Under the pieces are notes generated by a model. The model was not told the origin of the DNA, did no database searches, and worked only from the letters and a program-made list of their open reading frames with translations. From positions 1,240,001 through 1,304,000 of the forward strand of contig NZ_CP100448.1 of assembly GCF_024227715.1 (NCBI RefSeq): a stretch of DNA of 64,000 nucleotides, read 5' to 3'. Made by a program: the position numbers and the translations under genes. Shown here one piece after another: positions 1-64,000 of the stretch (positions within the stretch are counted from its first letter, which is position 1; every line of letters starts with the position of its first letter). Source of the stretch: Halomarina litorea. Lineage in GTDB: Archaea; Halobacteriota; Halobacteria; Halobacteriales; Haloarculaceae.

Positions 1-367
1 GCGTCCCGGGGATGTCGCCCGCGGCCACGGCACCCGCGAGCGCGAGCACCGGGTCGGGCGCGGCGTCGAGTTGCTCGGCCGTCGCGTGGGCGGTGATCGA
101 GAGCGGGGGGGCGACCGAGCAGTCGCCTCCCGCGTGGCCGACGGTCACGGTGAGGTCGGCCTCCGTGGTCGGGTCGGGGTGCCGGGTGACGCTCGCGTGG
201 AACGCGACGCCGTGGCTGGCGAGCGCGTCGGCGAGCAGTCCCGTCGCCGCGAGGGCGTCGCCGTCGGGCGTCGCGAGCAGGCGAACGAACTCGCTGTCGC
301 GACACCGGTCGGCGACGCTGGCGGCGGTGGCGTCCGGCTCCGATTCCGACTCACGGGCGGCCGACAT
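1..367 (-). CDS. DHH/RecJ-like phosphoesterase, N-terminal part (cut by window edge)
   Basis: The frame is open from an ATG at 367 to the window edge, giving 122 residues with no stop. The visible part begins MSAARESESEPDATAASVAD and contains PDGDALAATGLLADAL (about residues 33-48), which resembles the first motif of DHH-family proteins, where a D-x-D-(A/G) segment binds metal, followed by a second segment with a VTVGHAGGDC pattern. RecJ-like DHH nucleases are often encoded next to archaeal S15. The start lies only 3 bp after the S15 stop, so the two genes are very likely one operon and translationally linked. The catalytic core lies outside the window, so the family call rests on the N-terminus and on context. 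Confidence 0.55.
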   Translation of the reverse strand, partial: MSAARESESEPDATAASVADRCRDSEFVRLLATPDGDALAATGLLADALASHGVAFHASVTRHPDPTTEADLTVTVGHAGGDCSVAPPLSITAHATAEQLDAAPDPVLALAGAVAAGDIPGT

Positions 368-370
368 CCC

Positions 371-835
371 TTATTCGAGGAGCCGCTGTGCGGCGGCGTA
401 GGAGTACTTGAAGTCCTCGGCGAGGACGTCGCCGCGGTAGTAGTCCACTAGCCGGCGGACCTTCGACTCCGTGTTCTGGAGCGCGCGCTTGTTCTGACTG
501 TCGCCGGGGTGCTCCTCCATGTGTTCGCGGAGGCGGACGGCCCGGGCCAGCAGGTTGCGGAGGTCCTCGGGGAGGTCCTCGCCGGCGTCGTGCTCGTCGA
601 GAATCTCGGTGACCTTCTTGCCCGTCGCGAGCTTCACGTTCGGGACCGGCGTGCCCTGAACGCCCTCGTCGCGCAACTTCATGCCGATCTGGCTCGGGTC
701 GTGGCCCTGCTCTGCCAGTTCGACGACGCGCTCTTCGACGGCGCCGCTGTCTACGTCGCTCCACTCCGGTGGTTCGTCTGCCGCGGGGCGGTCCGAACCG
801 GACGACCCTCGACGGCGGGTGTGCATTCGTGCCAT
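371..835 (-). CDS. rps15: 30S ribosomal protein S15
   Basis: This 154-residue protein is the archaeal/eukaryotic type S15 (S13e-like), a primary binder of 16S rRNA in the small-subunit platform. It starts MARMHTRRRGSSGSD and has the archaeal N-terminal extension of about 65 residues (acidic, with an EWSDV segment). The core S15 helices follow and carry DPSQIGMKLRDEGVQG, LLARAVRLREHMEEHPGD and the NKRALQNTESKVRRLVDYYR helix. An ATG 71 codons further upstream keeps the same frame, but the added residues do not look like the family, so the start at 835 was chosen. The downstream RecJ-like gene follows after 3 bp. Confidence 0.97.
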   Translation of the reverse strand: MARMHTRRRGSSGSDRPAADEPPEWSDVDSGAVEERVVELAEQGHDPSQIGMKLRDEGVQGTPVPNVKLATGKKVTEILDEHDAGEDLPEDLRNLLARAVRLREHMEEHPGDSQNKRALQNTESKVRRLVDYYRGDVLAEDFKYSYAAAQRLLE

Positions 836-1113
836 AGCTAGGATTGGAACCGCACGAACCGCTGCGGGCCTGTCGGCCCAGTGCACTTCCGCACTCCCAG
901 AGCCGCGGGGTGGGGCGGAGCCCCGAAACGAGTCACCCGCGGCGATGTCGGATATGCGGCCGTACTGTTCCCACCGAACGCTGGGGCCGAGGCGCACAAA
1001 ACGGTTACTATGTGGTCGATAGATTTCGCGGAGAGCCCCGGACGGCACGCCCTCGCACGGCCCCCGTCGCTTCGATGGGGTTAAGTGAGGGGATTGGGTA
1101 GAGAGGGTTGCGA

Positions 1114-1185
1114 GGGCTCGTAGATCAGTGGTAGATCACTCCCTTGGCATGGGAGAGGCCCCGGGTTCAAATCCCGGCGAGTCCA
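1114..1185 (+). tRNA. tRNA-Ala (anticodon GGC)
   Basis: The gene is 72 nt with a complete cloverleaf. Acceptor strands GGGCTCG and CGAGTCC pair with a G3-T70 wobble, the identity element of alanine tRNAs. The anticodon loop TTGGCAT gives GGC. The T arm is CCGGGTTCAAATCCCGG, and the discriminator base is A1185. CCA is not encoded. A TATA-like GGTTAAGT lies about 30 bp upstream (1078-1085). Confidence 0.97.
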
Positions 1186-1257
1186 CTTCCTTTCGTTCGC
1201 TTCGCTCACTTCGGTCAGTGGACTCGCCTGAGTCCCGTTCGCTGACGCTCACGTGAC

Positions 1258-1408
1258 TCCCGGCGAGTCCATCGGGTTTTCCGACGAACCACCTTGCGAG
1301 CACCGCGGAGCGTGTGCTCGCCACCTCGTGAGTCGGAAATCGATAACGCGAGACGGGGAACCCCAGTCGCTCACTCTGTTCGCTCCCTGCTTCAAATCCC
1401 GGCGAGTC
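1258..1408 (+). repeat. Two partial copies of the tRNA-Ala 3' end
   Basis: Positions 1258-1271 repeat 14 nt of the tRNA 3' end (TCCCGGCGAGTCCA). Positions 1391-1408 repeat 18 nt (TTCAAATCCCGGCGAGTC), identical to tRNA positions 1166-1183. Such copies downstream of a tRNA are what integrative elements leave as attachment sites. The DNA between them is short, holds no integrase, and contains the TTCGTTCGCTTCGCTCAC-type simple sequence common near haloarchaeal tRNAs. A small hairpin, GGACTC-GCCT-GAGTCC, sits at 1220-1235. The roughly 300 bp from the tRNA to the next gene shows no other coding signal. Confidence 0.75.
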
Positions 1409-1483
1409 TACTGACGTTCTCACGGGCACGATACGAGCGAGCGCCAGCGAGACGCACGGCGTCTCGTTTTCCAACGGCGCGCG

Positions 1484-1624
1484 TCACTTCCGCTGCTCGG
1501 AGACCTCCGCGATTCCGGCGGTCGCCGAGCAGTTTGGGCAGGCGAACACCCGCCCGTCGGCGTCACTGAACACCGTCACGAACCGCTGCGAGACGTGCGC
1601 GTCGCAGTGTCCACACTTCGGCAT
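1484..1624 (-). CDS. Small CxxC zinc-finger-like protein (DUF7563-like)
   Basis: This 46-residue protein begins MPKCGHCDAHVSQRFVTVFS and ends with ACPNCSATAGIAEVSEQRK. Two CxxC pairs (C4/C7 and C33/C36) are spaced as in a zinc ribbon. Very similar short proteins are common in haloarchaea, where I associate them with DUF7563; their function is unknown. The longer open frame upstream of this Met lacks conservation, so the ATG at 1624 was taken. The preceding gene ends only 4 bp upstream, which supports co-transcription with the other small Cys protein and the HalOD1 protein. A role in nucleic-acid or protein binding is only inference. Confidence 0.85.
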   Translation of the reverse strand: MPKCGHCDAHVSQRFVTVFSDADGRVFACPNCSATAGIAEVSEQRK

Positions 1625-1628
1625 CGCG

Positions 1629-1838
1629 TCAGTCCTCCTCCACCCTCGCGCTGGTGGTCCCCGCCCCGTCCCGGTCGGCGGCCGTGACCCAGAGACGCAG
1701 ACACGTCTGGGTGCAGAACGAACGGAGCGTGGTACCGCCCTCGTTCCACGACGTGTGAACGGGGTACCAGACGTCCTTCTCCAGCGGACGGTGACATCGA
1801 GCGCACTCGTCGAGCCACGAGTCCGGGCCCTCACCCAT
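1629..1838 (-). CDS. Small Cys-rich protein, zinc-finger-like (DUF7576-like)
   Basis: The 69-residue product starts MGEGPDSWLDECARCHRPLE and carries CARC at residues 12-15 and a second pair in SFCTQTCLRLW (about residues 42-46), the C-x2-C plus C-x3-C pattern expected for one zinc site. The layout (finger, a short hydrophobic and aromatic middle, and a second knuckle followed by an aromatic residue) resembles the haloarchaeal DUF7576 group. Its start overlaps the end of the HalOD1 gene by 8 nt, and the next small zinc protein begins 4 bp after its stop, so three genes form one unit. Function unknown. Confidence 0.75.
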   Translation of the reverse strand: MGEGPDSWLDECARCHRPLEKDVWYPVHTSWNEGGTTLRSFCTQTCLRLWVTAADRDGAGTTSARVEED

Positions 1839-2223
1839 CGACGACCTCGGCCGTGACGAGTCCCGTCGACGACACCGTCACGTACAGCGGTTCGTAGGGG
1901 AACCCGACCTCGACGCGCGATTCGGCGTTCCGGAGGAGGGTGACTAGAGCGTCGAGGTCGACCGCGGAACCGAGCGGTTCCATGGTCAGCGCGCTCTCGT
2001 TCAGGAGCGAGGCGACGAACTCGGCGAGGACGGCCCCGACTGCGTCCTCCTCCTCGAAGAGGGCTGGCGCCACGCGCAAGCGTTCTACCGGCCCGTCGGT
2101 ATCGTACCTCTCCGTGCGGTCGATGGTGCCGACGGAGTCTCGCGGTTCGGGTGCGTCCGTGTCCCCTCCGAACCCAGAAGGGAACCGGCGAGAACGGGGG
2201 TAGCTTCGAGAGCGAAGTTCCAT
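1831..2223 (-). CDS. HalOD1 output-domain protein
   Basis: The 130-residue protein has a charged, probably flexible N-terminus of about 50 residues. A compact domain of about 75 residues follows, with the HalOD1 signature: a helix ending LTMEPLGSAVDLDALVTLLR, then the beta hairpin VEVGFPYEPLYVTVSSTGLV. HalOD1 is a haloarchaeal domain found alone or at the end of signalling proteins and proposed as an output module; its target is unknown. The gene is divergent from the MEDS/bat regulator at 2446 and leads the small zinc-protein genes, so it may take part in the same response. That link is inference. Confidence 0.8.
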   Translation of the reverse strand: MELRSRSYPRSRRFPSGFGGDTDAPEPRDSVGTIDRTERYDTDGPVERLRVAPALFEEEDAVGAVLAEFVASLLNESALTMEPLGSAVDLDALVTLLRNAESRVEVGFPYEPLYVTVSSTGLVTAEVVDG

Positions 2224-2445
2224 TGGCTAGAGAGACGTCCCGTCCTTGGTCTCGCTTTACCCTCTCCTCATCGGCCCCGGCGGACGGGTGCCTATCAGCA
2301 TAGGTTCGAGCACGGCAGGGGGACGAATCCACTCGGTACCGGACGTCCGTTCTCGTGTCCCCCCAACTATTTGTATCTGGAACAGGAACACATAAGATAT
2401 TCGCGCAGCTCACGTGATGTCTTACCAGATCCCCTCTTCGTGGCC

Positions 2446-4863
2446 ATGAACGGGTCGGGGGAAGAGACGGCACCCCACGACTCGCAGACGTCTCCCAGCG
2501 GACCCACCAACCACCTCGCACTGGTCTTCGAGACCCCTCGAGAGCAACTCGCGGGGGTCATCCCGTTCGTCAGAGCGGGGCTCAACCGGGGTGAACGCGT
2601 CATGTACGTCGCCCACGAGACGCCCCGTGACTCGCTTCTCACGTCGTTTCGGGAAGCGGGCATCGACGTCGACGCGGCACTCGAGGCGGATGACCTCAGC
2701 GTCCACTCGACCGACGAGCAGTACGACGGGGGGACGTTCGACCCCGACGCGATGATATCGTTCCTCGACGAGACGGCGCGCGCCGCCGTCCACGACGACG
2801 GGTACGATGGATTGCGCATCACCGGCGAGATGACGTGGGCGCTGGAGGCCGACGAGTCGACGCTCGCTCACCTGGTGGAGTACGAGGGCAAGCTCAACGA
2901 CTTCTACCCGGACAAGCCGGTCGTCGGGCTCTGCCAGTACGACCGCACGCGCTTCCCCGGGGAGTTGCTCCACGACATCATCCGGGCGCACCCCCACCAG
3001 GTGTACGACGCGACGGTCACGCAGAACCTCTCGTATCTTCCGCCCGACGAGTTCTTCGCGACCGAACGGGGCTCGGTCGACGCGGCAGACGTCGTCGACC
3101 TCCACCTCGACCGTCTCAGGACCCAGAGCCAGCGCGACCACCACAAGGAGACGCTCTCGACGCTCGCCGAGTCGAGTCACCAGTTCCTGTCGGGTGACGC
3201 CGACGCCGTCCTCGAGCGGGCGGTGAAGACGATCGGTACCGTGGCGTCACCCTCGCTGGTCGCCGGGTTCGTCTACGACGACGCGACGGACTCGCTCGAA
3301 GCGAACACCGTCTGGACTCCCCAGAGCGTCGACACGGACGATGTCTCGTTGCCCGACCGCTATCGAGAGGCCCTCTGGGAGGCGTACGTCGCGGGAGAGG
3401 ATATCGTCGTGTCGAACAGTCAGCCGTCCGAGCGACTGCCTGCACTGGACGTGGTGCTCCAGAGCGGTGTGGTGTCACCACTCGGTCGACACGGCGTCCT
3501 GTTCGTCGCGTCGACACGGGCCACAGCGTTCGACGAGGCGGCGGTCGAAGCCATCCAGACCGTCGCCCACTCGGCGGTGGCCGGCCTCGACCGCGTGGAG
3601 AACGAACGGGACCTCGCCGAGCAGAACGCGCAGCTTCAGCAGCTCGACCGCATCAACCGGACGATTCGCCGCATCGACCAGGCGCTCGTTCGTGCCACGA
3701 GTCGCGCAGAGATCGAAGAAGCCGTCTGCTCCCTGCTGGCCGGGGCCGACTCCTACGAGTTCGCCTGGATCGGTGGCACGGACCCACTCACCGGTCGCGT
3801 TCGACCGCGAGAGTGGGCGGGGTCGGGGGTGGCGTATCTCGACGAACTGTATCCGGAACCGGGGGACGACGACCGGAGCGAAGGGGGAGCGACGACCGGG
3901 ACGAACGACGTTCCGACGCCGACGCGCGTTGCGCTCGACCAGAACGAGCCACAGTACGTCCCGAACGCTCTCACCGTCGTCGGGTTCGACGAGTGGCGAC
4001 GGGTCGCGCTCGAGAACGGACACAAGTCCGTGCTGAGTGTCCCACTCGTCCACGAGAAGGGCCACCCGGAGGGCGTGTTGAACGTCTACCAGGCGACGCC
4101 CAACGGGATGAACCAGATGGAGCGGACCGTCTTGCAGGAACTCGGGGCGACGATCGCCTACGCCATCGACGCGACCGAGACGAAAGCGAGCCTCCGGACG
4201 AACCGCGTGACCGAGGTCAGCTATCGGTTGGCCGCCGAGAACAACCCGTTGCATCAGTTCGCGGCCCGCCTCGACAGCGAGGTCGACGTCAAGACGATCG
4301 TGCCGATGGACGGAGATTCGGTTCGGCTCTTTCTCACCGTCCCCGGGAACGACGCCGACGAGGTCCTCGCGGTCGGCGAACGCGCCAACAGCATCTCGTC
4401 GATTCGCCGAATCTCCGACCGGGAGGGGGCGTCGCTGTTCGAAGCCATCCTCGACGAGGACCACGTGATTCCACCGACCGTTCGGGCATTCAACGGGGTG
4501 GTGACGGAGGTGGCGGCGACGCCCGACGCCGTGACGGTCGTCGTCGACCTCCCGGCGAGTGCCAACGTCCGTGCGTTCGCCGACGAACTCGTCGCGGAGC
4601 AGTCGACGGCGTCCGTCGAGTCGATTCGCCGCGTCGAACAGCCACTTCAGACGCGCGAGTCGTTCTACAGCTCCGTCGAGGACCGACTGACGGAGCGCCA
4701 GTTGGAGGCGCTGCGGCTCGCGTACCACAACGGCTACTTCGAGTGGCCCCGGGAGAGCACGGCGACGGAGGTGGCGACGGCGATGGGGGTCGCACAGCCG
4801 ACGTTCACGGGCCACCTCCGGGTCGGCGAGCGGAAGGTGTTCGAACTCCTGTTCGAGGACTGA
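2446..4863 (+). CDS. MEDS-GAF sensor with bacterio-opsin-activator (bat) HTH
   Basis: The 805-residue protein is a likely one-component regulator. Residues about 20-190 form a MEDS sensory domain (LVFETPREQLAGVIPFVRAG, then a TGEMTWAL segment). Two GAF domains follow (about 225-370 and 400-570), then a bat-type region. A C-terminal HTH_10 starts at LTERQLEALRLAYHNGYFEW and ends with the DNA-binding TFTGHLRVGERKVFELLFED. Bat-family proteins activate haloarchaeal genes in response to oxygen, light or redox state. The frame opens at 2371, but the ATG at 2446 was chosen because the MEDS domain begins soon after it and a TATA-like CATAAGATAT lies near 2390. It faces glpC tail to tail. Ligand and targets are not visible. 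Confidence 0.88.
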   Translation: MNGSGEETAPHDSQTSPSGPTNHLALVFETPREQLAGVIPFVRAGLNRGERVMYVAHETPRDSLLTSFREAGIDVDAALEADDLSVHSTDEQYDGGTFDPDAMISFLDETARAAVHDDGYDGLRITGEMTWALEADESTLAHLVEYEGKLNDFYPDKPVVGLCQYDRTRFPGELLHDIIRAHPHQVYDATVTQNLSYLPPDEFFATERGSVDAADVVDLHLDRLRTQSQRDHHKETLSTLAESSHQFLSGDADAVLERAVKTIGTVASPSLVAGFVYDDATDSLEANTVWTPQSVDTDDVSLPDRYREALWEAYVAGEDIVVSNSQPSERLPALDVVLQSGVVSPLGRHGVLFVASTRATAFDEAAVEAIQTVAHSAVAGLDRVENERDLAEQNAQLQQLDRINRTIRRIDQALVRATSRAEIEEAVCSLLAGADSYEFAWIGGTDPLTGRVRPREWAGSGVAYLDELYPEPGDDDRSEGGATTGTNDVPTPTRVALDQNEPQYVPNALTVVGFDEWRRVALENGHKSVLSVPLVHEKGHPEGVLNVYQATPNGMNQMERTVLQELGATIAYAIDATETKASLRTNRVTEVSYRLAAENNPLHQFAARLDSEVDVKTIVPMDGDSVRLFLTVPGNDADEVLAVGERANSISSIRRISDREGASLFEAILDEDHVIPPTVRAFNGVVTEVAATPDAVTVVVDLPASANVRAFADELVAEQSTASVESIRRVEQPLQTRESFYSSVEDRLTERQLEALRLAYHNGYFEWPRESTATEVATAMGVAQPTFTGHLRVGERKVFELLFED

Positions 4864-4873
4864 CTACTACTGT

Positions 4874-6247
4874 TCACTCCACCAGTGCCGCCTCCAGCAC
4901 CTCCAGCGGGTGGCAAATCTCGTAGCCGGTCCCGTGGTTCATCTGCATGGCGCAGGTGGGGCACTCGGTCATTCCCGTCTCGCCTTCGGCGGCCTCCATG
5001 TGCTCGAACATCTCCTCGCCGATCGCCATCGAGGTGTCGTAGTTCTCGGTCTTCCACCCGTAGGTCCCCGAGATTCCCGAACAGGAGTCGCCCACGTCCT
5101 CGACGTCCACCCCCCGGAGGTCGTCGAACAGTTCGACGGCCTGCCGTTCGAGGCCTTGGTTGCGGGCGTGACAGGGCGCGTGGTACGCGAGGTCCGGGAA
5201 CTCGACGTCCGCGGCGGCGACGTCCCCGCGCAGGTCCTCGTGGATGCGCAGGAACTCCAGGGCCTCGTAGGTGTGGGCGGCCACCTCCTCCGTGCCCTCG
5301 AAGTCGAACAGTTCGGGGTACTCCTGTCGGAGCGCCATCGAACAGGAGGTACACGAGCAGACCACGTCGTAGCCGCGTTCGACGAGGGCGTGGAACGTCT
5401 CGACGTTGAACCGGGCGGCCCGGCGGGCGTCGTCCAGCATCCCGTTGGCGAACATCGGCGTGCCCGAACAGCGCTGATCGGGGACAGCCACCTCGTAGCC
5501 GTACGACTCGAAGACCCGGACCATCGCCTTCGCGACGTGGGGCGTGTTGAAGTTCGAGTAGTCGCCGTGGAAGTATGCCACCTTCCTGTCGGCGTCCTCG
5601 GGGAGGTCCCGTCGCGTGCGCGCCCGCCTCGCCCGGCGGCGCGACCCGGCGTCGCCGCCCCGGTCGTCCCACCACTCGCGGAACGTCTCGTCCGCGAACT
5701 CGGGGAACTCGCGTTCGGCCGTGACGCCGAACAGGCGGTCGTTCAGGTAGCGGGTGACCCGCGACCCCATCACGAGGTTCGTGAGGCGGGGGACCTTCGA
5801 CCCGAGGCGGGCGAGGATGCCGTAGTTCGACAGCACGCGGTTGCGCCAGTACTTCAGCGAGCGCTTGCTGACGTGGCGTTCGACGTACTCGGCGCGGGCG
5901 GTGTTGTGCATCTGCGAGAGGGGCACCCCGGAGGGACAGGCGTCGTCACAGCGCATGCAGTTCGAGCACTTCGACACCGAGGGGTCGATGTCGTGGTCGC
6001 CCTGTCGCTTGAGTCGCCACTGCTCCGGCCCCTGAAACTTCGGGCCGGGGAACTCGTCGTCCACCTCGGCGACGGGACAGGAGACGTCACACGACGAGCA
6101 CTTGTAGCAGTTGTCCGACCCCGGCCGGAGGTCCGGTTCGCCGCCGGCCAGCGACCCCGGGTCCCCGAAGACGTAGGTCCAGTCGTCCGTCGTTTCCCCG
6201 TCCGCACTCGCGTCGTCCGCGTTCGTGTTCGTGTCTGGTGTGCTCAT
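4874..6247 (-). CDS. glpC: Anaerobic glycerol-3-phosphate dehydrogenase subunit C
   Basis: The 457-residue protein is the iron-sulfur subunit that passes electrons from GlpAB to the membrane quinone pool. It has two 4Fe-4S motifs (C47/C50/C53/C57 and C94/C97/C100/C104). Two CCG-type cysteine domains follow, with cysteines visible in VCSCTSCSMALRQ, HAPCHARNQG, DSCSGISGTYG and TECPTCAMQMNHGTG. An Arg-rich linker at about residues 205-220 is typical of haloarchaeal versions. Its ATG overlaps the glpB stop by 4 nt (ATGA), which means coupled translation. It is the last gene of the glpABC operon and converges with the MEDS/bat gene 10 bp away. Confidence 0.95.
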   Translation of the reverse strand: MSTPDTNTNADDASADGETTDDWTYVFGDPGSLAGGEPDLRPGSDNCYKCSSCDVSCPVAEVDDEFPGPKFQGPEQWRLKRQGDHDIDPSVSKCSNCMRCDDACPSGVPLSQMHNTARAEYVERHVSKRSLKYWRNRVLSNYGILARLGSKVPRLTNLVMGSRVTRYLNDRLFGVTAEREFPEFADETFREWWDDRGGDAGSRRRARRARTRRDLPEDADRKVAYFHGDYSNFNTPHVAKAMVRVFESYGYEVAVPDQRCSGTPMFANGMLDDARRAARFNVETFHALVERGYDVVCSCTSCSMALRQEYPELFDFEGTEEVAAHTYEALEFLRIHEDLRGDVAAADVEFPDLAYHAPCHARNQGLERQAVELFDDLRGVDVEDVGDSCSGISGTYGWKTENYDTSMAIGEEMFEHMEAAEGETGMTECPTCAMQMNHGTGYEICHPLEVLEAALVE

Positions 6248-7500
6248 GTCGCCTCCTCGCCGGCCAGTCGGCCGGCGGTGTATCCCGTCGCCAGCGAGAC
6301 GCCGCTGCCGGACTTCTCGGCGGCGATGTCGGCTCCGCCAACGACGCCGCCCGCGGCCCGCAGGTTCGCGTACTCCACCGCGCCCGTCGCGTCCAGCGGT
6401 CGGGCCTCGTCGTCCACGACGACGCCGAACCGGGCGAACGCGTGGTCGCCGTAGGCCGCCGCCGCCGACCAGTCGTAGCGGTCCTCCGGGTGCGGGACGT
6501 GACAGTCGAACACCCGTTCGCGGACCGCCCCACGGCCCGACCCGATGCCCTTCCCGACCAGTCCGCCCGTCGCGAGGACGTACTGGGCGGCGGCGTAGGG
6601 CACTGCCGTGTGGACGTGTTCGACCGTCACCGTCTCGATGCGCCCGTCCTCGCTCGTCGCGTCCACGACGGGGGTGCCCGTCTCGATGCGCACGCCCGCC
6701 TCGTCGAGGGCGCGGTACAACTGGTCGGCCAGTCGCATCCCCGGCAGGGAGGGCGGCCCCATCGGCACCTCGAAGACGGCTGCGTCAAGGGCGTCCGAGA
6801 GGTCACGCCGAACCGCCGGCCCCTCGTCGTGCCCCAGTATCGCGGGGAAGCCGACCCGTTCGGCCCCGCCGAGGTGGGGTTTCACCGACTCGACGAGCGC
6901 CGACAGCGCGTCCGACTCGCCCTCGACGCCCTCGTCCAGTACGTCCGCGTAGCGCGTCACCGTCGCGTCCGCCCGCAGGTCGGCGGGGAACGGGAGCGTG
7001 ACGCCTCGGACGTCGAACGGGACGCCCGCCCGGTCGAGGTGGGCCGCCGCCCGCGGCGCGTCGAAGTCCGTGAGCGTCTCGAAGCCCACGAGCACGGTGT
7101 CGTCGGGAGCGCTCGCCAGTCCCGGCGCGACCGACTCGGGGTACCGGGCGGTGGGTTTGACCGACCCGCCGTGGGTGGGCACGAGAGCGTTCGCGTCGGT
7201 GTGTGCCCCGAGATAGCCCTCGACCACCTCGTCGAACAGGCCGAGGCCCGCCCGGAGGGCGTCCACACCGAGCGTCCGATACGGGTGTCCCTCGGGGAGG
7301 TCTCTCACGGCGCCGAACGGGTCGGCGACGAGGCTCCCATCGACGGCGCCGAGGGCGTCGACGAGTCCGGTCGCCTGCCGGAGCGTGCTCTCCTTGTGGG
7401 AGACGAGTCGCACCCGCGCGCCCTCGCGCGCGGCGGCGAGAGCGGCCGTCGCGCCCGCGAGTCCGCCCCCGACGACGAGGACGTCGTCCTCGATGGCCAC
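6244..7500 (-). CDS. glpB: Anaerobic glycerol-3-phosphate dehydrogenase subunit B
   Basis: The 418-residue flavoprotein starts MAIEDDVLVVGGGLAGATAA, a clear Rossmann FAD/FMN-binding motif (VVGGGLAGA, residues 8-16). Near the C-terminus it has the second nucleotide-binding stretch, AAGGVVGGADIAAEKSGSGV. GlpB links the catalytic subunit GlpA to the Fe-S subunit GlpC. It lies 3 bp after glpA and overlaps glpC by 4 nt, so the complex is made from one transcript. Length and gene order agree with known haloarchaeal glpABC operons. Confidence 0.94.
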   Translation of the reverse strand: MAIEDDVLVVGGGLAGATAALAAAREGARVRLVSHKESTLRQATGLVDALGAVDGSLVADPFGAVRDLPEGHPYRTLGVDALRAGLGLFDEVVEGYLGAHTDANALVPTHGGSVKPTARYPESVAPGLASAPDDTVLVGFETLTDFDAPRAAAHLDRAGVPFDVRGVTLPFPADLRADATVTRYADVLDEGVEGESDALSALVESVKPHLGGAERVGFPAILGHDEGPAVRRDLSDALDAAVFEVPMGPPSLPGMRLADQLYRALDEAGVRIETGTPVVDATSEDGRIETVTVEHVHTAVPYAAAQYVLATGGLVGKGIGSGRGAVRERVFDCHVPHPEDRYDWSAAAAYGDHAFARFGVVVDDEARPLDATGAVEYANLRAAGGVVGGADIAAEKSGSGVSLATGYTAGRLAGEEAT

Positions 7501-7503
7501 GGG

Positions 7504-9192
7504 CTACCGCCCCCCGTCGGTGGCCGGTCGCTCCCCGGCGTCGAAGTCCCCCCACGCCACGTCGGTCCCGACGGGGTCCGCGTCCCGGTTCATCGTCGTC
7601 GCCTGCAGGGTGTACTTGAGTGCCGCCTGCGAGAGCTGTTCGCCCCACAGGGCGTGGCGCTCGCCCTTCCAGCGCTCCTCGACGAGTTCCGAGAGCGCGT
7701 CGTCCACCGTCGGTTCGTCGTGTGCGGGGTACAGTTCGCTCGCCATCCGGTGACAGCAGAACGCGCCCTGACAGTTGCCCATCGACGCCCGCGTGCGGAG
7801 GCGGACGGCGTTGAGGTCGGTCCCCGACTGGGCGGCGGCGTCGCGCACCTCGGCGCGCGAGACGGCCTCGCACGAACAGAGGACGGGGTTCGGGTCGCAC
7901 GACGAGAGGACGGCCTCAGTGCGCGACCCGAGACGCTGGGAGGACCGCCGGGCGACGGGCGAGCGCAGGCCGAAGCGGCGCATCGCGTCGTCTAAGACCT
8001 CGTGGTCCTCGCTCCCGGGGAGGGGTTCGTCGGCGGTCCGGCAGTCGGCGCGCACGCCGAAGCGCTCGCAGACGTGGTCCGCGATGCGTTCGGCCATCAT
8101 CCGGTAGGTGGTGAGTTTCCCGCCGACGATGCTCGTCATGCCGGGCAGGTCGTCGCGGCCGTCGTGGTCGAGGAGGAAGAAGTCCCGCGTGATGTCCGTC
8201 GGGTCCGCGCTGCCCACCTCGGGGGGTTCGTACAGGGGGCGGACGCCCCAGAACGACCGGATGGTCCGCGCGTCTTCGAGTATGGGGACGAGTTTCGACA
8301 GTTCGTCGATCATCAGGTCCACCTCCCACCCCTCCTCGGGGTAGTCCTCGGGGTCCGTGACCTCCTCGTCGGTCGTGCCGAGGATGCAGGCCGTCTCGTG
8401 GGGAACGATGATGTCGGCGTCCCCCTTCGGCCGACAGCGGTTGACGACGGTGTCGACCTGCCGGGTGTTCATCACGGTCATCACGCCCTTCGAGGGGCGC
8501 ACCTCGATGTCCACGCCCGCGAGGTCACCGAGTCGCCCGGCCCACGCGCCCGTCGCGTTGACGACGTGGTCGGCGTCGATTCGCTCGGTTTCCCCCGCCT
8601 TCCCGTGGGTCCGCGACCCCGGCCCGGACTCGTGGCGAACCGTCACCCCGACGACTTCGCCCGCCTCGATGCGCACGTCGGTCACCTCGGCGTGCGTCTC
8701 GATGCGCGCCCCGTGGCGTTCGGCGTCGACGGCGTTGGCCACGCAGAGGCGGAACGGGTCGATGGCGGCGTCGGGGACGTGGATGGCCCGGTCCACGTCC
8801 GGCGCGAGGTGCGGTTCGAGGTCGCGGGCCTCCTCGCCGGAGAGCACCTCGGCGGGGATGTCGCAGGCGCGACAGCCCGCGAGTTTCTCCTCGAAGTACT
8901 CGTCGGTGTCCTCGGGGCGTTTGACGAACAGGCCGCCGGTCTCCTCGACGCAGTGGCTCGCGACGTCGCGAAGGACGTAGTTCTCCTCGATGCACTCGCG
9001 GGCGGACTTGCGGTCGGAGACGGCGTACCGCCCCCCGGAGTGGAGGAGGCCGTGCATCCGGCCGGTCGTCCCGTGGGTGAGGTTGCCCTTCTCCACGAGC
9101 GTCACGTCGAGACCGCGCATCGCCAGGTCGCGCGCGATGCCCGTCCCCGTCGACCCCCCGCCGACGACGACCACGTGGGCTGGTGCGTTCAC
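7504..9192 (-). CDS. glpA: Anaerobic glycerol-3-phosphate dehydrogenase subunit A
   Basis: This FAD-dependent dehydrogenase oxidises sn-glycerol 3-phosphate to dihydroxyacetone phosphate. The N-terminus has [20 protein letters not shown], a dinucleotide-binding motif. [19 protein letters not shown] and [12 protein letters not shown] are family signatures. The C-terminus carries a BFD-like 2Fe-2S domain with LCSCE and [11 protein letters not shown]. The frame is open back to a GTG at 9225. The GTG at 9192 (562 residues) was preferred because homologues begin just before the Rossmann strand and a GGAG lies 11 nt before it. The gene is first in glpABC; no glpK is in the window. A 16-bp inverted repeat upstream may control it. 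Confidence 0.93.
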
Positions 9193-9372
9193 GTCGCTCG
9201 GGTCTCCGGGGGGAGGCCACTTCACCCTTCACTCACGCAATCGGACATCTGCGCGGGCACGGCGGCGTCGCGGGTGACGGCCCGGGGTGCGCGTGGCCCG
9301 CTTCGCCCCGACTCGTCCCGCGCTGGACGGTACCGGCCATCACTATCTTTCCCCGCAGGATAAATCGGATAA

Positions 9373-9388
9373 TTAACCGTTTGGTTAA
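9373..9388. promoter_or_regulatory. Perfect inverted repeat, candidate operator between glpA and the receiver gene
   Basis: TTAACC-GTTT-GGTTAA is a perfect 6-bp inverted repeat with a 4-bp spacer in the only A/T-rich patch of the roughly 310-bp region between the divergent glpABC operon and the gene at 9503. On the minus strand it overlaps TTAATTAT, a good TATA candidate for glpA, so a bound repressor would block that promoter. On the plus strand a possible TATA (CGATATACG) lies at about 9410. GlpR or a sugar-responsive regulator is a reasonable guess, but no known consensus was matched. Confidence 0.5.
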
Positions 9389-9502
9389 GCGTATGGAACG
9401 TCGATATACGCACGTACGACGGAACGTGGTGGGGGACAGACACGTCTGCGCCGACGGGGGCGAGTCGGCGGTCGTCCGCCACCGCTCCGATGTAGAGGAA
9501 CC

Positions 9503-10264
9503 ATGAAACAGCACGACTACGGTGGCGACCACATCCCGAGCGACGAACTCTTCGCGGCACTCGCCGACCGGAACCGGCGGAAGGTCCTGTTCCACCTCCG
9601 ACAGAACCGGCTCGCGACTACCGAAGAACTGGCCGCCATCGCGGCCGAGGACGACGAAACGACGACCCGCGACCACCTCCTCGACGACCACCTCCCCATG
9701 CTGGAGGACATCGGTCTCGTCTCCTACGACCGGTTCGCGGACCAGGTCGAACTGACCGCCAACCCCGACGAGGTGGGGGCGTGGCTCGACCTCGCGATGC
9801 GCCGTGACCTGAAGACCGCCCAGCGAGCGACGAACGTCCCCCGTCCGACGGCGACCAGGCCGCGACCGGAGTCGGACGACGACCGCATCCACGTCCTGCT
9901 GGTCGACGACTCGATGGACTTCGTGAGCGCGATGGGCGACCTCCTCGAACGCGAACACGACGACCTCTCGGTCGCGACGGCGACCAGCGCCCCCGACGCG
10001 TTCACCGTCCTGAAGAGTGAACCCGTCGACTGCGTGGTGAGCGACTACAAGATGCCCGGCATCGACGGCATCGAGTTCCTCGACGCCGTCGGCGAGGAGT
10101 ACCCCGACGTCTCGTTCATCCTCCTGACGAACAAGGGGAGCGAGCAGGCGGCGGGCGAGGCCATCGCCATCGGGGCCAGCGACTTCGTCCGCAAGGAGAC
10201 GACGCCCGAGGGGTACGACCGACTCGCCCGGTCCATCCGCGACGCGGTGGCCGGAGACGAGTAA
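9503..10264 (+). CDS. wHTH-receiver fusion (response regulator with N-terminal DNA-binding-like domain)
   Basis: The 253-residue protein combines two domains. Residues 10-95 form a winged-helix segment (PSDELFAALADRNRRKVLFH) of the type common in haloarchaea. A linker rich in Pro and Arg follows, then a receiver domain from about residue 128 (IHVLLVDDSMDF). The phospho-acceptor is D181 in VVSDYKMPG, and the conserved Lys is K211 in LLTNKG. The domain order is the reverse of most bacterial regulators, where the receiver comes first. It lies 9 bp before the hybrid kinase at 10274, so the two probably form a signalling pair in one transcript. The input is unknown. Confidence 0.88.
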   Translation: MKQHDYGGDHIPSDELFAALADRNRRKVLFHLRQNRLATTEELAAIAAEDDETTTRDHLLDDHLPMLEDIGLVSYDRFADQVELTANPDEVGAWLDLAMRRDLKTAQRATNVPRPTATRPRPESDDDRIHVLLVDDSMDFVSAMGDLLEREHDDLSVATATSAPDAFTVLKSEPVDCVVSDYKMPGIDGIEFLDAVGEEYPDVSFILLTNKGSEQAAGEAIAIGASDFVRKETTPEGYDRLARSIRDAVAGDE

Positions 10265-10273
10265 CCCCGGGCG

Positions 10274-13200
10274 ATGGCCGAGCAGAACGCCTCCGACGCG
10301 AATCGCGGGGCTGACCGGCCGGGAGCGGACGCGATTCGCCTCCTCTACGTCGACGACGACCCCGCGTACCTCGACACCGCGCGGGCCTTCCTCGAACGCG
10401 AGTACGCCGACGTGGTCGTCGACGCGGTCACCGACGCCGCCACCGCTCTCGACCGACTCGACGGCGCCGACTGCGTGGTGAGCGACTACGAGATGCCCGG
10501 GATGGACGGCATCGAGTTCCTCCGGGCGGTCCGTGTCAGGGACCCGACGCTCCCGTTCGTGCTGTTCACGGGGCGCGGCGGGGCGACCGTCGAACGGGCC
10601 GCCCGCGAGGCCGGAGCGACCGACTACCTCCGGAAGGGCGGGGGCACGGCGGCGCTCGAGACGCTCGGCCAGCGACTCCGCGAGGCCGTCGCCAGCGCCC
10701 GGGTCAGGACGACTGGCCCGTCTCCGGGAGACGGCGAGACACGACCGGGCGGCGGCTTCTATCGCACCCTCGTCGAGCAGAATCTCGTCGGCATCTACCT
10801 CATCCAGAACGACCGGTTCCGGTACGTCAACCCCCGGCTCGCGGAACTGTTCGGCTACGAGCAGTCCGAACTGCTGGACGGTATCTCGCCCGCGGACCTC
10901 GTCTCCGAGTCCTACCGCGACGTCGTCAGGAGCCGGCTCCGCGACCGCCTCGAAGGGCGGGTTTCCGACGCCCAGTACGTCTTCGAGGGACTCCGCAAGG
11001 ACGGGTCGACGCTCTTCGTGGAGGTCCACGGGAGCTACGTCGAGTACGAGGGCGCCCCCGCCGTCCTCGGGTCGCTCATCGACGTGACCGAACGCGAGGA
11101 GCGCCGCGAGGAACTGCTCCGCTACCGGGAGATGCTCGAGGCCATCGGCGACGGCCTCTACCTCCTCGACCTCGATGGCCGCCTCATCGACTGCAACGCC
11201 GCCGTCGAGAGCATCACGGGCTACGACCGGACGACCCTCCTCGGCGAACACGTCTCGCTGGTCCTCGACGGCACGGAGGTCGAGCGTATCGAGACGGTCA
11301 TCCACGACCTGATGGAGAGCGGGGCGACCCACCGGGTCACCCAGACGCAGGTCGTCATCGTCCGCCGGGACGGCGAACGGGTCCCCTGTGAACTCACCCT
11401 CTCGTTCCTCCCGCGGGGTCCCGAGGGGAAACTGCGGGGCACCGTCGGCATCCTCCGGAACGTCTCCGAGCGCCGACAGCGCGAGCGCCGCTACGAGGCC
11501 ATCTTCGACCAGACCTACCAGTTCACCGGGTTGCTCTCGCCCGACGGCACCCTGCTGGAGGCCAACGAGACGGCGCTCGCGTTCGGCGGCCTCACGCGCG
11601 AGGCCGTCGTCGGCAAGCCCATCTGGGAGACGGGATGGTTCGCGGACGACGACGCGACGCAGGCGATGTTGCGCGACCTGGTCGAGCAGGCCGCGGGCGG
11701 CGAGTTCGTCCGCCGCGAGGTCGAAGTCCACGGGCCGACCGACGTGGTGACGACCGACTTCTCCATCAAGCCGGTCACGGACGAGAACGGCGAGGTGGAC
11801 CTGCTCATCCCGGAGGCGCGCGACATCACCGAGCGGGTCCGCATCGAACGGGAACTCCGCGAGAGCCGCCGGCAGTACTCCACGCTGCTCTCGAACCTGC
11901 CGGGGATGGCCTACCGCTGTACGAACGAACCCGACTGGCCGATGGAGTTCGTCAGCGACGGGAGCCGCGAACTCGCGGGCTACCCCCCGCGGGCCATCGA
12001 GGCCGGCGACCCGACGTGGGGGGAGGTCGTCCACCCCGACGACCGCGAGGCCGTCTGGGAGACCGTCCAGACCGCGCTCGACCGCCGACACCCGTTCGAA
12101 CTGACCTATCGCATCCGAACGAGCGCGGGCGAGGTGCGCTGGGTCTGGGAGCAGGGACAGGGGGTGTTCGACGACGGCGAGGTCCGGGCGCTCGAGGGGT
12201 TCATCGCCGACATCACCCAGCGCCACCGGATGGAGCGGGAACTCCGGGCGGGCGAACGCGCCCTCCGTCGTCTCGCGGACGTCGCCTCGCGCATGGACCT
12301 CACGTTCGACGAGAAGCTCCCTCGCATCCTCGTCATCGGCTGTGAACGGCTGGGGATGGACAACGGGCACCTGACGCGGGTCAGCGAGGCCGCCGACGAA
12401 CGGGAGGTGGTCGCCACCAGCGGCGACCACGAACTGACCCCGTCGGGGGTGACGTCCCTCTCGACGACGCCCTGCGCCCGGACGGTCGCCGCGCGCTCGG
12501 TCCACAGCGTCCACGACGCGGCCCGACTCACCGACGGAGGCGACCGATGGGGGTCGCTCGGGTCGTACATCGGCGTGCCGATGGTGACCGACGACGAGGT
12601 GGTCGGGACGCTCTGTTTCGTCAGCGACGCCCCCCGAGAGACGTTCAGCGACGCCGAACAGACGTTCGTGAGCCTGATGCTCCAGTGGATTCGTTTCGAG
12701 GTCGAACGCGAGACCCACGAGCGTCGGCTACGCCGTGAGAACGAGCGACTGGAGGACTTCGCGAGCATCGTCAGCCACGACCTGCGCAATCCGCTGGACG
12801 TCGTCTCGCTGAACCTCGACCTCGCCCGTCGCGACGAGGACCTCACCCGACTCGACGCCATCGAGCGGGCGACCCGGCGGATGAACGGCCTCATCGACGA
12901 CCTGCTCACCCTCACCCGCCAGGGACGGGTCGTCGGCAAGACGACCCTCGTCGACCTGGAACGGGTCGCCCGAGCGGCCTGGGAGAGCGTCGACACCCGC
13001 GGGGCGACGCTGGAGATCGCCCCCGACGTCGGGTCGGTTCCGGCCGACGAGGCACGACTGCTCCGGGTCTTCGAGAACCTGTTTCGCAACGCGGTCGAAC
13101 ACGCCGGGGACGTGACCGTGCGGGTGGGACCGCTCTCCGGCGGGTTCTACGTCGAGGACGACGGGCCCGGCATTCCGCCCGAGGAGCGCGAGGCGGTGTT

Positions 13201-13378
13201 CGACCACGGCCACACCACCCGGCAGGGCGGCACCGGCCTCGGCCTCGCCATCGTCCGCGACATCGTCGAGGCCCACTCGTGGGCCGTCGCCGCCACCGAG
13301 GGCGAGACGGGCGGCGCGCGGTTCGAGGTGGTCGACGACCGGCCGTCGCTCCCGACGGGGGACGACGTGCTCGGGTGA
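10274..13378 (+). CDS. Hybrid sensor histidine kinase: receiver, four PAS, GAF, HisKA, HATPase
   Basis: The 1034-residue protein has no transmembrane segment, so it should sense inside the cell. In order it shows a receiver (about 20-140, D71 in VVSDYEMPG); PAS domains at about 158-275, 283-395, 400-525 and 530-655, the last with the WGEVVHPDDREAVWE signature; a GAF domain to about 815; HisKA with H835 in IVSHDLRNPLDV; and an HATPase with DDGPGIPPEEREAVFDHG and GGTGLGLAIVRDIVEAH. An N-terminal receiver ahead of PAS domains is typical of haloarchaeal hybrid kinases. It follows the wHTH-receiver gene after 9 bp; that protein is the most likely partner. The signal is unknown. Confidence 0.92.
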   Translation: MAEQNASDANRGADRPGADAIRLLYVDDDPAYLDTARAFLEREYADVVVDAVTDAATALDRLDGADCVVSDYEMPGMDGIEFLRAVRVRDPTLPFVLFTGRGGATVERAAREAGATDYLRKGGGTAALETLGQRLREAVASARVRTTGPSPGDGETRPGGGFYRTLVEQNLVGIYLIQNDRFRYVNPRLAELFGYEQSELLDGISPADLVSESYRDVVRSRLRDRLEGRVSDAQYVFEGLRKDGSTLFVEVHGSYVEYEGAPAVLGSLIDVTEREERREELLRYREMLEAIGDGLYLLDLDGRLIDCNAAVESITGYDRTTLLGEHVSLVLDGTEVERIETVIHDLMESGATHRVTQTQVVIVRRDGERVPCELTLSFLPRGPEGKLRGTVGILRNVSERRQRERRYEAIFDQTYQFTGLLSPDGTLLEANETALAFGGLTREAVVGKPIWETGWFADDDATQAMLRDLVEQAAGGEFVRREVEVHGPTDVVTTDFSIKPVTDENGEVDLLIPEARDITERVRIERELRESRRQYSTLLSNLPGMAYRCTNEPDWPMEFVSDGSRELAGYPPRAIEAGDPTWGEVVHPDDREAVWETVQTALDRRHPFELTYRIRTSAGEVRWVWEQGQGVFDDGEVRALEGFIADITQRHRMERELRAGERALRRLADVASRMDLTFDEKLPRILVIGCERLGMDNGHLTRVSEAADEREVVATSGDHELTPSGVTSLSTTPCARTVAARSVHSVHDAARLTDGGDRWGSLGSYIGVPMVTDDEVVGTLCFVSDAPRETFSDAEQTFVSLMLQWIRFEVERETHERRLRRENERLEDFASIVSHDLRNPLDVVSLNLDLARRDEDLTRLDAIERATRRMNGLIDDLLTLTRQGRVVGKTTLVDLERVARAAWESVDTRGATLEIAPDVGSVPADEARLLRVFENLFRNAVEHAGDVTVRVGPLSGGFYVEDDGPGIPPEEREAVFDHGHTTRQGGTGLGLAIVRDIVEAHSWAVAATEGETGGARFEVVDDRPSLPTGDDVLG

Positions 13379-13468
13379 CGGACGCGCGACGGGAGCGCAG
13401 CGCGTCGAGAAGAGGAGGCGGTGCGGTCGCTCGGCGGTTCGGTGGTCCCGGAGAACTCGGCTCGTCGG

Positions 13469-13570
13469 TTACTCCTCGGGGTGCTTCTCCTCGCCTCGTT
13501 CCCAGACTCGGTCGACTCGCTCCCCGCTCGGGGGTGTGTGGCTCACGTCTTTCAGCGTCTCTCGGGCCAT
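13469..13570 (-). CDS. Small hypothetical protein, 33 residues, with its own promoter
   Basis: A short frame in the 338-bp gap between the kinase and the pilin-like gene encodes MARETLKDVSHTPPSGERVD followed by a charged tail ending EEKHPEE. Third codon positions are mostly G/C, as in neighbouring genes. A TATA-like CCTTAAGTA (13596-13604, minus strand) lies about 30 bp before the ATG, the spacing of a leaderless haloarchaeal transcript. I recognise no family and see no cysteines or membrane segment. The remainder of the gap (13605-13716) is the promoter region of the gene at 13717, including TTTTATGC near 13685. Confidence 0.5.
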   Translation of the reverse strand: MARETLKDVSHTPPSGERVDRVWERGEEKHPEE

Positions 13571-13716
13571 CGTGCGAAGTGATAGCAACGCTCGCTACTT
13601 AAGGCCTTCATGAGTGTGACAATGACACCTTAGAGAACCTTAATCGATTCCCGGGGCGGCGGCGAAATCCGTATAGCCGCTTGTTTTATGCTTACGGGAA
13701 TATCACGTAATACGAT

Positions 13717-15282
13717 ATGAGTTCGCCGTCGGCGAGTGGACGGTCTATCGGGGCTGCGCGCGGGGAAGCGTCGGTCATCGGGGTCGTCCTGCTCCTCGGG
13801 TTGACGCTGCTCGGGACGACCGCGGTGGTGGCCCTCGGGTCGGTGGCACTGGAGGACACGCAACAGCGGTCCGAACTCCAGCGAGGGGAACATGCGATGG
13901 CACAGTTCGACTCGCGGGCCGCGCAGGTCGCACTGGGCGACAGTACCACGCAGACGGTGTCGTTCGCCGGCGGCAGGGGGGAGTACTCGACGGACCCGAC
14001 GGCCGGCCGTATCACCATCACGCACGCCAACTACGACGGGGGAGTCGACAACGGGTCGACCGACGAGGACGAGGAGTTGTACTCCGGGACGCTCGGGACC
14101 GTCACCTACCGCAACGGCGACACCGTCATCGCCTACCAGGGCGGCGGCGTCTGGCGGAAGGCCGGGGCGGAGGGGACGCAGATGGTCTCCCCGCCCGAGT
14201 TCCACTACCGCGGGGGGACGCTGACCCTTCCCGTCATCCAAGTCACCGAGGGTGGCGGCGGCGCGGGCCAGGTGCGAGCCGTCGTCGAGAAGTCCGCGCC
14301 CGTCTCCGTGCAGTACCCCAACGGCACTGCCACCTACGACGACGGGACGCAAACCTACGGTAACCCGCTCTCGGAGGGGTACGTCGTCGTCACCATCGAG
14401 AGCGAGTTCTACGACGGGTGGGCGGAGTACTTCCGCGACCGGACTGACGGCAATGTCACCGAACACCCCGCCGACGAGAAGGTCACGCTGGAACTCACCA
14501 CGAAGGGGTCGACTGGGAAGTTCTCGATGCCGAGCGACCAGAGCAACGGCGGCGGCGGCGTCCGCGTCCAGGGTATCGACGTGGGCCACGCGCTGACGGA
14601 TTTCTCGTTCACCATCGAACCGAAGGGGGACCAGGAGTCGGGCTTCAACAACCTCCGCTGGTCGCTGTACACCGAGAGCGGCCAGCAGAAGTTCGAGATT
14701 GGACTCAGGAGCAACGGCAACGCGGACTGTGACGCCGTCGATGACACGACGAAGTCCGTCGACCTCAACGTCTACTACAGTGATGACGGACACTCCTCGT
14801 ATCAGGCCTGGAGCGGGACGGCCCCCATCGACTGTAGTGTCGACGAGGACGGAGACGACGACCCGGAGGCGCGTATCACGCTTGACCTCGTGGACGCCGA
14901 CACGGACGACCAGAACCTGACGTACAGCAAGGTCGATCCCAGTTCGCTCACCCACTACAAGAACGATTTCAGCAAGAACGACCTCCAGCCGATCGGTAAC
15001 CTCAGTGACCACCCGGGTGCGGCTTCCGAAGGCAACCACGCCGTCCGGTCGTACGATCCGGCGGTTCCCGCCCTCGACACCGAAGTCATCGACTTCGTCG
15101 TCGCCCACTACTTCGCGGAACTCGGTCCCACGTTCGAACTCCGAATCGCGGACCAGCAGAGCGGCGGGGCCGCCGGGGTGGACGAGGACGCCTCCGGCGG
15201 AGTCATCGAGTACGACGGTGGCGACCGCGTCGTGACGTACCTCCACATCACGGAGAACGGCATCGCGGTCCGATTCGAGTAG
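13717..15282 (+). CDS. Large pilin-like exported protein (DUF7289-type)
   Basis: The 521-residue protein starts with a short basic leader and one hydrophobic segment (ASVIGVVLLLGLTLLGTTAV, residues 22-41), the arrangement of archaeal type IV pilin-like proteins processed by a prepilin peptidase. The rest is a long, Gly-, Thr- and Asp-rich extracellular domain with no recognisable enzyme motif. After the helix it continues ALGDSTTQTVSFAGGRGEYS, which resembles the layout of the smaller protein encoded at 15809. It is transcribed toward the pilus operon, with 526 bp between the two 3' ends. A role as a minor pilin or surface subunit is inferred. Confidence 0.75.
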   Translation: MSSPSASGRSIGAARGEASVIGVVLLLGLTLLGTTAVVALGSVALEDTQQRSELQRGEHAMAQFDSRAAQVALGDSTTQTVSFAGGRGEYSTDPTAGRITITHANYDGGVDNGSTDEDEELYSGTLGTVTYRNGDTVIAYQGGGVWRKAGAEGTQMVSPPEFHYRGGTLTLPVIQVTEGGGGAGQVRAVVEKSAPVSVQYPNGTATYDDGTQTYGNPLSEGYVVVTIESEFYDGWAEYFRDRTDGNVTEHPADEKVTLELTTKGSTGKFSMPSDQSNGGGGVRVQGIDVGHALTDFSFTIEPKGDQESGFNNLRWSLYTESGQQKFEIGLRSNGNADCDAVDDTTKSVDLNVYYSDDGHSSYQAWSGTAPIDCSVDEDGDDDPEARITLDLVDADTDDQNLTYSKVDPSSLTHYKNDFSKNDLQPIGNLSDHPGAASEGNHAVRSYDPAVPALDTEVIDFVVAHYFAELGPTFELRIADQQSGGAAGVDEDASGGVIEYDGGDRVVTYLHITENGIAVRFE

Positions 15283-15808
15283 CGCAGTTCCTCACCCAGT
15301 CTCCGGCTCGGGCCACCAGCCGAGGCTCGTCCCGCGGTCCCACCGTGACGACACCGGTCGTTCCAGCACCGACCTCTCACCTGGCGAGACACCGTCCCCT
15401 CCGCCGCTCGCCGCCGGCCCCGTGAGTCTCGGAGCGCCAGCGGGCCGTCCGCACCGACAGCCTCCTTCCCCCGCTCACCCCCGTCGCATCTCCGGCCGAC
15501 CCGTGGCCGACACCGTTCGGCCGGTTCGTCACTTCGGGGGACGCAGTGGGCAGGTCCCACGTGCGTGCTCCGCGCTCTCCGCCGTCGGAGCGTCCCGAGG
15601 AGTTCGCGTGGCTCACGACGAGTGGTCGGCGTCCCCCAGTCGTCCGCGGCGGGCGGACCGGCAAACCCACTGTCTGAGTCGTCCCATCCCCACCCCTCCT
15701 GGCCGTCGCGAATAGCGCGGAGGGGGACGAAAGAGAGACGACACGGACCGCCGGTAGCCGGTGGCGGTCGAGGGGAACGGGACCGGCATACGGGGCCCCC
15801 GGGCCGGG
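15283..15808. other. Convergent intergenic region, 526 bp, no gene seen
   Basis: This stretch lies between the 3' ends of two convergent pilin-like genes. It has open frames on both strands, but they show the composition of random G+C-rich DNA, no start with a promoter, and no family resemblance. I see no strong terminator hairpin or repeat. It is unusually long for a tail-to-tail gap in this window and may hold a decayed gene or a 3' UTR. Confidence 0.5.
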
Positions 15809-16597
15809 TCAGACGGTCAGTTCCACGTCGATACCCGTCGAGGTGAGGTAGAGCGAGTCGGACTTGACGGTGCAGACCACCTCGCTGCGACCGCCGCCGA
15901 GGTACGTCGTCGTGCAGAGCGGGTCGGCGGGAGTCCAGTCTGCTCCAGCCCACGTCACCCGGTCGTTGATGTACCGCTCCCACATGGCCGCCCGCGGGGT
16001 GGTCGTCTCGATGCGGAGGGTCATCTTCGGGTTCGAGTTGTTTTGCACGAGCAACGCCTGGCCCGTTCTGACCCCACGGACCAGCGCCGTCGCGTCGCCG
16101 GTCACCGACGACTGTCCCGTGTTGCTGGTGACGACGTACGAGAGAACGACTACCTGGTCACTGAACAGAAGCGGTGGTTTGGTGACCATCCGGGCATAGC
16201 CGTCGGCCGACCGGACGACCGCCCCTCCCTCGTAGACGAGGTCCGTCCCCGCCGCCGAGAACACCACCGGCTGGAGGTTGGCCTCGTAGTATATCTGTTC
16301 CCCGGCTTCGTCGGTGTCGTTCTCGATGGAGACGTTCATGGACGTCGTCTCGCCGAACGAGAGGCCGGCATCTGCGAGTTTGATCTCGGTCTTGCGGCTG
16401 GGTGCGCCCTCGCGGTAGATGTCGGCCATGTTGTCGCCGAGGACCTCGAACGCCCGTTCGGCGTTGTCGACGCGTTCGGCGTTACGTGCGCTCTCGAGTC
16501 CAGTGAACCCGACAGCGTAGACGACGCCCGTCGTCGCCGCGATGAGCGAGAACACGAGGACGAACGCGACCACGTCGCTCACGCCGCGGCTATCCAT
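15809..16597 (-). CDS. Pilin-like protein of the PilB/PilC operon (DUF7289-like)
   Basis: The 262-residue protein begins MDSRGVSDVVAFVLVFSLIA, a short leader followed by a hydrophobic helix to about residue 31, as in class III signal peptides of archaeal pilins. It then has ERAFEVLGDNMADIYREGAP and a mostly beta, Thr- and Asn-rich extracellular part. Near the C-terminus two or three cysteines (CTTTYLGGGRSEVVC) could form a disulfide. It is the last gene of the pilus operon, and its ATG overlaps the end of the preceding gene by 8 nt. Most likely it is a minor pilin or tip component; direct evidence of function is lacking. Confidence 0.78.
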   Translation of the reverse strand: MDSRGVSDVVAFVLVFSLIAATTGVVYAVGFTGLESARNAERVDNAERAFEVLGDNMADIYREGAPSRKTEIKLADAGLSFGETTSMNVSIENDTDEAGEQIYYEANLQPVVFSAAGTDLVYEGGAVVRSADGYARMVTKPPLLFSDQVVVLSYVVTSNTGQSSVTGDATALVRGVRTGQALLVQNNSNPKMTLRIETTTPRAAMWERYINDRVTWAGADWTPADPLCTTTYLGGGRSEVVCTVKSDSLYLTSTGIDVELTV

Positions 16598-17051
16598 CGG
16601 TCACCTCCAGTCCGGTCGCCGGGTCGTACGTGACGACGACCCGATCCCCCGTGAGCGACGACTCGACGAGCGTCGACTGGAGCGCCATGTCCACCTCGAC
16701 GGTCACCGAGGGGTTCGACGTGCTGAGTCGGAGATAGGTGTCTGTCGGCGGGAAGTTCTCCGGGTCGTCGACGACCACCTCGACGGTGTAGGTCGCCCCG
16801 GCGACTGTCGGGGGGACGTCCCGGCGGATAGCGAACGTGGCGTCCCCCGCCTGCGCGAGGCGGTCGGCCGCGCTCACGTCCGCGGCGACCATCTGGCCGA
16901 CGACCTGCAACTCCGAGCGAATCGTCCGCTCGCGCTGGTCCTCGACCATCCCACCGGCACCCATCAGGAGACCGGTGATGAGGATGCTCGTGATGCCCAG
17001 CGTGAGGACGTAGCCGAGAGTCGTCGAGGTGGCGCGGGTGTCGCGAGTCAC
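16590..17051 (-). CDS. Small pilin-like protein of the pilus operon (DUF7266-like)
   Basis: The product is about 153 residues. It has an N-terminal hydrophobic segment (TTLGYVLTLGITSILITGLL) followed by a helix with GGMVEDQRERTIRSELQVVG and a predicted beta-rich C-terminal domain. The helix-then-beta layout matches archaeal type IV pilin-like subunits. The frame opens with a GTG at 17060, but the GTG at 17051 overlaps the upstream stop as GTGA, so that start was preferred. It is the sixth gene of the operon and overlaps the next gene by 8 nt. Function beyond pilus assembly is unknown. Confidence 0.77.
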   Translation of the reverse strand: MTRDTRATSTTLGYVLTLGITSILITGLLMGAGGMVEDQRERTIRSELQVVGQMVAADVSAADRLAQAGDATFAIRRDVPPTVAGATYTVEVVVDDPENFPPTDTYLRLSTSNPSVTVEVDMALQSTLVESSLTGDRVVVTYDPATGLEVTDG

Positions 17052-18409
17052 GGCGGGCACCCCGTGTCGTTGCCGTCGGCCTCCGCGTGGTGGCGTTGGG
17101 TGACCTTCCGCGTGTTTCCGGCGGTATCCGTGACTACGATACTGATGTCGTAGTCTCCTCCCGGAAGTATCGGTCCGGTTAGGGTCTCGGGACCTCCTGT
17201 GGCCCCTCCAGTCGCCGAATCGAGCCTAGTTCCCGACGTATCGTTGAGGTAGAGGGTGGTGGAAATCGCTCCGAGGCTGTCGTCGGGGTCCGCCGCAGTC
17301 CAGGTAACGCCGAACCGGACGTTGCTACTGTTGTTCAGGTCGTCGACGATGAACGAGGTGACCTGCGGCGTGGCCGCGGCCGCACCGAGCTCACCCGGCG
17401 CGACCCGAACCGTCGGGTCGTCGTACTCGATGGACTCGGCGTGGTAGCTGATGTTGACAGTCCCGGCGTAGAGCGCGGGCGAGACGGCGGGGTAGCCCTT
17501 CCCGAGCAGATAGTACGTCGACGGCGAACCGCAGAACGACCCGTAGTTCGCCCGGTCGACCGCGTCGGTGAACGTTCCGTTCGGGTTCGCCGTCCCGTCG
17601 ATAGTCCGGTCGACGGTCAGTTCGTACGTGCCGGTGACGGTGTCGCCGTTCGCGAAGTGGACGTCGTACGGCCCACTCACCGACTCGATGGTCGCGAGTG
17701 CATCGCAGCGGACACCGTTGACCGTCCCTTCGCCGACGTCGATGCGAAGCTCCGAGGTGGAGGTCGTCGGACAGGTGGCGAACGACGTACCGTCGTAGAC
17801 GCCGACCGTGAGCTCCGACACCGAACTGTCGTTATAGACGGCCATCCGCCAGTCACCGTCGTCGAAGTCGACGCTGAAGAACGTCTCCTCGCTCCACGTC
17901 CCGTCGTCGAGTTCGTCGCTCACCGTCGTCTCGTCGACGGAAGCCCCGCTCGTGACGGTCATCTCGAAGTCTCGGACGTGCACCGACGACGCGACGGTCC
18001 AGTCCGTAGTGTTTCCGTCGCGCGGGAGGAAATGCCCGGACGTGCGATCGACGACCCGGACACCGTGGACGACGTCACCCGTCGACGAGACCCGGAGTGA
18101 CCGGCCGTTGAACGCGGTGTAGCTGGAGGCGTTTTCCGACCACCACCGGACGTTCGTCCCGAACCTGGATTCGAGCGTGCCGTAGTCCAATGGGGACGAG
18201 CGGTCGTTCGCCCCGTCCATGACCACACCCGTCCCCTCGACTGCCGCGTGGTGGGCTTCGAGCGCATCCCTCGCACCCGAGTCCACCTCGCGGCTCGCGA
18301 CGTTCTCCGTGTAGATGGCGGTGTTCAACACCAGCGCGAGGGTGACGAGGACGACGGCGAGGCTGAGCCCCGCGACGAGGATGAGCTGGCCGCGCTCCCG
18401 TGCGCTCAC
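17048..18409 (-). CDS. Pilin-like surface protein of the pilus operon (DUF7261-like)
   Basis: This protein of about 453 residues begins with a Met (GTG codon) and the sequence VSARERGQLILVAGLSLAVV, giving one N-terminal membrane helix. A long extracellular region follows with several Cys residues and N-x-S/T sequons. Toward the C-terminus lies an immunoglobulin-like stretch (VTSFIVDDLNNSSNVRFGVT to ILPGGDYDISIVVTDTAGN). It is the largest pilin-like protein in the operon. The GTG at 18409 makes a GTGA overlap with the upstream stop; a GTG three codons earlier is also possible. It may be a tip or adhesion subunit, which is inference from size and domain layout. Confidence 0.76.
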   Translation of the reverse strand: MSARERGQLILVAGLSLAVVLVTLALVLNTAIYTENVASREVDSGARDALEAHHAAVEGTGVVMDGANDRSSPLDYGTLESRFGTNVRWWSENASSYTAFNGRSLRVSSTGDVVHGVRVVDRTSGHFLPRDGNTTDWTVASSVHVRDFEMTVTSGASVDETTVSDELDDGTWSEETFFSVDFDDGDWRMAVYNDSSVSELTVGVYDGTSFATCPTTSTSELRIDVGEGTVNGVRCDALATIESVSGPYDVHFANGDTVTGTYELTVDRTIDGTANPNGTFTDAVDRANYGSFCGSPSTYYLLGKGYPAVSPALYAGTVNISYHAESIEYDDPTVRVAPGELGAAAATPQVTSFIVDDLNNSSNVRFGVTWTAADPDDSLGAISTTLYLNDTSGTRLDSATGGATGGPETLTGPILPGGDYDISIVVTDTAGNTRKVTQRHHAEADGNDTGCPP

Positions 18410-19047
18410 TGCCGCCACACGACCACCTCCACGCGGACGACGTTGAACACCGGACTGTCGGGATTGGCGTCGAGTGCGTAGAACTCGTCGCCGGCCCCCG
18501 CGAGCGTCGTCCCGGTCGGCCGTGCGACGTCCGTCGAGTCGCCGTCCGCCTCGGGTTCGTGGAGCACGTCACCGTCGTACAGCGTCACCAGTGTCGTCGC
18601 CACCACGGCGTTGTCGCTCGGTTCCCCCTGGTACACCATGCGGAGGCGGGCGGTGTCGCCGCCAGCGGTCTGGTAGACGACGAAGACGTTGTACGCGAGG
18701 CCCTCCCCGCCGAAGGTCCGGTCGAGTAGGGCGCCGAAGCGGTTCGTCGGCGGGTCGTTCGTGTAGAACGCCTCGCCGCTCGTCTCGTGGAACCCGAACC
18801 GGCCGTCGTCCCGCCCGTCGGCCGAGTCGTTCCCGTACAGGAGCGCGGGTTTGAGCGCCCCCTCTCTGGAGGCGATTTCGAGGAGACCCTCGGCCGTCGC
18901 CTGTTGCTGGTTCTCGATGTGCTGGCTGGAGGTGCTCGCGGAGAGGGGCGTCACCGCCGTCACCTGCAAGGCGAACACGAGACTGGTCAGGAGCAGCATC
19001 GAGGTGACGACGGCCTCCAGCGTGTGTGCCTGTCCACGTCGGTCCAT
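18406..19047 (-). CDS. Pilin-like protein of the pilus operon (DUF7288-like)
   Basis: The 213-residue protein starts MDRRGQAHTLEAVVTSMLLL, which combines a basic leader with a hydrophobic helix to about residue 32, then SQHIENQQQATAEGLLEIAS, an amphipathic continuation expected for a pilin helix. The remainder is a compact extracellular domain ending VFNVVRVEVVVWRQ. The ATG at 19047 shares one base with the stop of the preceding gene (TGATG), so it was chosen over GTG codons 3-6 bases upstream. It belongs to the PilB-PilC operon, and I associate this type with DUF7288 of haloarchaea. Confidence 0.77.
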   Translation of the reverse strand: MDRRGQAHTLEAVVTSMLLLTSLVFALQVTAVTPLSASTSSQHIENQQQATAEGLLEIASREGALKPALLYGNDSADGRDDGRFGFHETSGEAFYTNDPPTNRFGALLDRTFGGEGLAYNVFVVYQTAGGDTARLRMVYQGEPSDNAVVATTLVTLYDGDVLHEPEADGDSTDVARPTGTTLAGAGDEFYALDANPDSPVFNVVRVEVVVWRQ

Positions 19048-19628
19048 CACCACACCACCACCCGGAGTCTCGCGTCGATTCCCGTTCCAACCGGGAGGTA
19101 GACTACGCGTTTCGTTACGACAGTCCCCACCGAATTAGACGGAGGTCCACCGATCCGGTAGGCCGTCCCGCTACACGACTCGGTTTCGGGGTCGAAGTCC
19201 GTCAGCTCACTCCCTGTATCACAGAGGGTTCCTTGGGTTCCGTTGCCGTCGGCATCGCCAGTTATCTCGATGGAGAGACGGAACCCCGTCCCGGCCGGCC
19301 GGCCCTCGGCTCCGACACGGGCGTTGAGGCTCACGTCGTCCTCGAATCGACAGTCGGGCGGGACGCTGTTGCTGGTGTTGCCGTCGCGTCCCTCAGCGAA
19401 GAACTCCGTCGTGCATGTCCGGTTGAGGACCCCCGGTTCAGCGGGGTCACCGAGCATCCCGTCCGCGAGCGTATCTGCCAAACGATTTGTGGCCACGGTC
19501 TCTTCCTCCAGCCCACCGGTGAACGGCTGGATCATCCCGGGAGCGAACGCGAAGACGAACGCCGTCGCGATGACGAAGACGCTCATCCCGATGGCGAAGT
19601 CGAAGGTGGTCTGTCCTTTCGTGTCCAT
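19047..19628 (-). CDS. Pilin-like protein of the pilus operon (DUF7287-like)
   Basis: The 193-residue protein starts MDTKGQTTFDFAIGMSVFVI. The hydrophobic helix runs to about residue 30, and a Lys-Gly sits just before the polar GQTTFD start, as at prepilin-peptidase sites. The exported part contains Cys residues (NRTCTTEFF, PPDCRFEDD, GTLCDTGSE, ETESCSGTA) that could form two disulfides. It comes 1 bp after pilC and is the first of five pilin-like genes. Haloarchaeal PilB/PilC operons often carry such a DUF7287 protein directly after pilC. The exact role is unknown. Confidence 0.78.
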   Translation of the reverse strand: MDTKGQTTFDFAIGMSVFVIATAFVFAFAPGMIQPFTGGLEEETVATNRLADTLADGMLGDPAEPGVLNRTCTTEFFAEGRDGNTSNSVPPDCRFEDDVSLNARVGAEGRPAGTGFRLSIEITGDADGNGTQGTLCDTGSELTDFDPETESCSGTAYRIGGPPSNSVGTVVTKRVVYLPVGTGIDARLRVVVW

Positions 19629-19629
19629 C

Positions 19630-21669
19630 TCAGATCACCAGAAACACCAGTAGCGAGAACGTCGGCAGAATGACGACGAACTTCATCCCGGACAGCAGGC
19701 TCACGTCGCGGATGTACCCCGCGATGAGCCCCGAGATGATGGCCTGGAAGGTGACGGCGTGGAAGAACAGCAGCGTCAGCAGTTCGATGTCCACGCCCTC
19801 GGTGAACCCACCGGACGACGCGCCGCCCGCGCCCCCACCGGACGCCCCGCCGGACCCACCGGAGGCCTGCGAGGCGAGGTCGGCCATCACGTCGAGGAAC
19901 TTCAGCTTCAGGATGGCCATGACGCCCAGCAGCGTCAGGAACGTCATGATGATGATGACCACCTGCATCCGCGTGCGGGACTTCCGGTCGCGGTCGATGT
20001 CGTCCTGGTTCTCGGAGGCCTGCGCGGCCGTCGAGAGGACGGCCGTGATCTGACTGGACGCCTCCTGTGCCTTCGAGATGAGCTTCACCGTCCGCGCGAG
20101 GCGGGGGATGTGGTACTTGTTGTTGAACTCCCGGAGGGCGTCCTTGAGGCCGGTGCCGTAGTTGACCTTCGCGTGGATGGTCTCGAACTCGTCGGCCAGT
20201 CGACCGCTGGAGGTGTCGGCGACGACGCGCATGGACTCGAGGAGCGTCATCCCGGTGTCGTTCGCGCTGGACAGTTTCCGGAGGTCCTCGGAGAGTTTCC
20301 CCACCACGGAGCGCCGGGTCTTGACGTTCCACTCGTAGAAGACGGCGAGGGGGAGCAGATTGACGTACAGCGGGAGGTAGATGAGGAAGAACGTCCCGCG
20401 GACGGGCGCGTCCTTCAGCCCCTCGATGGACAGCGGAGCGAACCCCGCGAGGACGGAGATGCCGACGAGGACGACGGTGGCGGGGACGGTGATGAGCAGT
20501 ACCGTCAGCGGGTGGTCCCGGAAGAAGATGTGCGGGCGCTTGAGGAGTTGGACCGTCTCGTAGTTCCCCTCGCGGCTCTTCACGCGGTCGAACACGCTGT
20601 GGGTCCCGGCGTAGCGCTCGACGAGACCGAGGCTGAACATGCCCTCAGTCGCCTCGTCGTGGCCGTCCCCCTCCTCCCGGAGGTACCCATTTCCGACCTC
20701 GTCTTGCACGACGGTGGAGACGAGAACGAGGAAGCCCGCACCCACCAGCGGGATGAGACCGTAGACCGTCCCGTACAGCAGTTGGGTCTGCGACTCGCCC
20801 ATCATGCTCATGATGACGAGGATGATGATGAGCAAGAGCGGGAACAGCGAGAGCGTCATGTACATCTCGCCGAACAGTTCGAGCGTCTCCAGGACCGTCT
20901 CCTGTTCCTGCTTGGAGGTCCGCATCTGCTTGTCCTTCTGGTCCTCGAGGAACTGGCTCATGTTCCCCCCGGAGTTGACGATGGAGAGCATGTCGGTGAG
21001 GAACTGGCTCAGCTCGTCGCTCGGCGTGACCATCGCCTGGTTGGCGATGGCCGTCCGGTAGTCCGTGTCGAAGTACTGCGTCTCGAGGATGATTGCCTGG
21101 AACTCCTTCGCCACCTCGCCGTACGTGTCGTCGGCCGCCGCGATGGCCTCCAGAATCTCCAGTTGGTTCAGCCCGCCCACCGAGAGGGCGTACATGAACG
21201 ACACCGAGTCCGACAGCAGGACGTTTATCTCGCGTTTCCGTTCGCCGGCCTTCATGTACGGGACCATCACGATCGTCCCGAACCCGAGGCCGAAGCCGAT
21301 GGCCCCGAAGACGATTCCGCCGATGATGATGAGCGCGGGCACCTTGATGGCCTGCACCAGCGCGAGCGTCTCGCCCTGCAGGGGGAGGCCGAGGATGCTC
21401 GGCGTCCCCTGGACGAACAGTTCGAACACGAGGTAGACCAGCACCGTCCCGACCAGCCAGAGGACGAAGCCGGCGAGGACGCCGACCGCGAGCGCCCGCG
21501 CGAGGTACAGCTCGACGGTCTGTGGCATCCGCGCCGCGGCGAGTTTGCGTTCGAGCGAGTCGACGAAGTCGCCGTCCTCGTCGAACAGCATCGCGGAGAG
21601 GGGGACGAACGCGTCGCCGAACGCACCGGAACTGACCTGTTCTGCGCCCGACCCGGACCCGAGGCTCAT
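19630..21669 (-). CDS. Type IV pilus assembly membrane protein, PilC/TadC family
   Basis: The 679-residue polytopic protein has two T2SSF-type domains, each a cytoplasmic helical part followed by transmembrane helices. The first domain includes SDSVSFMYALSVGGLNQLEI and the second KLSEDLRKLSSANDTGMTLL. Membrane segments are seen at about 60-90, 105-135, 275-330 and 400-450 and at the C-terminus. A Gly/Ser-rich loop lies near residue 600. PilC-type proteins anchor the assembly ATPase and the growing pilus in the membrane. It overlaps the ATPase gene by 4 nt (ATGA) and is followed by pilin-like genes. Haloarchaea hold several such pairs; which one this is cannot be told here. Confidence 0.9.
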   Translation of the reverse strand: MSLGSGSGAEQVSSGAFGDAFVPLSAMLFDEDGDFVDSLERKLAAARMPQTVELYLARALAVGVLAGFVLWLVGTVLVYLVFELFVQGTPSILGLPLQGETLALVQAIKVPALIIIGGIVFGAIGFGLGFGTIVMVPYMKAGERKREINVLLSDSVSFMYALSVGGLNQLEILEAIAAADDTYGEVAKEFQAIILETQYFDTDYRTAIANQAMVTPSDELSQFLTDMLSIVNSGGNMSQFLEDQKDKQMRTSKQEQETVLETLELFGEMYMTLSLFPLLLIIILVIMSMMGESQTQLLYGTVYGLIPLVGAGFLVLVSTVVQDEVGNGYLREEGDGHDEATEGMFSLGLVERYAGTHSVFDRVKSREGNYETVQLLKRPHIFFRDHPLTVLLITVPATVVLVGISVLAGFAPLSIEGLKDAPVRGTFFLIYLPLYVNLLPLAVFYEWNVKTRRSVVGKLSEDLRKLSSANDTGMTLLESMRVVADTSSGRLADEFETIHAKVNYGTGLKDALREFNNKYHIPRLARTVKLISKAQEASSQITAVLSTAAQASENQDDIDRDRKSRTRMQVVIIIMTFLTLLGVMAILKLKFLDVMADLASQASGGSGGASGGGAGGASSGGFTEGVDIELLTLLFFHAVTFQAIISGLIAGYIRDVSLLSGMKFVVILPTFSLLVFLVI

Positions 21670-23987
21670 TGCCCCCCACCTTTCGGTCGGAAGCCGCCGA
21701 ACTCGTCGTCGTCCTCGGTCTCGGGCATCGCGAGCGCTTCGGCGAGGGTGTCACGCTCTGTCTCGCGGTACTCGGCGAGGAGGTGGTCGGCGTCCGCGAG
21801 GAGTTCCTCGACGGCCCCCAGCATCTCCTCGTTCGGGTCCGGTCGGGGGACCATCTCCTCCTTCTCGGGGTCGATGTCGATCTCGACGGACTCCATCTCG
21901 CGGAGGTCCTCCAGACTCTGTTCGAGGTCGTCGTCCGCGATGAGACCGAGGATGGTGTCCTGGTCGTTGATGAACGCCTGCAGGGTCGCGGCGACCTGCG
22001 TGTACGTGTTCAGGTTGTTGCGGATGAGGTACGCGAGGACGACCCGCCGCTTGAGCAGTTCCCGGTCGAGTTTCTCCCGGTTCCACCCGCGGTCGAACAT
22101 GATCTCCTCGATGGTGTTCGACTGGCCCATCTCGAGGTACTCGTCGGTCTCGGCCTGCCACTGGTAGACGTCCTGAACGTTGATCTCGTCGTTCTCGGGG
22201 TCGTACCGGTTGATCTCGGTAAGCGACTTGTTCCGGCGGACCTTGTTCCCGCCCACCCGCGTGGAGGTCTGGACGGAGACGAGGTCGAGGGCGGTGAACA
22301 TCGTCTTCGAGACCATGATGGGTTCGGTCGTGAACCGCTTGATGACCTCCCCCACCGAGTCGGCGTGGAACGTCGTCAGCGTGGTGTGGCCCGTACTCAT
22401 GACCTGGAAGAGGGTCCGCCCCTCTTCCCCGCGAATCTCGCCCATCACGATGTACTCGGGTCGCTGCCGGAGCGCCGCTTCGAGGAGGTCGAACTCGTCG
22501 ACGTCGCCCTTCCCGTCGTCGGAGAAGGAGGGACGGGTCACCGAGGCGATCCAGTTGCGCTGGGGAAGTTCGACCTCGCGGGTGTCCTCGATGGAGACGA
22601 TCTTCGACTTCGAGGGGATGAACAGCGAGACGGCGTTGAGCGAGGTGGTCTTCCCCGAGGCCGTCCCGCCCGCGAAGATGAGCGACTTGTTGTTCTCGAT
22701 GCAGAGCCAGAGGTACGCCATCTCGTCGAGCGAGAACGTGTTCCAGTTGATGAGGTCGATGGGCGTGAACGGGACGTCCTTGAACTGCCGGATGGTGTAG
22801 TTCGTCCCGTGGTCCGAGACCTCCTTGCCGAGGGTGAGTTGCGCGCGGGAGCCGTCCGGGAGGGTACAGTCGACCTGCGGGGAGCGCTTGGAGATGCCCT
22901 TGCCCGAGCGCTGGGCCATCTTGACGACGAAGTCGTCGAGGTCCGTCTCGCCGTGGTAGACGTTCGAGATGATCTGTTCGTGGTCGGTGTGGTAGACGAA
23001 CACCGGTGAGTGGTAGCCGTCACACGAGACGTCCTCCACGTTGATGTCGTGTTTGATGGGGTCGATGCGCTCGTAGCCCACGAAGTCCCGCTTGAGGAGG
23101 TAGAGGAGCTTCTCGAGTTGGTACTCCGTGAGCGTCGGCGAGTCCTCCTCGAGGAGGGCGGGTTCGGGACGCGCGGCGATGCCGTCCAGCTGTCCCGTGT
23201 GTTCGACGTGTTCCGTCTCGAAGCCGAACAGCGCCTTCAACTGGCCGACGACGCCACCCTCGGCCGACTCGCCGGGGGCCGTGTCCGTCAGCACCGACGC
23301 GTCGCCCTCGAAGAGGTCGTAGCGGTCCAGCAGGCGCTTCGTCTCGCGTTCGATGACGTCCGAGCGGGCGTCGATTCCGCCGTGGACGATGACGTCGTCG
23401 TCGGAGTACTTGATGGCGGTCTTGAGCTTCCCCGACAGGAACTGTCGGAGGTCCGCCTCGATGTCCGTCAGGTACGGTTCGACGACGTAGTACTTCTGTT
23501 CGTTCTCCTTCTCGGAGTGGAAGATGACGACGAACGCGTGGGGTTTGTTCACCCAGTAGCGGTCCACCTCGACGAAGTGAGACTTCTTCTCCTGGGGGAC
23601 GGCCTTCTCGAGGTCGTAGCGGTTGGCGACGGTGGTGTGACCCTCGACGGTCGAGAAGAAGGCGTCCTCGTCGCGGTCCTCGTCCACCCGCACCGTCCGC
23701 TCCTCGAAGACGTCGGCGAGGACGTCCGCGGCGTCGCCGCCGCCCGCGAATCGCCCCTCCAGGTCGTCGGGGTCGAACCCGAGGGCGTCCGCCTCGTCGA
23801 AGGGGACGACCTCCCCTTCGTCGTCTCGGGGCGGTTGGCCCTCCTCGTCGTAGTAGTACTCCCGCTTGTAGTCCTCCCACGTGTACTCGCCGACGGTGAC
23901 GTCCGGTGCATCCGGGTCGTCGGTACTCCCGGGTGCCTGCTCTCCGGCCTCCTCCCCTCGGCTCGGCAGAGCATCTCGAATAGCCAT
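21666..23987 (-). CDS. Type IV pilus assembly ATPase, PilB/TadA family
   Basis: The 773-residue secretion ATPase powers pilus assembly. It has a long N-terminal part of about 330 residues with the haloarchaeal DVTVGEYTWEDYKREYYYDE segment. The ATPase core shows Walker A (FAGGTASGKTTSLN, around residue 440), an Asp box (IVSIEDTREVELPQRNWI), a Walker B-like MGEIRGEEGRTLFQVMSTGH and the following His box (HTTLTTFHADS). The C-terminal 150 residues are acidic and probably disordered. It is the first gene of a seven-gene operon whose members overlap by 1-8 nt or abut. The promoter lies in the 78-bp gap upstream, where CTTTTTGAAGG is the only A/T-rich run. Confidence 0.93.
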   Translation of the reverse strand: MAIRDALPSRGEEAGEQAPGSTDDPDAPDVTVGEYTWEDYKREYYYDEEGQPPRDDEGEVVPFDEADALGFDPDDLEGRFAGGGDAADVLADVFEERTVRVDEDRDEDAFFSTVEGHTTVANRYDLEKAVPQEKKSHFVEVDRYWVNKPHAFVVIFHSEKENEQKYYVVEPYLTDIEADLRQFLSGKLKTAIKYSDDDVIVHGGIDARSDVIERETKRLLDRYDLFEGDASVLTDTAPGESAEGGVVGQLKALFGFETEHVEHTGQLDGIAARPEPALLEEDSPTLTEYQLEKLLYLLKRDFVGYERIDPIKHDINVEDVSCDGYHSPVFVYHTDHEQIISNVYHGETDLDDFVVKMAQRSGKGISKRSPQVDCTLPDGSRAQLTLGKEVSDHGTNYTIRQFKDVPFTPIDLINWNTFSLDEMAYLWLCIENNKSLIFAGGTASGKTTSLNAVSLFIPSKSKIVSIEDTREVELPQRNWIASVTRPSFSDDGKGDVDEFDLLEAALRQRPEYIVMGEIRGEEGRTLFQVMSTGHTTLTTFHADSVGEVIKRFTTEPIMVSKTMFTALDLVSVQTSTRVGGNKVRRNKSLTEINRYDPENDEINVQDVYQWQAETDEYLEMGQSNTIEEIMFDRGWNREKLDRELLKRRVVLAYLIRNNLNTYTQVAATLQAFINDQDTILGLIADDDLEQSLEDLREMESVEIDIDPEKEEMVPRPDPNEEMLGAVEELLADADHLLAEYRETERDTLAEALAMPETEDDDEFGGFRPKGGGQ

Positions 23988-24065
23988 GAAATTGGATAGT
24001 TCTTCCCTTCAAAAAGGTTTGCGTCTACGTAACAAAACGGCGGCGCGAGTCGCCGGGCGCGTCGC

Positions 24066-25211
24066 TCAGTGCAGGAACGCCTCTAACCGGTCCATCGCCT
24101 CTCTGAGGTCGTCTAGGCCCGTTGCGTAGGACGCCCGGAGGTGCCCCGTGCCGCCCGCGCCGAAGGCGCTTCCGGGGACCATCGCCACCCCCTGTTCGTC
24201 GAGGAGGGCCTCGGCGAACTCGCCGGCGTCGTCCCACGGTGACTCGGGGAAGACGTAGAACGCCCCGGTCGCCTCGAAGCAGTCGATGCCCATCTCCTCG
24301 AATCGGGAGAGGACGAACCGGCGCCGGCGGTCGTACTGCGAGCGCATCGAGACCACGTCGTCCTCGCACTCCCGCAGGGCGGTGAGCGCGGCGAACTGCG
24401 CGGTGGTCGGGGCCGAGAGCATCGTGTACTGGTGGACGCGGTTCATCGCGCCGATGGCGTCCGCCGGGCCGAGGGCGTAGCCCAGCCTGAGGCCGGTCAT
24501 CGCGTAGGCCTTCGAGAAGCCGTTGAACACCACCGTCCGCTCGCGCATCCCCGGCAGGGTGGCGATGGAGGTGTGCTCGCCCTCGTAGGTGAGTTCCGAG
24601 TATATCTCGTCGGAGAGCACCGTCAGGTCGTGCTCGCGGGCGAAGTCGGCGACCGCCTCCAGTTCACCCCCGTTCATCGTCGCCCCCGTCGGGTTGTTGG
24701 GGTAACAGAGGACGAGCATCTCGGCGTCGGCCGCGCCCGAGGCTTCGAGGATCTCGGGGGTGAGCGCGAAGTCGTCCTCGACGCGGGTGGGAACCGGGAG
24801 GGGGTCGCCGCCGGCGAACTGGACGCTCGGGACGTACGAGACGTACGACGGCTGGGCGATGGCGACGGTGTCACCGGGGTCGACGAGCGCACGGAATGCG
24901 AGGTCGATGGCTTCGCTCGCACCCGCCGTGACGACGATTTCGTCGTCGGGATCGTACGCGAGGTCGTAGCGGGTGACGTAGTCCGCTATCTCCTCGCGGA
25001 GGTCCCGGCGTCCCCGGTTGGCGGTGTAGGAGGTGCGCCCGCGTTCGAGCGAGTCGATGGCGGCCTCGCGGGCGCGCCACGGCGCGGAGAAGTCCGGTTC
25101 GCCGACGCCCAGCGAGATGACGTCGTCCAGTTCCTCGGCGAGTTCGAAGAACCGACGGATGCCCGACGGGGGAACCGAGGCGACGCGCTCGGAGACGGTG
25201 AACCTGCTCAT
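24066..25211 (-). CDS. Class I PLP-dependent aminotransferase
   Basis: The 381-residue protein has the fold type I aminotransferase motifs: VTAGASEAIDLAFRALVDPG, YPNNPTGATM (residues 170-179), SDEIYSELTYEG (D201, Y204) and NGFSKAYAMTGLRLGY with the PLP lysine K234. These place it with aspartate/aromatic aminotransferases of the AspC-like archaeal group; the amino-acid substrate cannot be told. The frame continues upstream, but the ATG at 25211 fits the family and overlaps the Lrp-like gene stop by 4 nt (ATGA), so regulator and enzyme are co-translated. The Lrp neighbour suggests control by an amino acid. Confidence 0.92.
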   Translation of the reverse strand: MSRFTVSERVASVPPSGIRRFFELAEELDDVISLGVGEPDFSAPWRAREAAIDSLERGRTSYTANRGRRDLREEIADYVTRYDLAYDPDDEIVVTAGASEAIDLAFRALVDPGDTVAIAQPSYVSYVPSVQFAGGDPLPVPTRVEDDFALTPEILEASGAADAEMLVLCYPNNPTGATMNGGELEAVADFAREHDLTVLSDEIYSELTYEGEHTSIATLPGMRERTVVFNGFSKAYAMTGLRLGYALGPADAIGAMNRVHQYTMLSAPTTAQFAALTALRECEDDVVSMRSQYDRRRRFVLSRFEEMGIDCFEATGAFYVFPESPWDDAGEFAEALLDEQGVAMVPGSAFGAGGTGHLRASYATGLDDLREAMDRLEAFLH

Positions 25212-25696
25212 GGCGTGACCGACAGGCGGTCGTCGTCCCCGCCGTCGTCGAACTGGAGGCCGCCGTCCTTGTACGTGTCCATGATGAAGTGCGTCACCGT
25301 CTGGGTGACCTCGGGGACCGGCGCGACCTGCTCGCTGACGAACCGCGAGAGCGCGCCCAGCGAGTCCGCCTCGACCTCCAGCGCGAAGTCGTAGTCGCCG
25401 CTGACGAGGCGGAGCGAACGGACCTCGTCGAACTTCGCGAGTCGGCGGGCGATGTCGTCGTAACTCGTCTCGCGGTCGAGGGTCACGTTGCACTCGAGGA
25501 AGGCCCGCACCGTCCCGTCGTCCAGCCGGTCGGGGTCGACGACCGCCTGGTAGCCCCGGACGACGCCCGCCGCTTCCAGTTCCTCGATTGCCGCCTCCAC
25601 GGCGTCCTCGTCGGTGCCGAGCAAGCGTGCGAGGTCCGCGGTCGTGTAGCGGGCGTTCTCGCGGAGCAGTTCGAGGAGGTCGCGTCGGTCGTCCAT
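25208..25696 (-). CDS. Lrp/AsnC-family transcriptional regulator
   Basis: The 162-residue protein has an N-terminal winged helix (DDRRDLLELLRENARYTTAD, then DEDAVEAAIEELEAAGVVRG) and a C-terminal RAM-like effector domain with the LVSGDYDFALEVEADSLGAL segment. Family members bind amino acids and control metabolic genes. It is the first gene of a two-gene operon with the aminotransferase, overlapping by 4 nt, which makes that enzyme the likely target. The tail after about residue 145 is acidic. A TATA-like GAGCTATTAACC (about 25793-25804, minus strand) lies roughly 100 bp upstream. It is distinct from the LrpA1-like protein at 39439. Confidence 0.92.
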   Translation of the reverse strand: MDDRRDLLELLRENARYTTADLARLLGTDEDAVEAAIEELEAAGVVRGYQAVVDPDRLDDGTVRAFLECNVTLDRETSYDDIARRLAKFDEVRSLRLVSGDYDFALEVEADSLGALSRFVSEQVAPVPEVTQTVTHFIMDTYKDGGLQFDDGGDDDRLSVTP

Positions 25697-25835
25697 GCTC
25701 CGACACGGAGCGACCGCGTGAAAAAGGCTTCCGACCCGTCAGTGATTGTAGCAACCCACACGGTCCCGACGCGAGCGCTGGTTGCCACACGTCGGTTAAT
25801 AGCTCGCTACTCTGGACGTGTGTATCGGTAGCTCG

Positions 25836-25855
25836 CCAGTAACTTTACGTACTGG
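25836..25855. promoter_or_regulatory. Inverted repeat around a TATA-like box of the small gene at 25881
   Basis: CCAGTA-ACTTTACG-TACTGG is a perfect 6-bp inverted repeat with an 8-bp spacer. The spacer contains a TATA-like CTTTACG about 30 bp before the ATG at 25881. A protein bound here would cover the promoter, so the site is a candidate autoregulatory operator for the helix-rich protein encoded next to it. The divergent Lrp gene begins 140 bp away and is less likely to be the target. Confidence 0.4.
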
Positions 25856-25880
25856 TGTGCTGTAGCCGTACGAGTACACG

Positions 25881-26048
25881 ATGACCAGACACGCCGTCGA
25901 CACCGCGCGCGCACTCTACCTCGCCGGGACCCTCACGCTCGAACAGGCGGCCGGCTACGCCGGCTGTACCCCGGAACGGCTCGCGGAGCGCCTCCACCTC
26001 CCCGACCCCTCCATCGACCTTCCAGACGCGACCGTTTCGGCAAGGTAG
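25881..26048 (+). CDS. Small protein, UPF0175/DUF7317-like, copy 1
   Basis: This 55-residue protein starts MTRHAVDTARALYLAGTLTL and continues with EQAAGYAGCTPERLAERLH. The pattern, a helix, then LTLEQAA-x-YAG, then a recognition-like helix, resembles the UPF0175 antitoxin-like helix-turn-helix; I associate these haloarchaeal proteins with DUF7317. Its neighbour at 26116 is a clear paralogue with the same start, so this is a tandem duplication. The C-terminus differs and is shorter. A TATA-like box inside a 20-bp inverted repeat lies at 25836-25855. No toxin gene is beside it, so a toxin-antitoxin role is not supported. Confidence 0.7.
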   Translation: MTRHAVDTARALYLAGTLTLEQAAGYAGCTPERLAERLHLPDPSIDLPDATVSAR

Positions 26049-26080
26049 TATAAGGTGATGGGTTGATGTATTATCTCACG

Positions 26081-26094
26081 ATATACTTATAGGC
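26081..26094 (+). promoter_or_regulatory. TATA box of the small gene at 26116
   Basis: ATATACTTATAGG lies about 26 bp before the ATG at 26116, the distance expected between TATA box and transcription start in archaea. The transcript would therefore be leaderless or nearly so. The region between the two small paralogues (26049-26115) holds nothing else. Confidence 0.6.
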
Positions 26095-26115
26095 CATAGG
26101 GACAACAGACCAACC

Positions 26116-26298
26116 ATGCGCCAGCACGCCGTCACGACGGCGACGGTCCTCTACGAGGCAGGGACGCTCACACTGACACAGGCCGCCGATTACGCCGGTG
26201 TCTCCGCCGGGAAGATGCGCGAGACGCTCCGCGCGCGCGGCATCGACGTGCGCGTCGAGTCCCTCGCCGTCGAGGAGACGCCCGTCGCCGCGGACTGA
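26116..26298 (+). CDS. Small protein, UPF0175/DUF7317-like, copy 2
   Basis: The 60-residue product starts MRQHAVTTATVLYEAGTLTL and continues TQAADYAGVSAGKMRETLRA with RGIDVRV after the second helix. Compared with copy 1 at 25881, both share the HAV-T-A--LY-AGTLTL-QAA-YAG core, which is direct evidence of duplication. This copy keeps the full helix pattern and the Arg-Gly end typical of UPF0175. It has its own leaderless-type promoter. Both are probably small DNA- or protein-binding regulators; targets are unknown. Confidence 0.8.
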   Translation: MRQHAVTTATVLYEAGTLTLTQAADYAGVSAGKMRETLRARGIDVRVESLAVEETPVAAD

Positions 26299-26402
26299 GT
26301 CGCCGAGCGTCCGACGCCGCCCCCCTGGGGCAGCGTCGCCTCGGCGTTCACCGACGCCGTGCCGCCCGTTCTCGATGTGTCTTTCGTTCACACACCGTAC
26401 GG

Positions 26403-27419
26403 TCAATCGGTCAGTATCACCGACGCCGCTCCGCCCCCCACGACCGTCGGGAGCCAGTACGTCGCCGCGCGGTGGATCAGCACCGCCGCGCTCACCGTCC
26501 CCACCGCCGCCGGCGAGACGGCCACGAGCAACCCGATGAGTAGCGCCTCCACGCCTCCGAGTCCGCCCGGTGTCGGCGCCAGCGCCGCGAGGTCGCCGAC
26601 CGGGACGGCGAGGAACGTCACGAGGTAGGGGACCGACACGCCGAGGCTGGCGAGCGCGAGCCACAGCGAGGTGGCGAGCGCGACCCACCCCAGCGCCGAG
26701 AAGCCGACGGCGAGCGCCAGCCGTCGCCGGTCGGAGCCGACTCGCTCGATGGACTCGAAGAACCCCTCGATGCGCCGTTCGACGGCGTCGTCCGCCGGGG
26801 TCGAGACCACCGGGAGCGCGTTCGCGACGGTCCGGACGACGGGGGTGAGCGCCCGCACTACCGCCCGCTCGATTCGATACCGGTTCGTCCACCCGACGTA
26901 CACGCCCACCGGAACGACGACGGCGAGGGCGAGTACCGTCGCAGCCACGTACTCCAGTCGCTGGCCGAACGTGATGCGGGTGGCGACGAACCCCAGTCCG
27001 AGGAGTCCGAGTGTCAGCGTCGGGACGAAGTGGAGTGCGTCCACGCTGGCGATGGTCGCGAGGCCGTCCTCGTAGTCGCGGTCGGTGGCCCGCGAGATCA
27101 GCAACGCCGAGAGCGGTTCGCCGCCGGCCTGCCCGAACGGGGTGACGTTGTTGGCGAACGTCGCACCCGCGAAGACGACCAGCGACTCGAAGACGCCGCG
27201 CCGTTCGCCGAGCGACCCCAGCACGACCCGGAGCGAGAGTCCCCACGAGCAGAGCCAGACCGTGGCCGCGAGGAGGACTCCGAGGAGGTATCGCGGGCGA
27301 GCGTCCCGGAGCGCCGAGAGGACGCTGTCGACCCCGACGAGCCAGAACACCAGTCCGAACGCGAGGCAGCCGCCGACGAAGCCCACGACGACGGTCCGGG
27401 TGTCCGCTTTCAGTTGCAC
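26403..27419 (-). CDS. Lysylphosphatidylglycerol synthase TM / YbhN-like membrane protein
   Basis: The protein of about 338 residues is a multi-pass membrane protein of the UPF0104/YbhN family, whose members act as lipid flippase-like or unknown membrane proteins. Seen are VVVGFVGGCLAFGLVFWLVG near the start, the signature FAGATFANNVTPFGQAGGEP (about residues 75-94), and PTPGGLGGVEALLIGLLVAV near the end, the typical GG-x-G-x-x-E loop. The open frame is longer, but a GTG at 27419 (VQLKADTRTVVVG) with a purine-rich stretch before it gives the family length. It lies 62 bp after the NCS2 permease on the same strand and may be co-transcribed. Confidence 0.85.
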   Translation of the reverse strand: MQLKADTRTVVVGFVGGCLAFGLVFWLVGVDSVLSALRDARPRYLLGVLLAATVWLCSWGLSLRVVLGSLGERRGVFESLVVFAGATFANNVTPFGQAGGEPLSALLISRATDRDYEDGLATIASVDALHFVPTLTLGLLGLGFVATRITFGQRLEYVAATVLALAVVVPVGVYVGWTNRYRIERAVVRALTPVVRTVANALPVVSTPADDAVERRIEGFFESIERVGSDRRRLALAVGFSALGWVALATSLWLALASLGVSVPYLVTFLAVPVGDLAALAPTPGGLGGVEALLIGLLVAVSPAAVGTVSAAVLIHRAATYWLPTVVGGGAASVILTD

Positions 27420-27481
27420 GTCCCTACCCTCACGCCTCGTCGGCAAGAACGCGAGGGTTGCACCGTCCACGACGGCCGCGC

Positions 27482-29071
27482 TCAGTCGCCCTCGCTCGTG
27501 GGCGCGCCCCCGTCGCGGCCCCGGATGCGGTCGACGACGGAGACGAACTCGGCGTCGTCCTCCGTGAGGTCGCGCCACGCCGTCAGGCCGCGTTCCTCGT
27601 CGGTCCCGGGGATAGTGTTGTCGAGGAAGAAAGCGAGGAGGCCCCCCACGGCCATCCCCGTCCCGCCGATGACGTAGACGGTCTGTGCGACCACGTCTGT
27701 CCCGAGGGCGGGACCGAGCACCGCGACGTCGGCCAGTCCGGCCTGCAGTTGCCCCGCGCTGATGCCACCCATGTACGCCGGAATCGCGAGCCCCGCGAAC
27801 AGCGAGAAGCCGACGACGAAGATGTTGCGCTGCTTGTCGAGGTCCACGTACTTCAGACTCGACAGACCCACGGCGGCTATCTGCCCGAACATGACGACGT
27901 AGAGGCCGCCGATGATGGGCGCGGGCATGGTGGCGAACAGCGTCCCGAAGTAGCCCACGTAGCCCACGAGGAGCATCACGACCGCGCCGATCTGGACGAC
28001 GTACCGCGAGGCGACGCCCGTGATGCCGATGGCTCCGACGTTCTCCGTATAGGAGGTACAGCCGTTGCCGGTACCCATGATGCCGGCGAACAGCGACCCG
28101 AGCCCCTCCATTCCGATGCCGTGGTCGATGCGGCGGGGACTCGGCGCGCCCTTCCCCGCCATCCGGGCGACGGAGTGGTAGTCCCCGAAGCTCTCGATGA
28201 CCGACGCGAGCATCCCCGCGAACATTCCGACGACGAACGACGCCTCGAACGCCGGCAGCCCCCACTGGAACGGGACGATGGGCTGGAGCGGTTGTGCGGC
28301 CGCCACAGCACCCAGATCGACGTAGCCGGGCGACCCCGGCGCGTAGACGCCCGCGACCGAGAGGACCGCCGCGAGCATCCACGCGACGGCCAGTCCGAGC
28401 AGGACTGGGAACAGCTTGAACGCCCGCGAGCGCCGGTCGAGGTACTGCGAGAAGAGGACGATGAGCACCACAGTCGCCCCGAGGAGCCACCAGTTCTGCT
28501 GGGCCCCCTCGACGCCCGACATCACGTCCGTAATCTGGGGGACGCCGAACAGCGAGAGGCCGATGAGCGTGATGACCGGCGAGATGACCAGCGGGCCGAC
28601 GTAGCGCTTCAGTCGGCCCATCACGCCGAAGTAGCCGATGCCCATCTCGGTGAGGCCGGCGACGATGACCGCGCCCTGTAGGTTGACGATCATCGTCTCC
28701 CACCCCACCCCGCGGTCCTGCAGGACGAGGATGATGGCGATGGCGGGCGCGAGCATCGAGAACGTCCCGCCCTGCACGATAGGGTAGCGGTTTCCAATCG
28801 TGGTCTGTCCCAGCGTCGCCACCCCCGAGACGACGAAGAACGTCCCGATGAGGCGCGCCGTCGCCCAGTCGGGCATCCCCATCGTCGTCGCCAGCACGAG
28901 CGGAATCGCCACGCTGGCACCGATCATCGTCAGGTAGTGCTGGAAGCCGAGCAACACGGACGTGCCAAGCGGCGGGCGGTCCTCGATGCCGTACTCGACG
29001 AAACTCGCCGCCTCGCGCTCCCCGACCGTCCCGTCGGTCCCGGTCGCCTCCGACCGCTCGCCGTCACTCAT
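27482..29071 (-). CDS. Nucleobase:cation symporter-2 (SLC23) family permease
   Basis: The 529-residue protein is a 14-helix transporter of the uracil/xanthine permease family. The frame is open 121 codons further upstream, but MSDGERSEATGTDGTVGERE at 29071 begins the conserved part. Family marks include GFQHYLTMIGASVAIPLVLA, the QGGTFSMLAPAIAI helix, ESFGDYHSVARMAGKGAPSP (related to the Q/E-x-N-x-G-x4-T region), and GTGNGCTSYTENVGAIGITG. Substrates in the family are uracil, xanthine, uric acid or ascorbate; which one cannot be told. A 26-codon frame overlaps its start (29064-29144). Confidence 0.92.
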   Translation of the reverse strand: MSDGERSEATGTDGTVGEREAASFVEYGIEDRPPLGTSVLLGFQHYLTMIGASVAIPLVLATTMGMPDWATARLIGTFFVVSGVATLGQTTIGNRYPIVQGGTFSMLAPAIAIILVLQDRGVGWETMIVNLQGAVIVAGLTEMGIGYFGVMGRLKRYVGPLVISPVITLIGLSLFGVPQITDVMSGVEGAQQNWWLLGATVVLIVLFSQYLDRRSRAFKLFPVLLGLAVAWMLAAVLSVAGVYAPGSPGYVDLGAVAAAQPLQPIVPFQWGLPAFEASFVVGMFAGMLASVIESFGDYHSVARMAGKGAPSPRRIDHGIGMEGLGSLFAGIMGTGNGCTSYTENVGAIGITGVASRYVVQIGAVVMLLVGYVGYFGTLFATMPAPIIGGLYVVMFGQIAAVGLSSLKYVDLDKQRNIFVVGFSLFAGLAIPAYMGGISAGQLQAGLADVAVLGPALGTDVVAQTVYVIGGTGMAVGGLLAFFLDNTIPGTDEERGLTAWRDLTEDDAEFVSVVDRIRGRDGGAPTSEGD

Positions 29072-29144
29072 CGGTCGATACCCCCCGAACCCCCCGTTCT
29101 GCGTACCCGTCGCACATGCAGTCGTCTGGCGAGTGGTGGCCCAT
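29064..29144 (-). CDS. Possible short upstream ORF, 26 codons, overlapping the NCS2 permease start
   Basis: The frame encodes MGHHSPDDCMCDGYAERGVR plus six residues and stops 8 nt inside the permease gene, so ribosomes ending here could restart on the permease ATG. An alternative ATG at 29117 would give 17 residues and lies near the transcription start predicted from TTTATT at 29151-29156 (minus strand). It could equally be chance. There is no Shine-Dalgarno evidence and no recognised family. The rest of the 216-bp gap to the divergent gene at 29288 shows only promoter-like sequence. Confidence 0.25.
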   Translation of the reverse strand: MGHHSPDDCMCDGYAERGVRGVSTDE

Positions 29145-29287
29145 GGCGTGAATAAACCTACCGAGTGGGCCGCACACGTCCCGCTCGGACGACAGGTCGG
29201 AGGCGCGATGGCCGAGGACCCGAGGGAGTCGAGCGGCCGACCGTTGCAAGCCCAACCACTACTCGGCGGCCGCCCCACCCGTCGCGT

Positions 29288-29761
29288 ATGGGTACGCGAT
29301 ACGACGAGGGCGAGGTGGTCGCGACGCCGGACGGTCGTGGCGTCGTCGCGGCCGTCCCGACCGACTCCTTCGAGTTCCCACAGGCGAACGGCGGCCTCAC
29401 CGAGGTGACAGCGAGCGACGACCGGCCAGCGCACGTCGTCGGCCTCGAATCGGGCGGTTCCGCGGTCTACCGCGCCTCGGCCATCGAGGGGACCGACTTC
29501 GAGGGGGACGACACGACGACCGAGACGACGGACGACGACCGCCTCACCGCCGTCGTGGACGAGGGCGTGGACGGTCTCGACGAGTTGCCGGAGGGGTGGG
29601 ACCGCGAGAGCGTCCTCGAGTTCTGGTCGTCCGTCGGCGGGACGTGGGAGTCGGCGGTGTCGGATCTGACAGACGAGTTCGGCGAGGACCGCGCGAAACA
29701 GTTGGCCGCCGCGATGAAGGACGAACTGCTCGGTACCGAGCGCTGGCGGAACCGCTTTTGA
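29288..29761 (+). CDS. Conserved-looking acidic hypothetical protein
   Basis: The 157-residue protein starts MGTRYDEGEVVATPDGRGVV, an SH3-like or KOW-like beta stretch (residues 5-60), followed by an acidic, Thr/Asp-rich linker. A helical C-terminal part follows with WDRESVLEFWSSVGGTWESA and LAAAMKDELLGTERWRNRF. The two-part layout suggests a small beta domain joined to a helical bundle. I recognise no named family. The ATG at 29288 follows the upstream gap closely; an earlier in-frame start would add 41 low-complexity residues. It is the first of three plus-strand genes. Confidence 0.75.
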   Translation: MGTRYDEGEVVATPDGRGVVAAVPTDSFEFPQANGGLTEVTASDDRPAHVVGLESGGSAVYRASAIEGTDFEGDDTTTETTDDDRLTAVVDEGVDGLDELPEGWDRESVLEFWSSVGGTWESAVSDLTDEFGEDRAKQLAAAMKDELLGTERWRNRF

Positions 29762-29831
29762 GGGGCGTCACCGGGGCACACCCGGGTGGTCGATTCGAAA
29801 CCCACACTCCCGGAGACGTGCTTCGGCGAGT

Positions 29832-30260
29832 ATGAACCTCACGTCGAGCTATCTCCTGTGGGCGGCGGTAGCCCTCGCGGCCTACACGTTCGTCCCCGTC
29901 TTCACGAAAGCGGCCACCGACGGCATCCCGAGCAACACCGTCGCCTTCTGGGCAAACGCCATCCTCGCCGTTCTCGCCCTCGGCGTCGTCCTCGTCTCCG
30001 ACGACCCCATCGTCGGTGCGCTGGACCACCCGAAGGCGCCGTACATGCTCGCGGGCGGCCTCTGTCTCGCCGTCGGCATCATCTCGTACTACCGGGCGCT
30101 GTCGCTCGGCCCCGTGAGCATCGTCGTCCCCGTCTTCGGCCTCTTCCTCGTGACCAGTCCCCTCGTGGGCGCGGTACTGCTGGACGAACCGCTGACCCTG
30201 CGGAAGGCGGCGGGCGTCGTCATCGCACTCGTCGGCGTCTACCTCGCGACGAGCGGGTAG
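29832..30260 (+). CDS. EamA-family small membrane transporter (single repeat unit)
   Basis: The 142-residue protein has about five transmembrane helices (SYLLWAAVALAAYTFVPVFT at the start and KAAGVVIALVGVYLATSG at the end). It carries one EamA repeat with the GGLCLAVGIISYYRALSLGP and LLDEPLTLRKAAGVVIALVG signatures. Full-length members carry two repeats of about 140 residues, so this is a half-size version that would have to pair as a dimer. This is normal for some archaeal EamA and SMR-like proteins and not by itself a sign of truncation. The substrate is unknown. The ATG at 29832 lies 70 bp after the acidic hypothetical gene. Confidence 0.85.
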   Translation: MNLTSSYLLWAAVALAAYTFVPVFTKAATDGIPSNTVAFWANAILAVLALGVVLVSDDPIVGALDHPKAPYMLAGGLCLAVGIISYYRALSLGPVSIVVPVFGLFLVTSPLVGAVLLDEPLTLRKAAGVVIALVGVYLATSG

Positions 30261-30347
30261 GCCGTTCCGACCGGCGGCGAGGGACAGCTCAGTCGTGCGA
30301 ATCGCGGGAGTCCAACCGCTTATGCCCCTCGCGGGGGAGGGGCCACT

Positions 30348-33300
30348 ATGGCTACAGGGGAGCGGGACCCCGCGGACGACGTGCGGGCGACGTACGACTA
30401 CCAGATGGGGGCGGTCGACCGCCCCGGCCTCGTCGACGACCTGGAGCGACAGGTCGACGGCGAGGTTCGCTTCGACGAGTACTCGCGACAGCTCTACGCG
30501 ACGGACGCCAGCGCCTACGAGGTGACGCCCGTGGGCGTCGTCTTCCCGCGCGACACCGACGACGTGGCCGCCGCCGTCCAGTACTGCTCCCGCCGGGACG
30601 TCCCCGTCCTCCCGCGGGGCGGGGGCACCTCGCTCGCGGGCCAGTCGGTCAACGCGGCCGTCGTCCTCGACTTCACGCGGCACATGGACGGCGTCGTGGA
30701 CGTGGACCCCAACGGCCGTCTCGCGCGCGCCCAGGCCGGGACCGTCCTCGGCGAACTGAACGCCGAACTCGCACCCTACGGGCTGAAGTTCGCGCCCGAC
30801 CCCGCGTGGGGCGACAAGAGCGCCCTCGGCGGGGCCATCGGCAACAACTCGACGGGCGCACACTCGCTGGTCTACGGCAAGACCGACTACTACCTCGAGT
30901 CCGTGGAGGCGGTGCTGGCGGACGGCACCGTCACCACCTTCGGCGAGATATCGGTCGACGAACTCCGCGAGAAGGCCGACCCGGACAGCGAGGCGTGGGG
31001 ACCGGAGGGCGCCGAGAGCGACCTCCTGCCCGAAATCTACCGGGAGGTGGTCCGCATCATCGACGAGGAGGCCGAGGAGGTGGACGAACAGTACCCCGAC
31101 ATGAAGCGCAACGTCTCGGGGTACAACCTCGACGTCCTCGTCGACGAGGCGCGCGGGGAGCGCAGACTGCCCGACGACTCCGGGCGCGACCCGGACAGCG
31201 AACCGGGCAGCGTGAACCTCGCGCGCCTCCTCGCGGGGAGCGAGGGGACCCTCGCCGTCGTCACGGAGGCCACCGTCTCGCTGGTCCCCGTCCCCGAGAC
31301 GAAAGCCGACGTGCTCCTCACGTACGACTCCCTGCTCGACGCGATGGCGGACGTCGCGCCCATCCTCGACCACGGCCCGGCGGCCGTGGAGGTGATGGAC
31401 GACGTGTTGCTGGACCTCGCCCGCGAGACGGCGGAGTTCCGGGACGTGGTCGGGATGCTCCCCGAGGGCACGGACGCCGTCCTCCTCGTGGAGTTCTACG
31501 CCGAGGACGATGGCGACGGCCGCCAGCAGGCCGCCGACCTCGTCGCCGACCGCGCCCCGAGTGCGGACACCACGCGCCACCCGAGTTCCGACCGCGTCGA
31601 GACGGACGCGCCACACCGCGCCCGCGAGGCGATGGAGGCCCACGACCCCGAGACGCAGGCGAAGTTCTGGAAGATGCGCAAGGCCGGCCTGCCCATCCTC
31701 CTCGGGCGGACCACCGACGAGAAGCACATCGCGTTCATCGAGGACACCGCCATCCCCGCCGAGAACCTCCCGGACTACGTGGCGGACTTCGAGGCGATTC
31801 TCGACGACGAGGGCACGTTCGCCTCCTACTACGCCCACGCCGGCCCCGGCGTCCTCCACATCCGCCCGCTGGTCAACACCAAGACCGTCGAGGGCGTCGA
31901 GCAGTTGTACGACATCGCCGACCGGGCGACGGACCTCGTCGTGGAGTACGGCGGGTCGGTGTCGGGCGAACACGGTGACGGCCGCGCGCGCACGCAGTGG
32001 AACCGGAAACTGTACGGCGAGCGCCTCTGGAACGCCTTCCGCGACCTGAAGTCGGCGTTCGACCCCGACTGGCTCCTGAACCCCGGCACCGTCTGTGGCG
32101 ACGTCGACATGCGCGAGCACCTGCGCTTTTCTCCCGAGTACGACTTCGAGGCGGGGTTCGACCCGACGCTCGACTGGGACACCGACAACGGCTTCCAGGG
32201 GATGGTCGAACTCTGTCACGGCTGTGGGGGCTGTCGCGGGTCGCAGGACGTGACGGGCGGCGTGATGTGTCCGACCTATCGGGCCATCGACGAAGAGGGC
32301 CTCTCGACGCGCGGGCGGGCCAACGCTCTCCGGCAGGCGATGAGCGGCGACCTCGACGGTCCCCTCGACGACGAGTTCGTCGAGGAGGTGCTCGACCTCT
32401 GTATCGGCTGCAAGGGCTGTTCGAAGGACTGCCCGAGCGAGGTGGACATGGCGAAGATGAAGGCGGAACTCGAGTTCGCCCACAAGCAGCGCAACGGCGC
32501 GAGCCTCCGGGACAGACTGTTCGCCAATGTCGACGTCGTCAACCGCCTCGGGAGCGCCTTCGCCCCCCTCTCGAACTACCTCATGTCGCTGCCCGGTGCG
32601 GGGACGCTCCAGGAGTCGCTGCTCGGCATCGCCCGCGAACGGAGCCTGCCGGGGTTCCACAGCGAGAGCTTCGCCGACTGGTGTGCGACGCGCGACCCGG
32701 CGGTGTCCGAGGCGGACGCCGCCCGGAAGGTCCTGCTCTTTCCCGACACCTACACCAACTACAACGACCCGGCAGTCGGGAAGGCGGCCGTCCGCGTCCT
32801 CGAAGCCGCGGGCGCGCACGTGCAGGTACCCGACGTGGAGCCGAGCGGCCGGGCGGCCCACTCGAAGGGCTTCCTCGACGTGGCACGCGAGCGCGCGTCG
32901 GCCAACGTCGAGACGCTCGGCCCCCGCGTCGAGGAGGGCTGGGACGTGGTGCTCGTCGAACCCTCCGACGCGGTGATGCTCCAGTCGGACTACCTTGACC
33001 TCCTGTCGGGGTCGGCCGTCGAGACGCTCGTGGCCAACAGCTACGGCCTCTGTGAGTACCTCGACGTCCACCGGCTGGACGAGGGGATGGGGTTCGCCGG
33101 GTCGGGGTCGTTGACCTACCACGGCCACTGCCACCAGAAGTCGACGATGAAGGACCACCACGCCGTCGGCGTCCTGCGCCGCGCCGGCTACGACGTGGAC
33201 CCCCTCGACTCCGGGTGCTGCGGGATGGCCGGGTCGTTCGGCTACGAGGCCGAACACTACTCGATGAGCCGCGCCATCGGCGACGTGCTCAAGGGACAGG

Positions 33301-33440
33301 TCGACGAGAGCCCCGGCGACCGGGTCGTCGCCCCCGGCGCGTCCTGTCGCTCCCAACTGGAGGAGTACGACGACCTGGAGAAACCGCCACACCCCGTCCA
33401 GTACCTCGACGCGGCGCTCTCCGAAACGTCGGCGAACTGA
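30348..33440 (+). CDS. FAD-linked oxidase fused to an Fe-S/CCG subunit (D-2-hydroxyacid dehydrogenase type, YdiJ-like)
   Basis: The 1030-residue flavoprotein joins a GlcD-like and a GlcF-like part in one chain. N-terminal: a PCMH-type FAD-binding domain (about 45-230; LPRGGGTSLAGQSVNAAVVL and GGAIGNNSTGAHSLVYGKTD) and an FAD-oxidase C domain to about 560 (HAGPGVLHIRPLVN). Middle: two ferredoxin-like motifs (CHGCGGCRGSQ with a later Cys near 625, and CIGCKGCSKDCPSEVDM near 690). C-terminal: CCG domains with HGHCHQKS and DSGCCGMAGSFGYEAEH. Family members oxidise D-lactate, glycolate or D-2-hydroxyglutarate and pass electrons to the respiratory chain. At this length and order it resembles YdiJ-type enzymes; the substrate is not certain. 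It sits just upstream of a membrane-bound wHTH regulator. Confidence 0.9.
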   Translation: MATGERDPADDVRATYDYQMGAVDRPGLVDDLERQVDGEVRFDEYSRQLYATDASAYEVTPVGVVFPRDTDDVAAAVQYCSRRDVPVLPRGGGTSLAGQSVNAAVVLDFTRHMDGVVDVDPNGRLARAQAGTVLGELNAELAPYGLKFAPDPAWGDKSALGGAIGNNSTGAHSLVYGKTDYYLESVEAVLADGTVTTFGEISVDELREKADPDSEAWGPEGAESDLLPEIYREVVRIIDEEAEEVDEQYPDMKRNVSGYNLDVLVDEARGERRLPDDSGRDPDSEPGSVNLARLLAGSEGTLAVVTEATVSLVPVPETKADVLLTYDSLLDAMADVAPILDHGPAAVEVMDDVLLDLARETAEFRDVVGMLPEGTDAVLLVEFYAEDDGDGRQQAADLVADRAPSADTTRHPSSDRVETDAPHRAREAMEAHDPETQAKFWKMRKAGLPILLGRTTDEKHIAFIEDTAIPAENLPDYVADFEAILDDEGTFASYYAHAGPGVLHIRPLVNTKTVEGVEQLYDIADRATDLVVEYGGSVSGEHGDGRARTQWNRKLYGERLWNAFRDLKSAFDPDWLLNPGTVCGDVDMREHLRFSPEYDFEAGFDPTLDWDTDNGFQGMVELCHGCGGCRGSQDVTGGVMCPTYRAIDEEGLSTRGRANALRQAMSGDLDGPLDDEFVEEVLDLCIGCKGCSKDCPSEVDMAKMKAELEFAHKQRNGASLRDRLFANVDVVNRLGSAFAPLSNYLMSLPGAGTLQESLLGIARERSLPGFHSESFADWCATRDPAVSEADAARKVLLFPDTYTNYNDPAVGKAAVRVLEAAGAHVQVPDVEPSGRAAHSKGFLDVARERASANVETLGPRVEEGWDVVLVEPSDAVMLQSDYLDLLSGSAVETLVANSYGLCEYLDVHRLDEGMGFAGSGSLTYHGHCHQKSTMKDHHAVGVLRRAGYDVDPLDSGCCGMAGSFGYEAEHYSMSRAIGDVLKGQVDESPGDRVVAPGASCRSQLEEYDDLEKPPHPVQYLDAALSETSAN

Positions 33441-33473
33441 CTCGACGGTAGCACGCGTCGGCGATACCCGTAC

Positions 33474-33483
33474 GGATTTTATA
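33474..33483 (+). promoter_or_regulatory. TATA box of the membrane-tethered wHTH gene
   Basis: GATTTTATAG lies about 28 bp before the ATG at 33508, the spacing expected for a leaderless transcript. It is the only A/T-rich run in the 67-bp gap after the dehydrogenase, so the regulator probably has its own promoter. Confidence 0.55.
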
Positions 33484-33507
33484 GCTCGCCTCCGACTGGA
33501 GAGCCAG

Positions 33508-34797
33508 ATGGCTCGCCCGTGGCTCGTCGTCGTCCTCCTCACCCTGCTCGTAGCACCGGTCGGCCACGGCGGGGTAGCGACGGCTCTCGACGCCGGGGCG
33601 GACACCGCCGTCGGCGCGAGCGACGGCTCCGGCCTCGGCGTCGACGTGGGTCCCGCTACCGACGAGCGCACCGCCCCCGGTGACTTCGCCGCTCTCGGCG
33701 AGCGTACCGGGGTCGCTGCCGCCCAGAGTCAGGAGTTCGACCGGACCGTGTTCTCCATCGAGGTCTACGAGAACGGGTCGGCACGCTGGACGTTCAGCTA
33801 CCGGCGGTCGCTCGCGAACGAATCCGAGCGGGCGCAGTTCGAGGCGTACGCCGAGGAGTTCAACGCGGAGGAGACGGCGACGTACCGCGACTTCATGCGC
33901 CGCGCGGACGCGCTCGTCCGCGCCGGGGCAAACGAGACCGGCCGGGAGATGAGCGCGACCGACTTCCGCCGGGAGGCCTCGGTCAGCAACCTCGGCAACC
34001 AGGGCATCGTCGAGATGTCCTTCCGGTGGGACGGGTTCGCTGTGACCGAGGGCGACCGCGTCGTCGTTGGGGACGTCTTCGAGGGCGGCCTCTACATCGG
34101 TCCGACCCAGCGGTTCGTCGTCCGCTGGGAGTCGTCGCTCGAACCGCGGACGACGGAACCGCCGCCGACGCAGAACACGAGCGACTCGCTGGTCTGGAGC
34201 GGCGGGGAGAACGGTATCCAGTTCCTCGACGGTCAACCGCGCGTCGTGTTCGGCCCGGCGACGAACGGAACGGGCGACGGAAGCGGCGCGGGTGGCGGCG
34301 CCGGCACCGCCGGTCCGAACGACTCGGGACTGGCGGGGGATGTCGGAACGCCCGACGACGGCGACGACCTGCCCCTGTGGCCGCTGGTCGTCGGGGTGGT
34401 CGTCGTCGTCGGGAGTGTCGGTGTGGCGGCCAGACGCGGGCACCTGACGCCCGAGTCCGACGGCGAGGACGGTTCCCCGGGGGCTGACGTCGGGACCCCG
34501 TCGGATGGCGACGGCGGGGTGCCGGCCACCGACCCGCCGGAACCGGCCGTCCCCGACGAGGAGTTCATGACCGACGAGGACCGGGTCCTCGCCATGCTCG
34601 ACGCCAACGGCGGGCGGATGAAACAGGTCAACATCGTCGAGGAGAGCGACTGGTCGAAGTCGAAGGTCTCGATGCTCCTCTCGGAGATGGAGGAGGCGGG
34701 CCGCATCAGCAAACTCCGGGTCGGTCGGGAGAACATCATCTCGCGGGCAGGCGACGAACCCGCCGCGAGCAGGTCGCAGTTCGATGATGACGCGTAA
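33508..34797 (+). CDS. Membrane-tethered transcriptional regulator with C-terminal winged helix
   Basis: The 429-residue protein has a signal peptide (MARPWLVVVLLTLLVAPVGH, ending near residue 28), an extracellular beta-rich domain of about 230 residues (FSIEVYENGSARWTFSYRRS, RFVVRWESSL), and a flexible Gly/Thr linker. One transmembrane helix follows (LPLWPLVVGVVVVVGSVGVA, about residues 289-308), then an acidic linker and a cytoplasmic winged helix (EDRVLAMLDANGGRMKQVNI and SKVSMLLSEMEEAGRISKLR). This matches a haloarchaeal group in which an outside sensor domain is fused to a DNA-binding domain (DUF7345 and DUF7343 types as I recall them). It could sense the cell surface and act on DNA at the membrane. 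Targets are unknown. Confidence 0.88.
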   Translation: MARPWLVVVLLTLLVAPVGHGGVATALDAGADTAVGASDGSGLGVDVGPATDERTAPGDFAALGERTGVAAAQSQEFDRTVFSIEVYENGSARWTFSYRRSLANESERAQFEAYAEEFNAEETATYRDFMRRADALVRAGANETGREMSATDFRREASVSNLGNQGIVEMSFRWDGFAVTEGDRVVVGDVFEGGLYIGPTQRFVVRWESSLEPRTTEPPPTQNTSDSLVWSGGENGIQFLDGQPRVVFGPATNGTGDGSGAGGGAGTAGPNDSGLAGDVGTPDDGDDLPLWPLVVGVVVVVGSVGVAARRGHLTPESDGEDGSPGADVGTPSDGDGGVPATDPPEPAVPDEEFMTDEDRVLAMLDANGGRMKQVNIVEESDWSKSKVSMLLSEMEEAGRISKLRVGRENIISRAGDEPAASRSQFDDDA

Positions 34798-34863
34798 CAC
34801 GGGCGCGCCGAAACGCAACCGTTAAACGTGATTCCCCGATACAATCTATTGCAGACGAGGACT

Positions 34864-34938
34864 GCTCTGATGGTGTAGTCCGGCCAATCATATCACCCTC
34901 TCACGGTGATGACCGGGGTTCGAATCCCCGTCGGAGCA
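34864..34938 (+). tRNA. tRNA-Glu (anticodon CTC)
   Basis: The gene is 75 nt. Acceptor strands GCTCTGA and TCGGAGC pair with one T-G wobble. The anticodon stem-loop TCACC-CTCTCAC-GGTGA gives CTC. The T arm is CCGGGGTTCGAATCCCCGT, and A34938 is the discriminator. CCA is not encoded. A TATA-like GTTAAACGT lies about 40 bp upstream. Confidence 0.96.
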
Positions 34939-35035
34939 TTTTCCCACTCTCGAACCGCGAGCGACAGCGAGCGTGTTCTGAAACGAAATGTGGAGACGGG
35001 ATTCGAACAGCGAGCGAACGGAAGTGAGCGAGTGA

Positions 35036-35056
35036 GTTCGAATCCCCGTCGGAGCA
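35036..35056 (+). repeat. 21-nt copy of the tRNA-Glu 3' end
   Basis: GTTCGAATCCCCGTCGGAGC plus one A is identical to the last 21 nt of the tRNA at 34918-34938. Such a copy just downstream of a tRNA is what remains of an integration event, or of local recombination at tRNA genes. The 97 bp between holds no gene. A run of the GAGCGAACGGAAGTGAGCGAG type fills it. Confidence 0.75.
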
Positions 35057-35166
35057 CTTCTACCGAAGCCGACCCGTGAGCGACGGTGAGCGCGTTCGTT
35101 CCCGATATCCGTTACCCCGCGCACCAGTGACGCTCGACGTATTCCAGAACGACGTCGACACAGAGA

Positions 35167-35379
35167 GAGTACGTTTCGTCTGTTCAGCTGTGTGAGGGTG
35201 GGGGAGGAGTTGGTCGGACAGGGGGTGAGTACGTTTCGTCTGTTCGTCACGGTGGCACACACGCCGGCGTGTGCTCGCCGCCGCGGACGGAGAGTAGATT
35301 TCGCCTGTTCAGGGGTATCGGCGGGCGTCCCGGACCGTCGGCGGGCATCCCGAGGCGAGTGAGTACGTTTCGCCTGTTC
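35167..35379 (+). repeat. Four direct 19-bp origin boxes (ORB-like)
   Basis: Boxes are at 35167-35185 and 35227-35245 (GAGTACGTTTCGTCTGTTC, identical), 35292-35310 (GAGTAGATTTCGCCTGTTC, three changes) and 35361-35379 (GAGTACGTTTCGCCTGTTC, one change). The core TTTCG-CTGTTC is kept in all four. No long G-run follows, unlike many euryarchaeal ORBs. They probably bind the Orc1/Cdc6 protein encoded at 35613. Confidence 0.88.
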
Positions 35380-35493
35380 CTCGACGCCGCTTCGCGGGTA
35401 TCCACGCAGCTCCGAGAAGCCTATAAAAGATATTTGAAACTTTCGATTGCGGCAAATCAACTCTCTCTAGCTACCACCCTCTCTCTAGTCTAC

Positions 35494-35548
35494 GAACAGA
35501 CGAAACGTACTCACTCTCTCTGGTATAAACGAGACCGACAGACGAAAC
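35494..35548 (-). repeat. Two inverted origin boxes
   Basis: Positions 35494-35512 (GAACAGACGAAACGTACTC) are an exact reverse complement of the first two direct boxes. Positions 35538-35548 (ACAGACGAAAC) keep an 11-bp core of the same box. They face the direct boxes across the A/T-rich stretch. A TATA-like GTATAAAC lies between them at 35523-35530 and may serve orc1. Confidence 0.85.
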
Positions 35549-35612
35549 ACGGGAAACACACGAAGATAAACACGTAAGTAGACAGACCGTCGCATAGGGA
35601 ACGTTCAGTCAC

Positions 35613-36827
35613 ATGGCAGGGAATCCGAGCCCGTTCAGCGACGTGACCGAGACGCTGTTCGCGGACAAGACGGTGCTCGACGAGGAGTACCAGCCGTCGA
35701 CGATACTGGAACGGGACGCGGAGATATCGGCGTACACCAACGCGCTCAGACACGTCCTCTTCGGTCGGAACCCCCAGAACGTCTTCGTCTACGGGAAGGC
35801 CGGAGTGGGCAAGACCGCCGTGACGCAGTACATGCTCGACGCGTTGCAGGGCGAGGCGGCCGACCGCGAGGAGGCCGACGAACTCCACGTCCTCTTTCAC
35901 AACTGCAACGGCGACAGCGCCTACGGGACGCTTCGGTCGCTCATCAACACCCTCCGGGACGTGGGACCGGACCACGACGACGCGTTCCCGAAGAAGGGCC
36001 TCTCGATGGGCGACGCACTGGAGACGTTCTACGGAGCGCTCGAAGAACGAGGTGGAACCTTCCTCCTCGTCCTCGACGAGATCGACCACCTCTCGGACGC
36101 CAACTCCCTGCTGTACGAACTCCCGCGAGCGCGGGCGAACGGCCACCTCGACCGGGCGAAGGTGGGTGTCATCGGCATCTCGAACAACTACACGTTCCGG
36201 GACTCGCTCGCGCCAAAGGTCAAGGACACGCTGATGGAGACGGAGATCTCCTTCTCGCCGTACGACGCCGACGAACTGTACACCATCCTCGACCACCGCG
36301 TCGAACAGGCGTTCGTCGACGGGAGCTGTGACTCGGGGGCTATCTCCAAGAGCGCCGCCCTCGCCGCCCGCGACACGGGGAGCGCTCGGCAGGCCATCGA
36401 CCTCCTGCGGACCGGCGGCGACATCGCCGAGGAACGCGGCGAGTCCGTCGTCACGGCCCAGCACATCGACGAGGCACAGGACCGGGTTCAGCGCGGGCGC
36501 GCCACCGACAAGATTCGCGACCAGACCCGCCACGGGCAACTCGTCCTCGAAGCCGTCGCTCGACTGGAGGACGCCGGCGAGTCGCCCGTCCGTTCGAAGC
36601 GCATCCAGGCGACCTACGAGGAGGTCGCTCGGTCGGCGGGCACGGACCCCCTGACGACGCTCAAGAGCATCCAGAACCACCTCGGGGACCTCACCATGCT
36701 CGGCTTCCTCAACCGGACGGAGCGCAACGAGGGGCAGTCCGGCGGGGTCTACTACGAGTACGAACTCTCGCTGGACGTCGAGGCGGTGTTCGAGGCCCGA
36801 GAGGCCATCGAATCCCAGCGGACCTGA
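35613..36827 (+). CDS. cdc6: Orc1/Cdc6-type replication initiator
   Basis: The 404-residue AAA+ protein recognises origin boxes and loads the replicative helicase. Walker A is GKAGVGKT at residues 61-68, and Walker B is LLVLDEID with D155 and E156. A sensor 1-like ISNN follows, and the sensor 2 region is DTGSARQAIDLL. The C-terminal winged helix lies near residues 320-400 (SIQNHLGDLTMLGFLNRTE). The gene is directly beside the origin array, which is the usual cis arrangement. The length is typical. Haloarchaeal genomes carry several orc paralogues; this one would be expected to bind the box sequence seen upstream. Confidence 0.95.
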   Translation: MAGNPSPFSDVTETLFADKTVLDEEYQPSTILERDAEISAYTNALRHVLFGRNPQNVFVYGKAGVGKTAVTQYMLDALQGEAADREEADELHVLFHNCNGDSAYGTLRSLINTLRDVGPDHDDAFPKKGLSMGDALETFYGALEERGGTFLLVLDEIDHLSDANSLLYELPRARANGHLDRAKVGVIGISNNYTFRDSLAPKVKDTLMETEISFSPYDADELYTILDHRVEQAFVDGSCDSGAISKSAALAARDTGSARQAIDLLRTGGDIAEERGESVVTAQHIDEAQDRVQRGRATDKIRDQTRHGQLVLEAVARLEDAGESPVRSKRIQATYEEVARSAGTDPLTTLKSIQNHLGDLTMLGFLNRTERNEGQSGGVYYEYELSLDVEAVFEAREAIESQRT

Positions 36828-36910
36828 GACTGCACTTCCCCGCGGAACTGTCCGAAAGCAGACATTCGTCTGACACAGACTTATACTCCACGAGACATCC
36901 CGTAGTGGTG

Positions 36911-37357
36911 ATGGGCCGCGCAGAGGACCTCGACGGTCGAATCGAAGCACTCAGCACGGCGATGAGCGGTCTCCTCGACGAGTACCTCGAGGTCCAGGAG
37001 CACCTCCGACTCCTCGAAACGGCGACGAGCGAGGACCCCGTCAAGGCGGCCCGACTGGCCGTGGGATCGGAGGACGAGGGGGAGACGGCGTGGCCGGAGA
37101 CGGGCGATTCGGCAGGAACGGCCGGAGAGACGGACGCCTCGCGGCCAGTCGACGACGCGAGGACAGATTCGCGGACCGAAGAGGAAAACGGCGGCCTCGC
37201 GGGGGCGGCCAAGGCCCCCGCGTCGCAGGCGGCAGTCGCCGCCGCCGTGGAGGAACTCGAACTGGAGGAATCGGCAGAATCGGGGGAAGCCGAGGACTCG
37301 AAGGCGACGGACCAGGACGACGTCGAACGAATCGGCGACGACATCATCGTCGGCTGA
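36911..37357 (+). CDS. Hypothetical protein with N-terminal coiled coil and acidic tail
   Basis: The 148-residue protein begins MGRAEDLDGRIEALSTAMSG and continues as a predicted coiled-coil helix to about residue 45 (LLDEYLEVQEHLRLLETATS). After that it is Glu/Asp/Ala-rich and low in complexity, ending DDVERIGDDIIVG. I recall haloarchaeal proteins with such a helix and the DDIIVA-type end (DUF7518-like), but no function. The frame starts with two GTG codons before the ATG at 36911; the ATG was chosen. A TATA-like ACTTATACT lies about 27 bp upstream, so it has its own promoter after cdc6. Confidence 0.75.
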   Translation: MGRAEDLDGRIEALSTAMSGLLDEYLEVQEHLRLLETATSEDPVKAARLAVGSEDEGETAWPETGDSAGTAGETDASRPVDDARTDSRTEEENGGLAGAAKAPASQAAVAAAVEELELEESAESGEAEDSKATDQDDVERIGDDIIVG

Positions 37358-37399
37358 CGGTGACGCGCACGTCTCTCAACCCCACCTCGCCACGGACAG

Positions 37400-38299
37400 T
37401 TACGCCTCGCGGTCCTCGGCGGTGACGTAGATGCCCGCGAGGACGACCCCACCCCCGAGGACGGTGAGGGCGCCGGGTACCTCACCGAGGAGTGCCACCG
37501 CGAGCAGGGTGCTCACGACAGGTTCGCCGAGCAGCGAGACGCTCACCACGCTCGATTCGACGTGCGCCAGCGCCCAGTTGACGACGGTGTGCCCGAAGAT
37601 GCCCGGCCCGAGGGCCATCCCGAGAAACAGCGCCCACTCCTCGGGCGGGTAGTCGAACAGCGGGTAGCCCCCGGCGAGGACGAGGCCGAACAGGACGACG
37701 GTACACGCCGCGTAGACGACGGTGACGTACGGGAGGAGGCTGATCCGGCGGCGGAGCGAGCGCCCGGCGAGGACGTAGACGGCCGCCGCGAACGCCCCGA
37801 GGACCGCCAGCGCGTCGCCGTACAGCGGGCGCGTGGCCCCGGCGGCGGGCGTCCCGACGAGGTCACCGGCCGACATGAGCACCATCCCCCCGAGGGCGAC
37901 GGCGATGCCGAGGGCCATCTTCCGGGTGAACCGCTCGTCCAGCAGGAAGACCGCGCCGACGGCGACGAACACCGGTTGGGCCTGCACGAGGGTGACGCTC
38001 GCGGCGACGCTGGTCCAGTTGAGGCTCTCGAACCACGCGCCAAAGTGGACCGCGAGGGCGACCCCCGCGACCCCCGCCCCGAGCAGGTCGCGCCGGGGGA
38101 GCGACCGCATCGCCCCCGGGTTGCGGACCATCGCGGCGGGGGCGACGAGGAGCGTGGTGAACAGCACGCGATAGAGTGCCTTCACGAGGCTGGGTGCGTC
38201 GCTCCACTCCACGAGGATGGCGCTGGTCGAGACGGCGGCGACGGCCACTCCGAGCGCGAGCGCGGGAGGGACGCGCGGCGACTCCGACGAGGGCTGCAC
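37400..38299 (-). CDS. DMT/EamA-family transporter
   Basis: The 299-residue protein has ten transmembrane helices in two EamA repeats. The first repeat shows LYRVLFTTLLVAPAAMV and QAQPVFVAVGAVFLLDERFT, and the second DALAVLGAFAAAVYVLAGRS and SLLGEPVVSTLLAVALLGEV. The E in FLLDE and in LGE is the usual EamA mark. These carriers export metabolites or amino acids; the substrate is unknown. Its start is divergent from the DUF4112 gene. It is a full two-repeat version, unlike the half-size protein at 29832. Confidence 0.92.
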   Translation of the reverse strand: MQPSSESPRVPPALALGVAVAAVSTSAILVEWSDAPSLVKALYRVLFTTLLVAPAAMVRNPGAMRSLPRRDLLGAGVAGVALAVHFGAWFESLNWTSVAASVTLVQAQPVFVAVGAVFLLDERFTRKMALGIAVALGGMVLMSAGDLVGTPAAGATRPLYGDALAVLGAFAAAVYVLAGRSLRRRISLLPYVTVVYAACTVVLFGLVLAGGYPLFDYPPEEWALFLGMALGPGIFGHTVVNWALAHVESSVVSVSLLGEPVVSTLLAVALLGEVPGALTVLGGGVVLAGIYVTAEDREA

Positions 38300-38453
38300 A
38301 CCCTTCGTCGGGCAGGTGGCGAGTTAGTGGTTGTGCTCGGCCGCGCGTCGGTCTGCCCTCCGCCCGCCGGGAGCGCCGCCCCGGCCCTGCCGAACCGTCC
38401 GCCCCCGATCTGCAGGCGTCACGGCTTTGTGGGGTGCTCGTGAACGACCGGAC

Positions 38454-38831
38454 ATGACTGACTTCGCGGGTACGGAGGCGACGCTCGAACGGTGTCGGAC
38501 CGTCGCGACACTGCTCGACGACGCGATTCCCGTCCCCGGCACGGACCGTCGAATCGGCGCGGACGCCATCATCGGTCTGCTCCCCGGCGCGGGTGACCTC
38601 GTGATGGCGCTGCTCTCGTCGTACATCGTCGTCGAGGCCCTCCGCCTCGGCGTCCCGAAGAACGTCGTGGCGCGGATGGCTGCCAACGTCGTCGTGGACT
38701 TCGCGGCGGGGTCGGTCCCCATCGTCGGCGACCTCTTCGACGCCGTGTTCAAGGTGAACCTGAAGAACGTCGCCCTCCTCGAGAAACACGTCGAGGGCGT
38801 CTCGCGGGAGACGGACGTCGACCTCGACTGA
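38454..38831 (+). CDS. DUF4112 domain protein
   Basis: The 125-residue protein starts MTDFAGTEATLERCRTVATL. It carries the DUF4112 pattern: DDAIPVPGTDRRIGADAIIG, then LLPGAGDLVMALLSSYIVVE, and later DFAAGSVPIVGDLFDAVFKV. Two hydrophobic hairpin-like segments suggest membrane association. DUF4112 proteins are widespread in bacteria and archaea and have no known function. A longer frame begins at 38331, but the ATG at 38454 starts the conserved part. Confidence 0.9.
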   Translation: MTDFAGTEATLERCRTVATLLDDAIPVPGTDRRIGADAIIGLLPGAGDLVMALLSSYIVVEALRLGVPKNVVARMAANVVVDFAAGSVPIVGDLFDAVFKVNLKNVALLEKHVEGVSRETDVDLD

Positions 38832-38852
38832 ACGACGCGAACGCGGGCCGCC

Positions 38853-39332
38853 TCACTCCAGCAGTTCCCTCGTTTTGCGGTGTCGGTAGCGGAACATCGG
38901 CTCGAAGCCCACGTCCCCGAACAGGCCCGCGACGCTCCCGACGGGACCGAACGGGAGGCGGTACTCGACGTGGTCGTCGAGTATCGTCCCGTCGCCGTCC
39001 TCCTCGAAGGCGTGGGTGTGCCGCCAGTGGGGGAACGGCCCCTCTTCCATCTCGTCGGCGAAGTACGCCGACCCGTCCCACTCCTCCCGTTCGACGATGT
39101 GCGATACCCACCGCTGGCGCGGACCGACTCCGAAGGGGCGAATCGAGGAGTACGCCCGCGTCCCGGCCTCCATGACGCCGGGGTCGCGTTCCCCGTCCGG
39201 GCCCACCACCTCCTCGACGCGGAGGTTCATGAACGGGGGCGTCAGCGCCTCCAGGCCGCTGATGCGCGAGTGGAAGTCCCACACCTCGTCGAAGGGCGCG
39301 CGGACTCGCGTCCGGCGTTGGTACGTCGGCAT
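38853..39332 (-). CDS. SRPBCC (START/Bet v1-like) family protein
   Basis: The 159-residue protein starts MPTYQRRTRVRAPFDEVWDF, the typical first strand and helix of the SRPBCC fold, followed by HSRISGLEALTPPF. It has the later SHIVEREEWDGSAYFADEME and VEYRLPFGPVGSVAGLFGDV segments, the latter ending with the long C-terminal helix that closes the cavity. Such proteins bind hydrophobic ligands or act as cyclases; the ligand is not visible. It follows the LrpA1-like gene on the same strand after 106 bp. Confidence 0.88.
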   Translation of the reverse strand: MPTYQRRTRVRAPFDEVWDFHSRISGLEALTPPFMNLRVEEVVGPDGERDPGVMEAGTRAYSSIRPFGVGPRQRWVSHIVEREEWDGSAYFADEMEEGPFPHWRHTHAFEEDGDGTILDDHVEYRLPFGPVGSVAGLFGDVGFEPMFRYRHRKTRELLE

Positions 39333-39438
39333 GGGTCGGGAGTACGGGAATCCGACGGTTAATCCCGACGGTGGCGGAAGGGCGCGCCGTCCGCTCGCGG
39401 TTCGGTCGACGCTCGCACCGGCCCCGCGACGTGACGGG

Positions 39439-39867
39439 CTACTTCAGGCGTTCCTGCAGGAAGGAGGGGTGGGCGGCGGTGACGCCCTCGATGGTGAGAA
39501 TTCGCTCGGAGATGACCTCCCCGACGGCGTTGCCGTCCGTCCCCCGCACCTCGGCCATCAGCATGTGGTCCCCCGAGGAGGTGTACAGCGACTCGACCTC
39601 GTCCAGATCTTTCAGCTTGCGGGTAGCCTCCACGTAGGACTCGCTGGCGACGTCGATGCCGACCATGGCGATGGTCTTGCTCGCGAGTTTCTTCGGGTCG
39701 ATGTCCGCGGAGTAGCCGACGATGACGCCTTCCGTCTCCAGTTTGTTGATGTACTTCCTGACGGTCGGCTTCGACACCCCCGCTCGGTCCGCGATTTCCG
39801 CGTAGGAGGCCTGTGCGTCCTCCTCGAGGACCGAGAGGATGCGGTCCTCGGTGGTGTCTGCGCTCAT
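39439..39867 (-). CDS. lrpA1: Lrp/AsnC-family regulator, LrpA1-like
   Basis: The 142-residue protein has an N-terminal winged helix (DRILSVLEEDAQASYAEIAD and VSKPTVRKYINKLETEGVIV) and a RAM effector domain (KDLDEVESLYTSSGDHMLMA). It closely matches the haloarchaeal LrpA1 type. It lies 94 bp downstream of korB on the same strand and has its own promoter: a TATA-like element 26 bp before the ATG, with TTCCGG inverted repeats directly upstream of it (39890-39926), which suits autoregulation. Its effector is probably an amino acid or related acid, by family analogy. Regulation of the neighbouring korAB is possible but unproven. Confidence 0.85.
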   Translation of the reverse strand: MSADTTEDRILSVLEEDAQASYAEIADRAGVSKPTVRKYINKLETEGVIVGYSADIDPKKLASKTIAMVGIDVASESYVEATRKLKDLDEVESLYTSSGDHMLMAEVRGTDGNAVGEVISERILTIEGVTAAHPSFLQERLK

Positions 39868-39889
39868 GGACTGTGTTTTTGCGTCCGGG

Positions 39890-39926
39890 AAAAAATACCT
39901 TCCGAACCGGAAAAAGCGATTCCGGT
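39890..39926 (-). promoter_or_regulatory. Promoter and operator of lrpA1: TATA with TTCCGG inverted repeats
   Basis: The minus-strand TATA-like GTATTTTTT (39890-39898) is 26 bp before the lrpA1 ATG. Just upstream lie TTCCG-AAC-CGGAA (39900-39912) and the overlapping ACCGGAA-AAAGCGA-TTCCGGT (39906-39926, perfect 7-bp arms). Together these give three half-sites of a TTCCGG type where a regulator would compete with TFB. Autoregulation by the Lrp protein is the simplest reading. Confidence 0.6.
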
Positions 39927-39961
39927 CGAACGTGTCACCGTTCGGGGTAACCCGCCTCGCG

Positions 39962-40894
39962 TTACTTGTGGCGGTCGAGCAGGTCGTACGAGCGCTCCCA
40001 CTCGTAGTCCGCGTCGTGGTAGCGCTCCGCCAGCGGTTCCTCGGGCATCTCGCCGAGCGAGCGCTTCTCCTGTCCGTAGGAGGGGCGGTCGTCCTGGTAG
40101 AACCGACCGGTGAGCACCTCGCCCTCGTGGAGTGCCGTCTCGGCCTCGTACATCGCCTCGCCCGCCTCGCGGCGGTCGGTGATGTCGAACTCGTGGTCCT
40201 CGGACTGCTGGATGTCGGTGTAGGGGACGTACTGCTTCGCGTCCTTGTTCCAGGTCGGACACTGCGTCAGGAAGTCGATGTGGGCGAACCCGTCGTGCTC
40301 GATGGCCTCGGCAATGATCTCCTTGGCCTGGTTCGGGTTGACGGCGGCCGTCCGGGCGATGTAGGACGCGCCGGCCGACAGGGACATCGAGAGGGGCCGG
40401 ATGGGGTCCTTCGCCGAGCCGTGGGGCTGGGTCTTGGACTTGTGGCCCTTCGGGCTGGTGGGCGATGTCTGGCCCTTCGTCAGCCCGAAGATCTCGTTGT
40501 TGAACACGATGTAGACCATGTCGTGGTTCTCCCGGGCGGTGTGCATGAAGTGGTTCCCGCCGATACCGTAGCCGTCGCCGTCGCCGCCCGCCGCGACGAC
40601 TTCGAGGCCGGGGTTGGCGAGTTTCGCCGCCCGCGCGACGGGCAGCGAGCGCCCGTGGATGGAGTGGTAGCCGTAGGACTCGAAGTAACTCGAGAGCTTG
40701 CCCGAGCAGCCGATGCCCGTGACGAGCATGATCTCCTCGGGGCTTCGCCCCACGTCGGCCATCGCACCCTTCAGCGCCTTCAGGACGCCGAAGTCACCAC
40801 AGCCCGGACACCACGTCGCCTGCGGTTCGATGCCCGGCGTGTACTCGTTCTGGTCGATCTCGCGGTCCTCTCCGATTGCGCTGAATGCACTCAT
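39962..40894 (-). CDS. korB: 2-oxoacid:ferredoxin oxidoreductase, beta (TPP-binding) subunit
   Basis: The 310-residue subunit binds thiamine diphosphate. TWCPGCGDFGVLKALKGAM (about residues 27-45) holds conserved cysteines. GDGDGYGIGGNHFMHTAREN and IVFNNEIFGLTKGQTSPTSP carry the TPP/Mg motif and substrate loop. The sequence is of the haloarchaeal KorB type (2-oxoglutarate:ferredoxin oxidoreductase), not the PorB type, judged from memory of the family; pyruvate as substrate cannot be excluded. It oxidises the acid to acyl-CoA, reducing ferredoxin. The gene begins 2 bp after korA. Confidence 0.85.
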   Translation of the reverse strand: MSAFSAIGEDREIDQNEYTPGIEPQATWCPGCGDFGVLKALKGAMADVGRSPEEIMLVTGIGCSGKLSSYFESYGYHSIHGRSLPVARAAKLANPGLEVVAAGGDGDGYGIGGNHFMHTARENHDMVYIVFNNEIFGLTKGQTSPTSPKGHKSKTQPHGSAKDPIRPLSMSLSAGASYIARTAAVNPNQAKEIIAEAIEHDGFAHIDFLTQCPTWNKDAKQYVPYTDIQQSEDHEFDITDRREAGEAMYEAETALHEGEVLTGRFYQDDRPSYGQEKRSLGEMPEEPLAERYHDADYEWERSYDLLDRHK

Positions 40895-40896
40895 GG

Positions 40897-42792
40897 TTAG
40901 TCACCTGCGGCGCGGACGAGCCGCGTGTTCTCGTCGGGCGTGTCGCCGCCGTCGATGGCGGCCTCGAACCCCTCGACGATGTCTCGCGGCTCGAACGGGT
41001 TGCCGTTGTACTTCAGCAGGCTCGTCAGCTTCTCGCCGAAGCGACCCAGTTCCTTCTGGGTGAGCCCGCGGAACTGTGCGGTGGAGTTCATCTCGACGAC
41101 GAGGCACTCGTCGACCGACTCGAGGAACGCCGCCACCTCGTCTTCCGGGTAGGGGGCGAGGTCGCTCACGCCGAGTGCCTTCACGTCGTGGCCCGCCTCA
41201 ACGAGGCGGTCGGTGGCCTCCTCGACGGTGCCCTGCTGGCTGCCGAACGTGATGATGCCGTACTCGGCGTCGCCGTCGGTCGGGTCGTGGAGCGTCTGGT
41301 TCGAGTTCTCGCGCCCGTCGAGGTCGGCACGGATGGACTCCAGCTTGCGGTTCCGACGCTCGACCTGCATGATGCGGTTGTGCGGGTCCTCGCTGATGTG
41401 TCCCTCGGGGGTGTGTTCGTTCCCGGAGGCGAGGAAGCGCCCGCCGACCTGCCCCGGGATGGTCCGGGGGCTGACCCCGTTCTCGGGGTCGTGGCGGTAG
41501 CGCTGGAACTTCCCGGAGGCGTGGTGGGCCGCGTCCTCGATTTCGTCCTCGGAGAGCACGGCGCCCAGCGAGGGGTTCGGCTCGCGGTCGAAGAACGACT
41601 CGTCGACGTTGACCAGTTCGCCCGAGAGCTTCTGGTCGTAGAGGACGATGGCGGGAAGCTGGTAGTCGTAGGCGATCTGGAACGCCTTGCGCGTCTGGTC
41701 GTAGGCCTCCTTCGCGTTGCCGGGGGCGAAGACGACGCGGTGGGAGTCGCCCTGGCTCGTGTAGAGGACGTGTTCGAGGTCGGCCTGTTCGGGCTTGGTC
41801 GGCATACCCGTCGAGGGGCCGGCGCGCATCGCCTCGACGAGGACGACGGGCGTCTCCGTCATCTCGGCGAGACCGAGCGGTTCGCTCATCAGGGCGAACC
41901 CGCCGCCCGAGGACCCGGACATGGCCTTCACGCCCGCGTGCGAGGCGCCGAGTGCCAGCGCCGCGGCCGCGATTTCGTCCTCGACCTGCTCGGAGATACC
42001 GCCCACGTCGGGTAGGTTCTGGGACATGATGGTGAACACCTCGGTCCACGGGGTCATCGGGTAGCCCGCGATGAACCGACAGCCCTCGTCGAGGGCGGCG
42101 TAGGCGACGCCCGTGCTGCCCGAGACGAGCACCTGGTCCTCGTCGTGGCTCCCCGTCGGCACGCTGACGTCGTGGTCGTGGTCCATCTCCGCGACCTGGT
42201 CGCGCGCCATCCGGAGGATCTCGATGTTCTGTTCGAGGATGTCGCCGCTCATGCGCTCTTCCATCAGCGTCTCGATGGGTTCGAGGTCCATGCCGATGAG
42301 CGCACAGGTCGCGCCGACACCGGCGGTGTTGCGCATGACCTCCCGACCGTGTTCACGGGCCATCCCGCGCAGGTCGAGAGGGTAGACGTGCCAGCCGTTC
42401 TCCTCGGCGCGTTCGTCGAGGTCGGCGACCTCGTCGCCGTCGAGGAGCCCCTCGTCGTAGACGATGACCCCGCCCTCGCGGAGTTCGTCGAGGTTCTCCG
42501 AGAGTGGCTTGACCTCCTCGTTGCCGTAGTACGCCTCTTCCTTCGGGTTCCGGGCGAACGAGTCGCCCAGCGCCAGGAGGAAGTTGTAGCCGTCGCCGCG
42601 GGACTTGACCTCGTCCTCGCCCGCGCGTACTTCGACGTACGTGTGGCCGCCGCGGATTCGCGACGGATAGTGTCGATGCGTGAACACGCAGAGGCCGCTG
42701 CGCATCAGCGCTTTCGCGAAGTTCTGGCTGGTCGAATCGATACCGTCACCGGACCCACCGGCGATTCGCCAGACCAGTTCGTTTGCAGTCAT
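40897..42792 (-). CDS. korA: 2-oxoacid:ferredoxin oxidoreductase, alpha (gamma-alpha fused) subunit
   Basis: The 631-residue subunit fuses the gamma-like domain (residues 1 to about 190, starting MTANELVWRIAGGSGDGIDS) with the alpha/pyrimidine domain and a C-terminal transketolase-like part. Marks include SRIRGGHTYVEVRAGED in the gamma part, GYPMTPWTEVFTIMSQNLPD in the alpha part, and the end region VEGFEAAIDGGDTPDENTR. The longer frame (to 42855) was rejected because the family starts MTANELVWRIAGG. With KorB it forms the enzyme that replaces the 2-oxoglutarate dehydrogenase complex in haloarchaea. A 16-bp inverted repeat sits 62 bp upstream. Confidence 0.86.
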   Translation of the reverse strand: MTANELVWRIAGGSGDGIDSTSQNFAKALMRSGLCVFTHRHYPSRIRGGHTYVEVRAGEDEVKSRGDGYNFLLALGDSFARNPKEEAYYGNEEVKPLSENLDELREGGVIVYDEGLLDGDEVADLDERAEENGWHVYPLDLRGMAREHGREVMRNTAGVGATCALIGMDLEPIETLMEERMSGDILEQNIEILRMARDQVAEMDHDHDVSVPTGSHDEDQVLVSGSTGVAYAALDEGCRFIAGYPMTPWTEVFTIMSQNLPDVGGISEQVEDEIAAAALALGASHAGVKAMSGSSGGGFALMSEPLGLAEMTETPVVLVEAMRAGPSTGMPTKPEQADLEHVLYTSQGDSHRVVFAPGNAKEAYDQTRKAFQIAYDYQLPAIVLYDQKLSGELVNVDESFFDREPNPSLGAVLSEDEIEDAAHHASGKFQRYRHDPENGVSPRTIPGQVGGRFLASGNEHTPEGHISEDPHNRIMQVERRNRKLESIRADLDGRENSNQTLHDPTDGDAEYGIITFGSQQGTVEEATDRLVEAGHDVKALGVSDLAPYPEDEVAAFLESVDECLVVEMNSTAQFRGLTQKELGRFGEKLTSLLKYNGNPFEPRDIVEGFEAAIDGGDTPDENTRLVRAAGD

Positions 42793-42853
42793 ATGAACTC
42801 GTGGCCCGAAGGCCCTAGACGCACGTCGCCACCTGCCAACTAAAGCGTTTACC

Positions 42854-42869
42854 ATGTGTTAGCACACAT
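42854..42869. promoter_or_regulatory. Inverted repeat upstream of korA
   Basis: ATGTGT-TAGC-ACACAT is a perfect 6-bp inverted repeat 62-77 bp before the korA ATG. On the minus strand the A/T-rich TAAACGCTTTAG follows it, where a TATA box may lie. It is a candidate regulator site; the sequence does not match the TTCCGG repeats at lrpA1. The 319-bp gap to the divergent DICT gene holds no other gene. Confidence 0.4.
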
Positions 42870-43073
42870 TGATGATGAGGAATCCCCGGGTACCTGTCAG
42901 GTAGTCCTGATACTCTCCTCGCCGATAACATCGCGCGTGGCGAGGTGCGACCGGGAGCGCTCCGACGCCACCGGTGGAGTGGTTCGCCCCCGACGTCGCT
43001 CCGGTCGCCGCCCGGGAGGCTCTCGAGGGGCGTCTCACAGCACCTGCCGGCGGTTCGGCACTGCCGGGTAAAG

Positions 43074-43085
43074 CTCTATAAGTAG
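43074..43085 (+). promoter_or_regulatory. TATA box of the DICT-domain gene
   Basis: CTCTATAAGTAG lies about 33 bp before the ATG at 43112, so the transcript leader would be only a few bases. A GGAGG directly abuts the ATG, too close to act as a normal Shine-Dalgarno site. Confidence 0.6.
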
Positions 43086-43111
43086 CGCTGGCGTCCCTGA
43101 ACCTACGGAGG

Positions 43112-43840
43112 ATGTCGCTCACCGAACTAATCGCCGGCGTCGAGTCTCACGAGAAGACGCTGACGGTCTACAACGCCGACCCCGACGTCGCCGAGACGCT
43201 CCGCGAACACTTTCACGACCGGAACGTGTCCGTCCAGTCCGGCGAGTCGCCGGAGGGACCGTCGTCGTTCGTCGTCCTCAGCGAGGGCGACGAGTTTCTC
43301 ACGGCCACCAGCGTCGACGACGTGCTCGACCCGATTCGAGGGACGGAACCGCACTTCGAGCAGGACAACCGCTCACCCATCCTCGACCACATGGACGAGA
43401 CGATGTTCACGTCGTACGACACCCGTCAGATGGTCGCGGCCTCACGCGAAATCGAGGACCGGGCGTGGCGGGTCGGGGCCGGGGAACTCCACGCGGGCTT
43501 CCAGAAGCTCTCCATCATCGACACCCAGTTGGACGTCTACGAACAGCTCGCCTCGCGCGAGAACCTGCGGGTCCACGCCTACGGGTACCCCGACGTCGAG
43601 ATGCCACCGCACGACGGGTTCACCATCCACGCCGAACGGGCCGACGAGGTCGCCAACTCGTGGTTCGTCGTCTACGACGGCGCGGGCGTCGACTCCAGCA
43701 AGTGTGCGCTCCTCGCGGAGGAACGCACCGACCGCGAGTTCTACGGGTTCTGGACGTACGACCCCGACACGGTCGACTGGATCGTCGACCACCTGACCAC
43801 CGCGTACGGCCTCGTCGAACAGGGCGACCGCGCGACCTGA
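43112..43840 (+). CDS. DICT sensory-domain protein
   Basis: The 242-residue protein starts MSLTELIAGVESHEKTLTVY, the beginning of the DICT domain, first described in diguanylate cyclases and two-component systems. Strands SSFVVLSEGDEFLTATSVDD and a late sensor part (ENLRVHAYGYPDV, FVVYDGAGVDSSKCALLAEE) follow the family pattern. It consists of the sensor domain only, with no output domain, so it likely works through a partner. It has its own TATA box and is divergent from korAB. Confidence 0.86.
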   Translation: MSLTELIAGVESHEKTLTVYNADPDVAETLREHFHDRNVSVQSGESPEGPSSFVVLSEGDEFLTATSVDDVLDPIRGTEPHFEQDNRSPILDHMDETMFTSYDTRQMVAASREIEDRAWRVGAGELHAGFQKLSIIDTQLDVYEQLASRENLRVHAYGYPDVEMPPHDGFTIHAERADEVANSWFVVYDGAGVDSSKCALLAEERTDREFYGFWTYDPDTVDWIVDHLTTAYGLVEQGDRAT

Positions 43841-43963
43841 CCGATTGCGTGCCGCCGGCGACGTCCGCCACGCGCTCGACGTCCTTCAGCCTGAGTGACA
43901 AACTCTCGAGAACTCCTCATCGATTCACGACCGTTTAAGCGGCTGGGGCCTGTTTGTAGGACA

Positions 43964-44002
43964 ATGACAACAGTGGAGCACCACCGTGGTGGGTGGTGGT
44001 GA
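43964..44002 (+). CDS. Possible 12-codon leader ORF before the surface-protein/RND operon
   Basis: An ATG at 43964 opens a short frame encoding MTTVEHHRGGWW and ends with TGA at 44000-44002, overlapping the GTG start at 43999 of the next gene as GTGA. A TATA-like CGTTTAAG (43932-43939) lies about 27 bp before this ATG, so a leaderless transcript would begin at or just before it. Ribosomes entering here would end exactly where the big gene begins. Whether it is translated as a peptide or is chance is not decided by the sequence. Confidence 0.4.
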   Translation: MTTVEHHRGGWW

Positions 44003-46023
44003 CGGCGCGGAACCTCGTTCTGACGGTGGTCGTGGTGTGCTGCGTGCTGGTCTCCGGGGCCGCGCCCGTTCTCGCGGTCGGGGGGGCAGGCGAGTCCGTC
44101 GTCGCGCAGACGGCGGGTGGCGGCAACCAGCCCACGACGCCGACGGCGGACACCGACGCGGAGGGTCGCCCCGACTTCTCGGCGTCCGTCGCGGACGGCC
44201 GCGTGCGGGCCGGACAGACCGCCGCGCTACAGGTGACGCTCTCGAACACGGGTCGCATCACCGACGGCGCGAGCAACCCGCAGGTCGAACGCGAAGTGAC
44301 CACCGCACGCGGCGTGGAGGCGCGACTGGAGGCCGAGGACGCCCCGCTGACGGTCCAGACCGGGACCGTCTCGCTCGGGACGGTTCCCGACGGAGCGACG
44401 CCGCAGGTCCCCTTCCAGGTCCGGGTCGACGAGGACGCCGAACCGGGCACCTACGAGGTGAGCGTGGTCGTCGAGTACCGCCACACGAGCGAGTACGACG
44501 CGAGCGACGGCGACCGGGAGACGCGGACCCGGACCGAACGGATGACTGTCGAGGTCACCGTCGAGGAGAGCGCCGACTTCGAGATCGTGGACGTGGAGTC
44601 CGACGTGGCCCCCGGCGAGTCGGGCGACGTGACGTTCGTCGTCGAGAACACGGGCAGCGAGACGGTGACGGACGCCGCCGTCGCCCTCCAGTCGTCGAAC
44701 GCGGCGCTCACCTTCGGCGGCGCACCCACCGCCCGGGTGTTCGTCGGCGAGTGGGTCCCCGGCGAGCGAAAGCGCATCACCGTCGACGGGACCCTCGCGC
44801 CCGGCGCGGAGGACCGCTCGTACGCCGTCGACCTCACGGTGAACTACACGACGCCGGAGGGCCAGCAGGCGCGGTCCTCGCCGCTCACGGCGGGGGTCAC
44901 GCCGAGCGACAGCCAGCGTTTCGACGTCGAGGTGGTGAACGTCACCTCCTCGGTGAACGTCGGCGACACGGGCAACGTGACGTACACGCTCCGCAACGCG
45001 GGGTCGCAGGACCTCTCCCGGGCGGCGGTGACGGTCAACTCGCCCAACGCGGCGCTGACCTTCGGCGGGGCACAGAGCGCCCGCGTGTTCGTCGGCGACT
45101 GGGCCCCCGGCGAGACCAAACGCTTCACCGTCGAGGCGACCACCGCGCCCACCGCCGAACGGCGCGCCTACGCGGTGGACCTCACCGTCGACTACACGAC
45201 GAGCGACGGCGTGAAGGGTCAGTCCGACACGCTGACGACGGGCATCACGCCCGACGGGGAACAGGACTTCGACGTGGTGAACGCGGCCATCTCCCTGCGG
45301 GTCGGCGAGGACGGCACCATCGAGGGCACCCTCGTCAACCGCGGGCCGAACACGGCCGAGAACGCGGTGCTGGTGCTCCAGCCCTCCTCCCGGTCGCTCG
45401 ACGTGAGCGAGACGGAGTACGCCGTCGGGACACTGCGTCCGGGCGAGGGCACGGAGTTCAGCTACGACGTGTCCGTCGCCGACGGCGCGGGCGCCGCCCC
45501 CCGACAGTTCACCGTCCAGGTGCGCTACGAGGGTCGGGACGGGACGACCAAGCAGTCCGACCCGCTGTACGTCCGCGGCGAGGTCGGTCCCGCCCGTGAC
45601 GAGTTCACCGTCGAACCCGTCAACGCCACCGTCACCGCCGGCGGAACAACGCAGGTCACCCTCCGCGTGACCAACAACGGCGACGAGCGGCTCACCGGCA
45701 TCTCGGCGAAACTGTTCGGCGACGACCCCATCTCGGTGAGCGACGACGAGGCGTTCGTCACCGGCCTCGACCCCGGCGAGTCCGCCGACGTGCAGTTCAC
45801 CATCAGCGCCGCGGGTGGGGCCGCGGCGAAGACCTATCCCGTCTCGGTGGACTTCCAGTACGACGACGCCGACGGCGACACCCTGCTCTCGGACACCTAC
45901 CGCGTCCCCGTGCAGGTCGCGGAGAGCGAGGACGGGGGCCTCCTCCAGGTCGGGTGGCTCCCCGTCGGCCTCCTGACCCTGCTCATGCTCGGCGTCGGCT
46001 ACGTCGTCGTCTCCCGACGGTAG
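43999..46023 (+). CDS. Exported CARDB-like repeat protein with C-terminal membrane anchor (COG1361-like)
   Basis: The protein of about 674 residues has a signal peptide (LVLTVVVVCCVLVSGAAPVL). Several tandem beta-rich CARDB/NPCBM-like repeats follow: each has the pattern of a leading VEVTVEESADFEIVDVESDV-type strand, then GDVTFVVENTGSETVTDAAV and later ALTFGGAPTARVFVGEW, seen at least twice more near 45000 and 45300. A C-terminal helix (LPVGLLTLLMLGVGYVVV, about residues 650-670) anchors it, so it faces outside. The GTG at 43999 overlaps the leader TGA; GTG codons at 43993 and 43996 are alternatives. It abuts the RND transporter with no gap, so the two likely work together at the cell surface. 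Confidence 0.86.
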   Translation: MTARNLVLTVVVVCCVLVSGAAPVLAVGGAGESVVAQTAGGGNQPTTPTADTDAEGRPDFSASVADGRVRAGQTAALQVTLSNTGRITDGASNPQVEREVTTARGVEARLEAEDAPLTVQTGTVSLGTVPDGATPQVPFQVRVDEDAEPGTYEVSVVVEYRHTSEYDASDGDRETRTRTERMTVEVTVEESADFEIVDVESDVAPGESGDVTFVVENTGSETVTDAAVALQSSNAALTFGGAPTARVFVGEWVPGERKRITVDGTLAPGAEDRSYAVDLTVNYTTPEGQQARSSPLTAGVTPSDSQRFDVEVVNVTSSVNVGDTGNVTYTLRNAGSQDLSRAAVTVNSPNAALTFGGAQSARVFVGDWAPGETKRFTVEATTAPTAERRAYAVDLTVDYTTSDGVKGQSDTLTTGITPDGEQDFDVVNAAISLRVGEDGTIEGTLVNRGPNTAENAVLVLQPSSRSLDVSETEYAVGTLRPGEGTEFSYDVSVADGAGAAPRQFTVQVRYEGRDGTTKQSDPLYVRGEVGPARDEFTVEPVNATVTAGGTTQVTLRVTNNGDERLTGISAKLFGDDPISVSDDEAFVTGLDPGESADVQFTISAAGGAAAKTYPVSVDFQYDDADGDTLLSDTYRVPVQVAESEDGGLLQVGWLPVGLLTLLMLGVGYVVVSRR

Positions 46024-48543
46024 ATGACGAACGAAACCGTCGAACGGGTCGTCGAACGCGTCGACGATGTCGTCATCGAGCACACGCGGACCGTGGTGGT
46101 CGCGTTCCTCCTGTTGACCGTCGTCTTCGGTGCCGGCCTCGGGAACATCTCGACCGACTCCGGGACCGATCAGTTCACGAGCGACGTGCCCGCCCAGCAG
46201 GCCTTCGAGGACGTCAACCGCGAGTTCTCGCCGAGTTTCGCCCCCGGCACCGCGGGCACCTCGCTCATCCAGCGCGAACAGAACGTGCTCGCCAAACCCG
46301 CCCTGTTGCGGATGCTGGAGGCACAGCGCGCGCTCAGCGACCGCGAGGACCTCCGGGTGGTTGGGACGAGCAGCGCCGCCCAGAGCGTCGCCCGGCAACT
46401 CGACCCCGACGCGACGACGCTCGACGCGCAGATTCGGGCCGTCGAGGGGGCGACGCCCGGCGAGATAGACGCCGCCGTCCAGCAGTTGGCCGCCCGCCCC
46501 GGCTTCGACAGCACCGTCTCGACTGACTTCAACGCACAGGCGGCGACGGCCAGCGCCGCCATCGGGTCCGTCTCCCACTCGATTCCCGGCGACTCCGGCG
46601 GTGGCGGCGGTGGCGGCCCCGGCGGTGGCGGCGCGGACACGGTCACGACCATCCAGCTAGAGGCACAGCACGTCGTGAGCGCCACCGCGCCGACCATCGA
46701 GGTGTTCGGGTCGGGCATCATCAACGACGAGTTCGGCCGCGTCATCTTCGACTCGCTGGCCATCGTCGTCCCCGCCGCCTCGCTGTTCATCCTCCTCTTT
46801 CTCGTCGTGGCCTACCGCGACCCCGTGGACCTCCTGCTGGGCGTCGTCTCGCTGGTCATGGCCATCGTCTGGACGTTCGGGTTCATGGGCCTCGTCGGAA
46901 TCCCGTTCTCCCAGATGCTCATCGCCGTCCCGCCGCTGCTGCTGGCGGTGGGCATCGATTTCGGCATCCACGCCGTCAACCGCTACCGGGAGGAACTCCA
47001 GCACGAGGACATGGTCACCTCGATGCGGGTCACCCTCCGCCAACTGCTCGTCGCGTTCTTCCTCGTGACGGGCACGACGGTCATCGGCTTCGCGGCCAAC
47101 CTGACGAGTTCGCTCGGCCCCATCAAGGACTTCGGGTTCGTCGCCGCCGTCGGCATCACGTTCACGTTCCTCGTCTTCGGCGTCTTCCTCCCCGCGGCGA
47201 AACTCTACACCGACCAGCTACGGGAGGCGCGCGGCATCCCCCGCATCGGGCAGACACCCCTCGGGGAGGAGGGGTCGCTGCTCGGACGGGTCCTCACCGG
47301 CGGCGTCGCAATCGGGCGGCGCGCGCCCGTGCTCTTTCTCGTCCTCGTCCTCGTCGGGTCGGCGGGGGCGGGCGTCTACGCGACGGGCATCTCCACCAGC
47401 TTCCAGCAGGAGGACTTCCTCCCGCCCGAGGAGACGCCCGCGTACCTCGACCGCCTGCCCGAACCGCTCGCGCCCGGCGAGTACAGCGCTACGGCGGACC
47501 TCAACTTCCTCTCGGAGAACTTCGAGTCGGGCAACCAGCAGTCCGTGACGGTGTACGTCGAGGGACCGATGGAGCGCGACACCTCTCTGGAGATGATACA
47601 CCGGGCGGGCGCGGACCCGCCGGACTCGTTCGTCGTCACCGACCGGCGCGCTCAGTCCCAGAGCATCGTCACCGTCATCCAGAGCTACGCGGCACAGGAC
47701 CCCGAGTTCCGCGCGCTGGTCGACCGGAACGACCGCGACGGCGACGGCATCCCCGACGACAACCTCGGGGAGGTGTACGCCGCCCTCGAGTCCTCGCCCG
47801 CGGGCGCGCAGGCCGAACGGTACCTCGCCGAGGACCACCGGAGCGCGCAGGTGGTGTACACCGCTGAGGGCGACGTGGAGCAAGCGGAACTGACAGCCGA
47901 CGGCGAAGCCATCGCCGACCGGTTCCGCTACCCGGCGACGGCGACGGGCCAGACCATCGTCTTCCAGGCCGTCTCCGACACCATCTTCGCGTCGGCGCTC
48001 CGGAGCCTCGTCATCGCGCTGGCGCTGACGGCGGGGTTCCTCGTCGCCATCTACCGGCTCATCACGGGGTACGGCACGCTCGGCATCGTCAACCTCGTGC
48101 CCATCGTCGTCACGCTCGCACTGCTCGCGGGGTCGATGCGCTACTTCGGCATCCCGTTCAACGCGCTGACGGCGACCATCCTCTCTATCACCATCGGTCT
48201 CGGCATCGACTACTCCGTCCACGTCGTCCACCGCTTCGCCGACGAGTACGAGGAGCGCCCGCTGTTCCCGGCGCTCGAACGCACTGTACAGGGGACGGGC
48301 GGGGCGCTCACGGGGAGCATGCTCACGACGGTGACGGGCATCGGCGTCCTCGTCCTCGCCATCACGCCCATCCTCGGGCAGTTCGGCGTGCTGACGGCGC
48401 TCTCGATTCTGTACGCCTACCTCACGTCGCTGCTCGTCCTCCCGCCCGCGCTGGTGGTGTGGGCGCGCCTCTACGAGCGGTTCGCCGGCGACGACCCCGG
48501 CGAGGCGAGCGAGGCGGCGGGGACGGACGCTGCGTCCGCCTGA
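46024..48543 (+). CDS. RND/MMPL superfamily transporter (HAE3-like)
   Basis: The 839-residue protein has about 12 transmembrane helices in two MMPL-type halves, each with an extracellular loop and a cluster of helices. The first helix is TVVVAFLLLTVVFGAGLGNI. Loop and core marks include DFGIHAVNRYREELQHEDMV in the first half and IGLGIDYSVHVVHRFADEYE in the second, both with the GIDxxxH pattern important for proton coupling in RND proteins. A Gly-rich loop lies at about residues 195-205. Family members export lipids, drugs or hydrophobic compounds. Its ATG directly follows the surface-protein stop, so one operon supplies an anchored exterior protein and an exporter. Confidence 0.9.
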   Translation: MTNETVERVVERVDDVVIEHTRTVVVAFLLLTVVFGAGLGNISTDSGTDQFTSDVPAQQAFEDVNREFSPSFAPGTAGTSLIQREQNVLAKPALLRMLEAQRALSDREDLRVVGTSSAAQSVARQLDPDATTLDAQIRAVEGATPGEIDAAVQQLAARPGFDSTVSTDFNAQAATASAAIGSVSHSIPGDSGGGGGGGPGGGGADTVTTIQLEAQHVVSATAPTIEVFGSGIINDEFGRVIFDSLAIVVPAASLFILLFLVVAYRDPVDLLLGVVSLVMAIVWTFGFMGLVGIPFSQMLIAVPPLLLAVGIDFGIHAVNRYREELQHEDMVTSMRVTLRQLLVAFFLVTGTTVIGFAANLTSSLGPIKDFGFVAAVGITFTFLVFGVFLPAAKLYTDQLREARGIPRIGQTPLGEEGSLLGRVLTGGVAIGRRAPVLFLVLVLVGSAGAGVYATGISTSFQQEDFLPPEETPAYLDRLPEPLAPGEYSATADLNFLSENFESGNQQSVTVYVEGPMERDTSLEMIHRAGADPPDSFVVTDRRAQSQSIVTVIQSYAAQDPEFRALVDRNDRDGDGIPDDNLGEVYAALESSPAGAQAERYLAEDHRSAQVVYTAEGDVEQAELTADGEAIADRFRYPATATGQTIVFQAVSDTIFASALRSLVIALALTAGFLVAIYRLITGYGTLGIVNLVPIVVTLALLAGSMRYFGIPFNALTATILSITIGLGIDYSVHVVHRFADEYEERPLFPALERTVQGTGGALTGSMLTTVTGIGVLVLAITPILGQFGVLTALSILYAYLTSLLVLPPALVVWARLYERFAGDDPGEASEAAGTDAASA

Positions 48544-48546
48544 GCG

Positions 48547-49347
48547 CTACAGTTCGCCCTGTAACTGCTCGAACCGGTCGAGGTCGTGGCCCAGTAACAC
48601 CGTCGCGTCGTGGCGGCGTTCGATGTCGCGGGCGTACTGGAGGCTCTCGTGCCAGTCGCGATTCGACCAGAGCAGTCCTGTCGCCATCGGTCGGCCGTCC
48701 TCGTAGTTCGCGCCGACGTACGCCTCGTCGCCGACGACGAGGACCGGCGGGCCGTCGACTCGGTCGATTAGCGCGCCCATGAGGCCGGGGGTGTGTCCCG
48801 GCAGGTGGAGGAGTTCGACGCCGCGGAACGGTTCGGTCCGGTCGCCGTGGACCACCTGCCAGTTCAGGTCGTGGTCGAAGTCGGGCGCGTGGTAGGCGAT
48901 GGACCCCTCGGTGGTCGTGGCGCTGTAGTAGGCGAAGGGCAACTCCTCGCGGTGGACGTATATCGGAACCCCGGTCCCCGCGAAGTGCTCCAGTCCCCCG
49001 GCGTGGTCGAGGTGGAGGTGGCTCATCACGACGGCGTCGATGTCGTCGATGGAGTAGCCCACGCCCGCCAGGTCGTCGGGAAGGTGGTGGTCGGCCGCGT
49101 CGACGTGCGCGAAGGCGTCGAACAGGGGGGCGGGCCAGTAGCCGTCGCCCGCCTCCGGGTGCGACCCCGTGTCCCACAGTACCGTGGCTTCCGCCGTCTC
49201 GATGACGAGGTTCCAGACGGCGAACTCGACGTAGTCGTGTTCGGGCTTCTGGTTGGAGTAGGTCGCCACGCTGTGTCCGTCGACGACGAAGTTCATGTCG
49301 GCGTGGACGCGCCCCCGGTCGACGAGGGTGAGGTCGATGTCGGCCAT
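48547..49347 (-). CDS. Metallo-beta-lactamase-fold hydrolase, N-acyl homoserine lactonase-like
   Basis: The 266-residue MBL-fold enzyme has the metal-binding motif SHLHLDHAGG with H110, H112, D114 and H115. A second His lies in LHLPGHTPGLMGAL, and a further Asp/His pair lies in LVVGDEAYVGANY and VLLGHD. The N-terminal pattern (VWDTGSHPEAGDGYWP) resembles AttM/AhlS-type lactonases, which open acyl homoserine lactones. The substrate in an archaeon is not known; other lactones or esters are possible. The ATG at 49347 fits the family start. It lies convergent with the RND transporter, 3 bp apart. Confidence 0.85.
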   Translation of the reverse strand: MADIDLTLVDRGRVHADMNFVVDGHSVATYSNQKPEHDYVEFAVWNLVIETAEATVLWDTGSHPEAGDGYWPAPLFDAFAHVDAADHHLPDDLAGVGYSIDDIDAVVMSHLHLDHAGGLEHFAGTGVPIYVHREELPFAYYSATTTEGSIAYHAPDFDHDLNWQVVHGDRTEPFRGVELLHLPGHTPGLMGALIDRVDGPPVLVVGDEAYVGANYEDGRPMATGLLWSNRDWHESLQYARDIERRHDATVLLGHDLDRFEQLQGEL

Positions 49348-49469
49348 ACCGTGACGTCTCCCCCGCACGACATAAACGGGTGCACCGGACCGGGGTGGCC
49401 GACCGTTCCGGGCGGGCGACGGCTTCCGCTTGCCGCGGCGCTAAGTGCGGGCCGCCCCTACCGACTCCC

Positions 49470-49814
49470 ATGGGCATGGAACCCGAACCCGCCGACGGCT
49501 GGCCCGACGGCCCGCTGAGCGAGGAGGACGCCCGCGACCTGCTGTTCGACCGCGAGGAGGTGGTCGCGGTGTGGGTGATGGACCACGACGAGGGGACGCG
49601 GACGGCGATTCTCGGCCCGGACCCCGACGAGGACGCGGTCATCGACGTGGTCGTCGAAACCGCCGACGCCTTCGAGATGTACAGCTACACCCACCACGAG
49701 GGCGGGACGGCGTGGGTCACCTACGGCGAGGAGTCGAAGGCGGACGACGGGGCGACGGGGATGGCCGGAACGCTGGAGAGCTATCGCCTGCTGGTCGGCG
49801 AGAGCGACCTGTAG
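49470..49814 (+). CDS. Acidic hypothetical protein
   Basis: The 114-residue protein starts MGMEPEPADGWPDGPLSEED. It is strongly acidic and appears to be an alpha/beta domain with VVAVWVMDHDEGTRTAILGP, VIDVVVETADAFEMYSYTHH and a C-terminal helix (AGTLESYRLLVGESDL). I recognise no named family, but the regular strand and helix pattern and the codon use speak for a real gene. An ATG 30 codons earlier would add residues of unclear origin. It is divergent from the lactonase gene. Confidence 0.7.
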   Translation: MGMEPEPADGWPDGPLSEEDARDLLFDREEVVAVWVMDHDEGTRTAILGPDPDEDAVIDVVVETADAFEMYSYTHHEGGTAWVTYGEESKADDGATGMAGTLESYRLLVGESDL

Positions 49815-49915
49815 CGCGCCGGACCGGCCGACTTCGCCGCCGTCCCCGTCACCCGACGTGCCACGTCCTGACCGGGCGGGGATGGAGTTAACCGGGCCGA
49901 CCGGAATGGTCGGGT

Positions 49916-51127
49916 ATGCCCGACTACCGCCCCGTCCCCGAGTCGGACCGCGACGAGTTCCGCCGCCTCCTCACCTACGCCTTCCGCCCCACCGAGCGCT
50001 ACGACCCCGAGGAGGACGACGAGGAACCGAAACCCGCCCAGCCGGGCGACCCCCGCGGCATCTACGACGGAGACGAACTCCTCGCGACCGGCCGCCACCA
50101 CTGGTTCACCCTCGACGTGCGCGGGGAGCCACACGGCGTCGGCGGTCTGTCGGCCGTCTCGACACCCCCGCAGAACCGACGGCGGGGACTCGTCCGTCGG
50201 TTGCTCGCCGAGTCCCTCGCGGAGTACCGCGAGCGCGAGCACTACCTCTCCGCGCTGTGGCCCTTCGAGTACGCCTTCTACCGGAAGTTCGGCTGGGCGA
50301 CCACCTCGCGGTACGCGGAGACCACCTTCGACCCCGACGCGCTGTCGTTCGTGGACGGCGTCGAACCCCCCGGCGAGGGAACCGGGCGGTACCGCGAACT
50401 CTCGGGCGACGACTGGAAGGCGATGGAGACGGTGTACCGCGCCGCCAACGACCGCGGGCTGTCGATGCACCGCACCGAGGAGTGGTGGCGAAAGCGCGTC
50501 CTCACGTGGTGGGAGGCGGAGCCGTACGCCTACGGGTGGGAACGCGACGGCGACCTCCGAGGCTACCTCGTCTACGACGTGCAAGACGACGACGAGGCCG
50601 AGGGCCGAACGATGCGGGTCAACGAACTGTGCGCCGCGGACCACGAGGCACGCCTCGAACTCCTCCGGTTCTGCCGGTACCACGACTCGCAGGTGAAGCG
50701 CGTGAGACTGTACGGGCCGGTCGACACCACTCTGCAGGACCTCGTCTCGGACCCCCGCGGCGTCGAGGTGGAGGTCAAGCCCGGCCCGATGAGCCGACTC
50801 GTGGACGTCGAGCGAGCGCTCGACGCCCTCTCGTACCCCGAGGAAGCCACGGGGACCGTCACGCTCGCCGTCGGCGACGACCTCGTTGAGTGGAACGACG
50901 GCACCTTCCGACTGGCCGTCGAGGACGGACGGGCGACCTGCGAACGGACCGACGGGGCCCCCGACGTCCGGGTCGACGTCGGGACGCTCTCGCAGGTGGC
51001 AGTCGGCTATCACGCCGTCGAGGACGCGCGGCTGTACGGGGACCTGTCGGTCGAGGACGAGGGTGCCGCGGAGACGCTGGCGGCGCTGTTCCCGCCCGAG
51101 GGGACGTTCCTGCGCGAGGGGTTCTGA
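49916..51127 (+). CDS. GNAT acetyltransferase, Eis-like with C-terminal SCP2-like domain
   Basis: The 403-residue protein has a GNAT domain in its first 150 residues (VGGLSAVSTPPQNRRRGLVR, the acetyl-CoA loop, and LWPFEYAFYRKFGWATTSRY), a second GNAT-like part around 150-290, and a C-terminal sterol-carrier-like domain (VTLAVGDDLVEWNDGTFRLA, GTLSQVAVGYHAVEDARLYG). This three-part order is that of the Eis family, which acetylates lysines or aminoglycosides in bacteria. The C-terminal end EGTFLREGF supplies the free carboxylate that acts in Eis catalysis. The substrate here is unknown. Confidence 0.9.
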   Translation: MPDYRPVPESDRDEFRRLLTYAFRPTERYDPEEDDEEPKPAQPGDPRGIYDGDELLATGRHHWFTLDVRGEPHGVGGLSAVSTPPQNRRRGLVRRLLAESLAEYREREHYLSALWPFEYAFYRKFGWATTSRYAETTFDPDALSFVDGVEPPGEGTGRYRELSGDDWKAMETVYRAANDRGLSMHRTEEWWRKRVLTWWEAEPYAYGWERDGDLRGYLVYDVQDDDEAEGRTMRVNELCAADHEARLELLRFCRYHDSQVKRVRLYGPVDTTLQDLVSDPRGVEVEVKPGPMSRLVDVERALDALSYPEEATGTVTLAVGDDLVEWNDGTFRLAVEDGRATCERTDGAPDVRVDVGTLSQVAVGYHAVEDARLYGDLSVEDEGAAETLAALFPPEGTFLREGF

Positions 51128-51146
51128 ATCGGGGGTCGGCCCGCGC

Positions 51147-51266
51147 TCAGACGAAGCGCATCAGCAGGCCGACGAGGATGAGCAGGAGGCCGAGGCCGCT
51201 GGTCGCGGGTTCGGGGAACACGAGCAGGACGACGCCGATGGCGATGACGAGTGTCGAGGCGCGCAT
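51147..51266 (-). CDS. Small membrane protein, 39 residues
   Basis: The frame encodes MRASTLVIAIGVVLLVFPEP then ATSGLGLLLILVGLLMRFV, two hydrophobic helices with a short Pro-Glu-Pro turn between. It lies in the gap between the acetyltransferase and an acyl-CoA dehydrogenase gene. The hydrophobicity pattern (two helices, Arg at the start and the end) is not expected by chance in such G+C-rich DNA. It is too short for ordinary gene calling. The function is unknown. Confidence 0.65.
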   Translation of the reverse strand: MRASTLVIAIGVVLLVFPEPATSGLGLLLILVGLLMRFV

Positions 51267-51323
51267 ACCTCCCCTGTCGGACGCCTGCAAGGAGTAGTTT
51301 CCGGCGGTGGCGGTGGTACGGGT

Positions 51324-52481
51324 CTAGAACTGCGCCTGCCGGTAGATGAGGTTGCGCTGGATCTCGTTTGCCCCCTCGTACACCACCGGGATGCGCACGT
51401 CACGGTAGACCCGCGAGATGCGCCGGTCCTGCAGGATGGACCGGCCGCCGTGCAGTTGCATGGCGCGTTCGGCACAGAAGTTCGCCACCTCGGTGGACTT
51501 CGTCTTGGCCATCGCGGCCCAGAACCCGCCGTTCTCGTTCTCGACGACCTTCTCGGCGGCCCGCCAGTTGAGCGCGCGGGCGGCCTCGAACTCCATGCGC
51601 ATGTCCGCGAGGATGTGCTGGACGGCCTGGAAGTCGCTCACGTCGCGGCCGAACGCCTGCCGCCCGTGGGTGAATTCCCACGCCTCCTCGATGGCCGCCG
51701 CGGCGAGGCCGAGGCCGTGGCCCCCGACGACGATGCGGCCGTGGTTGAAGAACTCCGCGAGGATGTAGAAGCCCGCGCCCTCGGTGCCCACGAGGTTCTC
51801 CTCGGGGATTCGACAGTCGTCGAAGACGATGTGGCCCTGCTTGGAGGCGCGCATCCCGATCTTCTCGGGGATGTGCTCGGCCTCGTAGCCGGGGGCGTCG
51901 GTCGGGACGATGAACATCGAGTAGTTCGAGTAGCGGTCCTCGCCGTCGCCGGTCTTGGCGTAGAGGGTGACCCAGTCGGCCTCGACGGCGTTGCCGATCC
52001 AGTACTTCTCGCCGTTGATGACCCACTCGCCGGCCTCCTCGTCGAGGTCGGCGCTCGTCGTCATCCCCGCGAGGTCGCTGCCGGTGTCGGGTTCCGAGAC
52101 CGCGAGGCCGGTGATCTGCTCGTTCTCCGCGACGGGTCGGAGGAACTCCTCTTTCTGCTCCTCGCTCCCGTACTCCTCGACGATTTCGGCACCGAAGGAG
52201 GCGAGCATCATCGTCAGGCCGATGCCCGCGTCCGCGCGGTAGAACTCCTCGGCGATGGCGAATATCTCGTAGAGGTCGAGGCCGCGACCGCCCCACTCCT
52301 CGCCGATGTCCTGTGCGACGAGGCCGGCGTCCATCCCCGCCTCGAGGATGTCCCACGGGTACTCCCCGGAGTTGTGGTACTCCTGTGCCGCGGGCGCGAT
52401 GTGCTCCTGTGCGAACTCGCGGGCCTCCTGCTTGACCGCCCGCGCGTGCTCGGGGACGACCGAATCGTCGAGTAACTCCAT
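51324..52481 (-). CDS. Acyl-CoA dehydrogenase
   Basis: The 385-residue FAD enzyme has the three acyl-CoA dehydrogenase domains: an N-terminal helical part (DILEAGMDAGLVAQDIGEEW), the middle beta part with ITGLAVSEPDTGSDLAGMTT, and a C-terminal helical part with the FAD/substrate motif AERAMQLHGGRSILQDRRIS and the end VYEGANEIQRNLIYRQAQF. It catalyses the first step of fatty-acid or branched acyl-CoA oxidation; chain-length specificity is not visible. The ATG at 52481 gives the family N-terminus (MELLDDSVVPEHARAVKQEA). It is followed upstream on the same strand by the acyl-CoA ligase, which would supply its substrate. Confidence 0.93.
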   Translation of the reverse strand: MELLDDSVVPEHARAVKQEAREFAQEHIAPAAQEYHNSGEYPWDILEAGMDAGLVAQDIGEEWGGRGLDLYEIFAIAEEFYRADAGIGLTMMLASFGAEIVEEYGSEEQKEEFLRPVAENEQITGLAVSEPDTGSDLAGMTTSADLDEEAGEWVINGEKYWIGNAVEADWVTLYAKTGDGEDRYSNYSMFIVPTDAPGYEAEHIPEKIGMRASKQGHIVFDDCRIPEENLVGTEGAGFYILAEFFNHGRIVVGGHGLGLAAAAIEEAWEFTHGRQAFGRDVSDFQAVQHILADMRMEFEAARALNWRAAEKVVENENGGFWAAMAKTKSTEVANFCAERAMQLHGGRSILQDRRISRVYRDVRIPVVYEGANEIQRNLIYRQAQF

Positions 52482-52596
52482 GGCTATCGCCCCCTTGGGA
52501 CGGAACGCCAAAGAAACTCGTGGAACCGGTGGCCCCGGAAGAGCAGTTGTCCGTCACTCCCCGTCGGGGCACCGACCGCGGTCGTACTGTACCGAC

Positions 52597-54249
<1,653 letters not shown>

Positions 54250-54283
54250 ACACACACATCGGCGGGTCCCGTACTAACCTTTG

Positions 54284-54964
54284 TTACGGATTCCGTGCGA
54301 GCCGATGACTTACTGCAACCCCCTCGCCGACCGGAAGCAGCCCCGTCTCGAACTCGTCTGCGTTGTGGACAGCCGCGAGGTACTCCGCGACGCCGCGCGT
54401 AGCGTCGGTCGTCTCGATGTCCTCCCCCGCGACGAGTTCGACGAGCGCGTCGAAGTCCATCGGCCCGGCGGTCATCGCGTTGTCCGCGACGACCACGCCA
54501 CCCGGTGCGACCTTCTCCCGGACCGCCTCGAAGGCCTCCGCGTAGCGCTCCTTCTCGTTGTCGACGAGGACCACGTCGAAGGGGCCGTCGTACGACTCGA
54601 CGACGTCGAGGGCGTCACCTTGCTCGATGACCGTCCGGTCGCTGAAGCCGCCACGCGAGAGGTAGTCGGCGGCGCGCTCGCAGTTCTCGGCGTCGAACTC
54701 CGTCAGCACCACCTCGCCGTCCTCGGGGAGCGCGCCCGCGAACCAGTACGCCGAGTAGCCGAACCCGGAGCCGAACTCGAAGATCCGGCGGGCGTCGACC
54801 ATCCGGGCGAGCAGGCGGAGCCACCCGCCGACGGCGGGGCCGACGGTCGGAAACCCCGTCTCCTCGGCGTAGGCGTCCATCTCCGCGACGATGCCGTCGC
54901 TCCGCGGGCCGACCAGCCGCGCGAACCGCTCGATGCGCTCGGGTACCACGTCGGTGTCGCTCAT
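54284..54964 (-). CDS. O-methyltransferase, class I SAM-dependent (family 3)
   Basis: The 226-residue protein has the family 3 O-methyltransferase motifs: motif I FEFGSGFGYSAYWFAGALPE (about residues 63-82), then VVLTEFDAENCERAADYLSR, VVLVDNEKERYAEAFEAVRE and GGVVVADNAMTAG. These enzymes methylate catechol-like hydroxyls or related substrates. The frame continues far upstream, but the ATG at 54964 starts the usual N-terminal helix. A TATA-like GGCTATTTCTC lies about 28 bp before it, so the transcript is nearly leaderless. The substrate is unknown. Confidence 0.88.
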   Translation of the reverse strand: MSDTDVVPERIERFARLVGPRSDGIVAEMDAYAEETGFPTVGPAVGGWLRLLARMVDARRIFEFGSGFGYSAYWFAGALPEDGEVVLTEFDAENCERAADYLSRGGFSDRTVIEQGDALDVVESYDGPFDVVLVDNEKERYAEAFEAVREKVAPGGVVVADNAMTAGPMDFDALVELVAGEDIETTDATRGVAEYLAAVHNADEFETGLLPVGEGVAVSHRLARNP

Positions 54965-55130
54965 GGGGGGCCGTTCGACGCGCGGCGAGAAATAGCCGTG
55001 GCCGGGGCTGGCGGGTGAGTGGCGGGCAGGCGACGCGGCGGCGGGTGCTCGCGGCTCGAACGCGAGCGGGTCGCGTGGTGGTGCGTCGCGCTCCGGGGCG
55101 AGAGGGGTCGTCTCGCCTCGGTCCGGGACG

Positions 55131-55148
55131 GGTGTCCCGCGGGACACC
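55131..55148. promoter_or_regulatory. 18-bp perfect palindrome upstream of the O-methyltransferase gene
   Basis: GGTGTCCCGCGGGACACC is a perfect palindrome with no spacer, in the 276-bp gap between the hydantoinase-family gene and the O-methyltransferase gene, both on the minus strand. It lies 167 bp before the methyltransferase start and 93 bp after the other stop. It could be a regulator site or, with its stable stem, a terminator. The rest of the gap shows no gene. Confidence 0.35.
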
Positions 55149-55240
55149 ACACGACGGCGGTCAGGTCACGGCGGGACTGGCCGCGGTCCCGTACTTGAAC
55201 CTTCGCGCGCCGTCACGAGTTCGACTCGCGGCCGAGTCTC

Positions 55241-56494
55241 TCAGTCCGCGCCCGCGAGGTCTGCGAGCGCTCCCGCGAGGACGCGCGTCGCGGCCGCACA
55301 GTCCGCCCAGTCGGTCCACTCCCCGGGCGTGTGCGAGAGGCCGTCGCGCGAGGGGGCGAAGAGCATCCCCGCGTCGGTGACGTCCGCGACGTACATCGTG
55401 TCGTGGGCGGCCCCGGAGTGCATCCGTCGTGTCCCGATACCGGCGCGTTCGCCCGCCGCCTCCGCCGCGGTTAGACAGCGTTCGGCCATCGGCGTCGGTT
55501 CGAGGTCGAACCCCCGCTCGAACGTCGTCTCGACGCCACGCGCCGATTCGAGGCGCGCGAGGTCCTCGCGCGCCCCCGCACAGAGCGCGTTCATCGACTC
55601 GTAGTCCGTGCTTCTGACGTCGACGCCCATCTCGACGCGACCGGGAACGACGTTCGTCGCGTTCGGGGCGACGGAGAGTGACCCGACGGTACCGACCGCC
55701 GCCGGGTCCTCTCGCGCCAGTTCCTCGGCGCGCGCCTCGACGTCGAGGACGAACTCGCTCGCCGCCGCCAGCGCGTCCGTCCGCTGGTCGCGACCCATGG
55801 GCGTCGCGCCCGCGTGGTTCGCCTCGCCCGCCACGACCGCCTCACAGTGCGTGATACCCGTGATGTCGGTGACGACGCCCACCTGCGTCCCCGTGGACTC
55901 CAGTTCGGTGTGCTGTTCGACGTGGAGTTCGAGCCACGCGTCCCACGCGCCCGCGCCGAGTCGCCCCTCCCCGCGGAAGCCGATGTCCGCGAGTGCCTCG
56001 TCGAGCGTCCTCCCCTCGTCATCCGTGAGGGCGAGGGCGTCCTCGACCGACCGGGAACCGCTCGCCACTGACGACCCGAGCAGACCGGAGGCGAACGTCG
56101 TGCCCTCCTCCTCAGTGAACGAGACCACCTCGATCGGGCGTTCGGGGCGGGCGTCCGCCGCCTGCATCGCGCGGACGGCTTCGAGGGCGGCGTAGACGCC
56201 GAGCGGTCCGTCGAAGATGCCGCCCTCGGGGACGGAGTCGAGGTGGCTCCCCGCAGCGACGGGTGCGGCCGCCGGGTCGGCGCTCTCGGGCGTCCACCGT
56301 CCGGCGACGTTCCCCACCGCGTCGACCCGAACGTCGAGTCCCGCCGCCGCCAGTCGCTCGACGAGGTACTCGCGCGCCTCGCGGTTGGCCTCGCTCCCCG
56401 TCGTGACGGTCCGGCCGTGGCCGGGCCCGTCGACCGCTCCGAACTCGCCGGTCCGTTCGATGTCCGCCCGCAGCCGTGATTCGTCGACGTTCAT
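55241..56494 (-). CDS. Zn-dependent amidase, hydantoinase/carbamoylase family (M20-like)
   Basis: The 417-residue protein is of the N-carbamoyl-L-amino acid hydrolase/allantoate amidohydrolase family. Metal ligands are in GSHLDSVPEGGIFDGPLGV (H84, D95) and FTEEEGTTF (E130), with later WLELHVEQH and MHSGAAHDTMYVAD. The dimerisation region is GEANHAGATPMGRDQRTDAL. Substrates in the family are N-carbamoyl amino acids, allantoate or ureidoglycolate-type amides; which is used here is not clear. The ATG at 56494 was chosen over a longer frame lacking conservation. Confidence 0.9.
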   Translation of the reverse strand: MNVDESRLRADIERTGEFGAVDGPGHGRTVTTGSEANREAREYLVERLAAAGLDVRVDAVGNVAGRWTPESADPAAAPVAAGSHLDSVPEGGIFDGPLGVYAALEAVRAMQAADARPERPIEVVSFTEEEGTTFASGLLGSSVASGSRSVEDALALTDDEGRTLDEALADIGFRGEGRLGAGAWDAWLELHVEQHTELESTGTQVGVVTDITGITHCEAVVAGEANHAGATPMGRDQRTDALAAASEFVLDVEARAEELAREDPAAVGTVGSLSVAPNATNVVPGRVEMGVDVRSTDYESMNALCAGAREDLARLESARGVETTFERGFDLEPTPMAERCLTAAEAAGERAGIGTRRMHSGAAHDTMYVADVTDAGMLFAPSRDGLSHTPGEWTDWADCAAATRVLAGALADLAGAD

Positions 56495-56631
56495 ACCCCG
56501 CCGTTGGGGCGGGGGTGTGGTGAGGGTTCGGAAGTGAGTCTTGGTAACACGGTAGGCCGTCACGCGTGAGTACGGAGCGTGACGCCCCGTCTCGCGCGGA
56601 CCTTATCCGTACGGAGAATAAATCTGAACGC

Positions 56632-56847
56632 ATGACACACGTCGAGTCCGCAGCGACCGTCCAGATTCTGAGTATCGCCGCCATCCTCCTCGGGGAACTG
56701 GCCGGCGTCTCCACCCTGAGCACCGCCGGCGCCCTCGCGTTCGCCCTCGCACTGGTCGGGGCGTTCGTCGTGATGACGTTCGACCTCGCCCGGGGGACAC
56801 GCGACTGGGCACGCCTGAGCGACCACGTCACGGTCCTTCGGAGGTAG
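56632..56847 (+). CDS. Small membrane protein, two helices
   Basis: The 71-residue protein starts MTHVESAATVQILSIAAILL and has two hydrophobic segments (about 9-25 and 33-53), followed by a short charged tail ending DHVTVLRR. I recognise no family. A GTG 22 codons upstream keeps the frame, but the ATG follows an A/T-rich stretch (GAATAAATC at 56616-56624) and fits better. It lies between the hydantoinase-family gene and the ADH gene and converges with the ADH gene, whose 3' end is 5 bp away. Confidence 0.65.
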   Translation: MTHVESAATVQILSIAAILLGELAGVSTLSTAGALAFALALVGAFVVMTFDLARGTRDWARLSDHVTVLRR

Positions 56848-56852
56848 TCGCC

Positions 56853-57893
56853 CTACGGGACGATGACGGCCCGTCCCTCGATTTCACCGTGTTCGAGGGC
56901 CTCGGCCACGTCGTTCACCTCGTCCAGCGAGTAACGCGAGGTGCGCAGTTCGACCTCGCCGCTCTCGACGAGGGCGACGAGTTCCTGCAGTTCCGTGTAC
57001 TGGCCGACGAGCGTCCCCTTGAACGAGAACTCGCCATTGACCAGCGCCTGCGCCGGTTCGTGGACGTGCCCGCCGTAGCCGATGACGTGGTGGTCGCCGC
57101 CCGCCGAGACGATGTCCGGGGCCATCGAGAGCGTCGAGTCCGCCCCGACGAAGTCGAGGACCTGCGGGGCCATCCGCCCGTCCGTGAGCGACTCCAGTTC
57201 GGCGGCCACGTCGTCGCTGCTCGGGTCGAACGTGTGGGCCGCCCCGAGGTCCTCGGCGAGCGACCGGGCCTCCTCCTTCACGTCGAGGGCGACGACTTTG
57301 GCGGCGCTCATCGCGTCGAGACACTGCAGGCCGATGTGCCCGAGGCCGCCGACGCCCACGACGACGGCGTAGTCGCCGGGGACGAGTTCCCGGACCGCCT
57401 TCTTCACCGCGTGGTAGGCCGTGATGCCCGCGTCGGCGTGCGGCGCTATCTCGGCCGGGTCGACGCCGTCGGGGAGCGGGATGACCGACCGTTCGCCGGT
57501 GAGCAACTGCTCTGCGAACCCGCCGTCGCGCGAGAGGCCGGGGAACTCGACGTTCTCGCAGTACATGTCCTCGCCCTGCCGGCAGGGGCGACACTTCCCA
57601 CAGGGGACGACGGGGTGGCAGATGACCTGGTCGCCCTCCGACACCGTCGTCACCTCCTCGCCGACCTCGACGACGGTCCCGGCGTTCTCGTGGCCGAGCG
57701 TCATCGGGAGGTCCTGTGGCATGTACTGCTCCCACATCCCCTCGATGACGTGGTTGTCCGTCTGGCACCACCCCGCGCCGTCCACCTCGATGACGACGCC
57801 GTTCGACCGCGTTATCTGGGGTTCGTCCACCTCGTCGATGGAGAGCGCACTGCTCATGTCCTCGGTGTACTCGTGGAGTCTCGCGGCATCCAT
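56853..57893 (-). CDS. Zinc-dependent alcohol dehydrogenase, NAD(P)-binding
   Basis: The 346-residue protein is a medium-chain dehydrogenase. The catalytic zinc site is C43 with H68/E69 in LGHEN, and the structural zinc cysteines are C98, C101, C104 and C112 (CGKCRPCRQGEDMYC). The Rossmann motif VGVGGLGHIG sits at residues 179-188. The open frame starts with GTG at 57908, but the ATG at 57893 fits better. The substrate is not visible. Its divergent neighbours, an Asp-nucleophile hydrolase, an amidohydrolase and a DUF59 protein, make a set that resembles the accessory genes of bacterial alkane/propane monooxygenase clusters, where an ADH of this kind oxidises the alcohol product. Confidence 0.9.
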   Translation of the reverse strand: MDAARLHEYTEDMSSALSIDEVDEPQITRSNGVVIEVDGAGWCQTDNHVIEGMWEQYMPQDLPMTLGHENAGTVVEVGEEVTTVSEGDQVICHPVVPCGKCRPCRQGEDMYCENVEFPGLSRDGGFAEQLLTGERSVIPLPDGVDPAEIAPHADAGITAYHAVKKAVRELVPGDYAVVVGVGGLGHIGLQCLDAMSAAKVVALDVKEEARSLAEDLGAAHTFDPSSDDVAAELESLTDGRMAPQVLDFVGADSTLSMAPDIVSAGGDHHVIGYGGHVHEPAQALVNGEFSFKGTLVGQYTELQELVALVESGEVELRTSRYSLDEVNDVAEALEHGEIEGRAVIVP

Positions 57894-57999
57894 GGTAGCG
57901 TTGGGCACGTTCGCACACGGGGACGAAAACGTCTCGGGTTGCGGGGGTCGCGCCCACAGGCACCAGTCACATCACCGGAGCGGTCGTGGGTCGTATCCC

Positions 58000-58854
58000 A
58001 TGTCCGAGTACGACGACTGGACGGACGCGCAGGACAGCACCACGGTGACCGTCGACGGCCACGACCTCGACGTGGCGTACGTCGACGAGGGGGAGGGCGG
58101 GGACGGCGAGAACCCCGTCGTCTTCCTCCACGGTATCCCGACGAACTCCTTCCTCTTCCGGGGGCAGGTCCCGGCTATCGCCGAGGAGCGCCGGGTCGTC
58201 GCCCCCGACATGGTCGGGTACGGGGGCTCGGCGATGCACGACGGCTTCGACCGCTCCATCCGCGCACAGGAGGTCGCACTGGTCGGACTGCTGGACGACC
58301 TCGGTATCGAGACGGTGGACTTCGTCGGTCACGACCTCGGCGGGGGCGTCGGCCTCCGCCTCGCCGCGCACGACCCCGACCGGGTCGACAACCTCGTCCT
58401 CTCGAACTCGGTGGCCTACGACTCGTGGCCCATCCAGACCATCACCGACGTCGGCCTGCCCGAGACGGCCCGGGACAACAGCGTCGAGGAGATACAGGGG
58501 ATGCTCGACGGCCTCTTCCGCGACACCCTCTACGGCGACGATGCCGACGAAGCGTTCGTCGAGGGGATGAAGGCGCCGTGGAACTCCGAGGAGGGCGTCG
58601 TCTCGCTCTGCCGGGACGCCTCCGGGACGAACACGAGCCACACGACCGAAATCGACCCGAGCGACGTGACGGCCAACACCCTCCTGCTGTGGGGACTCGA
58701 AGACGAGTTCCAGCCGGTCGAGTGGGCCGAGCGGCTCGAATCGGACATCGACTCCGCCGAACTGGTCGGACTGGACGAGGCGAACCACTGGGTTCCCGAG
58801 GACCGAACCGAGGCGTTCCGCGACCATCTCGCGGAGTTCCTCCTGAGCGGCTGA
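58000..58854 (+). CDS. Alpha/beta hydrolase, haloalkane dehalogenase/epoxide hydrolase-like
   Basis: The 284-residue protein has the alpha/beta-hydrolase core: HGIPTNSFLFRGQVPAI (oxyanion part, about residues 44-60), the nucleophile elbow VGHDLGGGVGLR with D112, and the late LDEANHWVPED with the catalytic His. Aspartate in place of serine at the elbow marks the group containing haloalkane dehalogenases and epoxide hydrolases, which form an alkyl-enzyme ester. The frame is open far upstream, but the ATG at 58000 starts the conserved part. It is divergent from the ADH gene and leads the amidohydrolase and DUF59 genes. Confidence 0.85.
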   Translation: MSEYDDWTDAQDSTTVTVDGHDLDVAYVDEGEGGDGENPVVFLHGIPTNSFLFRGQVPAIAEERRVVAPDMVGYGGSAMHDGFDRSIRAQEVALVGLLDDLGIETVDFVGHDLGGGVGLRLAAHDPDRVDNLVLSNSVAYDSWPIQTITDVGLPETARDNSVEEIQGMLDGLFRDTLYGDDADEAFVEGMKAPWNSEEGVVSLCRDASGTNTSHTTEIDPSDVTANTLLLWGLEDEFQPVEWAERLESDIDSAELVGLDEANHWVPEDRTEAFRDHLAEFLLSG

Positions 58855-58933
58855 ACAGTCATCCTTCAGTGTCTTTCTCCGCTGGGAATCCGAACAAAGA
58901 ATAATGCGGGTCGGTGTCGTGGCCTGTGATACC

Positions 58934-59989
58934 ATGTATCGACATCAGGGCGAGGACGTGTTCGTCGTCGACGCGCACATCCACAACTGGGACGCCAGCG
59001 AGGAGAACATCACCCACGAGGGCGGCGAGCAGTTCATCCAGTGTTTCTACGACTACCACACGACGTTCACCCCGGAGGAACGCCAGTGGGACATGGAGAC
59101 CTACCGGAAGTACGGGGCCGAGAAACTGCTGGAGGACGTGTTCCGCGACGGCTACGTCGACATGGGTATCTTCCAGTCGACGCACCTCCACGAGTTCTAC
59201 GCGGAGGGGTTCAACACCGTCGACGACAACGCCGAACTCCTCGAGGAGTACCCCGAACGGTTCGTCGTCAACGGGCGGTTCGACCCGCGCGACGGGGAGG
59301 CGGGCCTGAAGGAACTCGAACGCCAGAAGGAGGCGTACGACATCAGCGGCGTGAAGGTGTACACCGCCGAGTGGAAGGGCGACTCGAAGGGGTGGCGACT
59401 GGACAGCGAGGAGGCCTTCGAGTACCTCCAGAAGTGCGTCGACCTCGGCATCGAGAACGTCCACCCCCACAAGGGACCGACCATCCGCCCGCTGAACCGC
59501 GACGCCTTCGACGTGAGCGACGTCGACGACGCCGCGACCTCCTTTCCCGAACTCAACTTCGTCGTCGAACACGTCGGTCTCCCCCGACTGGACGACTTCT
59601 GCTGGATCGCCGCACAGGAACCCAACGTCTACGGCGGCCTCGCCGTCGCCGCCCCGTTCGCCCAGAACCGCCCCGAGAAGTTCGGCGAGATACTCGGCGA
59701 ACTGCTGTGGTGGCTGGGCGAGGACCGCGTCCTCTTCGGGAGCGACTACGGCATCTGGGAACCCGAGTGGCTCATCGAGGCCGTGATGGACGCCGAACTC
59801 ACGCCCGAACAACGCGCGGAGTACGGCGTCGAGTTCGACCTCGAGACCAAGAAGAAGGTGGTGGGCGAGAACGCCGCGGAACTGTACGGTATCGACATCG
59901 AGGCGAAGAAGGAACAGTTCCGCGACGACGAACTGAGCCGGCGCTTCGACATGGGTGCGCGCTACGACGGCGCGGCCGCGGACGACTGA
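58934..59989 (+). CDS. Metal-dependent amidohydrolase (amidohydrolase_2 type)
   Basis: The 351-residue protein has the TIM-barrel amidohydrolase marks: VVDAHIHNWD (H15, H17), ISGVKVYTAEWKGDSKGWRL, NVHPHKGPTIRPLNRDAFDV, FVVEHVGLPRLDDFCWIAAQ and VLFGSDYGIWEPEWLIEAVM with the catalytic Asp. The last three also occur, as I recall, in amidohydrolases linked to bacterial diiron monooxygenase clusters. An ATG at 58904 opens the frame, but the ATG at 58934 is preferred: a TATA-like AAGAATAATG near 58897 suits it. Its TGA overlaps the ATG of the DUF59 gene by one base (TGATG). The substrate is unknown; a role in maturing an enzyme is possible. Confidence 0.87.
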   Translation: MYRHQGEDVFVVDAHIHNWDASEENITHEGGEQFIQCFYDYHTTFTPEERQWDMETYRKYGAEKLLEDVFRDGYVDMGIFQSTHLHEFYAEGFNTVDDNAELLEEYPERFVVNGRFDPRDGEAGLKELERQKEAYDISGVKVYTAEWKGDSKGWRLDSEEAFEYLQKCVDLGIENVHPHKGPTIRPLNRDAFDVSDVDDAATSFPELNFVVEHVGLPRLDDFCWIAAQEPNVYGGLAVAAPFAQNRPEKFGEILGELLWWLGEDRVLFGSDYGIWEPEWLIEAVMDAELTPEQRAEYGVEFDLETKKKVVGENAAELYGIDIEAKKEQFRDDELSRRFDMGARYDGAAADD

Positions 59990-60792
59990 TGAGCGCCGAT
60001 TCGCCCGCCCCCGACGACGCGGACGCCGACTCCGCGACGCCCGGCGTCACCCGCGAGGCGGTCCTCGCCGCCCTCGACGGGGTGACCGACCCCGAACTCG
60101 ACGAGTCGGTCGTCGAACTGGAGTACGTCCAGTCCGTCGAGGTGGCCCTCCCCCGAATCCGGGTCGCGTTCCGCCTCCCGACGGCGTGGTGTTCGCCCGC
60201 CTTCGCGTGGATGATGGCCAGCGACATGCGCGCGGCCTGCGAGTCGCTCGACGGCTGTGAGCGGGCCCGAGTTCGCCTCACGGACCACCTCCACGGCGAG
60301 GAGATAACCGAGGGAGTCAACGCGGGCCGGGCGTTCGAGGACGTCTTCGAGGACGCCACCGAAGGGGTCGAGGCCGTCCGCGAGGTCCTCGACGGGAAGG
60401 CGCGCCTCAAGCGCCAGTACGACGCGGCCGAGGCGCTCCTCGATTCGGGCTGTGACCCCGAACAGCTCGCGACCTTACGGAGGGGCGACGTGACGCCGAC
60501 CGGCGACGGTCGGGTCGCGGTCTGTCTCGACGGACTGGCGGTGTTCGCAGACGGGGAACCGGTCGAACACTACATCGAGAAGGCGGTCGAGGTGGGCGTC
60601 GCCACCGACCCCGACCACCGCCTGTTCGCCACGCCCGAGGGCACGGACATCGACCCCGACGCCTTCGAACTCGTCCACCGACGGGCGCGACTGGCGAAGA
60701 CGAACATGAGCGGGCAGGGGGCGGTCTGTGACGGTCTGCGCCGGTCGCGCTACGGCGAGGACGACGGCGGGGAGGGCCTCACGGGCGACTGA
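59989..60792 (+). CDS. MIP18/DUF59-domain protein (PaaD-like), with C-terminal extension
   Basis: The 267-residue protein has an N-terminal MIP18-type domain (TREAVLAALDGVTDPELDES, then AFRLPTAWCSPAFAWMMASD with C68, the conserved Cys in these Fe-S assembly-like proteins). The usual family length is about 100-130 residues; here an extension of about 140 residues follows (DSGCDPEQLATLRRGDVTPT and later RARLAKTNMSGQGAVCDGLR). It is translationally coupled with the amidohydrolase (TGATG). Such pairs accompany soluble diiron monooxygenases in bacteria; a role in metal-centre assembly is inferred. Confidence 0.82.
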   Translation: MSADSPAPDDADADSATPGVTREAVLAALDGVTDPELDESVVELEYVQSVEVALPRIRVAFRLPTAWCSPAFAWMMASDMRAACESLDGCERARVRLTDHLHGEEITEGVNAGRAFEDVFEDATEGVEAVREVLDGKARLKRQYDAAEALLDSGCDPEQLATLRRGDVTPTGDGRVAVCLDGLAVFADGEPVEHYIEKAVEVGVATDPDHRLFATPEGTDIDPDAFELVHRRARLAKTNMSGQGAVCDGLRRSRYGEDDGGEGLTGD

Positions 60793-60806
60793 ACACGGCT
60801 CCCCCG

Positions 60807-61379
60807 TTATTCGTCTTTCCACTTGATGGAACAGCCACGCGAGGGCTTCGCCTCGCGTTCGACCGGCCCGCCCGAGAGGACGGTGTCGATGACCTCGCGC
60901 ATCTCGAAGCCGGGTTCGCCGGAGGGGTCCTCGTCGGGGTTCGTCGCGTCGTCCAGTCGCCCGTGGTACTCCAGCAGGAACGACCCGTCCTCGACGGAGA
61001 ACAGGAACGGGTCGGGCGTGCAGACGGCCCCGTACGTGCGGGCGACCTCCTGTGACTCGTCGCGGAGGTAGGCGTCGTAGTCGATGGTGCCGTCCGCGAC
61101 GAGTTCTTTCATCTGGTCGAAGGAGTCGTCGGGGTACTCCTCGGCGTCGTTGGGGTTGATGCCGACCACCGCGACCTCGTCGTAGTCCGCCGCGATGGCG
61201 TTCAGCGTCTCGAACTTCGCCTTCGCGTACGGGCAGTGGTTGCACGTGAACACCAGCAGGAGCGCCTCGTGGTCCGCGAAGTCGCCCAGTGCGTGTTCCG
61301 CGTCGTCGGTCCCGGGCAGTCGGAAGTCGGGCGCGACGTCGCCGCGTTCCAGCGTCTGCTCGGATTCTTTCATGACCAT
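60807..61379 (-). CDS. Thioredoxin-fold redoxin-type protein
   Basis: The 190-residue protein has a redoxin/AhpC-TSA-like fold: GDVAPDFRLPGTDDAEHALG, then FTCNHCPYAKAKFETLNAIA with the CNHC motif (C46, C49), and ARTYGAVCTPDPFLFSVEDG, the cis-Pro region. The end AKPSRGCSIKWKDE is characteristic of a family close to thiol-disulfide oxidoreductases with a CxxC at the start of helix 1. It may reduce disulfides or peroxides; electron donor unknown. ATG codons at 61373 and 61379 are both possible. It lies just before the long acyl-CoA dehydrogenase gene on the same strand. Confidence 0.86.
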   Translation of the reverse strand: MVMKESEQTLERGDVAPDFRLPGTDDAEHALGDFADHEALLLVFTCNHCPYAKAKFETLNAIAADYDEVAVVGINPNDAEEYPDDSFDQMKELVADGTIDYDAYLRDESQEVARTYGAVCTPDPFLFSVEDGSFLLEYHGRLDDATNPDEDPSGEPGFEMREVIDTVLSGGPVEREAKPSRGCSIKWKDE

Positions 61380-61430
61380 GAGGGGCCTTGGAGCGCCGAC
61401 GAAAAGGGCCTTTCCCGCGTCCGGCCCCAC

Positions 61431-63215
61431 TCAGTCGTCGGCCGCGGCGGTCCCCCCGACCAGCGACTCGGGCGGGACGCTCGCGTGGCGGACGATGGCG
61501 TCGAACGCCTCGGTCGCGCGCCGGTCGCCGCTCGTGATGCCCCGCGCGTCCCCCCGCCCGAACTGCTCGGCGACGAACTCGCGGGCGACGAGGGCGCGGC
61601 GGGCGTCCCCGCGTTCGGCGATGTCCTCGTCGGCCATCGCCAGCAGTTCGGCGGCCGTGAACACGTCGTAGACGTAGTTGGCGAGTTCCTTCGCCTGCAA
61701 CTGGGCGTACTCGACGTCCTCGCTGGCGAGCGTCGCCATCGCGTCCTGCAGGTCGGCGAACTCCGCCTCGACCGTCTCGACGGCGTCCGCGAGGGCGGGG
61801 TGGTCCACCGAGTCGAGGCGCTCGCGCACCGCGGGGACGAACACCTCGTGGGCCGCCTCTCGGTCCAGCACCCGAAGGACGTCCAGCGAGAGGACGTTCG
61901 AGGTGCCCTCCCAGATGGGGAGCACCTGCGCGTCCCGGAGCATCCGCTCGGTGGTGAACCCGGAGACGTAGCCGTTCCCGCCCAGCACCTCGCAGGCGTA
62001 GGAGGCGGTGTCGACCACGTCGCGGGCGGTGCGGAGTTTGGCGATGGGGACGAGCAGGCGCATGAGGCGGAAGGCGTCCGAATCGTGTCTTTCCTCGGAC
62101 CGTCGGTACTCGTCGAGCAGCCGACTCGCGGCGAAGACGAACGCGCAGGCCCCCTCGTAGCGGACGCTCGTGTCCGTCAGGTCGCGGCGCACCAGGGGAT
62201 ACTGGTCGATGGTGTCGCCGAACGCCTCGCGGTTCGCGGCGTGGACCTTCGATTCGAGGAGACAGCGACCCATGATGCCGACGGAGGCGGAGGCGTTCGA
62301 CAGGCGCTCGAAGTTGAGCATCTCCGTCATCTGCCGGAAGCCGTTCTCGGGGTCGCCCACCAGATACCCGGTCGCGCCGCGCAGTTCCACCTCGCCGGTG
62401 GGAACCGAGAGCGTCCCGAGTTTGTCCTTCAGCCGGCGGTACAACTGGTCGTTGAGTTCGCCATCGATACTGTGAGGTACGAGGAACAGCGAGAGGCCCT
62501 TCGTCCCTTCGGGTGCGCCCTCGCGCCGGGCGAGCACGAGGGTCCCCTCGGCGTCGACGTTCGAGCAGAACCACTTCTCGCCGGTGAGGCGGTAGACGCC
62601 GTCCTCGTCGGTGGGTTCCGCGACGGTCTCGTTCGCGCCGACGTCGCTCCCACCCTGTTTCTCCGTGAGGAACATCGCGCCCTCGACGTACACCTCGGGG
62701 TCGTCGCTCGTGAGTCGCTCGAAGTACGACTCGAGGACGCCGCCGTCGCGTCCGAACTGGTCGAGGACGAGTGCCGCCCCGACGGTCATCGACGCCGGGC
62801 AGACGAACCCGGGGTCGGCGTACGAGAGGAGGGCCTCCATCGTGATGGCGTGTGTGAGACCCAGTGGTTCCTCGCGGTTCTCGGGCGCGTGGAACACGTC
62901 GTGGGCGAGGCCGTACTCGCAGTAGGTCGCCCGTTCGGTGTCGAGGAGCGCGGGGTGGTACTCGACGTGGTTCTGCACCTCGCCGTCCCGGTCGTAGGTG
63001 TCGAGTTCCGGCGGGTGGCGCTCGACGGTCTCCGAATTGTCGACGATTCGGGTCCCCGTCTCGGCCCCTAGCGAGTCGAGTCGGTCGTCGGCCCACGAGA
63101 ACTCCCCGTCGGGGTACGCGCGGCGAGCGGCCGCCCGGAGGGTCCGGTCCAGCGACCAGTAGTTGCAGTCCCGGCCCGCCTCCAACGTACCGTAGTCGAT
63201 GGGGTCACGTGACAT
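61431..63215 (-). CDS. Acyl-CoA dehydrogenase, AidB-like (long type)
   Basis: The 594-residue flavoprotein is longer than normal acyl-CoA dehydrogenases (about 380). It follows the AidB-like pattern: an N-terminal extension starting MSRDPIDYGTLEAGRDCNYW, the core MFLTEKQGGSDVGANETVAE and EKWFCSNVDAEGTLVLARRE, then YACEVLGGNGYVSGFTTERM and QVLPIWEGTSNVLSLDVLRV, and a C-terminal helical region of about 150 residues. AidB-type proteins bind FAD and sometimes DNA; others are true acyl-CoA dehydrogenases. Which applies is not visible. The ATG at 63215 fits; the longer frame adds unconserved residues. Confidence 0.88.
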   Translation of the reverse strand: MSRDPIDYGTLEAGRDCNYWSLDRTLRAAARRAYPDGEFSWADDRLDSLGAETGTRIVDNSETVERHPPELDTYDRDGEVQNHVEYHPALLDTERATYCEYGLAHDVFHAPENREEPLGLTHAITMEALLSYADPGFVCPASMTVGAALVLDQFGRDGGVLESYFERLTSDDPEVYVEGAMFLTEKQGGSDVGANETVAEPTDEDGVYRLTGEKWFCSNVDAEGTLVLARREGAPEGTKGLSLFLVPHSIDGELNDQLYRRLKDKLGTLSVPTGEVELRGATGYLVGDPENGFRQMTEMLNFERLSNASASVGIMGRCLLESKVHAANREAFGDTIDQYPLVRRDLTDTSVRYEGACAFVFAASRLLDEYRRSEERHDSDAFRLMRLLVPIAKLRTARDVVDTASYACEVLGGNGYVSGFTTERMLRDAQVLPIWEGTSNVLSLDVLRVLDREAAHEVFVPAVRERLDSVDHPALADAVETVEAEFADLQDAMATLASEDVEYAQLQAKELANYVYDVFTAAELLAMADEDIAERGDARRALVAREFVAEQFGRGDARGITSGDRRATEAFDAIVRHASVPPESLVGGTAAADD

Positions 63216-63325
63216 GTCACCGCATTTCGCGACGCGGGTCTTAGTTCCGCGGGAACAACGGACGACAACGTCGAAGTCGTTCACGGTTGACAAGAGGTTT
63301 ACCGGTCGAGCGCCGAGGGCCGACG

Positions 63326-64000
63326 ATGCCCTCCACGACACGACGCGCCCTCCTCGCGAGTGCCGCGAGCGGCGGTCTCCTGCTCGCGGGCTGTTCGACG
63401 TCCCCGCTCTCGGAGTCCGAGTCGGGACCGACCTACCAACTCGTCGTCCGGTCGTTCGACGGGACGCTGAGCGAGGCGGCGCTCTGGTCGCCGGGGTCCC
63501 CGTTCGACGACACCCGCGAGCGCGCGCTCGACACGCTCTTCGAGTCCGGGTCGGTCACCGCCACGGGGTACGAACCGGTCCCGGACGGGGTGTACGTCGA
63601 ACGCGACGGGACCTACTACGAAGTCGCCACCGTCCTCACGGGTCGAGAGCGCGTGGAACGACCAGTCGTCCGGTTCGACGCGCTCCCAGAGGAAGAATCG
63701 GAGTCCGTCTCGGCGACGCGGGCCGAGTCTCTCCCCCGCGTCGACGAACGGGTGGCGAAGATACTCCACGTCCACGAGCGAAGCGGCGGGTCCCATCCGA
63801 CCGACCTCCTCGACGACGGGGGCTACGTCCTCCGGTACCCCGCCGAGCGCGAGGGGGCGTACACCGCGTCGGACCCGGTCGAACGGGTCCGTATCCACGG
63901 CCGGGTCTACCGCGTGCGCGTCGCCACCGAGACGCTGGCAGAACCCGTCTACACGGCGCACGCCATCGAGGTAGCGGGGACGGAAGCCGCGTTCGCCGAC
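63326..64000 (+). CDS. Predicted lipoprotein, 3' end cut by window
   Basis: The frame from an ATG at 63326 runs to the end of the window (225 residues so far). It begins MPSTTRRALLASAASGGLLL and reaches AGC at residues 21-23, a Tat-type twin-Arg plus lipobox pattern common in haloarchaeal lipoproteins. The mature part contains YQLVVRSFDGTLSEAALWSP and later AKILHVHERSGGSHPTDLLD. I recognise no family. A long antisense frame (63299-63961) is a shadow. Confidence 0.78.
   Translation, partial: MPSTTRRALLASAASGGLLLAGCSTSPLSESESGPTYQLVVRSFDGTLSEAALWSPGSPFDDTRERALDTLFESGSVTATGYEPVPDGVYVERDGTYYEVATVLTGRERVERPVVRFDALPEEESESVSATRAESLPRVDERVAKILHVHERSGGSHPTDLLDDGGYVLRYPAEREGAYTASDPVERVRIHGRVYRVRVATETLAEPVYTAHAIEVAGTEAAFAD

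Follow-up and report, generated by a model that had tools for sequence, protein, structure and literature searches.

The stretch of DNA analysed here, 64,000 nucleotides of the Halomarina litorea genome and in the following called the window, carries five 19-bp boxes and a sixth, partial one, which flank an AT-rich stretch and lie upstream of an intact orc1/cdc6 gene (Table 1). Spacings between the boxes are 60, 65 and 69 bp, and the AT-rich stretch is among the three most AT-rich spots of the window. Two criteria of an archaeal orc1/cdc6-linked origin are met by this arrangement: an intact orc1/cdc6 gene directly adjoining the boxes, and repeated boxes, part of them inverted, around an AT-rich stretch. 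The tRNA-Glu gene at 34863-34939 has its 3' end duplicated 118 bp downstream (34918-34941 / 35036-35059; 24 bp, 96% identical), possibly an att-like scar that a past integration left by the origin. This adjacent duplication, hinting at an old integration, would suit the idea that the repeats belong to a mobile element and have nothing to do with replication, or else are an artefact of chance or coding; however, shuffled windows contain on average 0.03 matches to GAGTACGTTTCGTCTGTTC, none of them reached five, and the same boxes stand by the same gene in dozens of genera. This explanation is contradicted by the comparative data, and we consider its probability negligible.

Table 1. Features of the origin-like locus (positions within the window; mismatches are counted against GAGTACGTTTCGTCTGTTC, which boxes 1 to 4 match on the + strand and box 5 on the - strand)
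Feature	Position	Strand	Remarks
ORB-like box 1	35167..35185	- (ORB reading)	0 mismatches; GAACAGACGAAACGTACTC on - strand
ORB-like box 2	35227..35245	- (ORB reading)	0 mismatches; same sequence as box 1
ORB-like box 3	35292..35310	- (ORB reading)	3 mismatches; GAACAGGCGAAATCTACTC
ORB-like box 4	35361..35379	- (ORB reading)	1 mismatch; GAACAGGCGAAACGTACTC
AT-rich stretch between boxes 4 and 5, probable duplex-unwinding element	35416..35476	.	37.7% GC vs 68.3% in the window
ORB-like box 5	35494..35512	+	0 mismatches (perfect); inverted relative to boxes 1-4
Box 6, partial, tail-less, by the orc start	35536..35548	+	CGACAGACGAAAC; inverted copy
orc1/cdc6 initiator gene	35613..36827	+	404 aa, intact; TIGR02928; Cdc6_lid, Cdc6_C winged helix
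Codon of Orc Lys128, initiator-specific motif (ISM) FPKKGLSMGD	35994..35996	+	co-varies with box base 18
Codon of Orc Gln375, winged-helix (wH) wing tip NEGQSGG	36735..36737	+	co-varies with outer box bases

All the elements that the first-pass annotation had listed (four direct boxes, an AT-rich stretch, one perfect and one partial inverted box, then orc1/cdc6) were located, and it was also right in stating that the boxes lack a G-run. In the ORB reading the boxes take the form GAACAGACGAAAC-GTACTC, an ORB-like core followed by a tail that is GTACTC or a near variant; a G-run is absent from all window boxes, whose tails read GTACTC, CTACTC and again GTACTC, while oriC1 of the same genome (gene at C1:332.8 kb) carries, in the same search frame, the canonical G-string box TTCCACCCGAAACGAAGGGGTGGG. 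The haloarchaeal G-string criterion for ORBs, a G-stretch at the box end (Wu et al. 2012), is thus fulfilled by none of the five window boxes. With 30-34% identity to the oriC1 Orc, the window Orc does not qualify as an orthologue of Cdc6-1 (the oriC1 family) either. The genome-wide box search proposed in that annotation, allowing up to three mismatches, proved the box to be scarce, with only three further sites in the whole 3.88-Mb genome. Two of them, C1:1491256 (1 mismatch; inside a peroxiredoxin-like coding frame) and 2237887 (3 mismatches; isolated in an intergenic gap), were rejected as origins for want of support and look like chance matches. The third adjoins a truncated orc paralogue at C1:2.704 Mb, the boxes of which read GAGCATACGAAATGTACTC. 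The surrounding region (L028, C1:2694000-2712000) is a cluster of orc genes, truncated or containing stop codons; as one of these retains GAGCATACGAAATGTACTC boxes, the genome holds one more GTACTC-type pair, which has a different head and appears to be decaying. A different K128 family (ISM PDKG) is represented on the 94.5-kb contig C5 by its sole orc (L032, at about 1.6-4.2 kb), where eight boxes TTTCACCGGAAAC(G/A)(T/C)GGTGT, likewise without GGGG, were observed.

The window Orc scores 400 bits with the orc1/cdc6 model TIGR02928, for which the curated cut-off is 181.3, and its best matches in the PDB are the crenarchaeal Orc1 structures 2v1u and 2qby. In the alignment, Lys128 is the partner of the Thr of PFTGLS in A. 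pernix ORC1, a motif present at the ISM site in both 2v1u and 2qby_A, and residue 375 falls on the A. pernix Orc1 wing arginine Arg369 (R369); the numbering offset between chain and publication amounts to 12 and is consistent for both pairs. For A. pernix Orc1, four arginines near the DNA have been reported, R345, R346, R367 and R369, and its ISM touches the G-track according to a summary of the crystallography (PMC9738581). In an AlphaFold model of the window Orc (mean pLDDT 83, pTM 0.64), residue 375 occupies the turn joining the two strands of the wing, and residue 128 directly precedes the ISM helix.

Relatives of the window Orc were collected by a tblastn-type search, 54 of them in named haloarchaeal genomes, and the family is present in 80 of 391 sampled Halobacteria genomes. 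Nearly every full-length member has like repeats beside the gene, mostly upstream and often downstream too, at similar distances and in similar orientation; a relative from the same genus (L094) has kept both gene and boxes. The box set is therefore not exclusive to this genome; a large haloarchaeal family shares it. Most relatives have a degenerate box at the distance of box 6 (about -57 to -88), and the downstream array present in most of them is absent from the window locus. About 72 family loci carry a GTACTC-type tail (GTACTCTCT or a near variant), and 22 close relatives have a true G-string tail (GAGGGGTGT; GAGGGG) with unchanged head and core and with the same box layout. The tail is thus an exchangeable part of the box, and lack of a G-run is one of its states; close relatives combine the same head and core with GAGGGG. 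The heads vary as well, with GAACAG, GAACAC, AAGCAC, AGACAG and GAGCAT found in the family.

Some loci of this and other families deserve separate mention. Recognisable boxes were not found in the flanks of L172, L174 and L175 (ISM PAKG/AAKG). In L171 (G202 C3:938.5-944.7 kb) most of the ISM is deleted (RSGDS) and a stop codon occurs, with the boxes still present. On a Halocatena marina plasmid (L090) a GTACTC-type orc has upstream of it a 56-bp tandem array with eleven boxes (GAACAGACGAAACGTACTGTCTCT), and six loci (L039, L040, L048, L052, L072, L078) combine GTACTC and G-string boxes around one orc gene, for which a second Orc, since lost, is a conceivable explanation. His occupies ISM position 128 in other Orc families (L254, L255, L257, L259 and L016), where the boxes (AACAAATCGATAGGGGTG, with a central ATCGAT) lie outside the two-residue rule described below. 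No replicon with a GTACTC-type Orc as its sole Orc was found; the nearest members on plasmids have further orcs on the same replicon. A relative from Halobacterium salinarum (L074) was considered as a counterpart of orc10, the NRC-1 gene located at a mapped origin, and was rejected, since L074 is matched by none of the NRC-1 orc primers. Those for orc8 instead hit a sister family of the window Orc, and the orc10 primers gave no match in the genome of L074 with an N-filled query, a query form too weak to prove absence.

Which residues of the Orc follow the tail of the box? In the family alignment only columns 128 and 134, both in the ISM, fully separate the two tails: residue 128 is Thr with the G-string (FPETGLSTSH; 22 loci) and Lys/Arg with GTACTC (FPKKGLSMGD; 72 loci), and ISM residues 124-143 hold six of the 20 best tail-separating columns (p=0.0002). 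A cross-family test added 97 haloarchaeal orc loci belonging to many families and kept those with significant repeats. Here a GGGG tail was present at 26 of 36 loci with Thr128 and at none of 42 with Lys/Arg128. A strict rule equating T128 Orcs with GGGG was discarded because of the ten T128 loci lacking GGGG; the form based on base 18 fits better. Across families, among 74 ORB-type loci, base 18 is G in all Thr128 loci (30/30) and never G in the Lys/Arg128 loci, which have T (37) or C (2) in 39/39 cases. Of all columns, 128 predicts base 18 best (97.3%), and columns 127 and 134 rank next. H. hispanica cdc6K, with its proven ARS, was tried as a K128 case and ruled out, being T128.

The head of the box is tracked by the wing. 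Out of 404 columns, residue 375 predicts the three head classes best, with 97.9% accuracy (next column 88.7%): GAA goes with Arg, Gln or Lys, AAG/GAG with Leu and AGA with Glu. The best family tree yields six GAA-AAG contrasts that are disjoint, all of them Arg-Leu. Across families, Leu375 corresponds to G at base 3 in 13/13 and its absence to another base in 61/61 loci (74/74 in total), and the supported independent contrasts are 6/6 concordant (p=0.031). A plasmid Orc examined afterwards (L299; wing Leu, GAGCAC/AAGCAC boxes) fits the residue-375 rule, as do four partial genes outside the first table, and the truncated paralogue of the same genome combines Leu375 (NYGLRGG) with GAG heads and a GTACTC tail, as the contact code predicts.

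The box alignment is ungapped with GAA as anchor, consensus bases are majority calls, and the Orc trees were built as quick searches. Statements on base 3 and base 18 refer to the 74 loci with consensus C at base 4, a filter chosen mid-analysis; when the full set of 89 repeat-bearing loci is considered, Leu375 is missing from four loci that have G at base 3, and G stands at base 18 in two loci with Lys128, in all cases in repeats that are not of the ORB type. Discovery and testing of the residue rules drew on overlapping data, except for L299, the four partial genes and the truncated paralogue. Shared ancestry alone, without any recognition, might in principle produce the co-variation: many residues are inherited together within clades, and the family tree has a single tail switch and likewise a single change of residue 128. 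Nevertheless, head and residue 375 switch jointly seven times, the 6/6 supported contrasts agree across families, and the best of the 404 columns are one aligned to a known DNA-contact Arg and one in the DNA-contacting ISM, leaving ancestry alone an improbable explanation. Independent contrasts for residue 128 across families are fewer (2-4 concordant, 0 discordant).

The co-variation of residue 128 with base 18 and of residue 375 with base 3 supports the view that box and Orc at this locus form a matched pair, a view derived from sequence comparison in which binding itself is inferred, no binding data being available. The first-pass annotation had likewise seen box and neighbouring Orc as a matched pair that may have a specificity of its own, which agrees with the co-variation of box and DNA-contact residues at about 100 loci. 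Its idea of a separate specificity is supported, with the addition that a large haloarchaeal family shares the boxes. A further criterion, specificity of the boxes for the neighbouring initiator (linkage specificity), is met via the co-variation at about 100 loci together with the genome-wide scarcity. With somewhat better than even confidence, we propose that the pairs residue 375/base 3 and residue 128/base 18 may constitute a modular code setting the origin of each paralogue, so that G-string and G-free origins coexist in a single cell without cross-talk.

Taken as a whole, we interpret the locus as an Orc1/Cdc6-linked haloarchaeal origin with its own recognition pair (probability roughly 0.77), binding, unwinding, firing and autoregulation being inferred. 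What the sequences themselves show is the anatomy, the presence of such boxes next to the gene in some 100 relatives, and the co-variation of both contact residues with their box bases. The window Orc would bind boxes of the form GAACAGACGAAAC-GTACTC, its winged helix reading head and core with wing Gln375 facing the outer GAA, and its ISM, with Lys128 in place of Thr, reading the GTACTC tail where a G-tract would sit. The AT-rich stretch, at which DNA opening and MCM loading are predicted, lies between boxes 1-4 on one side and the inverted boxes 5-6 on the other, and through box 6 by the orc start the Orc would probably autoregulate its own gene. Unwinding, firing and autoregulation are inferred by analogy with known archaeal origins, in the case of firing without support from replication profiles, ARS assays or binding experiments.

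The boxes could alternatively be operators only, used by a non-initiator Orc (similar to Orc1-2 of Sulfolobales) that represses or activates its own gene without any start of replication. Orcs of the Orc1-2 type are non-initiators that control other genes upon DNA damage. Some archaeal Orc1 paralogues are indeed transcription regulators (PMC9738581), several haloarchaeal orc loci have no ARS activity (PMC3528665), and a degenerate box near the orc start occurs in almost all relatives. An operator would, however, hardly need arrays extending hundreds of bp upstream, nor the downstream boxes of the relatives, nor boxes placed left and right of an AT-rich stretch, and the layout recurs in the sister clade with G-string boxes; we therefore hold this to be improbable. 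Somewhat more plausible, albeit still unlikely, is a dormant or decayed origin, formerly active and Orc-binding and normally silent under the dominance of other origins. Haloferax mediterranei provides proven cases of dormant orc-linked origins (PMC4595724), box 3 of the window has three mismatches, the downstream array of the relatives is missing, and the genome has about ten full-length orc genes plus fragments. On the other hand, the gene is intact, two upstream boxes and the inverted box are perfect, and L094 of the same genus retains gene and boxes, all of which speaks against this reading.

A haloarchaeon can have a dozen Orc paralogues or even more, and by what means each one locates its own origin is an unresolved question. 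The linkage specificity between Orc paralogue and ORB has already been published (PMC3528665, PMC4010727). The halophile-specific G-string is described as standing at the end of each haloarchaeal ORB and as likely read by the AAA+ domain (PMC3936714, PMC4010727), and its mutation abolished the function of H. hispanica oriC1 (PMC3528665, PMC3936714). No ORB was detected in the IRs of Haloarcula hispanica cdc6B, C and F, which had no ARS activity (PMC3528665, PMC3936714). One survey found G-string boxes at 102 of 154 orc genes (PMC3528665) and another limited its selection to such boxes (PMC4595724); since published surveys retained only G-string boxes, a common G-free class may be missing from origin maps. 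We found no description of GTACTC boxes in openly licensed papers (without supplements), which is no proof of novelty. By inference the locus would work like an ORB origin, yet it lacks the G-string by which such origins are defined, and it is accompanied by a large class of G-free boxes elsewhere. The residue-to-base pairs make origin choice directly testable, one amino acid against the preferred base, and if the two-residue match is true, the pairing of initiator and origin would be readable from sequence.

Among known systems, haloarchaeal oriC1-cdc6A (Wu et al. 2012, 2014; Norais et al. 2007) shares with the window the inverted repeats around an AT-rich stretch by orc1/cdc6, the GAAAC core and an initiator with AAA+, ISM and wH elements. 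Its boxes, however, end in a G-string reported to be essential, those of the window in GTACTC, and its Orc is a different paralogue, the window ISM having Lys128 instead of Thr. H. hispanica oriC2-cdc6E (oriC2-type) has boxes on both sides of the gene, as do most relatives of the window Orc; the window differs in lacking downstream boxes, and the published ORBs were chosen for their G-string. The Halobacterium NRC-1 orc8 family (L180, L179 and L184, identified by a match to published primers) is a sister family with related GAACACTCGAAA boxes, but retains Thr128 and the GGGG tail. Finally, Sulfolobus and Aeropyrum Orc1 on ORB (2qby, 2v1u) share the fold and the contact elements (the wH wing Arg and the ISM) with the window Orc, the difference being that their ISM PFTGLS sits on a G-tract, whereas the window combines PKKGLS with a GTACTC tail.

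Follow-up and report, generated by a model that had tools for sequence, protein, structure and literature searches.

A putative leaderless 12-codon frame coupled to a CARDB and MMPL gene pair in Halomarina

Genes and promoter elements of the locus

The window, a stretch of 64,000 nucleotides from the genome of Halomarina litorea, contains on its forward strand a DICT-domain gene (PF10069; positions 43112 to 43840), a gene for a CARDB/NEW3 repeat protein (43999 to 46023), and a gene for an MMPL-family membrane protein (46024 to 48543). The DICT gene is the upstream neighbor and was used as a synteny marker. The product of the second gene (here, CARDB) matched the Pfam models for CARDB and NPCBM_assoc/NEW3, and a signal peptide and a C-terminal membrane segment were recognized in it by eye. 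The MMPL gene begins with an ATG directly after the TAG stop codon of CARDB. Its product scored 98.9 bits against PF03176 (gathering score, 20.5), which places it in the MMPL family, and 219.1 against the NCBIfam HAE3 model TIGR00921, below the cutoff of 351.9.

Ahead of CARDB lies a frame of 12 codons, MTTVEHHRGGWW followed by TGA (43964 to 44002, forward strand), with its ATG at 43964 to 43966 and its TGA at 44000 to 44002; equivalents of this mini-ORF were found in three further genomes of the genus (G003, G004, and G002). Both the frame and a TATA-like element 27 bp upstream of its ATG had been proposed in a preliminary description of this DNA, and both were confirmed. The box, TTTAAG (43934 to 43939, forward strand), is centered 27 bp 5' of ATG 43964, with its first base 30 nt 5' of it, and the syntenic relatives have an AT-rich box at a like distance. 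A TTT at 43953 to 43955 on the same strand (-11 to -9 relative to the ATG) is consistent with the WW element of haloarchaea (PMC4983044). A scan for bacterial-type promoters and terminators, which was not designed for archaea, found nothing, and Rfam gave no match to a riboswitch or other known RNA at 43000 to 44500.

The CARDB frame offers three consecutive in-frame GTG start candidates, at 43993, 43996, and 43999. The last (43999 to 44001), which is the likely restart codon, overlaps the mini-ORF stop to give GTGA; the other two are possible. The overlap with the GTG of the next gene that was described earlier therefore stands for GTG 43999, but that was the only one of the three possible GTGs to have been named. 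CARDB is unable to start 5' of the mini-ORF, because a TAG at 43957 to 43959 lies in its frame.

Chance expectation and conservation in relatives

The preliminary description regarded the frame as remarkable for its geometry, a view that neither of two scans of the window's own genome bore out. The first scan took in 464 kb and 356 predicted genes, drawn from the window together with 20 sampled stretches of 20 kb each; it accepted GTGA, TGATG, and adjacent junctions and required an AT-rich box. Five ATG mini-ORFs with such a box were found per 356 predicted genes, and an AT-rich box stood ahead of 5 of 31 ATG versus 278 of 3,787 other triplets. When looser criteria were applied to 306 predicted genes, the count was 6 for ATG and 3 to 7 for seven control triplets. 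The geometry alone is at chance level; what stands out is its conservation in relatives.

The DICT-CARDB-MMPL locus was present in four of the eight genomes of the genus: the window's own (G000), Halomarina halobia PSR21 (G003), G004, and the MAG Halobacteriales archaeon QS_5_70_17 (G002). At an E value of 0.001, no CARDB match was found in G001, G005, or G006, and G007 had a CARDB match with no DICT gene upstream. The CARDB/MMPL junction of the window recurs in G002, and in G003 and G004 it reads TGA CCGACG ATG. A mini-ORF is found in all four syntenic loci (MTTVEHHRGGWW in the window, MTTAFDRGRRWF in G003, MTTAVGCERRRWS in G004, and MTTFTGPSAGWWR in G002), which represent about three independent lineages, with G003 and G004 close to each other. 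The preliminary description had asked whether the peptide or the start/stop overlap is conserved in relatives, and in the four loci the ATG, the MTT, and the proximity of stop and restart are kept and the middle of the peptide is not. Each mini-ORF begins ATG-ACN-ACN (MTT), runs for 12 to 13 codons, and has its TGA near the CARDB start. Codons 4 to 9 are variable, and the DNA identity from codon 4 onward is 54 to 58% (73% between G003 and G004); with the stop near the start in four of four loci, the coupling geometry is thus more conserved than the peptide. Of 146 family genomes, 3 (G000, G003, and G004) contain a single copy of the sequence TGTAGGACAATGACNAC, always at the mini-ORF locus; G002 had none in the same search.

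The stop and restart overlap by 4, 1, and 0 nt in three loci and by 10 or 13 nt in G002. The junctions are GTGA in the window, TGATG, TGA followed directly by GTG in the same frame, and an overlap of 10 to 13 nt onto GTGs in G002. Relative to the mini-ORF, the CARDB frame is +2 in three loci and 0 in G004, where TGA alone lies between; by eye, G004 differs from G003 by three additional bases within its mini-ORF and a single one past the stop. By chance, a frame would stop this close to the start in 15% of cases in sequence of the own genome and in 6% in random sequence of matching composition, and this figure alone, over about two independent further lineages, amounts to moderate evidence. The frame relations vary, and a restart codon is always near the stop with an SD-like site (see below), as coupling predicts; the earlier claim of a leader frame coupled to the operon gains support from this.

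The varying relations also bear on the idea of one frame that comprises both the mini-ORF and CARDB and is divided by a sequencing error, a real frameshift, or a programmed frameshift. A single-base change would fuse both frames in the window, and the corresponding region is one frame in sister genera. On the other side, the frames are separate in four genomes with differing relations, and in G004 nothing but the TGA separates them within a shared frame. Because the relations differ, the four loci cannot all be accounted for by a sequencing error, a fixed frameshift signal, or read-through, and a single divided frame is extremely unlikely.

Loci with about 1.5 to 4 kb of upstream sequence were compared within and beyond the genus. 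Among these loci, the DICT gene adjoins a CARDB gene in 12 genomes, namely, the 4 mini-ORF genomes, 6 fused ones (G015, G034, and G098 to G101), and 2 of Natronomonas (L090 and L091). The Natronomonas loci have an extra, putatively TetR-like gene between DICT and CARDB. CARDB starts were surveyed at 39 of 53 loci, those with a match beginning by query residue 57; L007, L009, L019, and L041 of the 39 yielded no entry, and L015, L017, and L018 of the 14 loci outside the survey were read separately. In all six fused loci assessed, an AT-rich box is followed by an ATG in frame with the CARDB protein, whose N termini read MDSHRVV..., MDTRRSL..., or MSS.... The distance from ATG to hydrophobic core is 36 to 45 nt in the fused loci versus 53 nt in the window. 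Since the sister-genus ATG at like spacing opens CARDB itself, the mini-ORF resembles a detached N-region of a signal peptide. We infer that the ATGs of the mini-ORF and of sister-genus CARDB are homologous, and the detached state in Halomarina appears to be derived. In a DICT tree (rows cut at the first stop; G002 flagged as a long branch), the four mini-ORF genomes fall on one side of a branch (100/99), with a midpoint root that does not fix polarity.

The stop/restart junction and proposed translation of the operon

A G-rich, SD-like stretch before the restart (approximately 43987 to 43999, forward strand) was located by duplex energy with the 16S tail. This tail is GGATCACCTCC then ACAG in G000, G003, and G004; the search for CACCTCC then ACAG gave no match in G002, and the tail pattern including the final U gave no match. 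Duplex energies were computed with the anti-SD sequence AUCACCUCCU, which carries that final U, at offsets 20 to 120. The minimum fell at offset 37 to 40, by the mini-ORF stop, in all four loci (-11.8, -10.7, -10.7, and -10.4 kcal/mol). None of six fused loci reached these energies (best, -9.6), and 6.6% of random windows reached -10.2. Without the last U, the four mini-ORF loci were still the strongest (null, 6.3%); when the tail was shortened to CACCUCC, G034, a fused locus, tied with them (-8.4; null, 10.6%). Mononucleotide shuffles of the four mini-ORF loci were equally strong in 110, 83, 118, and 37 of 1,000. At the restart codons themselves, the energies were -9.3 (GTG 43999), -10.7, and -10.7. 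The SD-like site of G002 lies after its GTG starts, which gave -3.3 and -2.7; a CTG behind them would have -10.3, and the SD-like peak would fit this codon instead. Within the window's own genome, 22 overlapping pairs had a mean of -7.16 versus -3.65 for 254 genes at least 100 nt from the upstream gene, and SD enrichment at overlapping pairs has been reported for haloarchaea in general (PMC6728339). The SD-like site is nevertheless weak proof, because SD-motif removal in Haloferax lowered reinitiation in six of seven pairs, raised it in one, and never abolished it (PMC6728339).

The same site helps in weighing whether CARDB is translated directly from its GTG, on a leadered mRNA with a 5' UTR of about 30 to 36 nt, the ATG and its frame being a nonfunctional remnant of an old signal-peptide start. 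Such a start would agree with the chance-level geometry, with the loose G002 junction, and with the 28% of Haloferax protein-coding transcripts that are leadered (PMC4983044). Yet ATG and MTT are kept in four of four loci while later codons diverge, and a 5'-terminal AUG should capture ribosomes. Moreover, in Haloferax, where the nine tested overlapping pairs were coupled, SD motifs are unused for de novo initiation (PMC6728339), and yet an SD-like peak is present here as at overlapping pairs. Direct translation from the GTG is therefore considered unlikely.

The mini-ORF peptides end in Trp-containing sequences (WW, WF, WS, and WWR), with TGG within the last three codons in all four loci versus 75 of 779 null frames. 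This pattern would suit a regulatory leader peptide whose end stalls ribosomes or senses a signal and thereby controls the operon, and cysteine-rich leaderless small ORFs have been proposed as attenuators in mycobacteria (PMC4633059). However, the TGG lies in the GGTGG of the SD-like site, so its conservation needs no peptide function. An RNA structure hiding the restart was also considered, with CACCACC and GGTGGTG in the window as its potential arms, and was rejected; none of the four stretches folded better than its shuffles (z values of 0.33, 0.50, 0.68, and 1.45, for stretches with slightly different start offsets, that of G002 beginning after its ATG). Only one or two TGG codons and no fold stronger than the shuffles were found, in place of the codon run and alternative RNA structures of an attenuator, Rfam had no match across the region, and no operon link to Trp was seen. 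A regulatory leader peptide is very unlikely on these grounds. Quite improbable, too, is a regulatory gate in which conditions would affect either restart efficiency or the passage of ribosomes through the Trp-containing end, which is conserved, and so set the amounts of surface protein and exporter. If true, it would be a leaderless archaeal regulatory leader that replaces the control a 5' UTR gives leadered genes; none was found in the open-access literature searched.

In haloarchaea, the mRNAs studied so far mostly lack a leader, which makes the 5' AUG the main entry point for ribosomes. This leaderless majority, 72% of protein-coding transcripts in Haloferax (PMC4983044), and the coupling of Haloferax pairs make leaderless initiation on the mini-ORF, followed by termination and reinitiation into CARDB, the best reading, to which we assign a probability of about 70%. 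The mRNA would start at or a few nucleotides before ATG 43964, as the box spacing suggests. Ribosomes that had initiated on the leaderless AUG would translate 12 codons and stop at TGA 44000. Aided by the SD-like, G-rich stretch, they would then reinitiate at the GTG that overlaps this stop (43999 being the most likely) and produce the CARDB surface protein; translation of MMPL would follow directly after the CARDB stop codon. The transcription start, mini-ORF translation, coupling, and dependence of the operon on the mini-ORF are all predicted here from the sequence. The mini-ORF would thus serve in ribosome loading and hand-over, occupying the place of the signal-peptide N-region, and its peptide is probably irrelevant to function. 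Ribosome delivery is a proposed role of short upstream ORFs (review, PMC12548453).

The stop/start distance lies within the range of reinitiation pairs (about -8 to +6 nt) in three of four loci, with G002 (10 or 13 nt) outside it. Coupling is nearly lost at distances of about 20 nt (PMC10666635), and for E. coli, the final 15 nt of the upstream gene proved to be enough (Huber et al. 2019 and 2023; PMC6728339, PMC10666635). The overlapping pairs of Haloferax volcanii described in these papers share with the Halomarina locus a short stop/start overlap and an SD motif inside the upstream ORF. They are native gene pairs that were tested, whereas the upstream partner in Halomarina is a frame of 12 to 13 codons at the presumed 5' end of the mRNA.

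A like architecture is known from mycobacteria, whose coupled leaderless small ORFs have an RTG at the transcript start, 5 to 50 codons, and a TGA overlapping the next start as RTGA (Shell et al. 2015, PMC4633059). One of the four loci, that of the window (GTGA, 12 codons), has this combination of length and junction. The mycobacterial example shows the pattern of the Halomarina locus, in that conservation extends to the coupling but not to the peptide (PMC4633059). The mycobacterial system is bacterial and comes with transcription start and ribosome data, whereas the Halomarina one is archaeal, known from sequence alone, and set in the place of a signal-peptide N-region. Small ORFs ahead of normal archaeal genes are represented by the 16 uORFs of H. 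volcanii, of 15 to 31 amino acids in leaders of 150 to 250 nt (Babski et al. 2016, PMC4983044), and by the 5'-UTR sORFs of Methanosarcina mazei (PMC11456600); the available text of these two reports describes no leaderless frame with a stop/start overlap onto the gene. No archaeal leaderless coupled mini-ORF was found among the matches listed in the open-access literature or in the available text of PMC12482152 and PMC7531240. The archaeal leaderless version is thus without a precedent found in that literature, which does not establish its absence from print.

The locus suggests a rescue route for a gene cut off from its 5' AUG, in which a tiny 5' frame is kept and restart takes place at its stop. 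If this is true, gene starts could be misjudged in leaderless organisms, and mini-frames would escape gene callers. Halomarina and its sister genera form a natural pair for comparison.

Other small frames

A wider class of frames that end as ATGA on CARDB starts was considered in the genus designated g6 (L040, L043, L047, L048, and L012, the last read by eye) and in L036 of another genus, and it was rejected as not conserved. By eye, L012, L045, and L049 to L051 have a frame or ATG that has been lost in L011, L037, L040, and L048. ATGA arises at g6 CARDB starts because the second codon begins with A. In L043 and L047, a 31-codon frame (MTDW...) of equal length ends as ATGA on the CARDB start, and these two loci may represent another lineage in which a small ORF is coupled.

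Elsewhere in the genus, the CARDB gene of L107 (G007, reverse strand), which has no DICT gene upstream, is preceded by a possible 17-codon frame, MVLTPGSCAAEWGARAS, read by eye. The TAA of this frame lies just behind the CARDB GTG start, and no clear TATA box was seen there.

At 2417 to 2449 of the window, a small frame, MSYQIPSSWP, is accompanied by an AT-rich box and overlaps a long ORF (ATG at 2446, stop at 4863) as ATGA. This small frame may be due to chance, because a longer in-frame TTG start lies at 2371. Most of the genus matches listed for the long ORF begin near residue 221, and two (G002 and G004) reach residue 20.

Finally, CGAACGTTCGTTCG was found near the presumed TATA region in 15 of 16 g6 CARDB loci, L012, L043, and L047 among them; considered together with the putatively TetR-like gene of the two Natronomonas loci, it is likely a repressor site.
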